Positions 1 to 47,741 of a stretch of 47,741 nucleotides of DNA are shown in pieces. The notes under the pieces are model-generated. The model searched no databases. It was not told the origin of the DNA and saw only the letters and a list, made by a program, of their open reading frames with translations. Made by a program: the position numbers and the translations under genes. This DNA is from Chthonomonadia bacterium (GTDB lineage: Bacteria; Armatimonadota; HRBIN16): assembly GCA_013314755.1 (NCBI GenBank), contig JABUFA010000028.1, positions 1 to 47,741 of the forward strand, read 5' to 3'. Each line of letters begins with the position of its first letter. Within the stretch, counting starts at the first letter, position 1.

Positions 1-78
1 TCGCAGGTGAGCGACTTCTGTTTCCAGAGCACTCAGACGCCTGAGCAGTTCCTCAATGGTTGGTGTGTTCTTGCGCAT
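1..78 (-). CDS. N-terminus of a coiled-coil protein, cut by the window edge
   Basis: Twenty-six residues are visible, read from an ATG at 78 to the left edge without a stop. They begin MRKNTPTIEELLRRL and continue as a charged amphipathic helix with leucines in heptad-like spacing (ELLRRLSALETEVAHL), so a short coiled coil at the N-terminus is likely. No Shine-Dalgarno is obvious upstream (AAACTCTTGCC). The rest of the protein lies outside the window, so no function can be given. It could equally be a small DNA-binding or toxin-antitoxin protein. Confidence 0.45.
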   Translation of the reverse strand, partial: MRKNTPTIEELLRRLSALETEVAHLR

Positions 79-150
79 GGCAAGAGTTTACCACATCTTT
101 GGTGAAATGAGTAGGTAGGTAGTTACGACATATCTTTCAAACCCTACAGG

Positions 151-444
151 TTGCCATGTCCGCCGGGGGCGGATATTTCGCACTGGTTGCGGGTAGCTTC
201 GTTTGGTGTACCCCTGACACAGGAGCGTCTCTCCGTTACCGTTCAGGCTCTGAACGGCGACATCGATGGTGACAATGAAGTTACCCTCCTTGACCATGGT
301 GCATTAGTTGCTTCCTTTGGCAGCATGTGCGGTGATCCAAACTGGAATCCTGCTGCAGACCTGGATGGTGATGAAGAGATAACCCTGTTTGACTTCAGCA
401 TCCTGGTTGGCAATTTCGGAGCGGTCGGTGAACCTAGCTGGTAG
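151..444 (+). pseudogene. Truncated dockerin-like protein remnant
   Basis: The last 60 residues carry two calcium-loop repeats, GDIDGDNEVTLLDHGALV and ADLDGDEEITLFDFSILV, and end NFGAVGEPSW. This closely matches the C-terminus of the intact secreted protein at 19868-20767, which has HWLRR, then GDIDGDNEV, then GDSNWNPDADLDGD. Here HWLRV is followed by an unrelated-looking stretch, and there is no signal peptide and no upstream Ig-like or catalytic domain. I read it as the 3' stump of a decayed secreted dockerin-type gene. A short expressed protein from the ATG at 151 cannot be excluded, but there is no good ribosome site. Confidence 0.6.
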
Positions 445-611
445 GATGAATAGCTGGGTATCTGGCTCTACGCGGTGTTCTGAAGGAGGAGAGGACAAGA
501 TCAATCCTCTTCTCCGAAACACTACTTCTCGACATTTAACTCAGCACCAAGCCGTTCAATTTCCTTTACGGACAGTGACCGATCGCGTCGCTGCGTATGC
601 CAGCCAGTCAC

Positions 612-1817
612 TCAAGGAACAACAAGGAGAATATCGCCCGCTCGTTTTCTGGGGTCGGCATGGGGGGAGAGTGGAACGCCGCCATCATCAACCCCGTTAG
701 GTCCGACGCTGTACAGAACGTATCTTGATCTGGCTGCACGGTAGACAAAGGGTTTTCCTGAGAACGGGTCAACAAAGTATGGACTCGCACCGAGACTTTC
801 TAAACCTGATGGATAGCGTCCATGAGTTCTCCGGTACAGCTCCAGTTGAAGGGCGATATAGAGAAGGCGAAGCCTCGCACGGACATGTAAGTAACGAGCG
901 ATTTGTGCGAAGATGTCAGCGGGTTCCCTGAGCACCAGTCCAGGAGGTAGGTTGCGGAGCGGTTGGGGATAATCCACTACCTGTATCTGCACGAAGGGTT
1001 TCTTAACCTGGCTAAGCCATTGTTCCGCATACTGCAGGGCCGCCTGTGTGATGGGGGCTTTAGGCATGAACAGCATCTCTTTTTCAAGAGACGAACGTGG
1101 GAAGTCCAGGCGAAAACCCCTTTGCGCCAGTCCACGTACAGTGCGCTGCCAGCCAATCAACGATGTGTGCAAATCCTGAGCGAGCAAAGAGTGCAGGGGA
1201 TACTCGTTGGCTAGCAGATGTTCCATGCGCTTAACGCCCTCCTGGAGAGATTGAATGTCAAGGTATGGGATTGAGGAGGGCATTACATCGCATATCGTAT
1301 TGATGCCTGTGATGTTGTAAGTGAGGTGTAGAAAAGTACCCCCCTGCAGTATCTTTTCAAAGAAAACCAGACCATCTATCGAAGCGTGCAGTGCTTGCCT
1401 GTATTGGCGCCTCTGTTCGAGCAGTTTCACTTCCGCTGCAATCAGACGTCCGATCGCCCAGTAGCCATCTACTGTAGGGTCACCGAGTCGGTATTCTAAG
1501 TGGTTTGCCTGCGCGGGCAGATGGACAAGTTGATGGACCCTGTTGAGCAAATCGCGATTGGCCAATACGACAGCCTGCTTCTGCGCTAGACTGCCGTAGT
1601 CCGGTAACTTCTCCAAGCGAGCCAATTCCTCGGCGCTTCGCACCTCCCGGGCGCACTGGACGAATTGCTCATAAGCGTTGTCGGGCGGTGGTGGCGGAGG
1701 TACGGGCAGGGAGAAGCGAGGAAGGGGGTTGCGAAAGTACACATATCCCCCATATCCCGCCCATGCAACCAAACAAACTCCAATCAGCAATGCAACGATA
1801 GCGGGTAATCGTTTCAT
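612..1817 (-). CDS. Membrane-anchored protein with pseudopilin-like C-terminus (401 aa)
   Basis: The start is ATG at 1817, giving MKRLPAIVALLIGVC; the frame is open further upstream, but that part overlaps the 67-aa gene and does not look coding. Residues 5-27 form one N-terminal membrane segment, followed by a proline-rich spacer (VPPPPPPP) and a long helical region with many Leu/Ala/Arg. The C-terminus has DPFSGKPFVYR and then YSVGPNGVDDGG, a motif I know from the ends of secreted pseudopilin-neighbour proteins in Planctomycetes and Armatimonadota. It is the third gene of a unit with the prepilin (2090-2971) and the small membrane protein, 11 bases after the latter. I infer a periplasmic or surface role linked to the prepilin; no enzyme family was recognised. 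Confidence 0.75.
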   Translation of the reverse strand: MKRLPAIVALLIGVCLVAWAGYGGYVYFRNPLPRFSLPVPPPPPPDNAYEQFVQCAREVRSAEELARLEKLPDYGSLAQKQAVVLANRDLLNRVHQLVHLPAQANHLEYRLGDPTVDGYWAIGRLIAAEVKLLEQRRQYRQALHASIDGLVFFEKILQGGTFLHLTYNITGINTICDVMPSSIPYLDIQSLQEGVKRMEHLLANEYPLHSLLAQDLHTSLIGWQRTVRGLAQRGFRLDFPRSSLEKEMLFMPKAPITQAALQYAEQWLSQVKKPFVQIQVVDYPQPLRNLPPGLVLREPADIFAQIARYLHVRARLRLLYIALQLELYRRTHGRYPSGLESLGASPYFVDPFSGKPFVYRAARSRYVLYSVGPNGVDDGGVPLSPHADPRKRAGDILLVVP

Positions 1818-1828
1818 GGGTGGCTGCC

Positions 1829-2032
1829 TTACTTCTCCCTTTCCATGCGCTCGAGGATTCTCTGGGCATGAGGAGGAGTATACGGAGTGATATTCGGTCC
1901 TGGTCCCGCCTGATACGTAGCGCTGCTCTGTCTGCGCTTTTCCCGGACGTAGCCAAAAGCCTGCCACAACACCAGCAGGATGGCTACGGTGAACAGGATG
2001 ATGTGCCAGGGCTTAATCTGGTTGCTCTGCAT
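1829..2032 (-). CDS. Small single-pass membrane protein (67 aa)
   Basis: The gene begins with ATG at 2032 behind a strong ribosome site, AAGGAGG, six bases away. Residues 9-27 (PWHIILFTVAILLVLWQAFGY) form one transmembrane helix. A basic stretch (REKRRQ) follows, then a short Pro/Gly-rich segment and a helical tail ending ERMEREK. By the positive-inside rule the tail is probably cytoplasmic. It sits between the DUF1559 prepilin and the 401-aa anchored protein, so I expect an accessory role in the same export or assembly process. The family is not recognised; its size and position resemble small membrane proteins next to DUF1559 genes. Confidence 0.75.
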   Translation of the reverse strand: MQSNQIKPWHIILFTVAILLVLWQAFGYVREKRRQSSATYQAGPGPNITPYTPPHAQRILERMEREK

Positions 2033-2051
2033 CGTTCGCCTCCTTAAATTG

Positions 2052-2079
2052 GCGCCAGCTCCCGTGTGGGAGCTGGCGC
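2052..2079 (-). promoter_or_regulatory. Intercistronic GC-rich hairpin after the prepilin gene
   Basis: A perfect 12-bp inverted repeat, GCGCCAGCTCCC / GGGAGCTGGCGC with loop GTGT, lies between the prepilin stop (2090) and the start of the 67-aa gene (2032). On the minus strand only a weak AATTT follows, so it is a poor intrinsic terminator. It is better explained as a partial terminator or an mRNA 3'-end stabiliser that would let the prepilin be made in excess over the two downstream genes. The role is inferred. Confidence 0.7.
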
Positions 2080-2089
2080 TGCTGCTAAG

Positions 2090-2971
2090 TTAGTCCTGAT
2101 AGCGCGTCCACATGTTCGGCGTGGTCTTGCGGAAGAACTTCACGTGACCGTCCGCCAGCACGTAGTTTGCGCCGCCCGTGTGCCGCTTGGCAACGCGCCC
2201 CACCTTCTCGCCGGCGATGTAGCAGCCACTTCCCACATAGCTGTTGCCGTAAGTGTCATACTCCACATCGGTGTCGCGCGGGAAGCGGAACATCGCCATT
2301 GTTCCCGATGGACCACCGTCCTGGGGGCATCTGGGGTCACCGTCGGCGATGGCTATGGTGCCGGCAATGTCCTCAATGGATGCCAGCGATGCACCAACGT
2401 CCATCACGGTGTCGATGCTTCCATCGGGAAGAACGACTGTGGCGGAGTAAGCAACGACACCGTGATAGCATCTCAGTCCCTCTCCTTGGTTTTGTGGACA
2501 ATCGCATCTGCTGCAGTATGCCGGGCTCTCGTTGTAGCCCTCATTGATGAGGTAACCCATCCGCCAGGGGCGTGCAGATGTGCCCAGCTCCTGTCCTACT
2601 GGGGTGTTGTACATGGAAGCGATAGGAGCACAGTTCAGGCGCGACGCCCCATCATTGGCAAACACCCTGTTGGTGCTGGGGCAGGCGTACATCTGCTGGT
2701 TCTTGATGTACGGATAGATGAGGTCCGCCCAGACGAAGCGGGGACAGTTGTCCCACAGGTTGGGGTAGGAATAAGAACCCACATAGACCTCATCGTAGTC
2801 CTGCGCGTACATCAGTGCGCCCAGCCCAATCTGCTTGAGGTTGCTCAGGCACGATGCTGCGCGCGCCTTCTCGCGCGCCTGGGCGAACACGGGAAACAGG
2901 ATGGCTGCCAGTATCGCGATAATCGCGATAACCACCAGCAGCTCAATCAGCGTAAACGCACGGTGTTTCAT
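2090..2971 (-). CDS. DUF1559 (H-X9-DG) prepilin-like protein
   Basis: The protein has 293 residues. It starts [17 protein letters not shown], a type IV prepilin/pseudopilin leader: cleavage by prepilin peptidase would fall before FTLIE, with N-methylation of the new Phe, followed by the hydrophobic assembly helix (to about residue 30). [16 protein letters not shown] follows, typical of Armatimonadota and Planctomycetes members. Near the C-terminus [12 protein letters not shown] is the H-X9-DG signature. Internal Cys residues may form disulphides outside the membrane. The family is secreted pseudopilins of unknown exact function. The ribosome site GGAGG lies about 12 bases before the ATG. The gene heads a three-gene unit with its own promoter (see 3044-3076). 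Confidence 0.93.
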
Positions 2972-3043
2972 GGTTTGTGTAACCTCCCTCCAGAGATGTG
3001 ATTTTTAGTTAATTTATAGCTAGCACTACTTGTGCTTGCTACC

Positions 3044-3076
3044 ATTTAGTTTAGACTAAATAAACAGCTTTGTCAA
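3044..3076 (-). promoter_or_regulatory. Prepilin promoter with palindromic operator on the -10 box
   Basis: Read on the minus strand, TTGACA (3071-3076) and TAAACT (3048-3053) are separated by exactly 17 bases. A perfect 18-bp inverted repeat, ATTTAGTTTAGACTAAAT (3044-3061), covers the -10 hexamer, so a bound repressor would block RNA polymerase. The likely start site is near 3041, with a leader of about 70 bases before the ATG. The nearest regulator gene is the LacI-type gene at 3141-4226, which makes it the first candidate; that pairing is inferred. Confidence 0.75.
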
Positions 3077-3140
3077 CAGCGAAACTGAAACTTCTTGCCC
3101 GCCCTTTTTAAAACAGGATAAAAAAGTCTCCCTCCGCCCC

Positions 3141-4226
3141 TTATGCGGATGTCTTGCTGGACGCCCTGACCCTCAGATGCACCGGCAGCTTCGCCACCCG
3201 TTCCGCCGGGGTGCGTCCTTCGATAATATCTATCAGAAGCCTTGCCGCCACACGTCCCATCTCGGAAGCCGGCTGTTCGACCGTGCTCAGCGGTGGCTCG
3301 GTAAGCTGGGTAAAGGGCGTGCCGTCGTAGCCCACTATCGCCACGTCCTGGGGCACGCGCAGGTTCGCCTCTTTCACCGCCCGCAGGACGCCGATAGCCG
3401 AAACGTCGTTCGCAGCGAAGATGGCTGTGGGGGGATTCGGCATCTGCAGGAGGCGACACGTAGTTTCGTAAGCCGTTTGTTCCAGAAAGCCTGTCTCGAT
3501 CAACAGTTCGGGCGGAACTGGCAACCCTGCCTCCTGCATCGCTCGCTGGAAGCCATGCAAACGGTCACAGGCGTTGGGGACGTTCAGTGAGCCATGCAGA
3601 TGGGCGATGCGCTGATGTCCCTGCTCAATCAGGTGCCGGGTGGCGAGGTAGCCGCCCATTTCGTTATCGGCGTCTACTGCGACCATCTTCTCGCCGTACA
3701 CCTGCTGAGTGCCGACAACGGCAAGCGGTATCTGTGCCTCGCTCAGCTCCTTCAGCAGGGGTTCATCTTTGTAAGGCGCCAGGATAATCAGCCCCTCCAG
3801 GCGTCCGCTGTACACCGCGTTCAAGCACATCTCGCGCACGTCCTCGCTCATGGCGTAAATCATCAGGTGATAGCCCTGCGCGAAACCGGTGTCGGCGATA
3901 CCTCGCATTACTTCCGCAGACCACCAGCCTGCCAGCACCGAGTGGCGCACATAGAGCTGCAGGATGCCCAGCGTGCGGCTGCGCATTCCCGCCAGGCGGC
4001 GGGCGGCTTCGTTGGGGTAGTAGTTGAGCTCGCGGGCAATTCGCAGGATTTCGGCGCGTACAGCCGCGCTGACCCTCGCGCCCGGTTTGTTGTTCAGCAC
4101 ATACGAAACCGTCGCCTGCGAGACCCCTACCTTGTCCGCTATCACCTGCATGGTGACACGCCCGCTGGGGCGTCTGCCTTTTCGCTTCTTGGGTTTAGCC
4201 AAAGCGGCGTCCTGGAGCATGTCCAT
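3141..4226 (-). CDS. LacI-family transcriptional regulator
   Basis: Starting at ATG 4226, the protein has 361 residues; GGAAGG lies 8 bases upstream, better placed than for the GTG at 4235. A basic stretch (KPKKRKGRRPSGR) precedes the LacI helix-turn-helix, VTMQVIADKVGVSQATVSYV (residues about 24-45), and hinge, with NYYPNEAARRL near residue 70. The rest is a periplasmic-binding-protein-like effector domain: LGILQLYV, IAHLHG, IFAANDVSAIGVLRAV, VAIVGYDGTPF and LSTVEQPASEMG are all classic. It should bind a sugar-like ligand and regulate nearby carbohydrate genes. Candidates are its own promoter, the divergent DapA-type gene, and the prepilin unit downstream on the same strand. The ligand cannot be told from the sequence. 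Confidence 0.95.
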   Translation of the reverse strand: MDMLQDAALAKPKKRKGRRPSGRVTMQVIADKVGVSQATVSYVLNNKPGARVSAAVRAEILRIARELNYYPNEAARRLAGMRSRTLGILQLYVRHSVLAGWWSAEVMRGIADTGFAQGYHLMIYAMSEDVREMCLNAVYSGRLEGLIILAPYKDEPLLKELSEAQIPLAVVGTQQVYGEKMVAVDADNEMGGYLATRHLIEQGHQRIAHLHGSLNVPNACDRLHGFQRAMQEAGLPVPPELLIETGFLEQTAYETTCRLLQMPNPPTAIFAANDVSAIGVLRAVKEANLRVPQDVAIVGYDGTPFTQLTEPPLSTVEQPASEMGRVAARLLIDIIEGRTPAERVAKLPVHLRVRASSKTSA

Positions 4227-4251
4227 CCCGAACACCTTCCAGTTTTACGCT

Positions 4252-4269
4252 TAATCAGTATTCTGATTA
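4252..4269. promoter_or_regulatory. 18-bp palindromic operator candidate in the lacI-type/DapA-type divergent region
   Basis: TAATCAGTATTCTGATTA is a perfect inverted repeat with 7-bp arms and a 4-bp centre. It covers part of the -10 box and the expected start site of the regulator's own promoter. It also sits just 5' of a TATAAT (4268-4273) that could serve the divergent plus-strand gene. Its geometry (7-4-7) is the same as the palindrome on the prepilin promoter, though the half-sites differ. Autoregulation by the LacI-type protein is the simplest reading. Confidence 0.65.
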
Positions 4270-4295
4270 TAATCCCTTGAGTGTGCGCTTGTCAA
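4266..4295 (-). promoter_or_regulatory. Promoter of the LacI-type regulator
   Basis: On the minus strand both hexamers are perfect consensus: TTGACA (4290-4295) and TATAAT (4266-4271), 18 bases apart. The start would fall near 4259, leaving a leader of about 33 bases that holds the GGAAGG ribosome site. The -35 box lies inside a second inverted repeat, CGCTTG-T-CAAGCG (4286-4298). This flows into AAGCGTTTTC, which resembles the core of LacI/CcpA-type operators (AARCGYT). So this promoter has two candidate repressor sites. Confidence 0.8.
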
Positions 4296-4411
4296 GCGTT
4301 TTCGAGGAAAAACTGGTAAAAATTCGGTTGAAGCCGTTTTTGCACAGCACGCAAATCTGCAGGAATCTCGCCGTTGTGGTTCAAAGCTGAAGAGGGGAGG
4401 GTAGCGTATCA

Positions 4412-5425
4412 ATGAGCGTGCAGAGACCTTACGATTTCCTCACCGGGGTCATCGCGCCGTTCTGGACACCCGTAGAAGCGGATGGCAGGCTGGACCTGGC
4501 AGGCGTGCGCGCGATGGTGGACTATCTTGCCGACACGGGTGCAGTGCGCTCCATCTTCGGGCGCAGCGGAATGGGCAAGTGGCATACGTTCACGGTGGAG
4601 GAGACGAAACGGTTTACCGATGTGTTTGTTCCCGCCTGCAGGAAGCACGGACTGGGCGCGTTGATTGGAGCGATGGGCGAGTGTATCGGCAGAGAAAAGG
4701 GGGTTCGTCCCGACCCCGCGCGTTACACGGAGCAGAGCATCGAGTTAGTGGAATACGCCCAGAGAGCGGGAGCAGATGCAGCGGTGTTGATCATACCCGA
4801 TGTGTTACTGGCACAGGGTGCGTCGCCCGCGGAGGTCGTATGGCAGTACTACAGGACGGTTCATGACGCCACGCGACTGCCGCTGGTGCTGTATCAGCCC
4901 GGAGGCACCGATCCTGCCTATCAACTGACGCCAGAGCTGATGCGTCGGTTGATTACCCTGCCGCGCATTGCGGGACTGAAGCTCTCCACCAGCAGGGAAG
5001 AGGTATTTGCACCTATTGCCGAGGTGGTGCGCGGCACAGGTTTCGCCCTTATCGCGGGGGATGAGAGCTTCTACCTGCGTGCCTTAGAGCTGGGCGGCTG
5101 TGGAGTCATCGGCGGCGGCTGTATGTCGTGGCCCGAGGTGCTGTGGGCAGTAGGATACTACTATGGACGAGGCGATATGGTGCGGGCACGTCAGGCGCAG
5201 GAGACAGTGTGGAAGCTGGAGGCGATCAAGCGAGGAATGGACGGCTGTGTGCTGTGGAAGCAGGTAATGATTGCCAACGGCGCTCGGTTCCAGCCCTATG
5301 ACCGCAGCGGCACCCCTCCGTATCCCAGAGAGGTCGTTGCGGAGGCTCTGCAGGAGTGGAAACGGCTGACCGCCCCGTACCGAAGGCTCTGCCATGCACA
5401 ACGCGCGCGAAACAGGGTGGCGTAA
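4412..5425 (+). CDS. DapA-family (dihydrodipicolinate synthase-like) aldolase/lyase
   Basis: A protein of 337 residues with the TIM-barrel class I aldolase pattern of the DHDPS/N-acetylneuraminate lyase family. The Schiff-base lysine is K190 in IAGLKLSTS, and the catalytic tyrosine is Y161 in LVLYQPGG. The GTTGE loop of true DapA is replaced by FGRSGMGKW (residues 49-57). It is therefore probably not the lysine-biosynthesis enzyme but a sugar-acid or keto-acid aldolase or dehydratase. The ribosome site GAGGGGAGGG is a little far upstream. It lies divergent from the LacI-type regulator, fitting control by a sugar-like ligand. The downstream gene starts on the base after the stop, so the two are coupled. 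The substrate is unknown. Confidence 0.85.
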   Translation: MSVQRPYDFLTGVIAPFWTPVEADGRLDLAGVRAMVDYLADTGAVRSIFGRSGMGKWHTFTVEETKRFTDVFVPACRKHGLGALIGAMGECIGREKGVRPDPARYTEQSIELVEYAQRAGADAAVLIIPDVLLAQGASPAEVVWQYYRTVHDATRLPLVLYQPGGTDPAYQLTPELMRRLITLPRIAGLKLSTSREEVFAPIAEVVRGTGFALIAGDESFYLRALELGGCGVIGGGCMSWPEVLWAVGYYYGRGDMVRARQAQETVWKLEAIKRGMDGCVLWKQVMIANGARFQPYDRSGTPPYPREVVAEALQEWKRLTAPYRRLCHAQRARNRVA

Positions 5426-6127
5426 GTGCCTTTCGATGACCGCTACTATAATGACAGGGCGGCGCGGGAGCGCATGGTGCAGTACCAGCTGGAGGCGCGA
5501 GGCATCACCCATCCACGCGTGCTGGACGCCATGCGCAAGGTGCCCAGGCATCTTTTTGTCTCGCCCGAACGGATTCATGACGCCTATTCCGACCACGCCC
5601 TGCCCATCGGTGAGGGACAGACCATCTCGCAACCGTACATGGTGGCGCTGATGACCGAACTGCTGGACCCTGCGCCCTCGCACCGGGTGCTGGAGGTGGG
5701 CACGGGAAGCGGCTATCAGGCGGCGATTCTGGCGGAGCTGGCGAACGAAGTGGTGACCATTGAGCGCGAGCCATCCCTGTCTCAGCGGGCGCGGGAGGTG
5801 CTGTGGTCACTGGGTTACCGCAATATTACCTTCGTGGTTGGGGATGGCACGGAGGGATACCCACCGCTTGCCCCTTACGACGGTATCATTGTGACGGCAG
5901 GCGCGCCCTTTATCCCTCAGCCGCTGGTGGAGCAGCTTGCGCCCGGCGGCAGGCTGGTGCTCCCCGTAGGACACCGTTACGAGCAGGTGCTTACTGTAGT
6001 GCATAAGGATGAGCAGGGTGCGGTGCACCTCTCCGAGCACGGCTACTGCGTGTTTGTGCCCCTGATTGGCAAGCACGGCTGGCAGTCCGAAGCCGACGGC
6101 GAGTGGGAACCGGAGGGGATTGTGTAG
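5426..6127 (+). CDS. pcm: Protein-L-isoaspartate O-methyltransferase
   Basis: Starts with GTG directly after the TAA of the aldolase gene, which suggests translational coupling; 233 residues. It transfers a methyl group from S-adenosylmethionine to L-isoaspartyl residues of aged proteins, starting their repair. Visible family marks: RERMVQYQLEARGI near the N-terminus, VPRHLFVSPE (39-48), the substrate loop LPIGEGQTISQPYMVALM (59-76), SAM motif I LEVGTGSGYQAA (89-100), and the post-motifs VVGDGTEG (137-144) and LAPGGRLVLPVG (171-182). Length and all motifs are normal. It is convergent with the 406-aa gene, with a single base between stops. Protein repair is a common need in thermophiles, though pairing with a DapA-type gene is not a usual arrangement. 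Confidence 0.95.
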   Translation: MPFDDRYYNDRAARERMVQYQLEARGITHPRVLDAMRKVPRHLFVSPERIHDAYSDHALPIGEGQTISQPYMVALMTELLDPAPSHRVLEVGTGSGYQAAILAELANEVVTIEREPSLSQRAREVLWSLGYRNITFVVGDGTEGYPPLAPYDGIIVTAGAPFIPQPLVEQLAPGGRLVLPVGHRYEQVLTVVHKDEQGAVHLSEHGYCVFVPLIGKHGWQSEADGEWEPEGIV

Positions 6128-6128
6128 G

Positions 6129-7349
6129 TCATAGCTCGCGCCAGATGCAATACGCCTCCACGTGATACAGATTGTTCAGCAAAGGTTCAGTGTAGGCAAT
6201 AGCTCCGTATTCCGCCCCGTTGATGTGATGCTGTTTGCCCACGTGGTTGTTCCAGTCCACCCCTTCGGTCAGGAAACCATAGTCGCCGTAGTGATGTTTG
6301 GATATGCCCAGCAGGATGTCAGTGGCACGCTGTTTGTATAGCCGTTCGCGGCTCAGCTGATATGCCTCCAGATAGGCAATGCACGCTTCGGCGTTCTCCC
6401 AGAGGTAGGCGGTATCCCAGCTATCCTCCATATACAGCAGTCCCTTTGTCGCCACGCCGTTGCGGTCTTCAGGCATCACAAACCGCTCCAGACCGGGCAG
6501 TATCTTCTGAAGGGCGTAGTCCTTCAGCGATGGTTCATTCAGCACGTCGCCAGCGCGCACGAAGGTACGGAAAGCGATGGCATAGGCGACGTTCTCCTGC
6601 AGGTCATAGGTATCGTGATTGACGCTCCCGTAGAAGCCCTCTGCTCGAATGAAGGCATCCACCCCACGCTGGAGGTGCTGGCGGTAGTCGTCGAGTCCGC
6701 GCCGGGTCAGTTCCGTCCACATCCACAGCAGGTGCGTGCCGTCACCGCTGCGCTCAAAGATGGGGTCGCTGCTGCCTTCCGCGGCGTGTGGGTAGGGGGC
6801 ACCCTGCGGGGTAATCCGCCGGGGAAACCAGCCGTTAGCCAGCACGGGCGTGATGGCAGAGAGCCAGCGGGCAGTGGTATAAGCGCAGGTGGTCAGTGAC
6901 CGGCGCAGACTTGCATCTTCCGTGCGCTCCGCGCACTCCAGCATCTGCAGTACCACCCTTGCCACACTGCCCGGGCAGAACCAGTCGCGGTTATGCTTGA
7001 AGTTCAGGTAAAACGCGCCGCTGCGCACGTCGCGATACAGCCACTGCAGGCGACCGTGCACGTCCACAAAGTGCGCCAGCGTGTGGGCAATCAGCGCGTT
7101 GCCAGCGTGGACGCAATCCTCTCGCCCGAAGGCTTTGCCGTAGCGCAGAAGCACCGACGCCCCGCCGAGGCTGTTGCTCGCCCAGCCGGGTCCCTCCAAC
7201 GGTCCGAAGTCGTGCCACATCTGCGGCTCACCGTTCGGGTTCACAAAGGTGGAGTTCGCCCGCAGGTGTCCGTCACAGGGCGTCAGGCAGTGCAGGGCAA
7301 AGCGCACCGATTCTTCCGCGCTACGTCCGATTGTCTCCTGAATATCCAT
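6129..7349 (-). CDS. Probable (alpha/alpha)-barrel protein of a glycan-use operon
   Basis: A protein of 406 residues, no signal peptide, so probably cytoplasmic. It has repeating pairs of helices with aromatic-rich loops (MWHDFGPLEGPGWASNSLGGA, RDWFCPGSVARVVLQML, DPIFERSGDGTHLLWMW, LYMEDSWDTAYLWENAEACIAYLEAY, HHINGAEYGAIAYTEPLLNNL). This is the look of six-hairpin glycosidase or epimerase folds, but I do not recognise a named family. Conserved-looking acids (D and E in the WENAEA and MEDSWD segments) could be catalytic. It is the last gene of the operon running from 15735, and its ATG lies 3 bases after the hexosaminidase stop, with GGGGTGA as ribosome site. A role in trimming or isomerising released sugars is inferred from context. 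Confidence 0.8.
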   Translation of the reverse strand: MDIQETIGRSAEESVRFALHCLTPCDGHLRANSTFVNPNGEPQMWHDFGPLEGPGWASNSLGGASVLLRYGKAFGREDCVHAGNALIAHTLAHFVDVHGRLQWLYRDVRSGAFYLNFKHNRDWFCPGSVARVVLQMLECAERTEDASLRRSLTTCAYTTARWLSAITPVLANGWFPRRITPQGAPYPHAAEGSSDPIFERSGDGTHLLWMWTELTRRGLDDYRQHLQRGVDAFIRAEGFYGSVNHDTYDLQENVAYAIAFRTFVRAGDVLNEPSLKDYALQKILPGLERFVMPEDRNGVATKGLLYMEDSWDTAYLWENAEACIAYLEAYQLSRERLYKQRATDILLGISKHHYGDYGFLTEGVDWNNHVGKQHHINGAEYGAIAYTEPLLNNLYHVEAYCIWREL

Positions 7350-7352
7350 CGC

Positions 7353-10172
7353 TCAGTTCACCCCTGTGATGGCGAACAGGATGGGCGTTGCAGTATCGTC
7401 CGTTACGCTGAACTCCACACCTGCAATCGTTTTGTGCGGATGCGGGTTATCCCAGCGCAGGGCGCGGAGTGCGACAGGCGTGCCGTCGGCGGTCTGGCTC
7501 CGCCACACGACCTTTGCGAAATAGGCAGGGCTCGGGTCGTCCCAGGCGCAAATGTTCACGCCGTATTCCAGCGGGATGGTCTCGCTGGTGTTGTCGCTGT
7601 ACAGGATGCGATAGCTGCCCACCGGTCTATTTTTCTCCACCTGCCAGCCGGTGGCGTGCAGGAAATAGAGCGCCTTTGCCCGCCTTCCAATGGGCAGGTG
7701 CACCATGCGCGGAAGAGGTCTGGTGGGAAGCATATTGCTGGCAAGCGCAACGGCAGACGGCTTTGCTGGATCTCTCGCCAGGTGGAAACGCACCCCGCCC
7801 AGCACCTGCTCGCCGCGCGGCAGGTTTCTCAGGTCGTGCTCCATGCCCATCTCCAGCCAGCCTCCGGTCTCGCTCTGCATGGCGGTGATGTTCATCGCCT
7901 CCGAAAGGTCTACGGCAAAGCCCGGTTGCGGGCGGGCAACCAGAGGACGTCTCCCGTACAGGTCCAGAAACACCTCTTCGGGGGAGTAGGGAAGCTGGTC
8001 GGGAGGTGGACTGCCGTTGCTCCAGGCGTATTCCGCCGCCAGCACAAAAGCCGAAAACTGGTGGAACGCCGGCTTGAGCACCGCTTCGCTGATGTTGAAT
8101 CCCGCCCAGGTGCTCTGAAGCAGTCCCAGGATGCCTGCCTGCTGTGCCGCCTTCGCGAAGTTATAGATGTTCATCGGTGTATACCACGTGGTGGCGATGA
8201 CCTCGAAGCCTGCATCCTGAAGCACCTTCAGGTTCTTCTGCACGAACTCCTCGGTTGGGCGGGGCTGGTAGTGCCAGTCGCAGATGATGATGTCTTTGGG
8301 GAGCATCTCGCGCCGGCGCCGTGCCTCTTCGGGGCTTTCCGCGAACGCGGCGGCATCGGCGGACTCGCTTCGGTGCAGCAGCATATCGCCCCACATCATG
8401 GTGCGGATGCTTCGCTCCCGGAAGCGGCGATAGTGATGCAGAATATCGTCCACAAAGAGCTGCGTCAGCCCGCGCTGTTTGCACTCCTCGTGATAGGGGA
8501 AGCGATTGAACAGGTGAATCTCGTCGTGCCCGATGTGGAAGGCGCGCGGCTGGAACAGCTGGATTGCCTCGTCGTAGATGGCGTCGATGAACGCATAGGT
8601 TCGCGGGTTCAACGGGCAGTAGTTATGCGGGTTGGTGGGGTCTTCGGCGATGTCCATGTTCTGCCCATTGCGGAATATCCATTCGGAGTGCCCCAGCGAC
8701 TGCACCAGCGGAGTGACCTCCATGAAATGCCTTCGCGCAAACTGGATGACCTTCTGCAGGTCCGTCTTGCTCATCGAGAAGTCCACCGCTATCTCCGGTG
8801 CGCTGTCCCAGCGGGTGTACTCGCTCTCCAGCACAAGGTGGTTCAGCTTCAGGTGCGAAAAGATGCGCTCTATCAGCTTCTGGTGGAAGGGCAGGGCATC
8901 CTTACCCAGAAACAGGTGCGCGCCTCTGAACCTCAGGGCAGGATAGTCTACTACCAGCACCCTTTTCAGCGCGGCGCCACCCGTTCGCACCTGCAGGCAC
9001 TGCTGAAGCGTTTGCGAGCCGTAGAACACGCCGCGTTCATCTGTGCCTATCACTGCGGCGGCGGTCGCGCCCACCAGAAGGGCGTATCCTTCCGGTTGTT
9101 TGGGTACTCTGAGCAGATTCCGCCACGCTCTGGGAAGATGCGAAACCTGCTCCTTCAGCCCGAAAACCACCACATTCTCCCAGCGCGAGGGCTTTCCGGT
9201 GGACAGGCGCAGGCTCAGCCCATAGCGGTCTCTTAGCATCTTCAGGAACGATTGCCCTGCGGGAACACTCGCCTGGTCCAGCGCGACCACCCGGGTGCCC
9301 GGGTTCAGAGCCAGGAACCCCTCGCGCCACTGTACCTGTTTGGGCTGGGGGATAAGCTGGATCGGGCGGATATCCGACCCGACTGCTTCTCCCAGCGGTA
9401 TCGCCCGGGTGGCTACAGCCACTCGCTCGATGGGTGTGGTGCGCTGGACGGGCGTAAAACGCATGGTTACCCGCACCGTGATGGGCAAGCCCTTCTGCAG
9501 GGGAAACTGCAGGTATCCCAGCCAGAGGGTGGGGGCTTCGCGGGCCCAGCCCTGAGAGTCCTTGCGTCCGTCAAACAGGATAATGTCGGGGTTATCGCCC
9601 TCGGCGATTATCTCCAGCGTGCCGAAGCGGGTCTGCAGGGTGAGTTTGCGAAAGGCGCGGGCAAAGGTGCCGGCTTCCCTGTCTGCCGACTTGGCGACTG
9701 CCGGGATGGTTCCGCTGAGCGTGCCGGTTGGCGTCTCCGCGATATACGTCGCCCCTGCCAGCAGTTGCGCACGCAGATAGCCCACGCAGTACTCCGCAAT
9801 CGCAGGCACTTCCTGGGTGATGGCGCACCGGAGGGTGACCTGCAGGGTGTTGTCGTCCACTATCTGCCACACTTCGGTCGCCGTGAAGGGGGAATCCAGA
9901 CGTCCATGTTCGGCAATCAGGCGACGTTCGGCGGGTTCGGTACGCACGCGCGGGGCAGTACCGCCGCTGGAGTAGTAAGCAGTTCCCCAGTCAGGGGTAG
10001 CGGATTGCAGGGAGGTCTCGCGGATGAGGCTAACGCCGGCGAATTTCACCTCCACGCCGTTCGTACCGCGATAGCTGACCTCAATCAGGGGAGATTTCAC
10101 GCTCTGCGCCTCTGCCCAGCAGAGGAGACCGGACAGCCAAACAATCCACAGTGTTCTGCAGAACCAGCGCAT
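7353..10172 (-). CDS. Glycoside hydrolase family 20 beta-N-acetylhexosaminidase
   Basis: From the ATG at 10172 the protein has 939 residues. This start gives a proper signal peptide (MRWFCRTLWIVWLSGLLCWAEA) and a GGAGAG site 8 bases upstream; a longer in-frame start lies in the upstream gene's tail. An N-terminal beta-rich region (to about 265) precedes the GH20b domain (LIPQPKQVQW onward) and the GH20 TIM barrel (FRGAHLFLGKDALP to about 740). The catalytic Asp-Glu pair is D550-E551 in FHIGHDE. A C-terminal beta domain follows. GH20 enzymes remove terminal GlcNAc or GalNAc using the substrate acetamido group as nucleophile. Export is predicted, so it acts in the periplasm or outside. It overlaps nothing and follows the DUF6259 gene by 19 bases. 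Confidence 0.93.
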   Translation of the reverse strand: MRWFCRTLWIVWLSGLLCWAEAQSVKSPLIEVSYRGTNGVEVKFAGVSLIRETSLQSATPDWGTAYYSSGGTAPRVRTEPAERRLIAEHGRLDSPFTATEVWQIVDDNTLQVTLRCAITQEVPAIAEYCVGYLRAQLLAGATYIAETPTGTLSGTIPAVAKSADREAGTFARAFRKLTLQTRFGTLEIIAEGDNPDIILFDGRKDSQGWAREAPTLWLGYLQFPLQKGLPITVRVTMRFTPVQRTTPIERVAVATRAIPLGEAVGSDIRPIQLIPQPKQVQWREGFLALNPGTRVVALDQASVPAGQSFLKMLRDRYGLSLRLSTGKPSRWENVVVFGLKEQVSHLPRAWRNLLRVPKQPEGYALLVGATAAAVIGTDERGVFYGSQTLQQCLQVRTGGAALKRVLVVDYPALRFRGAHLFLGKDALPFHQKLIERIFSHLKLNHLVLESEYTRWDSAPEIAVDFSMSKTDLQKVIQFARRHFMEVTPLVQSLGHSEWIFRNGQNMDIAEDPTNPHNYCPLNPRTYAFIDAIYDEAIQLFQPRAFHIGHDEIHLFNRFPYHEECKQRGLTQLFVDDILHHYRRFRERSIRTMMWGDMLLHRSESADAAAFAESPEEARRRREMLPKDIIICDWHYQPRPTEEFVQKNLKVLQDAGFEVIATTWYTPMNIYNFAKAAQQAGILGLLQSTWAGFNISEAVLKPAFHQFSAFVLAAEYAWSNGSPPPDQLPYSPEEVFLDLYGRRPLVARPQPGFAVDLSEAMNITAMQSETGGWLEMGMEHDLRNLPRGEQVLGGVRFHLARDPAKPSAVALASNMLPTRPLPRMVHLPIGRRAKALYFLHATGWQVEKNRPVGSYRILYSDNTSETIPLEYGVNICAWDDPSPAYFAKVVWRSQTADGTPVALRALRWDNPHPHKTIAGVEFSVTDDTATPILFAITGVN

Positions 10173-10191
10173 TGGACCACTCTCCGTGACG

Positions 10192-13100
10192 TTATGTGAT
10201 GATTCTGGCATGCCACACCCGGCGCAGGCGACCCGAAGGCGCGGGCAGCGGCGGGTGCAGGTAAAGCCACTCTAAAACGGCGGCAACCGCCGGCAGAACC
10301 ACTTCGGGATTGGGGCGAAAACCTCCCACGCGCCACAGCCATCCCCAGCCGTTCAGCCGGTAGCCGCCGATGAAGTCGTCGCGTTTGCCCGATAGAAGTG
10401 CCACATGGGGAGGCGCATCTTCGCTGCGCGGCAATCCACGGTTCACCACACTGCGCAAAGCCGATACCTGCGCCGATAACGCCTCTCCCAGCCATCTCCT
10501 GCCTTCTTCGGTGACCGTCAACGGCTCCGGGGCTTGCTCGACGGCTCCTCCACCGATGGGTAGCCCCAGTGTATCCATGCCCTTCCCGCCGATAACCTCC
10601 TGCTTCCAGCCGTCGGCTTGAGGGTAGCAGGCGATGTAGAACGAGTAGCCGGCAGTCTCCCACCAGATACCACCGTGTTGCACATACCGGCGGATGCGTT
10701 CCAGCGTCTGCCGCCATTCACCCGGTGAAGGGGCAGGAAATATCTCTCCATAGGGGTTTACAATGGCGAACCACTGGGCAACTCCCGCCTCCATCGCCCG
10801 AATCAGCGCATCCACCGAGCGTATCGGCTCCACCGATATGCCCCAGCGGCGCACCAGTGGCGATTGCTGCAGTGTCTGCAGCCAGCGCTGTGGGGTGATT
10901 TCGGTCCACACCGGAAGCAGTCCGGGCAGGTCCAGGACGCCGATTCGCAGGCGGTTACCCCCCCACTCACGCGGCGCGCGGTTAGCCAGTCGGGCAGGTG
11001 GTGCTATCGCCTGTTGACCTGTTGTCTGCACAGGCAGGGTGAAGGCGAGCACACCACGCTGGACGGTTGCCGGGGTAGTTGTGCCAGTATCCCACGCAAG
11101 GCGAATCCGACGCGACAACACACCGGGCAGGAGCACTGCCAGCTCCTCACCCGGGCGAGCATACACCCACAGGTCGCTCTGCTTTGCCGTTTCCAGGACA
11201 AAGGATACCCCTTCCGAGCCGAACTCGCGCCCGTCGACGCGGTGCAGGTTTGCCGACAGCATCCCCTCGCCAGCGGCATAGAAGCCAAAGGGTGCCAGCG
11301 TTATCCTCTGCCGTCCCACGTCCACCTGCTGGGGATGCGGGTTCAGATTCGCCACCACCTGCACCCTGCCGTAATCCGCCCGAAGGACACCATCCCCGCT
11401 TCCAACCCTTTCATGCTGAAAACCGCGCAGAGGCTCCCCAATATAGCGGGCACATACCGACTGCTGCAGGCGGCTGAGCCACCGGAGCCACTCGCGCGGA
11501 GCCTGCTGTGCCAGAACGGGTGCGCTCACCCTCGCACTGATTCCAAAGCCCAGCCCGAGCACCCACGCCATCACCTCACGATTGGTCACCGCCTGCCCGA
11601 GGTTGTGCAGGGTGAAGGCGGCTTTGTCATGCGCCAGGAACTGAGCCAGCGGGAAGATTTCCCACAGATGCGGAGGATATTGCTCCCTCAGCAGGACAAC
11701 CCATTCGGGCGCTCCCTCGGTGGGCACGAGACTCCATCCCATCCCGGACATCTGCGAGACGTAATCCGCAACGCGGTCCCAGCCTCCCTCGGTAGAGAGC
11801 GGCACCCTTTCGCTGTCTTCTGCCACCATGCTCAGCAGTCCCTCGGTGTAGGCGTATGGGGTGGGGGAGGCGGGATTGGTGTCATACAGCCATCCACGGG
11901 CGCCACACTGGTCTTGAAATAGAACATCGACAGGGAACTCCTCGGTGAACTGGCGTCGTGTGCGGCGGTTCGCCTCCTGTACCGCCGGATGCCAGAAACA
12001 GATGGTGTACCCCTCGTTGGGACCGTATCGTTCGCGGGAGAGTTGTCCGTCTAAGGTGCGCAAGAGAGGCGCCTCGCCTTCCCGCTGGAAGGTGGGACCC
12101 CTGGGGTCATCGCACCACCAGGTGGGGTTGGTATAGGGCATGACCAGATGCCCCTTTTGCCTCGCCTCACGAATGAAGGTGGCGAACTCCTGCGGCGTGC
12201 CGAACTGCGGATGGGGAGGCAGGTGGTCGGGATACTCTTTATCAAAGCCGCCCTTCAGGTAGTCTGCGAAGTGGATCAGGGTGGGAACCGGCAGATGCGA
12301 CAGGGACTGTATCTTCTCCCTCGCGTTGCCGGCATAGTAGACGAGCACCGCCCGTTTGAAACGCTCCAGTAGGGTGCGTGGCATTTTCTGTGCGAGGCGT
12401 CGGCGAAGACCGTTAGCTTCTGTATAGCGTTGAATGGCTTGCGTCGTGGTTTTGCCAGCCATCAGCCTCACGACAGGGGCGCGCCAGCTCTCGCCGGGCT
12501 TCACGAAGGTGCCGAAAGCGCGTTCGGCATAGCCGCCGTCCTGGTCGCCACCCCATGCCAGCCAGCCGGGCACGAACAGATTCTGTCTGTCCCATGCCTT
12601 CCATGCGCGCGGCTGAACCCGGAAAAGCGAGGCGGTTCCCGAACGAGTCTCCCAGTGCAGGAAATCGGCAAAAGCGGGCGGATAGGGCACGCGCATGGAG
12701 AAGTATCGCACGGGCTGAAGGGCATAGAAGAAAGGATAGCCGCCCACCTCGAACCAGTGCCCACCGTTTGCCACGAAGCGGCGGATGGCATCCAGCGTGA
12801 CGGAGATGCCCTCGGCGGGGGCGGGTAACCACTCGCCGTACGGGTTGATGATGGCGAGATACGTTCCCTCGCGCAGGGCTTTCAGCAGAGCGGGCAGGCT
12901 GGTAATTGGAGCCACCTTCACGCGCCCGCGAGTCGCCTCGGCTAACCCGGCAAGGCTTTCCTGCCACTCGTCGACGGTAACCGCTGCCCAGCCGCCGCTG
13001 CGTGGAGCGTTCGGCAGAACGATGACCCCTGCAAGCCCTTCCGCGTTCAGCTTCTCCAGCACACCGGTCACCAGCGCATGCACCAGAGCCTTTTGTGCCG

Positions 13101-13908
13101 ATTCCACCCGTCCGCCCACTCGCCACAGGTAACCCGCCTCTATCCGACGCGCACCGAAATAGTCCCCATTTGGCGAAGCAACCAGCACCACGTCCAGCTG
13201 TTCTCTGCGCGAGGGTCGGTTGACGATAGCGCGTGCTCCCGATAGGCTCCGTATCACCTCATCGGGAAGCCAGCGCCGTGCCTCTTCCGTCGGAAACACC
13301 TCCACTGGCGGGTCATTGTCGGCACGCTGTATCAGCGCGCTGCCGAATAGACGCGCATAACCCTCCGGTCCCACCAGCGCAGGGCGCCAGGCGGAAGGGT
13401 GCTCTTCCGGTTGTTGTTGAAAGAATCCTCCTCGCAACGCCATGCCCACCGACTGATTGCCATCTGCAGGACATATCAGGCGGGTAATCTGCGTCGGGTC
13501 GAAGCGCAGGCGGGCAGGTAGGGCGAAATCCAGTACTGTGTCCAGATACGGAGTGACCTCGCCAATCCAGTCTATATGGTCACTGTATGCAACCGCCTGC
13601 ACCAGCACAAGAGCGTGTGGATGCTCGTAGCGCAGATGAAGCACGTTGTCCTGCGCCTGTATCTGTGCGGATAACCCTCTGGCGGAGAGCGTGTCGCCGT
13701 TCCGAAAGCGAAGGAGCCACAGCCCCTGTTCGCCGCTTTGCAGGATGGGTGTGCCCTGTGGGCGGGCGGAAAAGGAAAGGATGGAGCCGTCTGCCGCGCT
13801 CAGTACCAGGGAATAGGAGGCTCCTGTGACGGAACAGTATCCGCTCGCTGTCTGCCAGCGCGGAAGGGGTGCTGTTCCTGAGCCTTGTTGTTGGGCGTTG
13901 CGTGCCAT
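10192..13908 (-). CDS. DUF6259-type glycosidase-like protein with duplicated flanking modules (1238 aa)
   Basis: ATG 13908 follows GGAGAGAGCG; a GTG 8 codons upstream is less likely. No signal peptide is seen. The centre (about residues 510-840) is a TIM-barrel-like region with LIHFADYLKGGF, HLVMPYTNPTWWCD, a possible catalytic Asp in VDVLFQDQCGARG and a possible Glu in PLSTEGGWDR, as in DUF6259 glycosidase-like proteins. On each side lies a copy of the same two modules. Module A reads INPYGEWLPAP...GGHWFEVGGYPFFYA (about 290-400) and again INPYGEIFPAP...GGIWWETAGYSFYIA (about 990-1095). Module B reads EEARRWL...GYLWRVGG (about 205-270) and again EEGRRWL...GWLWRVGG (about 1130-1195). The order is B-A before the barrel and A-B after it. 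Its operon neighbours suggest a glycan substrate. Confidence 0.8.
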   Translation of the reverse strand: MARNAQQQGSGTAPLPRWQTASGYCSVTGASYSLVLSAADGSILSFSARPQGTPILQSGEQGLWLLRFRNGDTLSARGLSAQIQAQDNVLHLRYEHPHALVLVQAVAYSDHIDWIGEVTPYLDTVLDFALPARLRFDPTQITRLICPADGNQSVGMALRGGFFQQQPEEHPSAWRPALVGPEGYARLFGSALIQRADNDPPVEVFPTEEARRWLPDEVIRSLSGARAIVNRPSRREQLDVVLVASPNGDYFGARRIEAGYLWRVGGRVESAQKALVHALVTGVLEKLNAEGLAGVIVLPNAPRSGGWAAVTVDEWQESLAGLAEATRGRVKVAPITSLPALLKALREGTYLAIINPYGEWLPAPAEGISVTLDAIRRFVANGGHWFEVGGYPFFYALQPVRYFSMRVPYPPAFADFLHWETRSGTASLFRVQPRAWKAWDRQNLFVPGWLAWGGDQDGGYAERAFGTFVKPGESWRAPVVRLMAGKTTTQAIQRYTEANGLRRRLAQKMPRTLLERFKRAVLVYYAGNAREKIQSLSHLPVPTLIHFADYLKGGFDKEYPDHLPPHPQFGTPQEFATFIREARQKGHLVMPYTNPTWWCDDPRGPTFQREGEAPLLRTLDGQLSRERYGPNEGYTICFWHPAVQEANRRTRRQFTEEFPVDVLFQDQCGARGWLYDTNPASPTPYAYTEGLLSMVAEDSERVPLSTEGGWDRVADYVSQMSGMGWSLVPTEGAPEWVVLLREQYPPHLWEIFPLAQFLAHDKAAFTLHNLGQAVTNREVMAWVLGLGFGISARVSAPVLAQQAPREWLRWLSRLQQSVCARYIGEPLRGFQHERVGSGDGVLRADYGRVQVVANLNPHPQQVDVGRQRITLAPFGFYAAGEGMLSANLHRVDGREFGSEGVSFVLETAKQSDLWVYARPGEELAVLLPGVLSRRIRLAWDTGTTTPATVQRGVLAFTLPVQTTGQQAIAPPARLANRAPREWGGNRLRIGVLDLPGLLPVWTEITPQRWLQTLQQSPLVRRWGISVEPIRSVDALIRAMEAGVAQWFAIVNPYGEIFPAPSPGEWRQTLERIRRYVQHGGIWWETAGYSFYIACYPQADGWKQEVIGGKGMDTLGLPIGGGAVEQAPEPLTVTEEGRRWLGEALSAQVSALRSVVNRGLPRSEDAPPHVALLSGKRDDFIGGYRLNGWGWLWRVGGFRPNPEVVLPAVAAVLEWLYLHPPLPAPSGRLRRVWHARIIT

Positions 13909-13926
13909 CGCTCTCTCCGGCAAAGG

Positions 13927-13950
13927 GGGCACCGGTGCTCACCGGTGCCC
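13927..13950 (-). promoter_or_regulatory. Intercistronic GC-rich hairpin inside the glycan operon
   Basis: GGGCACCGGTG, CT, CACCGGTGCCC is a perfect inverted repeat with 11-bp arms. It lies between the isomerase stop (13958) and the DUF6259 start (13908). No T-tract follows on the minus strand, so it is not a classic terminator. A role in RNA stability, processing or partial termination within the operon is likely. It is the second such element in the window (compare 2052-2079). Confidence 0.65.
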
Positions 13951-13957
13951 TGCGAGT

Positions 13958-14821
13958 TTACACGTCGCAAATCTGGTACGCCTTGCGTATGGCTTCGATG
14001 GGGTCGCCCTTGGGACCGAACTCATGCCCGATGAAGCCGTTGTATCCGGTCTCCTTGATGGCACGCATCACCGCGGGATAGTAGATTTCCTGCGTTTCGT
14101 CGGGGTCGCGCCGTCCCGGGTTGCCTGCTGTGTGGAAATGAGCGATGTACTGGATGTTCGCGCGGATGGTTCGGATGAGGTCGCCCTCCATAATCTGCAT
14201 GTGGTAGATGTCGTACAGGAGCTTCACGCGCGGTGAATTGACCCGCTTGCATACCTCCACGCCCCACCAGGTATGGTCGCACTGATAGTCGGGATGGTCT
14301 ACCTTGCTGTTAAGCAGCTCAATGGCAAGGGTGACGCCTTTTTGCTCGGCGTAGGGAGCAACCCGCTTCAGCCCCTCAACGGTGTTCTCAATGCCTTCCT
14401 GATCCGAGATGCCGCGCCGGTTGCCGGAGAAGCAGATGAGCACCGGAATATCGTACTGTGCGGCGAGGTCGATATTGCGATGCAGTTCTTCTTCGATTCG
14501 GTTGTGGTTCTCTTTGCGGTTCAGCCCGTCGGTCAGCGAGGCATGCCCCACCATCGTGACGATGCGCAAGCCCGCAGCGCGAAGCTCGTCCCATGCCTCG
14601 CGCGGCGCCATCTCCACACCCTGAAAGCCAATGCGTTTGAGCTCGCTGATTGCCTGTTTGAGCGGAAGGCGGCTGATGGGCCACCAGGTGACGTCCTGCT
14701 TGAGTTTGCGCGGAGCCTGCTCCTGAGCGGAACCCGCGTGGGGCATCGCGGTCAGCGCAAGGTTGGCAGCCACGACCAGAAACTCGCGTCGGGTCAATCC
14801 ATTACCTGCTCGTCTGCTCAC
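13958..14821 (-). CDS. Hydroxypyruvate isomerase-like TIM-barrel protein with Tat signal
   Basis: Starts with GTG at 14821 behind a GGGGGGAA stretch; 287 residues. The N-terminus LTRREFLVVAANLALTAMP is a twin-arginine signal, so the folded protein should be exported to the periplasm. The rest is a sugar phosphate isomerase/epimerase barrel close to Hyi: metal-binding Glu in LAIELLNSKVDHPDY, Asp in LLYDIYHMQIMEGDL, His in IAHFHTAGNPGRRDPDETQE and Glu in FIGHEFGPKG. Hyi interconverts hydroxypyruvate and tartronate semialdehyde, but exported Armatimonadota and Planctomycetes relatives are usually of unknown sugar specificity. It lies between a Gfo/Idh/MocA dehydrogenase (65 bases) and the DUF6259 gene (49 bases), an isomerase/dehydrogenase pairing seen in sugar-acid pathways. 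Confidence 0.88.
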   Translation of the reverse strand: MSRRAGNGLTRREFLVVAANLALTAMPHAGSAQEQAPRKLKQDVTWWPISRLPLKQAISELKRIGFQGVEMAPREAWDELRAAGLRIVTMVGHASLTDGLNRKENHNRIEEELHRNIDLAAQYDIPVLICFSGNRRGISDQEGIENTVEGLKRVAPYAEQKGVTLAIELLNSKVDHPDYQCDHTWWGVEVCKRVNSPRVKLLYDIYHMQIMEGDLIRTIRANIQYIAHFHTAGNPGRRDPDETQEIYYPAVMRAIKETGYNGFIGHEFGPKGDPIEAIRKAYQICDV

Positions 14822-14886
14822 GGTGATTTCCCCCCTCTTCCATCAGCTCTCTTCGTCTCTTTCACCGTGCGGGGGCGCAAATCCTG

Positions 14887-15735
14887 TCACAGCTTCACCC
14901 ACGCCCCATCTGCCTGCTGGGAACGGTTCGCCGCATCCAGAATGCGCACAATCTCCAGAGCCTCTTCGGGCGATACCGGCGATTGCCCCGTCTTGAAGAA
15001 GTTCACCGCCATCGCCATCAGGTTGCGATAGAAGCCGTTGTAATCCTTCACCGTCTCCACATGATAGGTATTCCCCACCTTCGCGCCAAACACCCACGGG
15101 AACACGTTCCACATGTTCTCACAGTCGCGGACCTCCACGAAGGCGCGCCGTCCATCGGCGTAATCGATGGCGAGGGTTCGGCTGGCGGGTGTGCCCGTAT
15201 CTGCGACGCGGGTTGCACCTGTGCCCATCAGCCCGGTAATCAGGGCAACGGTGTGCACGCCGTAGCCCATCCACTCGCCCATGCCCCGCGCGAAGGCTTC
15301 CGAAACTGTGCCAGTGAGGTTCGGGCGCATTGCTTCCAGCTCGACCGCGAACCGCAACGCGCTGGAGCAGGTTATCGGCGTGCCGTGTCGCTCCGCCATT
15401 TGCACAATCTGCTGGGCATCCGCAAGGCTGGGAGAGAGCAGTTTGTCGATGAAGGTGGGCTTGCCTGCAGGCAGAACCTGTTCGCACAACGCGAGATGGT
15501 CGGCGAGGTTATCCGGTGCCAGTACCATCAGCGCATCTACGCTCTCTATCACTTCGGCGATGGACCCCTTGCGCTCTACGCCGTTCTTTTCGCACCAGTC
15601 TTCCCCGGTGGGGTGGCTTTCCCAGGCAGAAACCACCCGTACCTGCTCGGAGGCAAGGTCTGTGTGCAGCAGTTTCAGAAATGTGTTCGCATGGAAGTTG
15701 TTCAGGTGATGGTCTACGAAGCCGATTCTGAGCAT
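14887..15735 (-). CDS. Gfo/Idh/MocA-family oxidoreductase
   Basis: The ATG at 15735 has a good site, CGGAGGAGACA. The protein has 282 residues. The N-terminal Rossmann domain begins MLRIGFVDHHLNNFHAN, which lacks the usual GxGxxG dinucleotide loop (GFVDHH instead), so nucleotide binding may be altered. LMVLAPDNLADHLALCEQVLPAGKPTFIDKLL (about residues 69-100) matches the second half of the Rossmann fold, with the EKP-type motif replaced by IDKLL. The C-terminal part is shorter than in typical members (usually about 330-380 residues). It is the first gene of the operon ending at 6129. It probably oxidises or reduces a sugar, or has become a non-catalytic member; the substrate is unknown. No signal peptide is present. 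Confidence 0.83.
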   Translation of the reverse strand: MLRIGFVDHHLNNFHANTFLKLLHTDLASEQVRVVSAWESHPTGEDWCEKNGVERKGSIAEVIESVDALMVLAPDNLADHLALCEQVLPAGKPTFIDKLLSPSLADAQQIVQMAERHGTPITCSSALRFAVELEAMRPNLTGTVSEAFARGMGEWMGYGVHTVALITGLMGTGATRVADTGTPASRTLAIDYADGRRAFVEVRDCENMWNVFPWVFGAKVGNTYHVETVKDYNGFYRNLMAMAVNFFKTGQSPVSPEEALEIVRILDAANRSQQADGAWVKL

Positions 15736-15824
15736 TGTCTCCTCCGATTGCTGATAACAGTAATATGTTGGGAGTTATGCAGTTGAAAACCGCATGCGAG
15801 CTTGCGAACTACCGTGACACAAAC

Positions 15825-15898
15825 TGTCATTCTGAGCGGCGCGAAGACTCTTGAACACCCTTCAGCTCCGAGATGCTTCGCTGTCGCTCAGCATGACA
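15825..15898. repeat. Imperfect inverted-repeat element (TGTCATTCTGAGC type)
   Basis: Begins TGTCATTCTGAGCGGCGCGA and ends with its near-complement, GCTTCGCTGTCGCTCAGCATGACA in two adjacent pieces, around a 25-base centre. The arms pair over about 24 bases with a few mismatches, so RNA or DNA from here would fold into a long hairpin. Elements with these ends are familiar from many environmental bacterial genomes as non-coding interspersed repeats. Only one copy is in the window. Confidence 0.7.
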
Positions 15899-16101
15899 AA
15901 AAGCGTTGCCGCAATGGGTGAACAAGCCGGTCCCTTCTATCAACTGCGCAACTCCTGCAGGTAAATTCGGAACCTGTGCAAACGCTTCCTGCATTTATCG
16001 GCGTGAGGGTGCGCTTTTTGTTTTTTAGGGTAAAATACTAGTGAATGTATATAAACGATGTGCTGTAGTAGCGTGTAAAAGGGCATTTTCTACTGTCGGT
16101 A

Positions 16102-16155
16102 AAATTGATTAACCTATTCAATTTGTTTGCACAAGTGAAGCAATTATGATATACT
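16102..16155 (+). promoter_or_regulatory. Operator and promoter of the MarR-NifS operon
   Basis: TTGCAC (16127-16132) and TATACT (16150-16155) are 17 bases apart, a strong housekeeping promoter. The start would be near 16162, leaving a leader of about 35 bases with AGGTGA before the ATG. Just upstream of the -35 box, AAATTGA (16102-16108) and TCAATTT (16118-16124) form an inverted repeat with a 9-base spacer. This 23-bp site has the size of MarR operators and is the obvious target of the regulator encoded downstream. Confidence 0.75.
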
Positions 16156-16197
16156 TTATTTAGGATAAGCAACATTACGAAAGCAGGTGAACCTACG

Positions 16198-16743
16198 ATG
16201 AAGACGATGGAACCAGACTACGAGTACGCGGTACGTGTATCCAACCTGTTCGCGCAGATACTGACCAAGAGCCTGAGCGAGCGGCTGGTTGCAGAGCTGA
16301 CCCATGAAGAGATTACCCTGCCCCAGCTGCAGGCGATGCGCTACATCTGGCTCCACCGCAACGCGACGGTCGGCGAGGTGGCGGAAGGGCTGGACATCAG
16401 CTATCCCTCTGCCACGAACATGCTCAATCGCCTGGTGCGCAAAGGGCTGGTAAGCCGGCACGGCAACCCTGCTGACAGGCGATTCGTGGAGGTACAGATT
16501 ACCGAGAAGGGCGAGCGCATCACCCGTCAGGTAGAAGAGGAACGAGTCGCCCGGTTGAAGCAGGTGCTGGACGAGATGTCCCCCGAGGACCGGCAGGCAT
16601 TGATTGACGGGCTTCGGGCGTTCATCGTCACCGCGGTAGAGAAGGACAACCGGATGATCGAGGAGATTTGCCTGCGCTGCGGGGTACAGGCAAACGGGAA
16701 CTGTCCCATCACGGAGCTGTATCCCACCATCGCCTGTCGATAA
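16198..16743 (+). CDS. MarR-family regulator with C-terminal four-cysteine cluster
   Basis: A protein of 181 residues. Residues about 40-115 are a MarR winged helix: LPQLQAMRYIWLHRNATVGEVAEGL, the recognition helix ISYPSATNMLNRLVRKGLVSR, and the wing NPADRRFVEVQITEKGE. Long helices for dimerisation flank it. The last 30 residues are unusual: ICLRCGVQANGNC followed by PITELYPTIAC, i.e. C-x2-C-x7-C-x10-C. Such spacing can bind an Fe-S cluster or Zn. The next gene, 9 bases on, is a cysteine desulfurase, the sulfur donor for Fe-S assembly. I infer a regulator that senses Fe-S or redox state and controls the operon, an analogue of IscR (Rrf2 family) built on a MarR frame. A plain Zn-binding role is the main alternative. 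Confidence 0.88.
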   Translation: MKTMEPDYEYAVRVSNLFAQILTKSLSERLVAELTHEEITLPQLQAMRYIWLHRNATVGEVAEGLDISYPSATNMLNRLVRKGLVSRHGNPADRRFVEVQITEKGERITRQVEEERVARLKQVLDEMSPEDRQALIDGLRAFIVTAVEKDNRMIEEICLRCGVQANGNCPITELYPTIACR

Positions 16744-16752
16744 GCGGTAGCG

Positions 16753-17907
16753 ATGTTGCCGGTCTATCTGGACCACTCCGCAACGACGCCTGTGGCGCCA
16801 GAAGTGCTGGAGGCGATGTTGCCCTTTTTCGACCGCGCCTTCGGCAACCCATCTGCCATCTACGCTATCGGGCAGGAGGCGCGAGAGGCGATAGAGCGCG
16901 CTCGCGAGCAGGTCGCTCATCTGGTGAACGCCGATGCAGATGATGTGTACTTCACCAGCGGCGGCACCGAAAGCGATAACTGGGCGATTAAGGGCGTAGC
17001 ACGGGCATGGCGCGACCGTAAGAACCACCTGATTACCACCCCCATCGAGCATCATGCCGTTCTGGAGGCGTGCTCAGCCCTGCGTGAGCAGGGCTGGGAA
17101 ATCACCTTCGTGCCCGTGGACAGCACCGGCATGGTTGACCCCGATGAGGTGCGCCGGGCGATTACTCCCCGCACCGGGCTGATTACCATCATGCACGCCA
17201 ACAACGAGGTGGGCACGATAGAACCCATTGCCGAAATCGGTGCCATCGCCCGCGAACACGGTATCCCCTTCCACACGGACGCCGTGCAGACGGTGGGCAA
17301 GATTCCGGTGGATGTGCAGGCGCTGGGCGTGGATATGCTTTCGATATCCGCGCATAAGTTATACGGTCCAAAGGGAGTGGGCGCACTGGTGGTGCGACGG
17401 GGCACTCCCCTGCGCCCCCTGCTGGACGGCGGTGGACAGGAGCGCGGGCGACGCGGCGGAACCTATAACGTGCCCGGAATCGTCGGGCTTGGGGCAGCGG
17501 CGGAACGGGCGATGCGCTGTGGAGTGGAAGAGATGGAACGGGTGCGCGCCCTGCGTGACCGATTGGTTGAGGGTATCCTGCAAGCAGTGCCCGACGCTGT
17601 GCTGACGGGACATCCGGTAAACCGCCTGCCCAATAACGCGCATCTGGCTTTCGCGGGCGTGGAGGGCGAATCGCTGGTTTTGTCACTGGACGCGGTGGGC
17701 ATCTATTGTTCGGCAGGAGCGGCGTGCTCCTCTGGCGATACTGAGCCGTCGCATGTGCTGGTGGCGATGGGAATAGACCCTCACCTTATCGAAGGTTCTG
17801 TGCGCTTCACGCTGGGCAAGGACAACACCCCGGAGCAGATAGAGTACACCATCCAGCAGGTGGTACGGGCGGTGAACAAGCTGCGCTCGTTGCGAGTTAG
17901 CGGCTAA
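16753..17907 (+). CDS. Cysteine desulfurase, NifS/IscS type
   Basis: A fold-type I PLP enzyme of 384 residues that takes sulfur from cysteine as a protein-bound persulfide and passes it on for Fe-S clusters, thionucleosides and cofactors. It begins VYLDHSATTPV as expected. PLP contacts are in TSGGTESDNWAIKG (68-81), EHHAVLEA (99-106) and HTDAVQT (174-180); the internal aldimine lysine is K202 in SISAHKLYGPKG. The catalytic cysteine is C325 in YCSAGAACSSGDTEPSH, a class I-type loop. The family length is normal. The scaffold gene iscU is not adjacent; the downstream MNT gene is on the other strand and overlaps its stop by 4 bases. Co-transcription with the MarR gene suggests feedback control of Fe-S supply. 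Confidence 0.96.
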   Translation: MLPVYLDHSATTPVAPEVLEAMLPFFDRAFGNPSAIYAIGQEAREAIERAREQVAHLVNADADDVYFTSGGTESDNWAIKGVARAWRDRKNHLITTPIEHHAVLEACSALREQGWEITFVPVDSTGMVDPDEVRRAITPRTGLITIMHANNEVGTIEPIAEIGAIAREHGIPFHTDAVQTVGKIPVDVQALGVDMLSISAHKLYGPKGVGALVVRRGTPLRPLLDGGGQERGRRGGTYNVPGIVGLGAAAERAMRCGVEEMERVRALRDRLVEGILQAVPDAVLTGHPVNRLPNNAHLAFAGVEGESLVLSLDAVGIYCSAGAACSSGDTEPSHVLVAMGIDPHLIEGSVRFTLGKDNTPEQIEYTIQQVVRAVNKLRSLRVSG

Positions 17908-18278
17908 ACGCCCTCCCATCCCTCTATCGGGCAGGTTCCCCAGACGGTTACGCTGTGCCGGAGCATCTGCTTCCATACGGGGAGCACCGCGCGAAACTCC
18001 TCTTCGCTGAGCACGTGAGGCTCCAGTCCGCGCAGTGGCACACCTTTCTTGACCACCGCGAAGGCATCCTCACGCACCTCGCCAGCGTATACCACCAGCA
18101 GGTCGATATCGCTGAAGGCAGTGTAGTTGCCTTTCGCGTAGGAGCCGAACAGCACCGCCCACTGCACCGGCAGGTGCGCGGCTATCTGGGGTATCGCGTC
18201 GCGCAGGATGTCGATAACCTGCTCACGGGTGTATTTAGGTGAGAAGACCTTTACAGAACTCGACGATTCGTTCGGCAT
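17904..18278 (-). CDS. MNT-type minimal nucleotidyltransferase (HEPN partner)
   Basis: The frame is open to 18470, but the region above 18278 overlaps the HEPN gene and does not look coding. The ATG at 18278, with AAAGG ten bases upstream, is the sensible start: 124 residues. The signature is LFGSYAKGNYTAFSDIDLLVVY (about residues 38-59): GS-x-A-x7-D-x-D with two acidic metal ligands. These small nucleotidyltransferases act as antitoxins that AMPylate or oligo-adenylate a HEPN RNase toxin. It overlaps the HEPN gene's 3' end by 44 bases, so the two are translated together. The C-terminus (CPIEGWEGV) is normal. Confidence 0.9.
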   Translation of the reverse strand: MPNESSSSVKVFSPKYTREQVIDILRDAIPQIAAHLPVQWAVLFGSYAKGNYTAFSDIDLLVVYAGEVREDAFAVVKKGVPLRGLEPHVLSEEEFRAVLPVWKQMLRHSVTVWGTCPIEGWEGV

Positions 18279-18621
18279 GGCTGATGAACCTTTCTGCTTC
18301 TGCTCTGGTGTACCTGGCACGCGGTGCACCGTTGGGCAGAGCGTCGGGATAGCGTGTGCTGATGTAGCCCTTATCCAGCTCCAGCGCGATGTCGCGCAGG
18401 TCACCGGGTACCGAAAACTGCTCGGCAAGCACGTCCAGCAAATCGGCGATGGAGTGTCCCCACGCTTCACGCCCGGTCTTTTTGAGAACCGCCTTCACTG
18501 CCTTTTCGCCTGCCTGCTGGGCGGAGAAACAGGCCCAGTCGTAGAAACCATCCTGCAGGTCGTTTCGCGCGTGCTCGAGGTCTCCTTCCGCCTGATAAAA
18601 CCAGTCTGCACTGCGCTCCAT
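18235..18621 (-). CDS. HEPN-domain protein, probable toxin of an MNT/HEPN pair
   Basis: A protein of 128 residues of four-helix HEPN type. DWFYQAEGDLEHARNDL starts helix 1; FYDWACFSAQQAGEKAVKAVLK is the hallmark second helix; GHSIADLLDVL and then LELDKGYISTRYPDALP follow, and ARYTRAEAERFISHAERIVEF is the last helix. The usual RNase motif R-x4-6-H may be represented by R in REAWGHS; I see R-x4-H there (REAWGH). It lies 9 bases after prfA and overlaps the MNT gene. As a pair they would form a type VII-like toxin-antitoxin system in which the MNT modifies the HEPN protein. Some HEPN/MNT pairs instead serve other regulation, so the toxin role is inferred. Confidence 0.88.
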   Translation of the reverse strand: MERSADWFYQAEGDLEHARNDLQDGFYDWACFSAQQAGEKAVKAVLKKTGREAWGHSIADLLDVLAEQFSVPGDLRDIALELDKGYISTRYPDALPNGAPRARYTRAEAERFISHAERIVEFCKGLLT

Positions 18622-18630
18622 GGAATCCTT

Positions 18631-19725
18631 TTAAGCCTCCTGACTAATCGAGGCAAGCGCTTCCTGTTCGGTTGCCTCTTGCAGTCGGCGTGCCTGGTCC
18701 TCGGCGATGAGGGCGTCCACAAAGGGCTGGATGTCGCCGTCCAAGATTTCCTGCAGGTTATAGATGGTCAGACCGATGCGGTGGTCGGTGACGCGCCCCT
18801 GCGGGAAATTATAGGTGCGGATTTTCTCACTGCGGTCGCCGGTGCCCACCTGCGATTTGCGGGTGGCGGTGCGTTCCGCCTGCAGTTGCTGTTGCTGGAG
18901 GTCATACAGGCGCGTGCGGAGCATCCGCATCGCCTTCTCGCGGTTCTGCAGTTGCGAGCGTTCATCCTGGCACGTAACCACGATGCCGGTCGGCTTGTGC
19001 AGGATGCGCACGGCGGTCTCGTTTTTCTGCATGTGCTGACCGCCTGCGCTGCCGGCGCGAAAGGTGTCTATCTCCAGGTCCTCGGGGTTAATCTCCACCT
19101 CCACCTCTTCCGCTTCGGGCAGGACGGCAACTGTGGCGGCGGAGGTGTGAATCCGCCCACTGCTTTCGGTGACGGGCACGCGCTGTACCCGGTGCACGCC
19201 GCTCTCGTATTTGAGCGCACTGTACGCCCCTTTGCCTTCGATCAGCAGGATAATCTCCTTGTAGCCGCCGATGCCGGTCTCCTGCATGTCCAGAATCTCA
19301 TATTTCCAGCCGCGCCGCTCCGCGTAGCGCATGTACATGCGTGCCAGCTCCGCCGCGAACAACGCCGCCTCCTCGCCGCCCGTTCCTGCGCGAATCTCCA
19401 GCAGAACGTTGCGCTCGTCGTTGGGGTCTTTGGGCAGAAGCATCAGCTTCAGCTGGTGTTCCTGCTGTTCGCGCAGCTCCTTCAGGGCGTCCAGCTCCTC
19501 CTGTGCCAGGTCATGCATTTCGGGGTCATCCAGCAGGGACTCCGCCTCCTCAATCCGTTTGAGGGTGGTCCTGTACTCCCGAAACGCCTGTACGATAGGC
19601 TCCAGCTCCGCGTGCGCCTTGCCCAGCCTCTGCAGCTCCTTCGGGTCAGAAGCCACCTGCGGGTCGGCGAGAGCCTGTTCTATCTGTTCAAAACGCTTTT
19701 CAACCTCTTGCAGACGTGCTAACAC
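18631..19725 (-). CDS. prfA: Peptide chain release factor 1
   Basis: Release factor that reads UAA and UAG and triggers hydrolysis of peptidyl-tRNA on the ribosome. The start is GTG at 19725, giving VLARLQEVEKRFEQIEQAL as in RF1 N-termini; GGAAGGAGG lies about 12 bases upstream. The frame is open 29 codons further, but that region holds the promoter. Length is 364 residues, near the usual 355-360. Marks: acidic-helix N-domain, RAGTGGEEAALFA, VHRVQRVP, PVT (184-186) as the RF1 codon-recognition tripeptide, and GSAGGQHMQKNETAVRI with the catalytic GGQ at about 228-230. RF1 rather than RF2 follows from the P-x-T motif. The HEPN and MNT genes follow at once and are probably co-transcribed. Confidence 0.95.
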   Translation of the reverse strand: MLARLQEVEKRFEQIEQALADPQVASDPKELQRLGKAHAELEPIVQAFREYRTTLKRIEEAESLLDDPEMHDLAQEELDALKELREQQEHQLKLMLLPKDPNDERNVLLEIRAGTGGEEAALFAAELARMYMRYAERRGWKYEILDMQETGIGGYKEIILLIEGKGAYSALKYESGVHRVQRVPVTESSGRIHTSAATVAVLPEAEEVEVEINPEDLEIDTFRAGSAGGQHMQKNETAVRILHKPTGIVVTCQDERSQLQNREKAMRMLRTRLYDLQQQQLQAERTATRKSQVGTGDRSEKIRTYNFPQGRVTDHRIGLTIYNLQEILDGDIQPFVDALIAEDQARRLQEATEQEALASISQEA

Positions 19726-19799
19726 CGGTCGTGCCGTCCTCCTTCCGACAGAGATTATATCCCGAAAGCGGACAAAAATCCATCGGCAACCACTACCGC

Positions 19800-19829
19800 T
19801 TGACACAGGCAAGTTTGCTGGGATACGAT
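19800..19829 (+). promoter_or_regulatory. Promoter of the secreted dockerin gene
   Basis: TTGACA (19800-19805, perfect) and TACGAT (19824-19829) are 18 bases apart. The start would be near 19836, with a leader of about 30 bases containing GGAAAGGGAGG before the ATG at 19868. A divergent TATAAT for prfA lies near 19752-19757 on the minus strand with no clear -35 box. Confidence 0.7.
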
Positions 19830-19867
19830 GATATTGTGATTATTATGAGGAAAGGGAGGTCTCGGCG

Positions 19868-20767
19868 ATGAATCGCTGGTTTTTGCTTCTTGCCATCACG
19901 CTGGCAATCCCTGCTTTTTCAGCACCGCCCAACTGGGACATCTCCAACACCTACTGGACGGCGCAGGCAAGGGACATCTACTACGGTTTCGTGTTTGATG
20001 GCAACATCCTGTTTTACAGCATGAACACCACCACAGGCGAGTTCACGGGGAGGGTGCAGTATCTGCCGCCCAACAACAACCCGTTGGGGCAGTACAGCAT
20101 CTCCGGCAGAGTGGACGGCGATACCATCATCTTCTCCGGCATCGCCAACATCCCCGGCGTCGGCAACACCGAAGTCCGGTGGCAGGGCACGGTTGTGCAG
20201 AACGGCGCGCGCCTGGAGGGGATGTTCGCCTACTGGGACTGGATATGGGAAGAGTGGGTATGGTTCAGCTGGTGGACGACCTCTGGCGGACCGGCGCGGC
20301 GGATTATCCGCACCTATTCCATCAGCGGGCGCGTGGAGCTGGGCGACTATGGCGGCGATGTGACCGCCGTGCCCATCGTCATCCAGCTGCGCAACGCGGG
20401 CAGTACCGACCCCATCCGCACGGTGACGCTGAACCTGGATAGCACCGGGGGCTACACATTGCCAGATGTTCCCAATGGAAACTATGACCTGGCGTTCAAG
20501 GGCAGTCACTGGCTGCGCCGGGTGGTTCGCAACGTGCGGGTCAACGGCGCCAACGTCAGCGGGGTGAACGTGTCGTTGACCAACGGCGACATTGACGGCG
20601 ATAACGAGGTGACGCTGTTCGACTTCGGACAGCTGGTCGCTGCCTTTGGCAGTATGCCGGGCGACAGCAACTGGAACCCCGATGCCGACCTGGACGGTGA
20701 CCAGGAGGTGACGCTGTTCGATTTCGGCGTGCTGGTGCGCCACTTCGGCGAGATTGGGGAGGATTAG
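19868..20767 (+). CDS. Secreted protein with C-terminal dockerin-like repeats
   Basis: A protein of 299 residues. MNRWFLLLAITLAIPAFSAP is a signal peptide. Residues about 22-140 are a beta-rich Trp/Tyr-rich domain with no family I recognise (YWTAQARDIYYGFVFDG, WDWIWEEWVWFSWW). RTYSISGRVELGDYGGDV to GVNVSL (about 148-235) is a carboxypeptidase-regulatory or transthyretin-like Ig domain. The end carries two calcium loops, NGDIDGDNEVTLFDFGQLV and ADLDGDQEVTLFDFGVLV, each D-x-D-x-D/N-E-x-T as in dockerin type I F-hands. No cohesin gene is in the window, so the repeats may simply be a calcium-stabilised tail or cell-surface tag in this lineage. Same tail type as the fragment at 151-444. Confidence 0.88.
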   Translation: MNRWFLLLAITLAIPAFSAPPNWDISNTYWTAQARDIYYGFVFDGNILFYSMNTTTGEFTGRVQYLPPNNNPLGQYSISGRVDGDTIIFSGIANIPGVGNTEVRWQGTVVQNGARLEGMFAYWDWIWEEWVWFSWWTTSGGPARRIIRTYSISGRVELGDYGGDVTAVPIVIQLRNAGSTDPIRTVTLNLDSTGGYTLPDVPNGNYDLAFKGSHWLRRVVRNVRVNGANVSGVNVSLTNGDIDGDNEVTLFDFGQLVAAFGSMPGDSNWNPDADLDGDQEVTLFDFGVLVRHFGEIGED

Positions 20768-21060
20768 GGCGAGGCTCCTGCCGAGCCGTCCGCGTCCCTC
20801 CCCGCGTGCGGGGAGGTTAGGAGGGGCTTTTCAGACGTTGTGTCAGCCCCCCTGTAGTCCCCCCGCAAGCAGGGGGACATTCCCTCTCCTTGTGGGAGAG
20901 GGTCAGGGTGAGGGCTTTTGCGGGGAGGTTAGGAGGGGTTTGTCTGAGACCACCTAACCCCCGGCCCCTTCCCTGCGAGGGGAGGGGAGATTCTCCTCTC
21001 CCCGCGTCGGGGAGAGGTCGGGAGAGGGGTCAGCTCACCAGGAGGTTCGCCCTCCAGTGG
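20768..21060 (+). repeat. GC-rich hairpin repeat, copy 1
   Basis: Non-coding block filling the gap before the TPR gene. Its core (20797-20920) runs through short hairpins: CCTCCCCGCGTGCGGGGAGG, then CCCCCCTG...CCCCCCGCAAGCAGGGGG, then CCCTCTCCTTGTGGGAGAGGG, and ends TCAGGGTGAGGGCTTTT. Before it is GGCTCCTGCCGAGCC and after it the GGGGAGGGGAGA / CGCGTCGGGGAGAG hairpin and AGGTTCGCCCTCCA. The same modules appear in the same orientation at 25515-25855 and inverted at 29490-29915. Confidence 0.85.
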
Positions 21061-21131
21061 GATGGCTACCGTAACCTTCGTTTTGCGATGGATGTCAATA
21101 AGGGTGGATTTGCCGTGTAGGGGGTGACGAA

Positions 21132-21542
21132 ATGGCGGATGCACAGCAGTGGCTGGAAGAGGGCATTGAACTCTTCAAGCAGGGGCGTTACGAGGAGTGC
21201 ATCGAGCGCATGTACTGGGTGCTTCAGAAGGAGGGTGACCAGTATACCGCGTGGTTTTACGCCGGCGCGGCGTTTGCGCAGATGCAGGATTACGAGAAAG
21301 CGGCACATGCCTTCTTTAAAGCGGCGGAGATTCAGCCCGATTCCTTCAAAGCGCACTACAACCTGGGAGCCGCTTACGAGGCGCTCGGCTCTTATATGGA
21401 AGCCGAGATGGAATACGAAACCGCTCTGCGCCTGAACCCACAGTACGAGAGCGCGAAGAAAGGGCTGATGCGATTGCGCCAGCTCCACCGCGAGAGCTAT
21501 CGTAAGTCGCCGTGGGACCAGCCACAACAACCGCAGGCTTAG
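21132..21542 (+). CDS. Small TPR-repeat protein (136 aa)
   Basis: Starts with ATG 21132 after GGGGGTGAC. Three tetratricopeptide repeats are visible: AQQWLEEGIELFKQGRYEECIERMYWVLQ (4-32), QYTAWFYAGAAFAQMQDYEKAAHAFFKAAEI (37-67) and FKAHYNLGAAYEALGSYMEAEMEYETALRLNP (72-103), followed by a basic helix and a Gln/Pro tail. TPR proteins are protein-binding scaffolds; no other domain, signal peptide or membrane helix is present, so it is cytoplasmic with an unknown partner. It overlaps the 3' end of the rluB gene by 4 bases on the other strand. Confidence 0.88.
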   Translation: MADAQQWLEEGIELFKQGRYEECIERMYWVLQKEGDQYTAWFYAGAAFAQMQDYEKAAHAFFKAAEIQPDSFKAHYNLGAAYEALGSYMEAEMEYETALRLNPQYESAKKGLMRLRQLHRESYRKSPWDQPQQPQA

Positions 21543-22285
21543 GGCGATAGACCGACGGCACGCTTCAGTGCGGCGACCTCTTCGGTGGTCAGGTGTCTCC
21601 ATGCGCCCGGCGGCAGGTCGCGCAGAGTCAGCGGACCAAACCGCTCCCGGTGCAGGCGCACGACCGGGTGACCTGCCGCCTGGCACATTCGCTTGACCTG
21701 TCGCTTGCGCCCTTCGTGAATCGTGATGCGCAGGAGGGTGGTCTGTCGCTCAGGTTGATACCGCACCACTTCTACCTGCGCGGGGGCGGTCAGCCCGTCC
21801 TCCAGCATTATCCCCTCGCGGAGCGCACGCAGTGCCTGCTCCCTCACCTCGCCGCGCACTTCCGCCAGATAGGTCTTTGGCACGCCGTAACGGGGGTGGG
21901 TCAACCGATAGGCAAGCTCGCCGTCGTCCGTCAACAGAAGCGCACCGGTGGTGTCAGCGTCCAGCCGTCCCACGGGAAACACGGGCGCGGTAACACCCTG
22001 TATCAGGTGCATCACCGTGCGCTTCGCGTGAGGGTCGTGACGGGTGGTCATCACACCTGCCAGCTTGTGCAGCAGGATGTAGGTATGTGTTTCTGGCAGG
22101 CGCACGCGCCGACCGTCTACCTCGATAACATCCTGCCGGGGGTCTGCCTGCGTGCCCAGCTGGGTAACTACCTGTCCGTTCACACGCACGCGCCCCTGCC
22201 GAATCAGCTCCTCGCACGCCCGGCGCGAGCCGTATCCCGCCTGTGCCAGAATCTTTTGCAGCCTCTGTCGCCCGTACTCGCTCAT
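21539..22285 (-). CDS. rluB: rRNA pseudouridine synthase, RsuA/RluB family
   Basis: Isomerises a specific uridine of rRNA to pseudouridine. The 248-residue protein has an N-terminal S4 RNA-binding domain (RLQKILAQAGYGSRRACEELIRQGRVRVNG, residues 8-37), then the catalytic domain with LHKLAGVMTT, the active-site aspartate D109 in VGRLDADTTGALLLTDDG, KTYLAEV and IHEGRKRQVKRMCQAAGHPVVRLHR. The pattern fits RluB (23S, helix 80 type) better than RsuA, but the exact target cannot be told here, so the symbol is by best family fit. No ribosome site is visible before the ATG; a palindrome with a TATACT box lies directly upstream. Confidence 0.88.
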   Translation of the reverse strand: MSEYGRQRLQKILAQAGYGSRRACEELIRQGRVRVNGQVVTQLGTQADPRQDVIEVDGRRVRLPETHTYILLHKLAGVMTTRHDPHAKRTVMHLIQGVTAPVFPVGRLDADTTGALLLTDDGELAYRLTHPRYGVPKTYLAEVRGEVREQALRALREGIMLEDGLTAPAQVEVVRYQPERQTTLLRITIHEGRKRQVKRMCQAAGHPVVRLHRERFGPLTLRDLPPGAWRHLTTEEVAALKRAVGLSP

Positions 22286-22291
22286 CGTACC

Positions 22292-22308
22292 GTATACTTA
22301 AAGTATAC
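22292..22308. promoter_or_regulatory. Perfect 17-bp palindrome between rluB and the DUF6785 gene
   Basis: GTATACTTAAAGTATAC is symmetric about its central A. It contains TATACT on both strands, so it may hold overlapping -10 boxes for the divergent genes, and it is ideally placed for a dimeric regulator. It ends 6 bases before the rluB start codon. No good -35 box is seen on either side. Which protein binds it is unknown. Confidence 0.55.
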
Positions 22309-22335
22309 AGGAAGTGTACGGGAGGTAGGGCAGCG

Positions 22336-24303
22336 TTGTATCGTTCAGTAGCTGTGGAACAGATAAGGCGGTACGAAGACAGACGGCAGGCGGTGGTGGC
22401 AGTCAGCTGGAGAGCGGCACGGGCGATTCTCTGGGGATTGATTCTGGTGGTGGCGCTGTGTGCGCTGACCATCCACTCGAACCTGATATACCGGCGTTAC
22501 ATCACCGCTGCCTCGCTGCCGAGCGGTGCGGTGTTCTTCTTTTTCCTGACGGTGGTGCTGAACGGGATAGTGCGGCGGATCAACGCGCGGTGGGCGATGC
22601 AGAAGTGGGAACTGGGCATTGTGTTCTCCATGCTGTTTATCTCCGCTGCGTTACCACAGGCTTCGCTGGGTGAGACGCTGGTGACGCTGGCGGTTGCGCC
22701 CCAATATTATCCGCGGCGGGGTGGGATCCCCTATGCCGAACAACTGGCGGATGCTATCCCCTCGTGGCTGCTGGTGCAGGAGAGAGAGGCGGTGCGCACG
22801 TTTTATGAGGGGCTACCTCCCGGTCACTCCATCCCGTGGGGTGCCTGGGTGGTGCCGATGGTCGGGTGGACGTTGTTTGCGCTCGCCCTGATTGCGGCGC
22901 TCGGGTGCCTGGCACGCATCCTGTCGCACCGATGGATTGAGGAAGAGCGGGTGACCTTCCCGCTGATGGAACTGCCTCTGGAGATGATGGGTGCGGGAAG
23001 CGAAGGCAACCGTTTCTGGCGCAATCCGCTGCTGTGGCTGGGCTTTGCGATACCCGGCACTATGATTGGCATCGGGCAGATGCACGCCTATTTCCCCACC
23101 GTTCCCGAAATCGGGCAGATTATCACCTGGCGAATCGGCGAGGGCTGGCAGACCGCTCCGCTTAACGCCCTGCGCGATTTCGTGTTTCCGGTGTGGATGC
23201 TGGTGATTGGCGTCTCGTATCTGATTAACGGCGAGGTGGCTGCCTCGATCTGGGTGTTTCATCTGCTTTACCGGGCACAGCTGCTGATTTTTGCACTGAT
23301 GGGCTACAACGCTGCCGCTCCATCGGGCACGGTGACCTTCAATCCGATGGACTGGATCCACCACACCGAGTTTGGGGCGTGCGTGGTGCTTTCGATAGCG
23401 ATGTTGATGCCTGTATGGGCAGATGTGGTAAAGGCATGGCGGCGGGAACCGGATGCGAAGGTATCGCGTGGGGCGGTGCTGGGCTTCCTCGCGGCGAACG
23501 GCGCGATGTTGCTGTGGGCGATGCTCGCCGGCGGGCATGTGGTGATGATGCTCCTGTTCCTCGCGGTGCTATATGCCATTGTGCTGGCGCTGGGCAGGAT
23601 GGTGGCTTCGGGCGGGGTCTATCTGGTGGACAACGGCTATGTGCCCGAGCGGTTGATACAGGGGCTGTCGGGGAGCCTATGGCCCAGCAACGGCAGTTTA
23701 TGGATGCTCAATGCACACAATGCCCTCGTGGGGCGGGCGGACATGAGCTTCCTGTACTTCGCCCTGAACGATGAGAAGTTTCGCTACGAGGCGAGGCTGC
23801 CCCAGCGTGTGCACCTGTTGGGTGTGGTAGTCTCGGTGCTGGCAGCATTGCTGGGAGCGTATTTCTTCATCCTGTGGTGGTCGTATCAGTACGGTGCGGT
23901 CAACTTCGCCGCGTGGCCCCTCTCGTGGAACGTGCCCCAGCACCTTCAGCGTTTGATGGCTGGCATGGCGTCGCGACAACCGCCATCCGCAGAGGTGTGG
24001 AGCGCTACCCTTCTGGGCGCGGGTATCGGTCTGTTTCTACTGAACATGAATCGGCGGTTCACCTGGTGGAGGCTGTCGCCCATTGGTTTTGTGATTGCCA
24101 GCAGTGAAAACGTGAGCGGGCAGATTTGGGGCGGCGCGTTCATTGGGTGGTTGGTCTCCTCACTGGTGAAGCGTTACGGTGGCATGCCCCTGTACCGAAA
24201 GCTGCGCCCCTTTTTCCTGGGGCTGATTCTGGGCGATGTGGTGGTGTACTGCACAATAGTGCTGCTGGAGTCGCTAATAGGCGTGCGCGGGGCGGGGTTT
24301 TAG
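22336..24303 (+). CDS. Large multi-pass membrane protein, DUF6785-like
   Basis: From TTG at 22336 (GGGAGG about 10 bases upstream) the protein has 655 residues; the frame is open back into rluB, but that part is not plausible. A GTG a few codons later is an alternative. About a dozen hydrophobic helices are visible (ARAILWGLILVVALCALTIH, VFFFFLTVVLNGIV, ELGIVFSMLFISAALP, GWTLFALALIAALGCLARIL, MLLWAMLAGGHVVMMLLFLAVLYAIVLAL, VLAALLGAYFFILWWSY, others). EEERVTFPLMELPLEMM after the early helices, and PRRGGIPYAEQLADAIPSWL in a loop, match what I know of the DUF6784/DUF6785 oligopeptide-transporter-like family of Planctomycetes and Armatimonadota. Transport is likely; the substrate is unknown. Confidence 0.8.
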   Translation: MYRSVAVEQIRRYEDRRQAVVAVSWRAARAILWGLILVVALCALTIHSNLIYRRYITAASLPSGAVFFFFLTVVLNGIVRRINARWAMQKWELGIVFSMLFISAALPQASLGETLVTLAVAPQYYPRRGGIPYAEQLADAIPSWLLVQEREAVRTFYEGLPPGHSIPWGAWVVPMVGWTLFALALIAALGCLARILSHRWIEEERVTFPLMELPLEMMGAGSEGNRFWRNPLLWLGFAIPGTMIGIGQMHAYFPTVPEIGQIITWRIGEGWQTAPLNALRDFVFPVWMLVIGVSYLINGEVAASIWVFHLLYRAQLLIFALMGYNAAAPSGTVTFNPMDWIHHTEFGACVVLSIAMLMPVWADVVKAWRREPDAKVSRGAVLGFLAANGAMLLWAMLAGGHVVMMLLFLAVLYAIVLALGRMVASGGVYLVDNGYVPERLIQGLSGSLWPSNGSLWMLNAHNALVGRADMSFLYFALNDEKFRYEARLPQRVHLLGVVVSVLAALLGAYFFILWWSYQYGAVNFAAWPLSWNVPQHLQRLMAGMASRQPPSAEVWSATLLGAGIGLFLLNMNRRFTWWRLSPIGFVIASSENVSGQIWGGAFIGWLVSSLVKRYGGMPLYRKLRPFFLGLILGDVVVYCTIVLLESLIGVRGAGF

Positions 24304-24725
24304 GATAAGTGGAGTGAAGGAAATCTGTCCTTTACCGTTTTTTCCTCCTGCAACCTCCGCAGGGCATCCCCGTAAACTCCTGAGTTAGATTTTAAGCACA
24401 CAATTTTTCGAAAATTTTCCCCGAAAATGCCCCAAAACCCCGTTTTTGGTACGAATCTTGCTATATATACAGGGTGGAGAACCTGAGCTGGGGCGCTTGC
24501 TACCCCGAGGAGGGAAGGCATGCTGTTCGTCAGAGATTCTGTTTTGTTTGTGAGAGAGGAGAGCGTGCCCTGTATAGCACTTGTAGAAACTGCAGCGGCG
24601 AGTGTGCTAGGAAAATTTTACAGGGATGGGGCGAAAACCCTGTTGACAAACCTGTACCCGTGCGTTACAATAGGCTCAGGTAATCCATCACAGTACCACT
24701 CTAAGAAAGGAGATGGAAGGCGAGT
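24304..24725 (+). other. 422-base intergenic leader before the PEP-CTERM gene
   Basis: Contains a possible weak terminator for the preceding gene (AAGGA-AATCTG-TCCTT followed by a T-run, about 24317-24347), an AT-rich stretch ending TATATATAC (near 24470) that may hold a promoter, a small open frame with a good ribosome site (24520-24729) and the main promoter (24643-24671). No RNA family was recognised by eye. Confidence 0.5.
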
Positions 24726-24729
24726 ATGA
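24520..24729 (+). CDS. Possible small upstream reading frame (69 aa)
   Basis: ATG 24520 is preceded by GAGGAGGGAAGGC, a strong ribosome site, and the frame ends TGA in an ATGA overlap with the start of the PEP-CTERM gene, as in translationally coupled pairs. The predicted peptide begins MLFVRDSVLFVREESV and matches nothing I know. Against it, a near-perfect promoter lies inside the frame, so transcripts from that promoter would not carry the start. It could be a leader peptide gene or chance. Confidence 0.3.
   Translation: MLFVRDSVLFVREESVPCIALVETAAASVLGKFYRDGAKTLLTNLYPCVTIGSGNPSQYHSKKGDGRRV
24643..24671 (+). promoter_or_regulatory. Promoter of the PEP-CTERM gene
   Basis: TTGACA (24643-24648, perfect) and TACAAT (24666-24671) are 17 bases apart. 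The start would be near 24678; the 48-base leader contains AAGAAAGGAG and GGAAGG before the ATG at 24726. Confidence 0.8.
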
Positions 24730-25412
24730 AAGTGTTACGTTCGTGGCTTGTTTTAGGCATCGCGTCGGCAACGCTGATGCTCTTCAGCCTCAGTCCCGCC
24801 AGCGCCCTGCAGTTTTATATCACGAAGGCGGGAGAGACAACCCCCATCACCGAAATGGTGGTCGCACCGGGTGAATCTTTCACACTTTCCGTGTGGATTC
24901 AACACAGCCCGGAAAGGGTTCAGGGTATAGAGGTGATGTTCGGGTTTGACCGGGCGACCGCGATGGGTACCAGTGCAACTCCATTAGACAACAAGATTGT
25001 GCTGGATGGTACGGTGGCTACCGCGGTAATACCGAGGCTCACAGCACTTGGCGACCCAGTATTCAACAGCTTGGCGGGGGCGCGAGGCACCGGCACGAGA
25101 CCCTACGGTGTGAGATACGTTCAGCTAAGTACAAGCAAAGTCGATGTTTCCGCAGGAGCGATCGTCTTTGACATCAAGCTGAAAAACCAGGGTCTGATGC
25201 CGGGAGACTCACCCTATACGCTGTACATCTGGGATCTTGGCAGTGGAGCATCCTACACTTCCCTCGCAACTTTGGAGACGGGGGCTACGATCAGACCGGG
25301 TGGCAGCTACACCCTGAACCTGGTCCCTGTTCCCGAACCGGGTAGCCTGCTGGCACTGACGACCGGTGTGGTTGGTTTGGCTGGTATGGCGCTGCGTCGC
25401 CGACGCGCATAG
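24726..25412 (+). CDS. PEP-CTERM sorted surface protein
   Basis: A protein of 228 residues. It has a signal peptide (MKVLRSWLVLGIASATLMLFSLSPASA) and a C-terminal PEP-CTERM tail: VPEPGSLL, a hydrophobic helix (LALTTGVVGLAGMAL) and RRRRA. Proteins with this tail are recognised by an exosortase, cut and anchored or released at the outer surface, often with exopolysaccharide. The middle is beta-rich (MVVAPGESFTLSVWIQ, GIEVMFGFDRATAMG, GAIVFDIKLKNQGLMPGDSPYTLYIWD) and resembles a cohesin-like fold seen in many PEP-CTERM proteins. No exosortase gene is in the window. The gene has its own promoter and terminator, so it is expressed alone. Confidence 0.92.
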   Translation: MKVLRSWLVLGIASATLMLFSLSPASALQFYITKAGETTPITEMVVAPGESFTLSVWIQHSPERVQGIEVMFGFDRATAMGTSATPLDNKIVLDGTVATAVIPRLTALGDPVFNSLAGARGTGTRPYGVRYVQLSTSKVDVSAGAIVFDIKLKNQGLMPGDSPYTLYIWDLGSGASYTSLATLETGATIRPGGSYTLNLVPVPEPGSLLALTTGVVGLAGMALRRRRA

Positions 25413-25438
25413 TCCATCCATCGCTTTTCCACTTCCAG

Positions 25439-25470
25439 CACAGCCCCCGTCTGGGGGCTGTGTTGTTTTT
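25439..25470 (+). terminator. Intrinsic terminator of the PEP-CTERM gene
   Basis: CACAGCCCCC-GTCT-GGGGGCTGTG is a perfect 10-bp hairpin followed by TTGTTTTT, 27 bases after the stop codon. A classic Rho-independent terminator and the clearest in the window. Confidence 0.93.
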
Positions 25471-25514
25471 GCCCGCCCGGCGGTTGTATACTGTAGGTGG
25501 ACGCGGGTTATGTT

Positions 25515-25855
25515 ACCTAACCCCCAGCCCCTTCCCTGCGAGGGAAGGGGAGCCAGATTCCTCCCCGCGTGCGGGGAGGTTAGGTGGGGCTTTTCAGGTG
25601 TTGTCAGCCCCCCCTGTCGTCCCCCCGCAAGCAGGGGGACATCCCTCTGCTCGTGGGAGAGGGTCAGGGTGAGGGCTTTCGCAGGGGTGTAGGTGAGGCT
25701 GTATGTCGGCTCACCGGGAGGTTCGCCCTCCAATTTTGTCGCCTGTGTCATCTCTGGAGGGCGAGGCTCCTGCCGAGCCGTTGCCAACCGAACCCGCAGA
25801 TACTCCTCTCTCCGCGTCGGGGAGAGGTTGGGAGAGGGGTGCCCGGAATGGGCTT
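25515..25855 (+). repeat. GC-rich hairpin repeat, copy 2
   Basis: Same modules and orientation as copy 1 (20768-21060), with core 25560-25680. It starts CCTAACCCCCAGCCCC and CCTTCCCTGCGAGGGAAGG, runs through the CTCCCCGCGTGCGGGGAG and CCCCCCGCAAGCAGGGGG hairpins to GTCAGGGTGAGGGCTTTC, then CTCACCGGGAGGTTCGCCCTCCA, a second GGAGGGCGAGGCTCCTGCCGAGCC piece, and CTCTCCGCGTCGGGGAGAG. It fills the gap between the terminator and the proline dehydrogenase gene. Open frames through it are low-complexity by-products. No gene is seen in 25471-25883. Confidence 0.85.
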
Positions 25856-25883
25856 GAAAAACCGTTGACGATTGAGGAGAAGA

Positions 25884-26795
25884 ATGCTGAGCCGAACTGT
25901 TGTGCTGAAAATCGCTTCGCTTCCTCCGGTACGCCACCTGATTACCCGGGGGCGACCGTTCCGCAAACTGGTTGACCGCTTCGTCGCCGGCGAAAGCCTG
26001 CAGGATGCTCTCCGCGTTGCCACCCATCTGCAATCGAAGGGCTTAAAGGTTTCCATCGACTATCTGGGCGAGAGCGTGCGCGACCGGCAGATGGCAGAGT
26101 CGGTGGTGGAAGAGTATCTGCGTGCCCTGCCCGCGCTGGCAGAGGCGGGACTGGATACCCAGGTTTCGGTGAAGCTCACCCAGCTGGGGCTGGATATTGA
26201 AAACGACTTTTGCGTGCACAATCTGGAGCGCATCGTGCAGTGTGCGCAGGAGGTCGGAGGCTTCGTGCGCATTGATATGGAGAGCAGTGAATACACCCAG
26301 CGCACCTTGGACATCTTTTACGCCCTGCACGAGCGCTATCCCAATCTGGGCGTGGTGATCCAGGCGTACCTCTATCGCAGTGAGGAGGACATTGAGAGGC
26401 TGATTGGCTGTAAGGCGTCGGTGCGGCTGTGCAAGGGGGCGTATGCGGAACCCGCCACCGTCGCCTATCCCCGGCGCGCCCAGGTGAACTCTGCGTACCG
26501 CCGCCTGATGCGCAAATTGCTGGTCAACGGGCACAGTCCTGCCCTCGCCACGCACGACGAAAGCATCATCCGCGATGCGATTGCCTTTGTGCAGGAACAG
26601 GGCATCCCGCCTCAGCGTTTTGAGTTCGAGATGCTGTACGGTATCCGGCGCGACCTGCAGGAGCAGCTGGTGGAGCAGGGCTACCAGATGCGCGTGTACG
26701 TGCCGTATGGGGAGGCATGGTATCCCTACTTCACCCGTCGCCTGGCGGAGCGACCCGCGAACCTGCTTTTCTTCCTGCGCCACGTCCTGCGCTGA
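25884..26795 (+). CDS. Proline dehydrogenase
   Basis: From ATG 25884 (GAGGAGAAGA just upstream) the protein has 303 residues, the size of monofunctional ProDH as in Thermus and Deinococcus. The FAD-dependent enzyme oxidises L-proline to 1-pyrroline-5-carboxylate at the membrane face and passes electrons to the quinone pool. Visible: SIDYLGESV (near residue 52), VSVKLTQLGLDI, FVRIDMESSEYTQRTLDIF, GVVIQAYLYRSEEDI, VRLCKGAYAEP with the substrate/FAD-contacting lysine, LATHDESIIRDAI, FEFEMLYGIRRDLQ and VYVPYGEAWYPYFTRRLAERPAN, all diagnostic. The P5C dehydrogenase that would complete the route to glutamate is not nearby. It is transcribed toward the small minus-strand gene, 2 bases from its stop. 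Confidence 0.95.
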   Translation: MLSRTVVLKIASLPPVRHLITRGRPFRKLVDRFVAGESLQDALRVATHLQSKGLKVSIDYLGESVRDRQMAESVVEEYLRALPALAEAGLDTQVSVKLTQLGLDIENDFCVHNLERIVQCAQEVGGFVRIDMESSEYTQRTLDIFYALHERYPNLGVVIQAYLYRSEEDIERLIGCKASVRLCKGAYAEPATVAYPRRAQVNSAYRRLMRKLLVNGHSPALATHDESIIRDAIAFVQEQGIPPQRFEFEMLYGIRRDLQEQLVEQGYQMRVYVPYGEAWYPYFTRRLAERPANLLFFLRHVLR

Positions 26796-26797
26796 GG

Positions 26798-27121
26798 CTA
26801 CAGCGACTTCAGTATCTCCACCACCTGCGCAATCTTCTCATCGTAGCGCAGGGCGTTCTCACGCACCACGCGATGCAGGAGCTCCAGACGCTCGTGGTCA
26901 ATCTGGTTGTGCGCGAACAGCGTAATCGCCTCGGGGGAGTGCATCTCACGCAGGACCAGGCACACCTCATCGTCGTCACGATAGACCCGCAGGGTGTAGG
27001 AGCCGTCAATCACCGCCGCATAGGTATCCCTTTCGCCCACAGGCTCCCACATCAGCCGTTTGTCGCGGGTTTTGTCGATCAAAACCTCCACCAGCTCGGT
27101 CAGTGTTTCGTGACTGCTCAT
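26798..27121 (-). CDS. Small soluble protein of unknown function (107 aa)
   Basis: From ATG 27121 (GAGGGG 5 bases upstream) the protein has 107 residues; a longer frame adds 5 weak residues. It has an N-terminal helix (LTELVEVLIDKTRDK), a beta-rich middle (YAAVIDGSYTLRVYRDDDEVCLVLREM) and a helical end (LELLHRVVRENALRYDEKIAQVVEILKSL). It has no signal peptide or membrane helix. The pattern could be a small sensor or inhibitor with a single beta-sheet, but I recognise no family. It is convergent with the proline dehydrogenase gene. Confidence 0.75.
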   Translation of the reverse strand: MSSHETLTELVEVLIDKTRDKRLMWEPVGERDTYAAVIDGSYTLRVYRDDDEVCLVLREMHSPEAITLFAHNQIDHERLELLHRVVRENALRYDEKIAQVVEILKSL

Positions 27122-27330
27122 GGAAACCCCTCGCACAAAGGTTGTTTACGTTCCCATTATCGGCGGATTTCGGGGCTAGTTGCACGGTAATTGTGCGGAA
27201 TTGGCGATGCAGGCTCTCTGGGATATGCCGACATTCATAAGGGCGTTACCAGAATCTACATGAGGCTTCGAGACAGGTTGCCCGCACTTTCGTCCGCAGG
27301 AACGTCGTTCGTCCCGTTTATCCTGTCCTT

Positions 27331-27406
27331 GCGATTGGAAATCGCAGGCAACACAGAACGAAACCTGCTTACGCAGGTTAAGGGTCTGCTGAAGCAAGCT
27401 TCAGCA
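27331..27406 (+). repeat. Triple-hairpin element
   Basis: Three perfect hairpins in a row within 76 bases: GCGATT-GGA-AATCGC (27331-27345), AACCTGC-TTAC-GCAGGTT (27362-27379) and TGCTGAAG-CAAG-CTTCAGCA (27387-27406). The linkers are 16 and 7 bases. This is far more structure than chance would give and has the look of a non-coding mobile or regulatory RNA-like repeat. The element may extend upstream to about 27290. It lies 30 bases before the sigma gene promoter. Only one copy is in this window. Confidence 0.7.
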
Positions 27407-27435
27407 CTCCAAAGAGGTTAACCTCCGCAGACCGC

Positions 27436-27464
27436 TTGACTTCTCTCCATTTGGCGGTTACAAT
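27436..27464 (+). promoter_or_regulatory. Promoter of the ECF sigma/anti-sigma/dnaN genes
   Basis: TTGACT (27436-27441) and TACAAT (27459-27464) are 17 bases apart. The start near 27471 leaves a leader of only about 28 bases to the ATG at 27499, without a clear ribosome site. The sequence resembles a housekeeping promoter, not an ECF autoregulated one (no AAC/CGT-type boxes), so the sigma gene is not obviously self-activating. Confidence 0.75.
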
Positions 27465-27498
27465 CTGCGTGCGGTACTTTTTGAGCCTCCCAAACGTC

Positions 27499-28047
27499 AT
27501 GTGTATGGAAAGCGGTAGAGAGAGCGAAGATGCACGGCTGGTCGCGCGGTTCCGTGCGGGCGAGATGCAGGCGCTGGAGACGCTGTTCTGGCGCTATGCA
27601 GACGCCGTTCTGGCATACGCCACCCGCCTGCTGGGCAACCGCACGGACGCCGAAGAGGTGCTCTCCGAGGTGTTCCTGCGCGCCTTTGACGGCTTGATGG
27701 GCTATCGCGCCGAGGGCACGTTCAAAGCGTGGCTGTTTCGCATCGCACGCAACTGCTGTATTGACCGCCTGCGCCAGCCGCGCCTCCTGCGCATCGAGGA
27801 GGTCACCGAGCCGATGCAAAACGACGCCACTGCCGACGTGGAACTGCGCGTGGCAGTACAGCGTGCGCTGAGGCGGCTGCCCGAAGAGTATCGGACGGTT
27901 CTGCTGTTGTGCGATGTGGAGGAGTTCACGGCGAAAGAGGTGGCGCAGATGCTGGAGCGCAGTGTGCCCTCGGTGAAAGGGATGCTGTATCGGGCGCGGG
28001 CGGCACTGCGCGATGCGCTCTCGGAAGAATGGGGTGAAGAGGGATGA
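27499..28047 (+). CDS. ECF-subfamily RNA polymerase sigma factor
   Basis: The promoter lies at 27436-27464, so starts further upstream are excluded; ATG 27499 or the one at 27505 gives about 182 residues. Region 2: LVARFRAGEMQALETLFWRYADAVLAYATRLLGNRTDAEEVLSEVFLRAF, with core-binding and -10 recognition parts, then AWLFRIARNCCIDRLRQ. Region 4: ALRRLPEEYRTVLLLCDVEEFTAKEVAQMLERSVPSVKGMLYRARAALRDAL, with the -35-binding helix-turn-helix. It is coupled by an ATGA overlap to the zinc anti-sigma gene, which should hold it inactive. The signal and regulon are unknown. Confidence 0.94.
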   Translation: MCMESGRESEDARLVARFRAGEMQALETLFWRYADAVLAYATRLLGNRTDAEEVLSEVFLRAFDGLMGYRAEGTFKAWLFRIARNCCIDRLRQPRLLRIEEVTEPMQNDATADVELRVAVQRALRRLPEEYRTVLLLCDVEEFTAKEVAQMLERSVPSVKGMLYRARAALRDALSEEWGEEG

Positions 28048-28337
28048 AGTGCGCTGAAGTGCGCGAACTGCTGGGCAACTACATGGACCAGGAGCTGACC
28101 GAAAGCATGATGCAGAGGATAGAGAGGCATCTGCTTCGGTGTCCCGCCTGCGCCTATGAGGCGCGCTCCATTGAACAGGCGCGAGAGATGCTTCGGCGGG
28201 GCGTGGAATCGCCGATGGTCTCGGAAGGGACAGGCGAACGCATCCTGCGCCATCTGGCGGAACGCTTCCCGCACCTGCAGAGGTCGCGCCCAGCCGACGA
28301 ACAGCCGCTCTCCCTGCCGCTGTTACCAGAGGACTAA
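28044..28337 (+). CDS. Soluble zinc-finger anti-sigma factor
   Basis: A protein of 97 residues overlapping the sigma gene by 4 bases (ATGA). The N-terminal half is the ZAS domain: MKCAEVRELLGNYMDQELTESMMQRIERHLLRCPAC, with H-x3-C-x2-C in HLLRCPAC and an extra C3 near the start (CAEVRELL), giving the usual four zinc ligands (Cys or His). A helical linker follows. There is no transmembrane helix, so unlike most Armatimonadota ZAS proteins it is cytoplasmic, resembling RsrA- or ChrR-type redox- or metal-released anti-sigmas. It probably binds sigma region 2/4 and lets go when the zinc ligands are oxidised; that part is inferred from the family. Confidence 0.9.
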   Translation: MKCAEVRELLGNYMDQELTESMMQRIERHLLRCPACAYEARSIEQAREMLRRGVESPMVSEGTGERILRHLAERFPHLQRSRPADEQPLSLPLLPED

Positions 28338-28359
28338 TACACATCAAGGGAGGCTCATG

Positions 28360-29478
28360 ATGAAAATCACCACAACGCGCAAGGACCTGCTGGAAGGCGT
28401 ACAGACGGTAGCACATGCCGTCAGTGGGCGAAGCTCTCTGCCCATCCTGCAACACATTCACCTCAGCGCGGAAGGCGACGGCTTGAAACTGACCGCATCC
28501 GACCTGGAGATTGGCATTGAATGCTTCGTGCCGGCGACCGTTGAAATGCCCGGCGAAGCCACTTTGCCTGCTCGCCTCACGCAGGAGGTGCTTTCCTCTC
28601 TGCCCGATGCCGACGTGAAGATGAGCGACGACGCCACGCACTCGGTGCAGATTACCTGCGAGCGGTCGGAATACAAGTTGCTGGGGCTGTCGCCGAGCGA
28701 GTATCCCACCCTGCCAGAGGTCAGCGATGCCACCAGTTTCACCGTGCCTGCCGATACGCTGAAGGAGATGATTAAGCAGACCATCTTCGCCGTTAGCACG
28801 GAAGAGACCCGCGCTATCCTGACGGGCGTGCTGGTGGAGTGCGACGGAGTGACCCTGCGCATGGTGGCGACGGATACCCACCGCCTCACGGTGCGCTCGC
28901 ACCCGGTAAGCGTCAACGCCCTGGAGACGCCGATTGCCGCGGTGGTGCCGGCGCGTGCGATGAACGAGCTGGGGCGCATCGTGGGCGATTATGAGGGCGA
29001 GGTGGAGGTGCAAATCGGGCGTAATCAGGCTTCGTTCCGACCAGTGGACGACCCGAGGCGCACGTTCCTGATCACCCGCCTGATTGATGGACAGTTCCCC
29101 GCCTATCAGCGCGTCATCCCGACTACTTATACCAAGCGGTTGACCCTCGCCACTGAAGAGTTTCTGCGAGCGGTGCGCCGCGCCAGCCTGGTCGCCCGCG
29201 ACGTGAGCAACCGCCTGATTTTCAGCACCAACGGCGAGTATCTGATTATCGAAGCCGAAAGCGGGCAGTCGGGCAAGGCGCACGAAGAGGTGGAGGTGGT
29301 ACGCGAGGGAGACGACATCACCGTTGCCTTCAATGCCCGCTATCTGATTGACGTGCTGAACGTGATCGATTCCGAAGGCGTGCATCTGGAGTTGACGGAA
29401 CCCCTGCGCCCTGCGGTCATCCGCCCGGTGGAGCAGGACAACTACCTGTGCGTGTTGATGCCCATGGCGTTGACGTAG
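28360..29478 (+). CDS. dnaN: DNA polymerase III beta subunit (sliding clamp)
   Basis: Starts MKITTTRKDLLEGVQTV; GGGAGG is 6 bases before this ATG and only 3 before the preceding in-frame ATG (28357). Length 372 residues is normal. The ring-shaped dimer tethers the replicative polymerase to DNA. Three repeats of the clamp fold are visible: domain 1 (LPILQHIHLSAEGDGLKLTASDLEIGIEC), domain 2 (ILTGVLVECDGVTLRMVATDTHRLTV), domain 3 (FNARYLIDVLNVI), ending YLCVLMPM, where the peptide-binding pocket residues lie. The usual neighbour dnaA is absent; instead the ECF sigma and anti-sigma genes lie just upstream, 22 bases away. This is therefore probably not at the replication origin. Confidence 0.96.
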   Translation: MKITTTRKDLLEGVQTVAHAVSGRSSLPILQHIHLSAEGDGLKLTASDLEIGIECFVPATVEMPGEATLPARLTQEVLSSLPDADVKMSDDATHSVQITCERSEYKLLGLSPSEYPTLPEVSDATSFTVPADTLKEMIKQTIFAVSTEETRAILTGVLVECDGVTLRMVATDTHRLTVRSHPVSVNALETPIAAVVPARAMNELGRIVGDYEGEVEVQIGRNQASFRPVDDPRRTFLITRLIDGQFPAYQRVIPTTYTKRLTLATEEFLRAVRRASLVARDVSNRLIFSTNGEYLIIEAESGQSGKAHEEVEVVREGDDITVAFNARYLIDVLNVIDSEGVHLELTEPLRPAVIRPVEQDNYLCVLMPMALT

Positions 29479-29489
29479 CCGCTCCCGAT

Positions 29490-29915
29490 TTGGTCTGGAG
29501 GGCGAACCTCCCGGTGAGCCGACCCCCCTCTCCCGACCTCTCCCCGAGGCGGGGAGAGGCATATCTCCCCTTCCCTCGCAGGGAAGGGGACGGGAGTTAG
29601 GTGTTCTTCAAAGCCCAAACACTGCCCCACCTGACCTCCCTGCGAAAGCCCTCACCCTGACCCTCTCCCACAAGGAGAGGGAATGTCCCCCTGTTTGCGG
29701 GGGGACTACAGGGGGGCTGGCAACACCTGAAAAGCCCCGCCTAACCTCCCCGCAGGCGGGGAGGGACCCGGACGGCTCGGCAGGAGCCTCGCCCTCCAAT
29801 GACGTAACCCCTCTCCCTGCCTCTCCCTGACGCGCGACAGCCCCTCCTGGCCTCCCCGCAGGCGGGGAGGAATCTGGCTCCCCTTCCCTCGCAGGGAAGG
29901 GGGCGGGGGTTAGGT
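29490..29915 (-). repeat. GC-rich hairpin repeat, copy 3 (inverted)
   Basis: Reverse orientation relative to copies 1 and 2. The core 29644-29764 is the complement of theirs (CCCTCACCCTGACCCTCTCCC through CCTCCCCGCAGGCGGGGAGG). Outer parts repeat the pieces GGAGGGCGAACCTCCCGGTG, CCTTCCCTCGCAGGGAAGG, GGCTCGGCAGGAGCCTCGCC and CCTCCCCGCAGGCGGGGAGG. The CCTTCCCTCGCAGGGAAGG hairpin and the CCTCCCCGCAGGCGGGGAGG hairpin each occur twice here, so this copy is partly duplicated. It fills most of the 524-base gap between dnaN and sucA; nothing else is seen in that gap besides the sucA promoter. Confidence 0.85.
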
Positions 29916-29936
29916 TGTCACCAGCTCGGCAAACGG

Positions 29937-29965
29937 TTGACCTCTGCATCTTTAGCTGGTAACAT
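29937..29965 (+). promoter_or_regulatory. Promoter of sucA-sucB
   Basis: TTGACC (29937-29942) and TAACAT (29960-29965) are 17 bases apart. The start would fall near 29972, about 30 bases before the sucA ATG at 30003. The repeat copy ends about 20 bases upstream, so it insulates this promoter from dnaN. Confidence 0.7.
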
Positions 29966-30002
29966 TAATACGCACCGCCTGCAAACGGAAGGTACGGCAG
30001 AT

Positions 30003-32870
30003 ATGAACCACTCGAAAAGCGACCAGGTCTGGCAGACGTTCTCTCCGCTGAACCTCGCTTACCTCGCGGAGATGTACGAACTCTATCAGCGCAATCCCCA
30101 TGCAGTTCCTCCTGAAATACGCCAGCTTTTCCTGCAGTTTGGTGCGCCTCCGCTCGAGATGCCCGTGCTGCCCAGCAGGACGCTTGACTTTCGCAAAGTG
30201 GTGGGGGCGGTGTCGCTGGCGCACGCTATCCGCGCCTACGGGCATCGCGCGGCGCACCTGGACCCGCTAGGAACCCCTCCGCCCGGCGACCCATCCCTGC
30301 TGCCAGAGACGTACGGCATCACGGAGGACGACTTGCGTGCTCTGCCTGCGGATGTGATACACAGCGTGCTGGGCATGGATGCGCCTGATGCGTGGACGGT
30401 CGTCCAGCGGATGCGCGAGCTGTACCAGGGGACTCTCGGTTTCGAGTTCGAACATCTGGCGGAGGCAGAGGAGCGAATCTGGTGGGAGCAGGCGGTGGAA
30501 TCGCAGCGCTACGCTCCGCCCAACGACCCGATAGACGAGATGGCTCTGCTGAACCGCCTAACCGAGGTGGGCGCGCTGGAGCGTTTCCTGCATCGGGCGT
30601 TTCCGGGACATATCCGCTTCTCGCTGGAAGGGCTGGGCATCATGATACCGATGCTGGACGAGCTGATTGGCGCCGCAGCGGAGACGGGCACGCGCTACAT
30701 CATGCTGGGCATGGCGCACCGCGGCAGGCTGAACGTGCTGGCGCACATCCTCGGCAAGCCCTACGAGCAGATTATCGCCGAGTTTCTGGGGGTATATCAG
30801 TCGCCCGGCGTCTCCTACAGTGGAAGCAGTGACGAGGGCTGGACTGGTGACGTAAAGTATCATCTTGGCGCGAGGCGAGCCTTCAAAGGCGGCGAAGAGG
30901 TGAGCGTGGAGGTGGTGCTCGCTCCCAACCCCAGCCATCTGGAATGGGTGAACCCGGTGGTGGAGGGGATGACCCGCGCCTGTTTTGAGAGGCGTGACCG
31001 TGCTGGAGCACCCGAGCAGGATGAGCGCATTTCGCTGGCGGTGCTGATCCACGGCGACGCTGCTTTCCCCGCTCAGGGCATTGTGGCGGAGACGCTCAAT
31101 CTGTACCGGTTGCCGGGCTACCGAACAGGCGGAACAATCCACCTGATTGCGAACAACCAGATTGGCTTTACCACCCTGCCTGAATATGGACGTTCTACCT
31201 ACTATGCCAGCGACCTCGCCCGGGGCTTTGACCTGCCGGTCATCCATGTGAACGCCGATGACCCTGAAGCCTGTTTGACCGCCGTGCGGCTGGCACACGC
31301 CTATCGCGAGCGGTTTCTGAAGGATGTGGTGATAGACCTCATTGGCTACCGGCGATGGGGACACAACGAGAACGACGAACCCACCTTCACCCAGCCCGAG
31401 ATGTACGAGCGTATCAGCAAACATCCCACCGTGCGCGAACTGTGGGTGCGTCGACTGGAACAGAAAGGTCTCATCAGTCAGGAAGAGGCGGACCGGATGC
31501 TTCAGGAGGCGATAGAACGCCTGCACGCCCTGCGGCGCAAGGTGGCGGAACAGATTGACCTGCACATCCGCAAGACACTGGCGGGGCTGGATGCAGGCGG
31601 TGAGCGCGGGGGACTGGGAAGCCTCGAAGCGGAGGAGACGGTGCAGACAGCGGTGGAGCCATCTTTGCTGGCGCGTCTGAACGAGGAGGTCACGCGCATT
31701 CCAGATGGCTTCAGTTTGCATCCAAAGTTGGAGCGACCCTTTGCCCGGCGGCGGGAAGCTTTGTCGGCAGAGGGCAAAATTGACTGGGCGCACGCGGAGA
31801 TACTGGCTTTCGCGTCCATCCTTGCCGACGGAACCCCCATCCGCCTGACGGGGCAGGATGTCACGCGCGGAACGTTCAGCCAAAGGCATCTGGTTCTGCA
31901 TGATGTGCGCACGGGCGACCATTACAATATCCTGCAGAACCTGCCCTCGGCGAGGGCGTCGTTCGAGGTGTGGGACAGTCCGCTATCGGAGGCGGCGGTG
32001 CTGGGCTTTGAGTACGGCTACAGCGTGCAGGCTCCTGACACTCTGGTACTGTGGGAGGCGCAGTACGGCGACTTCGCCAACTCCGCGCAGGTGATTATTG
32101 ACCAGTTTATCGTCTCCGGGCGTTCGAAGTGGGGTCAGCGCAGTGGGCTGGTCCTGCTGTTACCGCATGGCTACGAGGGACAGGGACCGGAGCACTCCAG
32201 CGCGAGGTTAGAGCGGTTCCTGCAGATGGCGAGCGAGAACAACATCATCGTAGCGAACTGCTCCACGCCGGCGCAATATTTCCATATCCTGCGTCGCCAG
32301 GCGAAGCTGTTGAAGGTTGACCCGCGCCCGCTGATACTGATGACGCCCAAGAGCCTGTTGCGCCATCCGATGGCGGTTTCCACGCCGCAGGATCTGTCGC
32401 TCGGGCGGTTCCATCATCTCCTGCATGACAGGCTGGACGGCAGGCGAGCGCGGCGGGTACGACGGCTTATCCTATGCAGTGGAAAGGTATACTACGACCT
32501 GCTGGGCACGGGAAGGCTGAACCCCGAATCGCCGCAATATGAAGAGAGCGTGGCGGTGGCGCGTGTGGAGCAGTTCTATCCCTTCCCGGCGGACGAGATT
32601 GGCGCGGTGGTGGAGTCCTATCCGAACCTGCAAGAGGTGGTATGGTTGCAGGAGGAGCCGCGCAACATGGGCGCATGGCCCTTCGTTGCTCCGCGCATTC
32701 GGGATATTCTGGGCAACCGTTTACCTCTGCGCTATATCGGGCGCACGCGCATGGCAAGCCCTGCCGAGGGCAATCAGGAATGGCATCAGCAGGCGCAGGC
32801 GCAGATTATCAGCGCGGCGTTTGAACTGGCGGGTGAAGCCGAAACCGCCGAAGTCGTATCCAAGTGGTAA
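30003..32870 (+). CDS. sucA: 2-oxoglutarate dehydrogenase E1 component
   Basis: From ATG 30003 (GGAAGG 10 bases upstream) the protein has 955 residues, typical for full-length bacterial E1o. It decarboxylates 2-oxoglutarate with thiamine diphosphate and transfers the succinyl group to the lipoyl domain of E2. N-terminal part: [24 protein letters not shown]. Then RFSLEG (near 206), [16 protein letters not shown] (about 236-248), [23 protein letters not shown], the cofactor loops GDAAFPAQG (351-359) and NNQIGFTT (384-391), and the transketolase-like domain with [47 protein letters not shown] and [10 protein letters not shown]. The E2 gene follows by 11 bases; no E3 gene is present. Confidence 0.96.
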
Positions 32871-32881
32871 GGAGGACAGAG

Positions 32882-34105
32882 ATGCCGATAGAGATTCGTG
32901 TGCCGGTGCTGGCAGAGTCAGTGCTGGAAGCCACGGTGGGCAGGTGGCTGAAAAAGGAGGGAGAGCCTGTCGCTACCGGCGAGCCGGTCGTGGAGCTGGA
33001 AACGGATAAGGTGAACGCAGAAGTGCCAGCGGATCAGGCGGGCGTTCTGCAAAGGATCCTGAAGCAGGAGGGCGAGACGGTTCGCCCCGGCGACGTGCTG
33101 GGCATTCTGGCGGAGGCTCCCTCTGCCGAGATGGTGGCTCCTGTGCCTTCAGAGGCAGAAGGGGAGAGCCGCGCAACGCCCATGGCGCGCAAAATCGCCG
33201 AAGAGCTGGGGGTAGACCTGCGCGAGGTTCCCGGAACAGGCGCGGGCGGCAGGGTGACGAAGGAGGACGTGCAGGCTTACGCCCGAATGCGCGAGCAGGT
33301 GGAAGAGAGCATCCAACCGCCACCAATCGTGGAGGAGCCAGCACCGCCGGTGGAGGAGGTAAAGCCGCCGGTTACGCCGGTCATGACACAGCCGACCCCC
33401 TCTGTCCGGGCGGAGACACGCCAGCGTTTATCGCGCCGCCGCCTGACCATCGCCCGCCGACTGGTGGAGGCACAGCGCACCGCCGCGATGCTGACCACCT
33501 GCAACGAGGTGGATATGAGTGCGGTGATGGCTCTGCGGGCAAAGTGGAAGGAGCGTTTTCAACAGCAGTATGGGGTCAGCCTCGGGTTCATGCCCTTCTT
33601 TGTGAAGGCGGTGATTGGGGCATTGCGCGAGTTTCCGCAGCTCAACGCGGAACTGCAAGGCGAAGAGCTGGTGCTCAAACACTATTACGACATCGGCATC
33701 GCGATTGGCGACCCGGAAGGGCTGGTGGTGCCAGTCCTGCGCGATGCGGATAAGATGAGCTTCGTGCAGATCGAGAAGGCGATTGCGCAGTTTGTGGAGA
33801 AGGCACGCACCCACACCCTTACCCTGGACGACCTGCAGGGAGGCACCTTCACCATTACCAACGGAGGGGTGTTCGGCTCCCTGCTCTCCACGCCTATCCT
33901 GAACCCGCCGCAGGTAGGCATTCTGGGGATGCATCGCATTCAGGAACGTCCGGTGGTGGTAGATGGGCAGATTGTGATACGCCCGATGATGTACCTTGCG
34001 CTGAGCTATGACCATCGCGTGGTGGACGGGCGCGAGGCGGTGCTGTTCCTGGTGAAGGTGAAGCAGCTGGTGGAAGACCCGGAGAGGTTGCTGCTGGAAG
34101 GATAG
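32882..34105 (+). CDS. sucB: Dihydrolipoamide succinyltransferase (E2 of 2-oxoglutarate dehydrogenase)
   Basis: ATG 32882 follows AAGGAGGACAGAG. Of 407 residues, 1-75 are a single lipoyl domain with lipoylated K43 in [11 protein letters not shown]. An E3/E1-binding domain follows ([36 protein letters not shown], about 100-140), then a Pro-rich linker with repeated PPV and PTP, then the catalytic domain with [48 protein letters not shown] and the active site [16 protein letters not shown] (H378, D382). It accepts the succinyl group from E1 and passes it to CoA. The SucA neighbour fixes the substrate assignment as succinyl rather than acetyl. Its stop is 3 bases from the end of the convergent hydrolase gene. 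Confidence 0.96.
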
Positions 34106-34108
34106 GCG

Positions 34109-35152
34109 TTACGGGATAACCGCGCTGATGGCGTTCAGTATCCTTCGACGGTAGGGAAGCCACCGCTCGCCTTCGTAGGCGCAGTACACGCGATTACTTA
34201 ACAGCACGATGAAGAACTCGGGCTGGCGGTTAAGCAGGAGGGCGGTGCCGGTGAACCCCGAGTGTCCAATGCACGTTTCAGGAAGCAGATTGGCGCGGGG
34301 AAGCATCTCGTTTGGGTAGGTGAACCAGCCGAAGCTTTGCCCGCCGATGCCGGCAATCTGATTGCGGAACATCTGATCCACGCTCATCTTCCCCAGCACG
34401 CCGTCCCCGCCGCGCAGTAGCATCTGGCAGTAGCGCGCAAGGTTATTGGCGGTAGAAAACAGCCCGGCGTGCCCGCTGACCCCACCCATCGCCCAGGCGT
34501 TTGCGTCGTGCACCTGTCCGCGCAGAGTTTGTCCTTTGCGCCATGGGCAGTTTGCGGTGAGCGCCACTCTGGAGAGCAGTGGCTCGCCCGGGTTGTAGAG
34601 TGTATCGTTCATGCCGGCAGGCAGGAATATGCGCTCGCGGGCAAACTCGCTCAGCAGCTGACCGGTTACCTGGTGAACCACCTCGCCCAGCAGGATGTAG
34701 TTCAGGTCGCTGTACTCATAGTCCACGTCGGGCAGGCGGCGCGGGGGAGTCTTCAGGACAGCTTCCACCACGGCTTCAGGCGACTGTGCTTGCTCGTAAA
34801 AGGGCTTCCAGGCGGGTAATCCCGACGTGTGGGTGAGAAGGTGGCGCAGGCGAATGCGCTCGCACCACCTGGGGGCGTTGCTGATTAACGAGGAAAGCGG
34901 AGCCTCCAGCTGAAGGCATCCCGCTTCCACCAGAGCCATCACGCTGGACGCGCAGGCAACCGGCTTGGTAAGAGAGGCAAGGTCAAACAGGGTGTCGGTG
35001 CTGGCTGGTATCTGTCTCTCGGGGTCTGCCATCCCTGCGCTGGCGGTGTGCCACACCGACCGCGCGTCGCCCACCACAGCCACACAGCACGAGTAGATGC
35101 CCTGTTCCATTCCCTGTTCCAGCAGTTTCTGCACCTTCTGCCAGCGTTTCAC
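34109..35152 (-). CDS. Serine hydrolase of the beta-lactamase/PBP4* family
   Basis: The frame is open to 35179, but GTG 35152 has GGAGGG 7 bases upstream and avoids overlapping the ArsM gene: 347 residues. Motifs of the class C beta-lactamase-like fold: SLTK (nucleophile S60, base K63), YSDLNY (Y147; the third position is Asp instead of Asn), and HSGFTG late in the sequence in place of KTG. There is no signal peptide or lipobox, so it is probably cytoplasmic, which argues against antibiotic resistance and for an esterase or peptidase such as EstB or D-aminopeptidase-like enzymes. It is the last gene of the directon and lies 14 bases after the methyltransferase. Confidence 0.88.
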   Translation of the reverse strand: MKRWQKVQKLLEQGMEQGIYSCCVAVVGDARSVWHTASAGMADPERQIPASTDTLFDLASLTKPVACASSVMALVEAGCLQLEAPLSSLISNAPRWCERIRLRHLLTHTSGLPAWKPFYEQAQSPEAVVEAVLKTPPRRLPDVDYEYSDLNYILLGEVVHQVTGQLLSEFARERIFLPAGMNDTLYNPGEPLLSRVALTANCPWRKGQTLRGQVHDANAWAMGGVSGHAGLFSTANNLARYCQMLLRGGDGVLGKMSVDQMFRNQIAGIGGQSFGWFTYPNEMLPRANLLPETCIGHSGFTGTALLLNRQPEFFIVLLSNRVYCAYEGERWLPYRRRILNAISAVIP

Positions 35153-35166
35153 CTGCTTGCCCTCCG

Positions 35167-36003
35167 TTAAGGCTTGCATGCGGTAATGTCTGCACTGCAG
35201 ATTCGCGAAAGCAGCGCTCTCTGCTGTTCCTCCGGCAGAACGCGCAGGCTTTCGGGCAGGGCAGACGGATTGTCACTCAGGTAGCGGTAGCGGACGGTGA
35301 CGCGGGCGTCCACGAACCCGGCATCTTGCAGCATCCGCAGGTACGTATCGATGGTCAGTGCTCCTGCCACACAGCCTGTCCAGCTGAGCGCGGCGCGTAT
35401 CTGCTCTTCGCTCAGAAGCAGGTCATCAAAGCCGCCGTCAACGACGATATCCGATACCGCCAGGCGACCGCCCGGTTTGAGCACGCGCCAGATTTCGCGA
35501 AAAGCCCGCTCCTTGTCGGGCACGAGGTTCAGCACGCAGTTGGAGATAATGACGTCCACGCTGGCATCGGGCAGGGGAATGGCTTCAATTTCGCCCTTGA
35601 TGAACCGCACGTTGGATACACCAGCCTTTTGGGCGTTGCGCGTGGCGAGCGCAATCATCTCATCGGTCATGTCCAGCCCGTACACGAATCCTGACGGACC
35701 GACAAGTCTGGCTGCGAGAAACACATCGATTCCGCCGCCAGAGCCCAGGTCCAGCACCGTTTCCCCTTCCCGCAGGTTCGCGAGTTTGACCGGCGCACCA
35801 CAACCGAGAGAGATGCTGGCAGCCTCCTCGGGTATCTGCGCCAGGTCCTCGGCGGTGTAGCCCAGCTGAGTGGGGTCTTCCACGCAGGTGTCGTCACAGC
35901 AGGCGCTTGACGTACAGCATCCCCCTCCTTGCTGGGCAATACGTCCGTAACGGTCGCGCACCGCCTCGCGGATGGATGCAGGGTCTATACGGTTGCCTGT
36001 CAT
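35167..36003 (-). CDS. arsM: Arsenite S-adenosylmethionine methyltransferase
   Basis: A protein of 278 residues. It methylates As(III) with S-adenosylmethionine, turning arsenite into volatile or less toxic methyl forms. ArsM marks: SAM motif LDLGSGGGIDVFLAARLVG (near 85-103), GLDMTDEMIALATRNAQKAG, and the As-binding cysteines in ISLGCGAPV, ISNCVLNLVPD and WTGCVAGAL; the N-terminus has a Cys-rich GGGCCTSSACCDDTC. The C-terminus is SADITACKP. The ferritin gene lies 3 bases upstream, so the two are co-transcribed. No ArsR repressor or ArsB/Acr3 pump is in the window, which would be the usual partners. Arsenic-rich hot springs are a plausible habitat. Confidence 0.94.
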   Translation of the reverse strand: MTGNRIDPASIREAVRDRYGRIAQQGGGCCTSSACCDDTCVEDPTQLGYTAEDLAQIPEEAASISLGCGAPVKLANLREGETVLDLGSGGGIDVFLAARLVGPSGFVYGLDMTDEMIALATRNAQKAGVSNVRFIKGEIEAIPLPDASVDVIISNCVLNLVPDKERAFREIWRVLKPGGRLAVSDIVVDGGFDDLLLSEEQIRAALSWTGCVAGALTIDTYLRMLQDAGFVDARVTVRYRYLSDNPSALPESLRVLPEEQQRALLSRICSADITACKP

Positions 36004-36006
36004 CTT

Positions 36007-36492
36007 TTACTCTCCGTGTGAGAGGTAAGCTTCTACCATAATCAAGTAATGCTCGCCCACCTGCTCCACAATCTGCACCAGGTCCTGCATGGTGGAGACC
36101 TCCTCGATCTGCTCCTTCACGAACCAGTCCAGAAACTCACGCGCGGCGTAGTCCTTCTGCTCAATCGCCATCGCCATCAGGTTGTTGATGTGATGGGTGA
36201 CGTCCATCTCCCATTGCAGGGCGAGCTTCACCGCTTCCAGTGCGCTCTCGAAATCTGCCTTTGGCGCGGCTATAGCGGGAATCTCCACCTTGCCGCTAAC
36301 GTCGTTCAGGTACTCGACAAACTTCATGGCGTGCTCGCGTTCCTCTTCGGACTGCTTGAAGAACATCTGCGCCAGCTTCTTCAGGGCGCGCCCCTCGAAG
36401 TAAGAAGCGATGGCGATGTATTGATGCGAAGCCAGCAGCTCACGTCCAATCTGCTCGTTGAAGGCTTTGTTCAGTTCGGGGCTGATAAGCAT
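36007..36492 (-). CDS. Ferritin
   Basis: ATG 36492 follows GAGGAGGAGAGACC: 161 residues, normal for bacterial non-heme ferritin. A four-helix bundle that stores iron as ferric mineral in a 24-subunit shell. Visible: MLISPELNKAFNEQIGRELLASHQYIAIASYFEGRALKKLAQMFFKQSEEEREHAMKF with ferroxidase-centre ligands (E near 17, E near 50, H near 53), and helix C/D EFLDWFVKEQIEEVSTMQDLVQIV. The ArsM gene starts 3 bases after it and the enzyme I-like gene lies upstream. Co-transcription with ArsM may mean joint use under metal(loid) stress, e.g. iron mineral binding arsenic; this is inference. Confidence 0.95.
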   Translation of the reverse strand: MLISPELNKAFNEQIGRELLASHQYIAIASYFEGRALKKLAQMFFKQSEEEREHAMKFVEYLNDVSGKVEIPAIAAPKADFESALEAVKLALQWEMDVTHHINNLMAMAIEQKDYAAREFLDWFVKEQIEEVSTMQDLVQIVEQVGEHYLIMVEAYLSHGE

Positions 36493-36530
36493 GGTCTCTC
36501 CTCCTCTTGACATTTCTCTTCCGTCACAGT

Positions 36531-37742
36531 CTACTCGATTTGCATCTGTCTTTTCAAGCGCTGGGCGAAGCGGCGTGCTTTGCGCCGGTTACTGGAAACG
36601 TCCGGCGACGTCTGCAGGCTGTGCACCAGCTGGCGACACGCTTCATGAGTGAGGTAAGGAATCATCTCCTTGATGCGTGCCACGCAGTGGGGAGGCAGAA
36701 GCAGTTCGTTAAATCCCGCCCCAATGGCAAGCGGGAGGATCCATTCGCTCTCTTCGCCCATCACGATACCGCTTGCCAGCAGGTGAGTCTGCGCAAACAG
36801 GGTGAGGTTTTCTACCTGCTGGAGCCACTGCGCCTCGAACCACGAACGCACCTGCACCTCGCGCAGGTAGAGGGCGCGGATGCTGGCGATATCTGGCACT
36901 TCGGGGAGCGATGAGGGTGGTGTCCAGCCTGCCAGCAGGGTATCCTGAAAGAGCTGCGCTCCCTGTTCCTCCTCCAGGGACGCCTGTGCCTGCTGGAGGT
37001 TATCCCAAAAGGCCTTGACCTCGCGCTCGTGCAGGGAAGGGAGCACAAAGGTAATCACCGATTGCAGGGTCGATTCGGCAATCGCCCGCCATATCGCCTC
37101 GTCGGGCAGGACGGGCAGCTCCATCAACAGCGATTTACCGGATGCGCCCTGAAGCAGGGCGTGCAGTGTAGAGCGGTTCTGCAGGCACTGTTCGCTGGCA
37201 TAAGCGTCCAGAAACGCGCCGTCCGCTCCCTCCTCCAACGACTGTACAGCGACCTGCCAGCTCTCGCTGACGGCGATGGTGCGTATGGGGTGGTCGTCTA
37301 AGGTGCGGGCGGTTTCGTGCGTTAAGCCCAGCACATAGCGCTTGCCGCTGGGGTGCATCTCCTGCCGCTGGTACTGGGTCATGAGGTGCATGTCGGGGTC
37401 TACCACCAGTAGCCCGCGGTTCGCATCCACAATCACGATGTCGCCATCGCGCACGTTCAGCAGTAACTGGGGCACGCCGACCAGCGCGGGCACGCCGATG
37501 GCGCCGCCTTCGGGAAGGGCAGGACTTTCCGCCGCGATGGCGCTGACGCCTGCGCCTGCCCGCCACAGCGCCTCGCCCAGCGCGATGTCCCGGCACACCG
37601 CCACAAAGCCCAGCTGTTCGCGATGGCGCGTTTCATAGGCGGTGAACAGGTCTAAGGTGGCTCTCAGGTCGCTGGCTCTGAGCACCATCGCGATGCCCAC
37701 AGCGATACCGCGCGAGACCGGTTGTCCACTGAGCCTCAGCAT
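36531..37742 (-). CDS. Degenerate PTS enzyme I-like protein
   Basis: A protein of 403 residues; ATG 37742 follows GAGGTGA. The start LSGQPVSRGIAVGIAMVLR resembles enzyme I (EI). ALVGVPQLLLNVRDGDIVIVDANRGLLVVDPD (about 86-117) is the swivelling PEP-utiliser domain. Its phosphohistidine loop GG-x-T-S-H has become PALPEGGAIGVP, with no His. The end, GEESEWILPLAIGAGFNELLLPPHCVARIKEMI (329-361), matches the last part of the EI barrel, where the catalytic Cys of the G-M-C-G-E loop is now GIVMGEE. Most of the barrel between is shorter (about 160 instead of 250 residues). It cannot work as a phosphotransferase, so a structural or regulatory role is likely. It lies 12 bases after the LPS-export gene. 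Confidence 0.8.
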   Translation of the reverse strand: MLRLSGQPVSRGIAVGIAMVLRASDLRATLDLFTAYETRHREQLGFVAVCRDIALGEALWRAGAGVSAIAAESPALPEGGAIGVPALVGVPQLLLNVRDGDIVIVDANRGLLVVDPDMHLMTQYQRQEMHPSGKRYVLGLTHETARTLDDHPIRTIAVSESWQVAVQSLEEGADGAFLDAYASEQCLQNRSTLHALLQGASGKSLLMELPVLPDEAIWRAIAESTLQSVITFVLPSLHEREVKAFWDNLQQAQASLEEEQGAQLFQDTLLAGWTPPSSLPEVPDIASIRALYLREVQVRSWFEAQWLQQVENLTLFAQTHLLASGIVMGEESEWILPLAIGAGFNELLLPPHCVARIKEMIPYLTHEACRQLVHSLQTSPDVSSNRRKARRFAQRLKRQMQIE

Positions 37743-37754
37743 GGCTCGTTCACC

Positions 37755-39089
37755 TCAGCGCTGTCCCTGCTGGGCAGGGGGTGGCGACGGCTGTTGTGTG
37801 GTGGTCGGCTGTTCGGTTTCCTCCTCCTCTTCCTCCTCAACGAGGATGACCATCCTGCCCGGCTGGGTAATCTTCAGCCATTCCTCGCCCTCTTTGACCG
37901 ACACCAGGATTTCCGGGGCGGTCAGCTCCTGTCCCTTCTCATCCACGCCGTGCACGTCGCCTATCAACTGCACCTGTTCGGTGCGCGAGTTATACACCGC
38001 TTTTTGCGCGGTAAGGGTGCGTGTCTTGCCCCCTTCCTTCAACAACTGCACCATCTTCAGGTTGCCGGTCAGGGTGATAATCTTCTTCTGGTAGAGGTTC
38101 TCCGCGCGGTCACAGGTAATCTGCACCGGCTCCCGCATCTCGGTCTTTAGAGAACGGGTTTCCTCGCTGACCGGCTGGGTGCTTTGCTCTTCGGACTGTT
38201 TGGGCTTCACCAGGATTTTCACGTTGCCTTCCAGCACCGCCCGCTTCTCTTTCAGTTCGATGGTCAGTTTATCGGCGGAGATTTCGACGCGCGGGTCGGT
38301 CACCTGCAGGTTTCCCGTGGCGTGGATGACCTGCGCTTCAATATCCTGCTCGGCGCGGTCGGCGGTCATTACGGTATCTCCGTCGCGGATGGTCAGCCCT
38401 TCACCGATGCGCGTCTTGCCCTGCTGTTCCTCAAGGCGCTGGAAGGTAATCTCCACGCGGCGGGTTTTGGTCTGTTTCTCCTCCGGTGGCTTTGGGGGCG
38501 GTTCGGCTTGCAGGAAGGCGACTGGGCTCTGTGCGGTGCGAACGCTCAGGTTCACCTGCTCGGCGACCAGCCGCTTCTCCTTTCCGAGGTAGCTCAGAGC
38601 CTGCGCGGTGAACATGCCATCGCGAAGCGTGCCCCGGATGATGCCCATGCATTGCAGTTCACGGTTCTGGTCGCGCCATATCGCCTGCGAGCAGTACAGC
38701 TGCACCGGCTTGCCCTGCAGATGCACCTCCTGCACCTGAAGGAAGCGGGATGCTCCCTCATACACGGCGCGTTCCGCCTTCAGCCGCCACAGCGGTTGAC
38801 CGTCGTCGTACAGCACGGCTTCACGCACTCCATCCAGCAGCCATCGCTGGCGGTCGCGCGAGAGGTCTGCACGCTGAACCTTCATCCGCCACAGCGGTCG
38901 GTCAAACTGGCGGGCAAGCACCTCGGTTTCGGTAAAGCGCACGAGCACGTTGCCCATGCCTGCTTCAGCGTAGAGCGGGTTGAAACGCGCGAAAGGGTCT
39001 ATCTGCTGAAGCCGGTTGACCGACCACGCCAGCCCGGCAATGCAAATCAGCGCGAGAACCGGAGGTATCGCCGTGCGCCAGTTTCTCAT
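37755..39089 (-). CDS. LptC/LptA-type LPS-export protein (444 aa)
   Basis: One N-terminal membrane helix (TAIPPVLALICIAGLAWSVNRL, residues 7-28), then repeated beta-jellyroll segments. Residues about 45-165 read as LptC (FTETEVLARQF, WRMKVQRADLSRDRQRWLLDGVREAVLYDDG, VHLQGKPVQLYCSQAI, SYLGKEKRLVAEQVNL). Residues about 205-410 read as LptA/OstA-like repeats (IRDGDTVMTADRAEQDIEAQVIHATGNLQVTDPRVEISADKLTIELKEKRAVLEGNVKIL, VYNSRTEQVQLIGDVHGVDEKG). The C-terminus is Glu-rich, then Gln/Pro-rich. LptC and LptA carry lipopolysaccharide across the periplasm; a fusion of both would bridge from inner membrane to outer. It supports a diderm envelope. No LptB/F/G gene is adjacent. Confidence 0.82.
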   Translation of the reverse strand: MRNWRTAIPPVLALICIAGLAWSVNRLQQIDPFARFNPLYAEAGMGNVLVRFTETEVLARQFDRPLWRMKVQRADLSRDRQRWLLDGVREAVLYDDGQPLWRLKAERAVYEGASRFLQVQEVHLQGKPVQLYCSQAIWRDQNRELQCMGIIRGTLRDGMFTAQALSYLGKEKRLVAEQVNLSVRTAQSPVAFLQAEPPPKPPEEKQTKTRRVEITFQRLEEQQGKTRIGEGLTIRDGDTVMTADRAEQDIEAQVIHATGNLQVTDPRVEISADKLTIELKEKRAVLEGNVKILVKPKQSEEQSTQPVSEETRSLKTEMREPVQITCDRAENLYQKKIITLTGNLKMVQLLKEGGKTRTLTAQKAVYNSRTEQVQLIGDVHGVDEKGQELTAPEILVSVKEGEEWLKITQPGRMVILVEEEEEEETEQPTTTQQPSPPPAQQGQR

Positions 39090-39123
39090 TTTCCGTATGT
39101 TAGACGAACACGGCAGGGCGAAG

Positions 39124-41211
39124 TTACCGCTTCGAGCGTGCCAGCCACTTGCGCCAGATGTCGGGAGCGGTCAGCATCTTGATAAACACTCCTCCCACCA
39201 CCGACCTTGCCTGAAAGCCCGCCTGCTTGCCGTCGTGTGTCCAGTACCAGTCGGTGAGCGGCACTCTGCTGGGCGTTTCGTTCATCCATCGCCAGATTGG
39301 GGCGAGGAACGCCTCGAAATCCTGTTGCGATTCCGCCAGCGTAGCCGTCCACACCTGCCAGTCCAGCTTGGTGTACAGGCTGCGGTTATCCAGCGGAAGC
39401 CCGTACGTGTTCATCTTCCCTTTATAATACGCAATCTCTTTGCGCGCCACTTCCTTCGGGAAGAGGTTCAGCTCCAGCAGGCTATCCCAGACAAGGTTGT
39501 ACTTCTGGCTCCACGTGCCGGGTTTATCAAAAGCGAGGCGGTAATGGTCGCCGTCGTCCGCCATGTGCATCCACTGCTGCGCCATCTGCTGGGCTATTCG
39601 GCGGTACTCTTCGGCGCGGGCGGTGTCGCCGAGCATCTGGCATAGCATGGCGTATCCGCCCAGAGCCAGAATGGCTTTCAGCGAAAGGTTGGTGTTGTGC
39701 GCCAGGTGTCCGGCGAAGTCGTCGGTACAGAGCTGGTTTTCAGGGTCCAGCCCCTTCTCGCGCAGGTACTCCGCCCACTGCGTGAGCAGGTTCCAGTACT
39801 TTTTCGCGTAGTCAGCGTTACCCTCCGCCTTCGCCAGCGCGGCGACCATCAACAGCATGTTCCCACATTCTTCCACAGGCATCTGGTTCTCTTCGGAGCG
39901 TTCCCCGCCGCCGTATACCTGCCCATTCGCCTTCGGATAGGTTCCCAAATCGTGCGGGGCGAAGGGGAACTTCCAGCGCGGCGAGCGGGCGTAGTCCAGC
40001 ACCGGCGTGAGCATTCCCTTCAGCAGCTCCGTGTTGAACAACAGGAAAAACGGCGAAGAAGGGTAGGTTACATCCACGGTGGCGATGCACCCGTTGCTGA
40101 AGTTTTCTTTCGAGAAGAAGAGCGGTGTGCCGTCGAAATCCGCTACCAGCTTGTGCGCCGCCAGGCATTGCCGGTACGCGAGCACGCACAGGTCGGCGTA
40201 TTTTGCGCCTCCAACGCGCTTCAGGTCTGCTGTCAGCTCGGCGTCGAAACGAGCACACTCTTCTTGCAGTTTGGGCAGGTCGTGCTCCGCCTGCCTGAGC
40301 AGTTCGTCTATCTCCATACCCGCCCTGCGCCAGTAGGGACGCAGCCTGCGATGGAAGTACTCGATGGAGTACAGGTCATCGTAGGCGATAAGGATATGAC
40401 GCGAGGTGGGTTGTTGTTCCACCTTGCCCACGTGCAGTGCACACGCCAGCACAATCCAGTTGTCATGCGCGGCGCGGGGCATACGCAGGTCGTCCGAATC
40501 GGGCAGGGTGCCGTTTTGTGCGAAGGTGTTACGCGTTTGATGCTCCGCGGCGATAACGGTCTGGTCGTTGGCTGTTTTGCGCGGTATCGCCAGATAGAGG
40601 TATCCCCAATCGATTCGCAGGTTATCGCCTGACTTCTCCAGTATCGGTTGCTGCGCCGTGCCCACGCGCAGCACGTCCATCTCGCCCAGCTTATAGCGCG
40701 ACCACACCACCTGTTGATCGGTGGTATTCACCGCCCACTCCGCCGAGGCGTCCAGATACAGGGAGACGTCATGTGTTTTGCCGTCGGTGGAGCGCACCTG
40801 CCAGAGAATGTACGTGACCGGGCGCGACAGCACATCGAGGTCATAGGGCAGGGCAGGGGTCAGAAAGGTCATCTGCAGTTCCACGCCGTCCGCTTCGAAG
40901 GTGTACACCGTTCGTGTGGGCGTTACCTGCAGGCGCGTTTGATTCATCGCGGGGGTATCCTCTGGACGGATGCCCATGAACCGATAGGGTTTGCCGTCTA
41001 TGCGTGCGATACCACACAGGGCATGGTTCGCCCCCGTCCAGTGCTTGCTCCAGCCTTCGGTGAGCCGGTCTGTCGTGCTCCACACACTGAAGTAAGGATC
41101 GTGCGTGACCAGAGGAACAGCCGGAGGGCGTAGAGCTGTGTTCGTCCAACAACTGTTGTCAGAACTACTAGCTATAGCTGCCGTAAGGGCGCAAAACAAC
41201 ATCCCCACCAT
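39124..41211 (-). CDS. Secreted GtaA-like glutaminase-family protein (DUF4965/DUF1793)
   Basis: From ATG 41211 (GAGG about 5 bases upstream) the protein has 695 residues, with a signal peptide (MVGMLFCALTAAIASSS). LRPPAVPLVTHDPYFSVWS (near 26-44) is the DUF4964-type start; a DUF5127-like beta domain follows (to about 270), then the alpha/alpha-barrel DUF4965/DUF1793 region with LAYRQCLAAHKLV, CIATVDVTYPSSPFFLLFNTELLKGMLTPVLDYA, FPFAPHDLGTYPKANGQVYGG, ENQMPVEECGNMLLMVAALAKAEG and NTNLSLKAILALGGYAMLCQMLG. Fungal GtaA is an extracellular glutaminase; bacterial relatives sit in glycan loci and may be glycosidase-like. Probably periplasmic; the substrate is not decided. It is 30 bases after a lipoprotein gene. 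Confidence 0.88.
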   Translation of the reverse strand: MVGMLFCALTAAIASSSDNSCWTNTALRPPAVPLVTHDPYFSVWSTTDRLTEGWSKHWTGANHALCGIARIDGKPYRFMGIRPEDTPAMNQTRLQVTPTRTVYTFEADGVELQMTFLTPALPYDLDVLSRPVTYILWQVRSTDGKTHDVSLYLDASAEWAVNTTDQQVVWSRYKLGEMDVLRVGTAQQPILEKSGDNLRIDWGYLYLAIPRKTANDQTVIAAEHQTRNTFAQNGTLPDSDDLRMPRAAHDNWIVLACALHVGKVEQQPTSRHILIAYDDLYSIEYFHRRLRPYWRRAGMEIDELLRQAEHDLPKLQEECARFDAELTADLKRVGGAKYADLCVLAYRQCLAAHKLVADFDGTPLFFSKENFSNGCIATVDVTYPSSPFFLLFNTELLKGMLTPVLDYARSPRWKFPFAPHDLGTYPKANGQVYGGGERSEENQMPVEECGNMLLMVAALAKAEGNADYAKKYWNLLTQWAEYLREKGLDPENQLCTDDFAGHLAHNTNLSLKAILALGGYAMLCQMLGDTARAEEYRRIAQQMAQQWMHMADDGDHYRLAFDKPGTWSQKYNLVWDSLLELNLFPKEVARKEIAYYKGKMNTYGLPLDNRSLYTKLDWQVWTATLAESQQDFEAFLAPIWRWMNETPSRVPLTDWYWTHDGKQAGFQARSVVGGVFIKMLTAPDIWRKWLARSKR

Positions 41212-41241
41212 TATTACCTCAGCGATGTACACGGTCTTCTT

Positions 41242-41715
41242 CTACTGCGAGCACACTTCCCCTGGTGGGGGGGGTATCGCATCCTGCGAATACAACTTTA
41301 TGTTTCCGATGTCTATAACGTTGTCCTGAGCCGCTGGCAGGTTTGGCCCCAAGTCACACCCGATCTCGAAGGTTTGCATCCCGTAGGTGAAATAGCGTAA
41401 AAACTGGGTTTCGCGTCCAGCTAGTTCCACAGTGAAACGTGCTGGAGTGGAACCACTGACAGGAATGGCGAACCTGCCGTCGGCTTGAGTTAACGCCGAC
41501 GCATCGCCGGGCAGCAGCTTGACTCGTATACCGGAGACCGCTCGTCCGTTTTCGTCCTGCACGACGCCCTGCACGAGCAATCCGGTCGGCAACCCTCCGC
41601 CGGTTACTTTGCCTCCGCCGCATCCGCCAAGTGTGGTCAATGCCGCCAGCGCCAGCGCAGCCATCGCCGCCAGCGCGGCTATCATGCGAAACGAGTTCCC
41701 AGTTGCCTGTCGCAA
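41242..41715 (-). CDS. Small lipoprotein with carboxypeptidase-regulatory-like domain
   Basis: Starts with TTG 41715, GGGAGG 7 bases upstream; 157 residues. The lipobox LTTLGGC (near residue 32) after a hydrophobic stretch predicts lipid anchoring. Then GGGKVTGGG, an extra glycine-rich spacer, and one Ig-like domain: GVVQDENGRAVSGIRVKLLPGDASALTQADGRFAIPVSG (about 49-88). A conserved-looking Cys pair (EIGC, EVCSQ end) may form a disulphide. Related domains act as spacers in surface proteins. It belongs to the lipoprotein cluster 41242-47110. Confidence 0.86.
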   Translation of the reverse strand: MRQATGNSFRMIAALAAMAALALAALTTLGGCGGGKVTGGGLPTGLLVQGVVQDENGRAVSGIRVKLLPGDASALTQADGRFAIPVSGSTPARFTVELAGRETQFLRYFTYGMQTFEIGCDLGPNLPAAQDNVIDIGNIKLYSQDAIPPPPGEVCSQ

Positions 41716-41812
41716 AGCCTGTTCCTCCCTTTGTGTCTCTCACAAGTTATCGCGCAAACGCCGATTCCTTTTGCGACGTTGCCTGCGCGGATTCCTGCTA
41801 TCGCCGTCTCTT

Positions 41813-42727
41813 TTAACGTGTAAGATTCACGTTCACCGTTACCGGTTGATTCTGCGCGGTGATGGTTACCTCCTGCTGGAACGTGATGTAGCCGGAGCGG
41901 GTCACTTTGAGAATATACCTCCCCAGCGGAACCCAGAAGCGAAACTCACCGCTGGGCTGGGTGATAACCATGCTGTCTACCTGCGCCTGAGTGTCCGCGT
42001 CCAGCAGTTGCACGCTGGTGCCCACCGGGCTATCTCCCCCCTGAAGGGTGACCGTACCGCGCAGGTTGTACGGACCGCCCGGCGGTTCGTTGCTCACCGG
42101 CGGGGCAATGCGTATCTCGCCCAGGTCGTTGTCGCCCGGGGCAAGCGGTGGGTCTATCGCGAACACCTTCTTCTCAAAGCCGGTGGCTTCGACGGTTCCT
42201 TTATCGGTTTGTGCTACCAGACGGTCGAACGTGAAACTGCCCGTCTGTCCGGTGAGCGTACTGAACGCGCCAATGGTCACCTTCGCACCCTGCACCGGTT
42301 GCCCCGTCTCGGCGGAAACTACCCTGCCGGTAGCGCGGGCGATACCGGTGTTCGGACCGATATACACCTCACCGATATACACCGTGCCTCTGTCAGGCAG
42401 GGGAGGCAGCGGGAAGGTAACCGGGCTATCCGAGGAACCCTGCGGCGGGTTAATCGTGCCTTCGGTGGTGCTGGAAGGAACTCCAACCACCTCAAAGTTA
42501 TAGTCCTTGCCGTCGGCGTTCTGTCGGACGGCGGTCACCTGCACGGTTTTGCCGGCGATGGTTACCGTTGTGCCGCTATCCGGCAGTCCCCCCGTGTCCG
42601 AGCGTTTCACCAGCCCCTGGATGGTGACCACGCCGCCACCTCCGCCGCCTCCACCGCACGAGGCGAGCGTTATTAGTGCGACTACCGCCGCGAAGAATGA
42701 AAGAAACCGCCATGTCCTCATTTTCAT
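41813..42727 (-). CDS. Lipoprotein with two carboxypeptidase-regulatory-like domains
   Basis: ATG 42727 overlaps the stop of the 1005-aa gene (ATGA), so it is translationally coupled; frames further upstream are shadows of that gene. Of 304 residues, the first 20 hold the lipoprotein signal LITLASC, followed by GGGGGGGG. Two Ig-like domains can be seen: GRVVSAETGQPVQGAKVTIGAFSTLTGQTGSFTFDRL and LRGTVTLQGGDSPVGTSVQLLDADTQAQVDSMVITQPSGEFRFWVPLGRYILKVTRSGY. The first part (VTIQGLVKRSDTGGLPDSGTTVTIAGKT) is probably a third, less clear one. Likely a cell-surface spacer or adhesin partner of the large protein encoded upstream. Confidence 0.85.
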   Translation of the reverse strand: MKMRTWRFLSFFAAVVALITLASCGGGGGGGGVVTIQGLVKRSDTGGLPDSGTTVTIAGKTVQVTAVRQNADGKDYNFEVVGVPSSTTEGTINPPQGSSDSPVTFPLPPLPDRGTVYIGEVYIGPNTGIARATGRVVSAETGQPVQGAKVTIGAFSTLTGQTGSFTFDRLVAQTDKGTVEATGFEKKVFAIDPPLAPGDNDLGEIRIAPPVSNEPPGGPYNLRGTVTLQGGDSPVGTSVQLLDADTQAQVDSMVITQPSGEFRFWVPLGRYILKVTRSGYITFQQEVTITAQNQPVTVNVNLTR

Positions 42728-45700
42728 CGTGTAACCACCATTGGTAAGATTGCCTGCGCAGAGGTTCCATCTTCGGCAAGCGCACGCACGCGCAGGAGAT
42801 ATGCACCTGCCGGAACAGCGACGCCGCCCATGTCGCGCCCATCCCACGATACGGACTGAATCCCCGCCCGGGATGGCGTACCGTTTTGCAGTATCCTGAC
42901 CGGCTCGCCAGACGCGCTCAGCACCTCCACCTGCACCTGAGCATCAGCGGAGAGGGCGAATTGGATAGAGTAGCCTCCGCCTCGTGTGCGCTGGGCGCGC
43001 AGCTGTGTGATGCGCAGGGCGTTTCCTGATTGTGGCTCGGCTATCACGCGCAGACTGCGCGTGCCAGTGGAATCGGTGCGCAAGGTCACCGAGGATACAG
43101 TACGCAGGTTGTATCGCCTGCCCGACGCCTCATCCACCAGCACGAGGCGCGTCTCCTTTGGCACCGCACGAAGGTCGTTCCAGGTGAGGGTAAACTCTGT
43201 GTCGGGCACGGGCGAGCGCACCTGCAGAAGCCATGCCGTCCTGGCGCCCTCGCGTCGTACGTCCACCGCGTAATGACCGGCGTGCTTGCCCCATTCGGGA
43301 TTGTTCACCGCCATCTGCATCATCTGCCCAAACGCGGGCGGCGCTTCGCTGTCCCAGTGCGGGTCAAACCCCTCGCTTGCCGAGGGCGATTGCCCCAGGC
43401 GAACCTGCGCCAGCGAGTCTCCTGCGCGAGCGGTCACGGTGACAAGCCAGCCGGGCTGTGCCATGGTGCTTCGCGTGCTTGCCCGGCGCGTGGACGCTGG
43501 TGCAGGGAAGGTGAGCGTTACCCCTTCGGTGACAAGCACCCGCAACCAGTAACCCTCCCACGGCTGAAGTGTGGTGGCAGGCTCATAGCTGTTGGTGGTG
43601 GGGTTGTATCGCCATATCGTGCCGCCAACCCAGCCCTTATCCACCGCCGTAGCGAAGGGCACCGGGTCGTTCAGCAGATACTGCACCTGAATATCCGCCA
43701 CGTCTACCGGCGTGGTGAACGGATTGCCAATCTGGTTCCAGCCGTAGGTGGTGGCGATGGTAAAGTTCTGGTCGGTGCGAGGCACGATGCCGCGAATGTC
43801 TGCGATATGGTTGTTACGCAGTTTTATCCAGTAGCCCACGCCCGGTCGGAAGGGCGGCGCGGTAGGATAGAGCTCATACTTGTTGTCGCCGGGCATATCC
43901 TGTCGCCAGTGCGCCAGCAGGAACTGATTGCGTGCCACCCCCAGCGCGTCGGCGTTATCGGTGGCGAAGGGCAGGATGGGCAGGGAAATCATCCTCAAAC
44001 CGGCGGAAAAGGAGTGGGTGAGCGTCTGTGCGCTGTCGGTCGCCTCCAGCGTTGTCACGCCCTCCTGATAGCCCAGATTCACCTGTCGCACCGCCACCGT
44101 GTTACCGATGGAGTCTTTGATGGTAAAGGTGTACCGGGCGGGCTGTTCAAACGCGGGAGACGGCAGGTTGACGCCGAAACCTCCCTGCGCGATGGTGGCG
44201 CTGGCGGACACTCCGATACTGCTGGTAATCTCTATCGTTCCCGCATCTAACCCGATTATCGTGCCGTACAGGTTGTTCGGGTTGTTTGTGTCGCCGCCGT
44301 AGCCCGCCGCGAAAGGAATGCGCAGATGCAAACCGCCCAGCGGAAGGTCTATCAACACGCGCTGTGCCCCTCCGATATTGATAAACTGCGGCGCAACCGT
44401 GCCTTCACCATCCAGAATATCTATCCGCTCGTACTGTGCGCCCAGGAAGAGGCGGTTCTGCTGATTGTAATCCCAGTAGGTGGGGTAGCACACATCGTTC
44501 AGAGGCAGTTCGTCGCCGTCCGCCGTGGTCTGGTAGTGCATGAGTACGATGGCTATTCCCGGGTTTTCCTGTCCCGGGTCGGCGCGGTTGGGTATCGCCC
44601 AGGCGTACAGCTTCTTGCCGTAGGAGATGCTGGTATCCAGCACGTACTGCCGCTCGTACCAGCGATCAAAAGGCACTCCTTCCACCGTGCCTCCCGCCAG
44701 CACGGAGGCGGCTATTGCCTTCAGGCGCGGCACGTCGCCGCTGAGTTTCACCGTTTCGTTCGGGTTGTACTGGGCGTAGTATTGCGCGTTGAACTTTTTG
44801 AAAAACTCGTTATCCTCCAGATACACCTTCAGCCATGCGGAACCTGCCATCTGGTAGCGGGGCAGGTACATGCCTCCCAGTTGTCCGGGGGGAATAGGCA
44901 ACTGCTTTAGCGAAGGCGCGATGAAGGCGTTGTTGCCCAGCGCAGGCTGGTTCAGCAGGTCGTAAAAAGGCAGGGCGTGGTAATTGGGGTCGGTTTTGAA
45001 AAAACCTTCCGGGTCGCTGATACCCAGCGACTGCGCGACGCGATACGCGACCACCATGGTCACCGCCCGGGCGAAGCCCTCCTCCCAAGCGTCATAGTCG
45101 AAGACCAAGGGACCATGGAAGGCGTGCACCAGCAGGTGCACCATGTTGATGACTACCGACTTTTCGCTGTTGTATACCGGGAACAGAATCTCGTTGGTAG
45201 AAGCGTTGAAAATACCTCCCGCTACGGCGTCGCGGTCGCCAATCTGCGCGTCATAATTGACCACTTTCACCGTGCCGCTCTGCGCTGGCTTGCCGTAAAC
45301 GTTCTCAATCAGCGGCAGGGCAGTGTTGATAACCTGGCGCAGGAAAGCTTCCTGGGTAGCAGACCAGCCTTCAAAGGTGAAGGAGAGCGTCCCGTCGCCA
45401 TATCGAGTGCGAGCAGGCTGGATTATCCTGCCTCCATCACGCAGGAAGACGATGGTATCCACGCTTATCTGCGCTCCCGACGGCAGAACGCCGCGCTCTT
45501 TCCAGCGTTTGACCTGCTGTGCCACCGCCTGCACCTGGGCGCGCTGGATGGGCACAGCCTGCTGGAGAACCAGTCTGCGCAGGTCGCCAGCGGAACGAGT
45601 GCCTACAGGCACGTCAATAACCAGCGCACCCTGCGGACCGTTCGAGCGCGTGTTAAACGGCACGTTGACCACATTGCGATAGGGCGAGCTCCACGCGCAC

Positions 45701-45741
45701 GCCGTCGCGAGGAGACACAGCACTGTCGGTAGCCACTTCAT
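42724..45741 (-). CDS. Large secreted surface protein with degenerate metallopeptidase-like and FlgD-like parts (1005 aa)
   Basis: ATG 45741 follows AAGGGAGATGC; frames beyond overlap the upstream gene. A signal peptide (MKWLPTVLCLLATACAWSSP) is followed by a domain with MVHLLVHAFHGPLVFDYDAWEEGFARAV (residues 200-227). This is the layout of a gluzincin-type metallopeptidase (HEXXH then E/G-F-A), but the second position is Leu (HLLVH), so the catalytic Glu is gone. Beta-rich domains follow (about 540-900), then an Ig/FlgD-like C-terminal domain (VQVEVLSASGEPVRILQNG...SWDGRDMGGVAVPAGAYLLRVRAL) and the end LPMVVTR. It is a secreted surface protein, stop overlapping the lipoprotein start. A protease role is doubtful; a binding role for peptides is likelier. 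This is inference. Confidence 0.82.
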   Translation of the reverse strand: MKWLPTVLCLLATACAWSSPYRNVVNVPFNTRSNGPQGALVIDVPVGTRSAGDLRRLVLQQAVPIQRAQVQAVAQQVKRWKERGVLPSGAQISVDTIVFLRDGGRIIQPARTRYGDGTLSFTFEGWSATQEAFLRQVINTALPLIENVYGKPAQSGTVKVVNYDAQIGDRDAVAGGIFNASTNEILFPVYNSEKSVVINMVHLLVHAFHGPLVFDYDAWEEGFARAVTMVVAYRVAQSLGISDPEGFFKTDPNYHALPFYDLLNQPALGNNAFIAPSLKQLPIPPGQLGGMYLPRYQMAGSAWLKVYLEDNEFFKKFNAQYYAQYNPNETVKLSGDVPRLKAIAASVLAGGTVEGVPFDRWYERQYVLDTSISYGKKLYAWAIPNRADPGQENPGIAIVLMHYQTTADGDELPLNDVCYPTYWDYNQQNRLFLGAQYERIDILDGEGTVAPQFINIGGAQRVLIDLPLGGLHLRIPFAAGYGGDTNNPNNLYGTIIGLDAGTIEITSSIGVSASATIAQGGFGVNLPSPAFEQPARYTFTIKDSIGNTVAVRQVNLGYQEGVTTLEATDSAQTLTHSFSAGLRMISLPILPFATDNADALGVARNQFLLAHWRQDMPGDNKYELYPTAPPFRPGVGYWIKLRNNHIADIRGIVPRTDQNFTIATTYGWNQIGNPFTTPVDVADIQVQYLLNDPVPFATAVDKGWVGGTIWRYNPTTNSYEPATTLQPWEGYWLRVLVTEGVTLTFPAPASTRRASTRSTMAQPGWLVTVTARAGDSLAQVRLGQSPSASEGFDPHWDSEAPPAFGQMMQMAVNNPEWGKHAGHYAVDVRREGARTAWLLQVRSPVPDTEFTLTWNDLRAVPKETRLVLVDEASGRRYNLRTVSSVTLRTDSTGTRSLRVIAEPQSGNALRITQLRAQRTRGGGYSIQFALSADAQVQVEVLSASGEPVRILQNGTPSRAGIQSVSWDGRDMGGVAVPAGAYLLRVRALAEDGTSAQAILPMVVTR

Positions 45742-45757
45742 AGACAAAGCATCTCCC

Positions 45758-47110
45758 TTAAGGTCTGTAGGTAAACTTCCAGAGTGGACTGATACTGCGG
45801 GCGCTACCATCTGCCGAGAACGCCACCACCACCCAGTAATAGGTCTGTCCGGGCTGGAGGCTGGGACCCGTGTACACCACGTTGTTCGTGGGGTGGGCGA
45901 CGGCGCCGCTTGTCCACAGCGGGTCGCGGTTGATTTCGGGGAAGCCTTCAAACAGGATGACCCGATAGGTGAATGCCCCGTTCAGCCTGTCCCAGCGCAG
46001 GGTGGGGGAGGGCGTGCTGATGGTCGCACCGTGTGCGGGCGAGGAAAACGTGCCCATCGGCGCCAGGGGCGTGGCGCTGGCGTTGTTGGATGGCGAGCTG
46101 GTGCCTGTTCCGGTGTCGGGGTCAAAGTTCGCCCCGACGGCAACTACCTGGTAGTAGTAGGTGACCTCCGGGGTCAGCGTGAGGTCCAGGTCGGCAAACA
46201 GGTCAGCCAGCGGGTCGCGCAGGAAGGCGATAGCGTTGTCGGGCACGGATGCGGGATTGGCGCTGCGCCCGCGGTAGATGCCGTAGCCGAGTCGCGTGCT
46301 GTCCTCCACGTAGTCCCAGGTGAGGTCTACCTCGATCAACGAGCCCGCAGGCGTCACCCGGCTGATGGCGCGGTATGTGGCACGTTTGGGGTCAACCACA
46401 CGCTTGATTGCCTCTAAGGCGTTCGCCATCTCGGGAGAGGCGGAGCGAGTGACGCCTTGCGGCTGTGTCCACACCACCGCTTCCAGATTTTGGGGCGTAG
46501 CCGGTCTTGCGCCCGACGCGACGGACAGCGCAAAGGTGACAGCGGTTACCTGTCCGGCTACCACGGTCGCCGTCTTGTTATCGTTCAGGAAGCCCGGTGC
46601 AGAGGCAACCATGGGATAACCGTAACCGCCGCGCAAGCCGTCAATGCGGTAGTAGCCGTTTCGGTCGGTGACCGCCATCGCGGAGGTCAGGGGGCCCCCA
46701 GCGAAGACGCGCGCACCTTCCAGCCGATTGCCGTAAGGGTCAAGCACAAAGCCTTCAACCGAACCCTGCAGGTTTTCGGGGCAGAGCAGGATGTTGGCGT
46801 TGCGGGTGGTGTCATCGGCGAAGACCTGTACCAGCGCGACACCGCTCCACTGCTGGTTGCCGATACGCGCGCTTGCCCGAACGTTCTTGAAGCCTTCGGA
46901 AACGCCTGTCAGCAGAAAAGTGCCGTTGGTGTTGGTCAGCGTTTCGTCCTCACCAGTAATCCACACGCGCGCCCCGACCACCGGGTCGCCGTTAATATCG
47001 GTAACGGTGCCGGCGACGTTGCCTTTGCCCGTTTCTTTGCCCCCGCACGCGCTCAACCAGAACGCAAACAGGGCGACGGCAATCAGCTTCCACCACGCAG
47101 TTGCTCGCAC
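45758..47110 (-). CDS. Lipoprotein with carboxypeptidase-regulatory and fibronectin III-like domains
   Basis: Starts with GTG 47110 (the site GGGAGG AACC lies upstream); 450 residues. The lipobox FWLSACGGK marks lipid anchoring near residue 21. Two carboxypeptidase-regulatory domains: GTVTDINGDPVVGARVWITGEDETLTNTNGTFLLTGVSEG and GFVLDPYGNRLEGARVFAGGPLTSAMAVTDRNGYYRIDGL. Two FN3-like domains: IEVDLTWDYVEDSTRLGYGIYRG...YYYQVVAVG and SPTLRWDRLNGAFTYRVILFEG...YYWVVVAFS. It is the head of the group with the 1005-aa protein (16 bases downstream), with its own promoter at 47150-47178. Probable surface scaffold or glycan-binding protein. Confidence 0.86.
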   Translation of the reverse strand: MRATAWWKLIAVALFAFWLSACGGKETGKGNVAGTVTDINGDPVVGARVWITGEDETLTNTNGTFLLTGVSEGFKNVRASARIGNQQWSGVALVQVFADDTTRNANILLCPENLQGSVEGFVLDPYGNRLEGARVFAGGPLTSAMAVTDRNGYYRIDGLRGGYGYPMVASAPGFLNDNKTATVVAGQVTAVTFALSVASGARPATPQNLEAVVWTQPQGVTRSASPEMANALEAIKRVVDPKRATYRAISRVTPAGSLIEVDLTWDYVEDSTRLGYGIYRGRSANPASVPDNAIAFLRDPLADLFADLDLTLTPEVTYYYQVVAVGANFDPDTGTGTSSPSNNASATPLAPMGTFSSPAHGATISTPSPTLRWDRLNGAFTYRVILFEGFPEINRDPLWTSGAVAHPTNNVVYTGPSLQPGQTYYWVVVAFSADGSARSISPLWKFTYRP

Positions 47111-47149
47111 GGTTCCTCCCTGTCTTTCCCCATGATTTTTGCGCTGTTC

Positions 47150-47178
47150 ATCATAACATCAGACGTGTTCTACGTCAA
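47150..47178 (-). promoter_or_regulatory. Promoter of the lipoprotein cluster
   Basis: On the minus strand TTGACG (47173-47178) and TATGAT (47150-47155) are 17 bases apart. The start would be near 47143, with a short leader holding GGGAGGAACC before the GTG at 47110. It probably drives 47110 to at least 41242. Confidence 0.75.
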
Positions 47179-47190
47179 CGGCGTTATCTC

Positions 47191-47448
47191 TTATTGTATC
47201 ACCGAAAGGCGTGACAGCATGACCTGACGCTCGCCGTCGGTAAGACCGAAGGTTATCTGCAGATATTGCCTTGTGGAAACCACTCTGGCGCGCTCTTCGG
47301 GCGAACTGGTAAGCGGCACTGGCGGCTGGAAGACGCTTATCTCTTTTTGCAGACGGGGGTCATTTTTGGCGTCCAGCGCATCCTCGCTTGCCGCGGGAAG
47401 GGCTGTCAGGGCAAGAAGGAGTATGATGAACATATACAGGCGAAGCAC
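47191..47448 (-). CDS. Small secreted protein (85 aa)
   Basis: A GTG at 47448 has GGAGG 8 bases upstream and is the best start; another GTG (47457) lies inside that site. The peptide opens with a signal peptide (LRLYMFIILLLALTALPAAS) and continues EDALDAKNDPRLQKEISVFQPP, then a helical end with PEERARVVSTRQYLQITFGLTDGERQVMLSRLSV. No family recognised; size and lack of other domains suggest a small periplasmic or surface protein. It is the first gene of the minus-strand directon, and its own promoter is at 47530-47559. The next gene has a separate promoter, so the two may be independent units. Confidence 0.72.
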   Translation of the reverse strand: MLRLYMFIILLLALTALPAASEDALDAKNDPRLQKEISVFQPPVPLTSSPEERARVVSTRQYLQITFGLTDGERQVMLSRLSVIQ

Positions 47449-47529
47449 GGGTATCACCTCCGCCAGACATTTCGCAAGGATACCAATAAACTTCTTGCGT
47501 CGTAGTCTCTCAGCACTACGGCTACTGTT

Positions 47530-47559
47530 ATTCTGTCCTCATCGCTCAGATTTTGTCAA
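47530..47559 (-). promoter_or_regulatory. Promoter of the small secreted protein
   Basis: On the minus strand TTGACA (47554-47559, perfect) and CAGAAT (47530-47535, 4 of 6) are 18 bases apart. The leader (about 75 bases) carries a 6-bp hairpin, CGTAGT-CTCTCAGC-ACTACG (47501-47520), whose role is unknown. Confidence 0.6.
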
Positions 47560-47612
47560 CAACTTGCCCGTGTTGCCTCATTTAAAAATCTAAATGAAAT
47601 CCACCTCGTGTC

Positions 47613-47741
47613 TCAACCTACATACCGACGAACCAGCGAGTAGTTCTTCTGCTCCACATAGCAGCTGTCGTTCTTGCGACCTGCACGACCCCGCGTGAAG
47701 GTTATCCCCCACTGCTCGCAATACCGCTGCAAGTGCGTGTT
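47613..47741 (-). mobile_element. Transposase C-terminal fragment (integrase/DDE type), edge-truncated
   Basis: Forty-two codons and a TGA at 47613 are visible. The peptide reads YCEQWGITFTRGRAGRKND, then SCYVEQKNYSLVRRYVG. This matches the end of integrase-core (rve/DDE) transposases with the pattern FTRSRPYRKND-x-C-FVEQKN-x-VVRR. The Glu of VEQKN is the expected third catalytic acid. Members usually continue past RRYVGY; here a stop follows VG, so the copy is either a truncated derivative or a short variant. The rest lies beyond the window. No terminal inverted repeat is visible in the 47590-47741 stretch. Confidence 0.8.

Follow-up and report, generated by a model that had tools for sequence, protein, structure and literature searches.

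The 1238-residue protein encoded on the minus strand of the window (the whole 47,741-nucleotide stretch of DNA that was analysed) contains two copies of one domain, and the copy that precedes its barrel is a circular permutant of the copy that follows it. The protein, a member of DUF6259, is most likely an exo-alpha-glycosidase, a predicted function, and carries two accessory domains of the class I glutamine-amidotransferase-like (GAT-like) type that are catalytically dead, one of them permuted. The ORF begins with an ATG at 13908, preceded by GGAGAG, and ends with a stop codon at 10192-10194, the coding region being 10195..13908; all features given below lie on the minus strand. The proposed core has a beta-sandwich at each end, N-terminal and C-terminal, with a (beta/alpha)8 barrel between them, and a GAT-like (ThuA/GAT-like) domain without the catalytic Cys/His is nested in it twice, in loops of both sandwiches.

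The two halves of the repeated domain are called A and B. A preliminary description of this stretch, made from the letters alone, had reported two duplicated modules in reversed order on the two sides of the barrel, and all of the motifs that it quoted were found in the translated frame. Preceding the barrel are EEARRWL (aa 208-214), GYLWRVGG (259-266), INPYGE (354-359) and GGHWFEVGGYPFFYA (382-396), and following it are GGIWWETAGYSFYIA (1079-1093), EEGRRWL (1134-1140) and GWLWRVGG (1189-1196). When the N-terminal half of the protein is compared with the C-terminal half by BLASTP, A matches A with 41% identity over 96 residues (E 6e-18) and B matches B with 31% identity over 123 columns (E 3e-9), and the phmmer results are consistent with both matches. 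Smith-Waterman shuffle z-scores are 31 for A-A and 20 for B-B, while the two crossed A-B comparisons score 0.0 and 0.6; like pairs are thus significant and crossed pairs at chance. A chance repeat or a low-complexity artefact is ruled out by these shuffles and crossed controls. The order is B-A ahead of the barrel and A-B behind it. In the N-terminal, permuted copy, B occupies aa 176-288 (13045..13383), as delimited by BLASTP, the shuffles and the hhalign profiles, and is followed after a linker of a few residues by A at aa 290-400 (12709..13041), which is placed by sequence and profile matches and by the AF2 model. In the C-terminal, canonical copy, A occupies aa 986-1098 (10615..10953) and B aa 1106-1222 (10243..10593), both placed by sequence and profile matches, the AF2 model and Foldseek.

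Alignment of a doubled reference in one run is the standard signature of a circular permutation, and this signature is present. Profiles were built from 17 C-terminal copies (A-B) and 23 N-terminal copies (B-A) and compared using hhalign. The undoubled profiles align as two swapped pieces (E 3.9e-32 for A and 4.8e-21 for B), whereas the doubled A-B profile aligns to the B-A profile in a single run of 226 columns (E 1.7e-48). The halves therefore match in swapped order only while the doubled reference aligns straight through, which shows the N-terminal B-A to be a circular permutant of the C-terminal A-B, as the preliminary description had proposed. The join in B-A, from the end of B to the start of A, spans only a few residues, and the site at which the N-terminal copy is cut corresponds to a beta-hairpin in the C-terminal copy (model strands 122-127 and 130-135). 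In the permutant, a few residues connect the old termini, and the new termini lie at the hairpin that separates A from B in the canonical copy. Relatives of roughly 40-70% identity have the same B-A...A-B layout.

The C-terminal copy (aa 971-1238) was modelled with AF2 from an alignment in which segments taken from the two halves, A and B, of N-terminal copies served as separate rows, with a mean pLDDT of 88.8 and a pTM of 0.87. When this model is searched against the PDB with Foldseek, class I GAT-like folds are matched over the whole length and in canonical sequential order (236-290 columns). These include gamma-glutamyl peptidase, ThuA-like 1t0b, 2gk3, Pdx2 and GatD, together with GH112 phosphorylase and GH5 Op5Man5 entries that bear such a domain (7bob and 2zuw among the best), at E values of 1e-4 to 4e-3 and modest TM scores of about 0.38-0.48. 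By AF2 and Foldseek together, A-B has the GAT-like alpha/beta fold in its canonical order. The model of the N-terminal part (aa 19-520) has a pLDDT of 79.5 and a pTM of 0.61 from an alignment of only 9 sequences; it opens with a beta-sandwich, continues with helices and strands in the order B then A, and ends with further sandwich strands. Comparison of the element lists of the two models, made without coordinate superposition, gives a one-to-one correspondence of secondary-structure elements after rotation.

As modelled, A and B make up a single domain, each forming one half of it, and are not independent modules. The earlier suggestion that A and B form one Rossmann-like domain is thereby supported, which refines the description of two duplicated modules. 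If A and B were separate small domains that shuffle independently, there would be two module orders and no circular permutation, and one ORF of 177 aa (L104) does have the B half alone. This explanation is nonetheless highly improbable, given that A-B is modelled as one compact domain at the scores above, that it matches whole GAT-like domains, and that A and B are found as adjacent pairs in 38 N-terminal and 24 C-terminal copies.

The A-B profile has no significant match to a GAT family in Pfam, NCBIfam or the PDB; no Pfam family is significant, and PF08532, the trimerisation domain of the GH42 type, is not matched. A single-sequence search of the PDB likewise gave no significant match. A-B thus defines a GAT-like domain family without a match in Pfam and NCBIfam. 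Matches of the B half to adenovirus fibre knobs (E 0.02-0.5) were judged to be due to chance, as they involve a beta-rich segment and one related set of targets. Conserved in both copies are the N-P-Y-G-E, G-G, W, E, G, R and R positions, and the shared polar set comprises N355/P/Y/G/E359, W385, E387, R231 and R263 in the N-terminal copy, with equivalents in the C-terminal copy. No column reaches 60% Cys in the alignment of either copy, and the one His column (71%) is confined to the C-terminal copies, with none in the N-terminal copies. Since no Cys or His is common to both copies, an amidotransferase triad is excluded; neither copy has the Cys-His-Glu triad of class I glutamine amidotransferases.

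The strands on either side of B-A belong to a single sandwich. Its first part, S1 (aa 20-175, 13384..13851), is galactose-mutarotase-like according to the AF2 strands and Foldseek, and its second part, S2 (aa 404-505, 12394..12699), is placed by AF2 and by alignments to proteins without B-A, in which S1 is joined to S2. Foldseek matches of this N-terminal sandwich are to mutarotase-like domains, among them those of GH129 5wzn and GH101 EngBF. Once B-A is taken out, the profile of the core runs straight through against six DUF6259 proteins that lack B-A, over 467 columns (E 7.6e-17), whereas with B-A retained the alignment splits into two pieces. The insertion site is directly ahead of YPPAFADFLHWETRSG, the counterpart of which is YPSLVAAMQFVAFYNRG in the DUF6259 protein L069, and in two closer relatives, L079 and L103, the N-terminal site is empty and S1 adjoins S2. 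Because the flanking strands form one sandwich that is continuous in the DUF6259 proteins without B-A, B-A is shown to be an insertion into the N-terminal beta-sandwich of the enzyme.

The C-terminal copy is nested in a similar way. The C-terminal sandwich (aa 831-965, 11014..11418), a fold assigned by inference, extends up to the A-B insertion point, and the terminal stretch RLRRVWHARIIT (aa 1227-1238, 10195..10230) is probably its last strand. Seven members without A-B (L002, L004, L007, L012, L013, L028 and L078) retain this stretch, which is LWH-like in most of them. As it persists where A-B is missing, A-B is an insertion ahead of this probable last strand. These sites bear on the proposal of the preliminary description that the barrel had entered a tandem array of A-B units, so that it came to lie between a B-A and an A-B. 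Such an event would produce the observed order of B-A ... A-B around the barrel. However, B-A is flanked by one sandwich, which is continuous in the DUF6259 proteins without B-A and in L079 and L103; the core of sandwich, barrel and sandwich exists without any A or B; and A-B too sits within a sandwich, ahead of its last strand. It was B-A that entered the enzyme, and an array split by the barrel has next to no likelihood.

The B-A order is fixed in all 38 family members in which both halves were read, and the C-terminal A-B is present in 24 of 42 members, although some of its absences reflect only contig ends (such as in L003 and L006) or a frame break (L027). Any match at all was found in 47 of the 291 genomes of the phylum, and members beyond the phylum occur in Poribacteria, Kiritimatiellae, Verrucomicrobia and Planctomycetales. 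L079 combines an empty N-terminal site with a canonical C-terminal A-B. In the barrel tree, L079 and L103, both on long branches, were set as the outgroup, and a long branch with 100/100 support sets them apart from the remaining 40 rows. In a tree of rearranged A+B sequences, the family's C-terminal copies group as a single clade (97/96); a single clade of N-terminal copies is not rejected (p-AU 0.745), and the deep N-terminal branches and the placement of L079 are without resolution in this tree. In L105, canonical A-B is joined to a BD-FAE esterase. A search for an isolated A-B in the 200 nearest genomes gave no strong match; its hits were limited to weak matches of A in GH42-type proteins. 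No separate A-B gene lies beside the members without a C-terminal copy within the flanks examined, and no A-B-A-B intermediate was seen among the relatives examined.

The simplest reading of this distribution is that canonical A-B is older, that B-A was gained once in the stem of the family and that A-B was lost several times. B-A may have arisen in that stem by tandem duplication followed by trimming, or by insertion of a re-cut copy. L079 and L103 could in principle have lost B-A rather than never gained it, although it is missing from DUF6259 proteins farther removed as well. If instead B-A were older in the family, the C-terminal A-B would be derived from it by a second, reversing permutation. 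That B-A is universal in the family and A-B patchy is consistent with such a history, as is the tree, in that the N-terminal copies do not clearly group together and the C-terminal clade could nest among them. Nevertheless, this derivation is improbable: the p-AU value above leaves the N-terminal copies as one clade standing, canonical A-B is present outside the family in L079 and in the esterase fusion, the canonical order is that of the GAT fold, and two permutations would be required.

The barrel (aa 512-830, 11419..12375) is assigned to DUF6259 (PF19773; Pfam E 4.2e-10), with aa 530-670 scoring 39.7 bits against a cut-off of 28.7, and PF19773 was matched in all 22 members scanned at E<=0.1. 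A profile of 27 barrels matches the GH129 alpha-N-acetylgalactosaminidase 5wzn (E 9.4e-6), over only about 60 residues that do not reach the proposed catalytic residues, and from this match the barrel appears to be distantly like that of GH129; searched as a single sequence, the protein gave no such match. Two acidic residues 41 positions apart, D666 (in FQDQ, 11911..11913) and E707 (in STE, 11788..11790), are invariant in 27/27 barrels, including those of distant DUF6259 proteins; from this invariance, D666 is the putative nucleophile and E707 the putative acid/base. In NagBb, the catalytic pair consists of Asp435 and a second residue. The gene product is probably an exo-acting retaining alpha-glycosidase related to GH129 and GH101. 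The catalytic domains of these two families resemble each other, and GH129 removes alpha-GalNAc (PMC8106489). As there is also a GH129-like enzyme that has a different activity and only one conserved catalytic Asp (PMC5698469), the substrate is not readable from the GH129 likeness. Nothing relevant to DUF6259 was found in the literature searched, and no characterised member of this barrel family was found.

The source genome (3.95 Mb) is closest, among named relatives, to HRbin16 and an Armatimonadetes MAG. AP_endonuc_2 and MocA-type genes lie upstream in one run on the same strand, and a GH20 gene in this run overlaps the 3' end of the gene; in HRbin16, a GH20 gene likewise adjoins the DUF6259 homologue. 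The same-strand run and the GH20 neighbour point to the breakdown of an oligosaccharide, possibly one that includes N-acetylhexosamine. The N-termini, read by eye, are signal-peptide-like in most of the relatives inspected and not in the homologues of the source genus, which suggests that the enzyme is cytoplasmic here.

The role of the nested domains may be judged by analogy. In GH42-type enzymes, a dead GAT-like domain builds trimers by touching the barrel of a neighbour, and in GH164 the trimer contact made by this domain helps to position active-site residues (PMC8233224, PMC7105311). The two dead GAT domains flanking the barrel may have a similar accessory role, providing oligomer contacts, as in GH42-type trimers, or a lid over the active site. 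They may also bind sugars through the shared N-P-Y-G-E / W-x-E / R / R pocket. The shared polar set resembles a retained pocket, which makes a sugar-binding role a close rival to the oligomer or lid role. A reading in which the domains bind or sense carbohydrate and serve neither as oligomerisation surface nor as lid, which concerns only their putative function, is possible but less likely than not. The polar set is conserved in both copies beyond the needs of a mere interface, and conserved positions at strand ends would fit the edge of a GAT-fold pocket; against this stands the use of GAT-like domains as trimer contacts in the GH42 type. A wider scenario, plausible but tentative, is that sandwich loops of this glycosidase family took up a dead GAT-like domain on two occasions, one of them in permuted form, that the same ligand pocket was retained in each copy, and that relatives with neither copy, the canonical, the permuted or both record the steps of a natural circular permutation brought about through domain insertion.

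Circular permutation by duplication and dead GAT-like domains in glycosidases are both already known. The preliminary description knew of no protein with such a layout, and the literature searched, with partial coverage, does not contradict it: it yielded no chain that has one domain in both orders together with relatives whose sites are empty, nor anything relevant on a permuted GAT domain in a glycosidase. The results provide a domain map for the DUF6259 barrel family, which is distantly like the mucin-type alpha-N-acetylgalactosaminidases and here has an adjoining GH20 gene. Other PF19773 proteins (L067-L072 and L103) share the N-terminal sandwich, the barrel, the C-terminal part and the equivalents of D666 and E707, but have no GAT-like domain at either site. 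GH129 NagBb (5wzn) resembles the protein in the short barrel match and in the N-terminal sandwich, and GH101 EngBF in the sandwich, but identity to either is very low and falls short of sequence-based membership; to our knowledge, neither has a GAT-like domain. In its fold and in the order of its strands, the C-terminal copy agrees with ThuA-like / class I GAT structures (1t0b, 2gk3, 2nv0, 5n9m), whereas the catalytic Cys and a shared His are missing and the sequence match is not significant. GH42, GH164 Bs164, GH5 Op5Man5 and GH112 GLNBP also combine a glycosidase barrel with a dead class I GAT-like accessory domain, but in GH42-type enzymes this domain is single, canonical and placed after the barrel, whereas here it is duplicated, nested in sandwiches and once permuted.

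In most cases, a natural circular permutation is recognised by comparing separate proteins, and the path from one form to the other is guessed. The permuted and canonical paralogues in one chain offer a clear natural example of circular rearrangement, and with relatives that have neither copy, the canonical only, the permuted only or both, models of permutation become testable by phylogeny and by deletion or swapping of copies. The natural permutant pair of saposin and swaposin is explained by duplication (PMC3320104), but there the permuted and canonical forms are in separate proteins, whereas the present protein has both in one chain and has relatives with empty sites.

The A and B halves were also detected outside the two-copy layout. 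One DUF6259 enzyme (protein P0002, at locus L079:748-3546 on the + strand, G200:C51) carries the canonical A-B order at its C-terminus, with the N-terminal insertion site empty. Canonical A-B is also fused to a BD-FAE/Abhydrolase_3 esterase (L105:973-2346, - strand; the upstream side ends at a contig edge), and a solitary B half, 51% identical to B of L079, is found in a 177-aa ORF (L104:2689-3219, + strand).

When the N-termini of L001, L010, L002, L012 and L013 were compared with those of other family members, a signal-peptide-like N-terminus was absent in members from the window's genus and present in most others inspected.

The end of the main gene and the start of the GH20 ORF overlap by ~20 bases (window 10192-10211), which suggests that their translation is coupled. 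An inner ATG ~40 bases into the GH20 ORF would open a signal-peptide-like stretch. On the strand opposite the GH20 gene, an open frame of 747 aa (6993-9236, +) is probably a high-GC artefact. Between the AP_endonuc_2 gene and the main gene lies a perfect 11-bp inverted repeat, GGGCACCGGTG-AG-CACCGGTGCCC (13927-13950), which may represent a terminator or regulatory element.

DUF6785/DUF6784 proteins are encoded close to a family member in three genomes, those of the window (22243-24303, +), L002 (1-1389) and L004 (3625-5556).

Weak matches of adenovirus fibre knobs to the N-terminal B half (E 0.02-0.5, profile of 23 N-terminal copies) were regarded as chance. Large GH42-like proteins gave weak A-like matches near their N-termini; they include L060 and L066, both of which contain GH42M further along.
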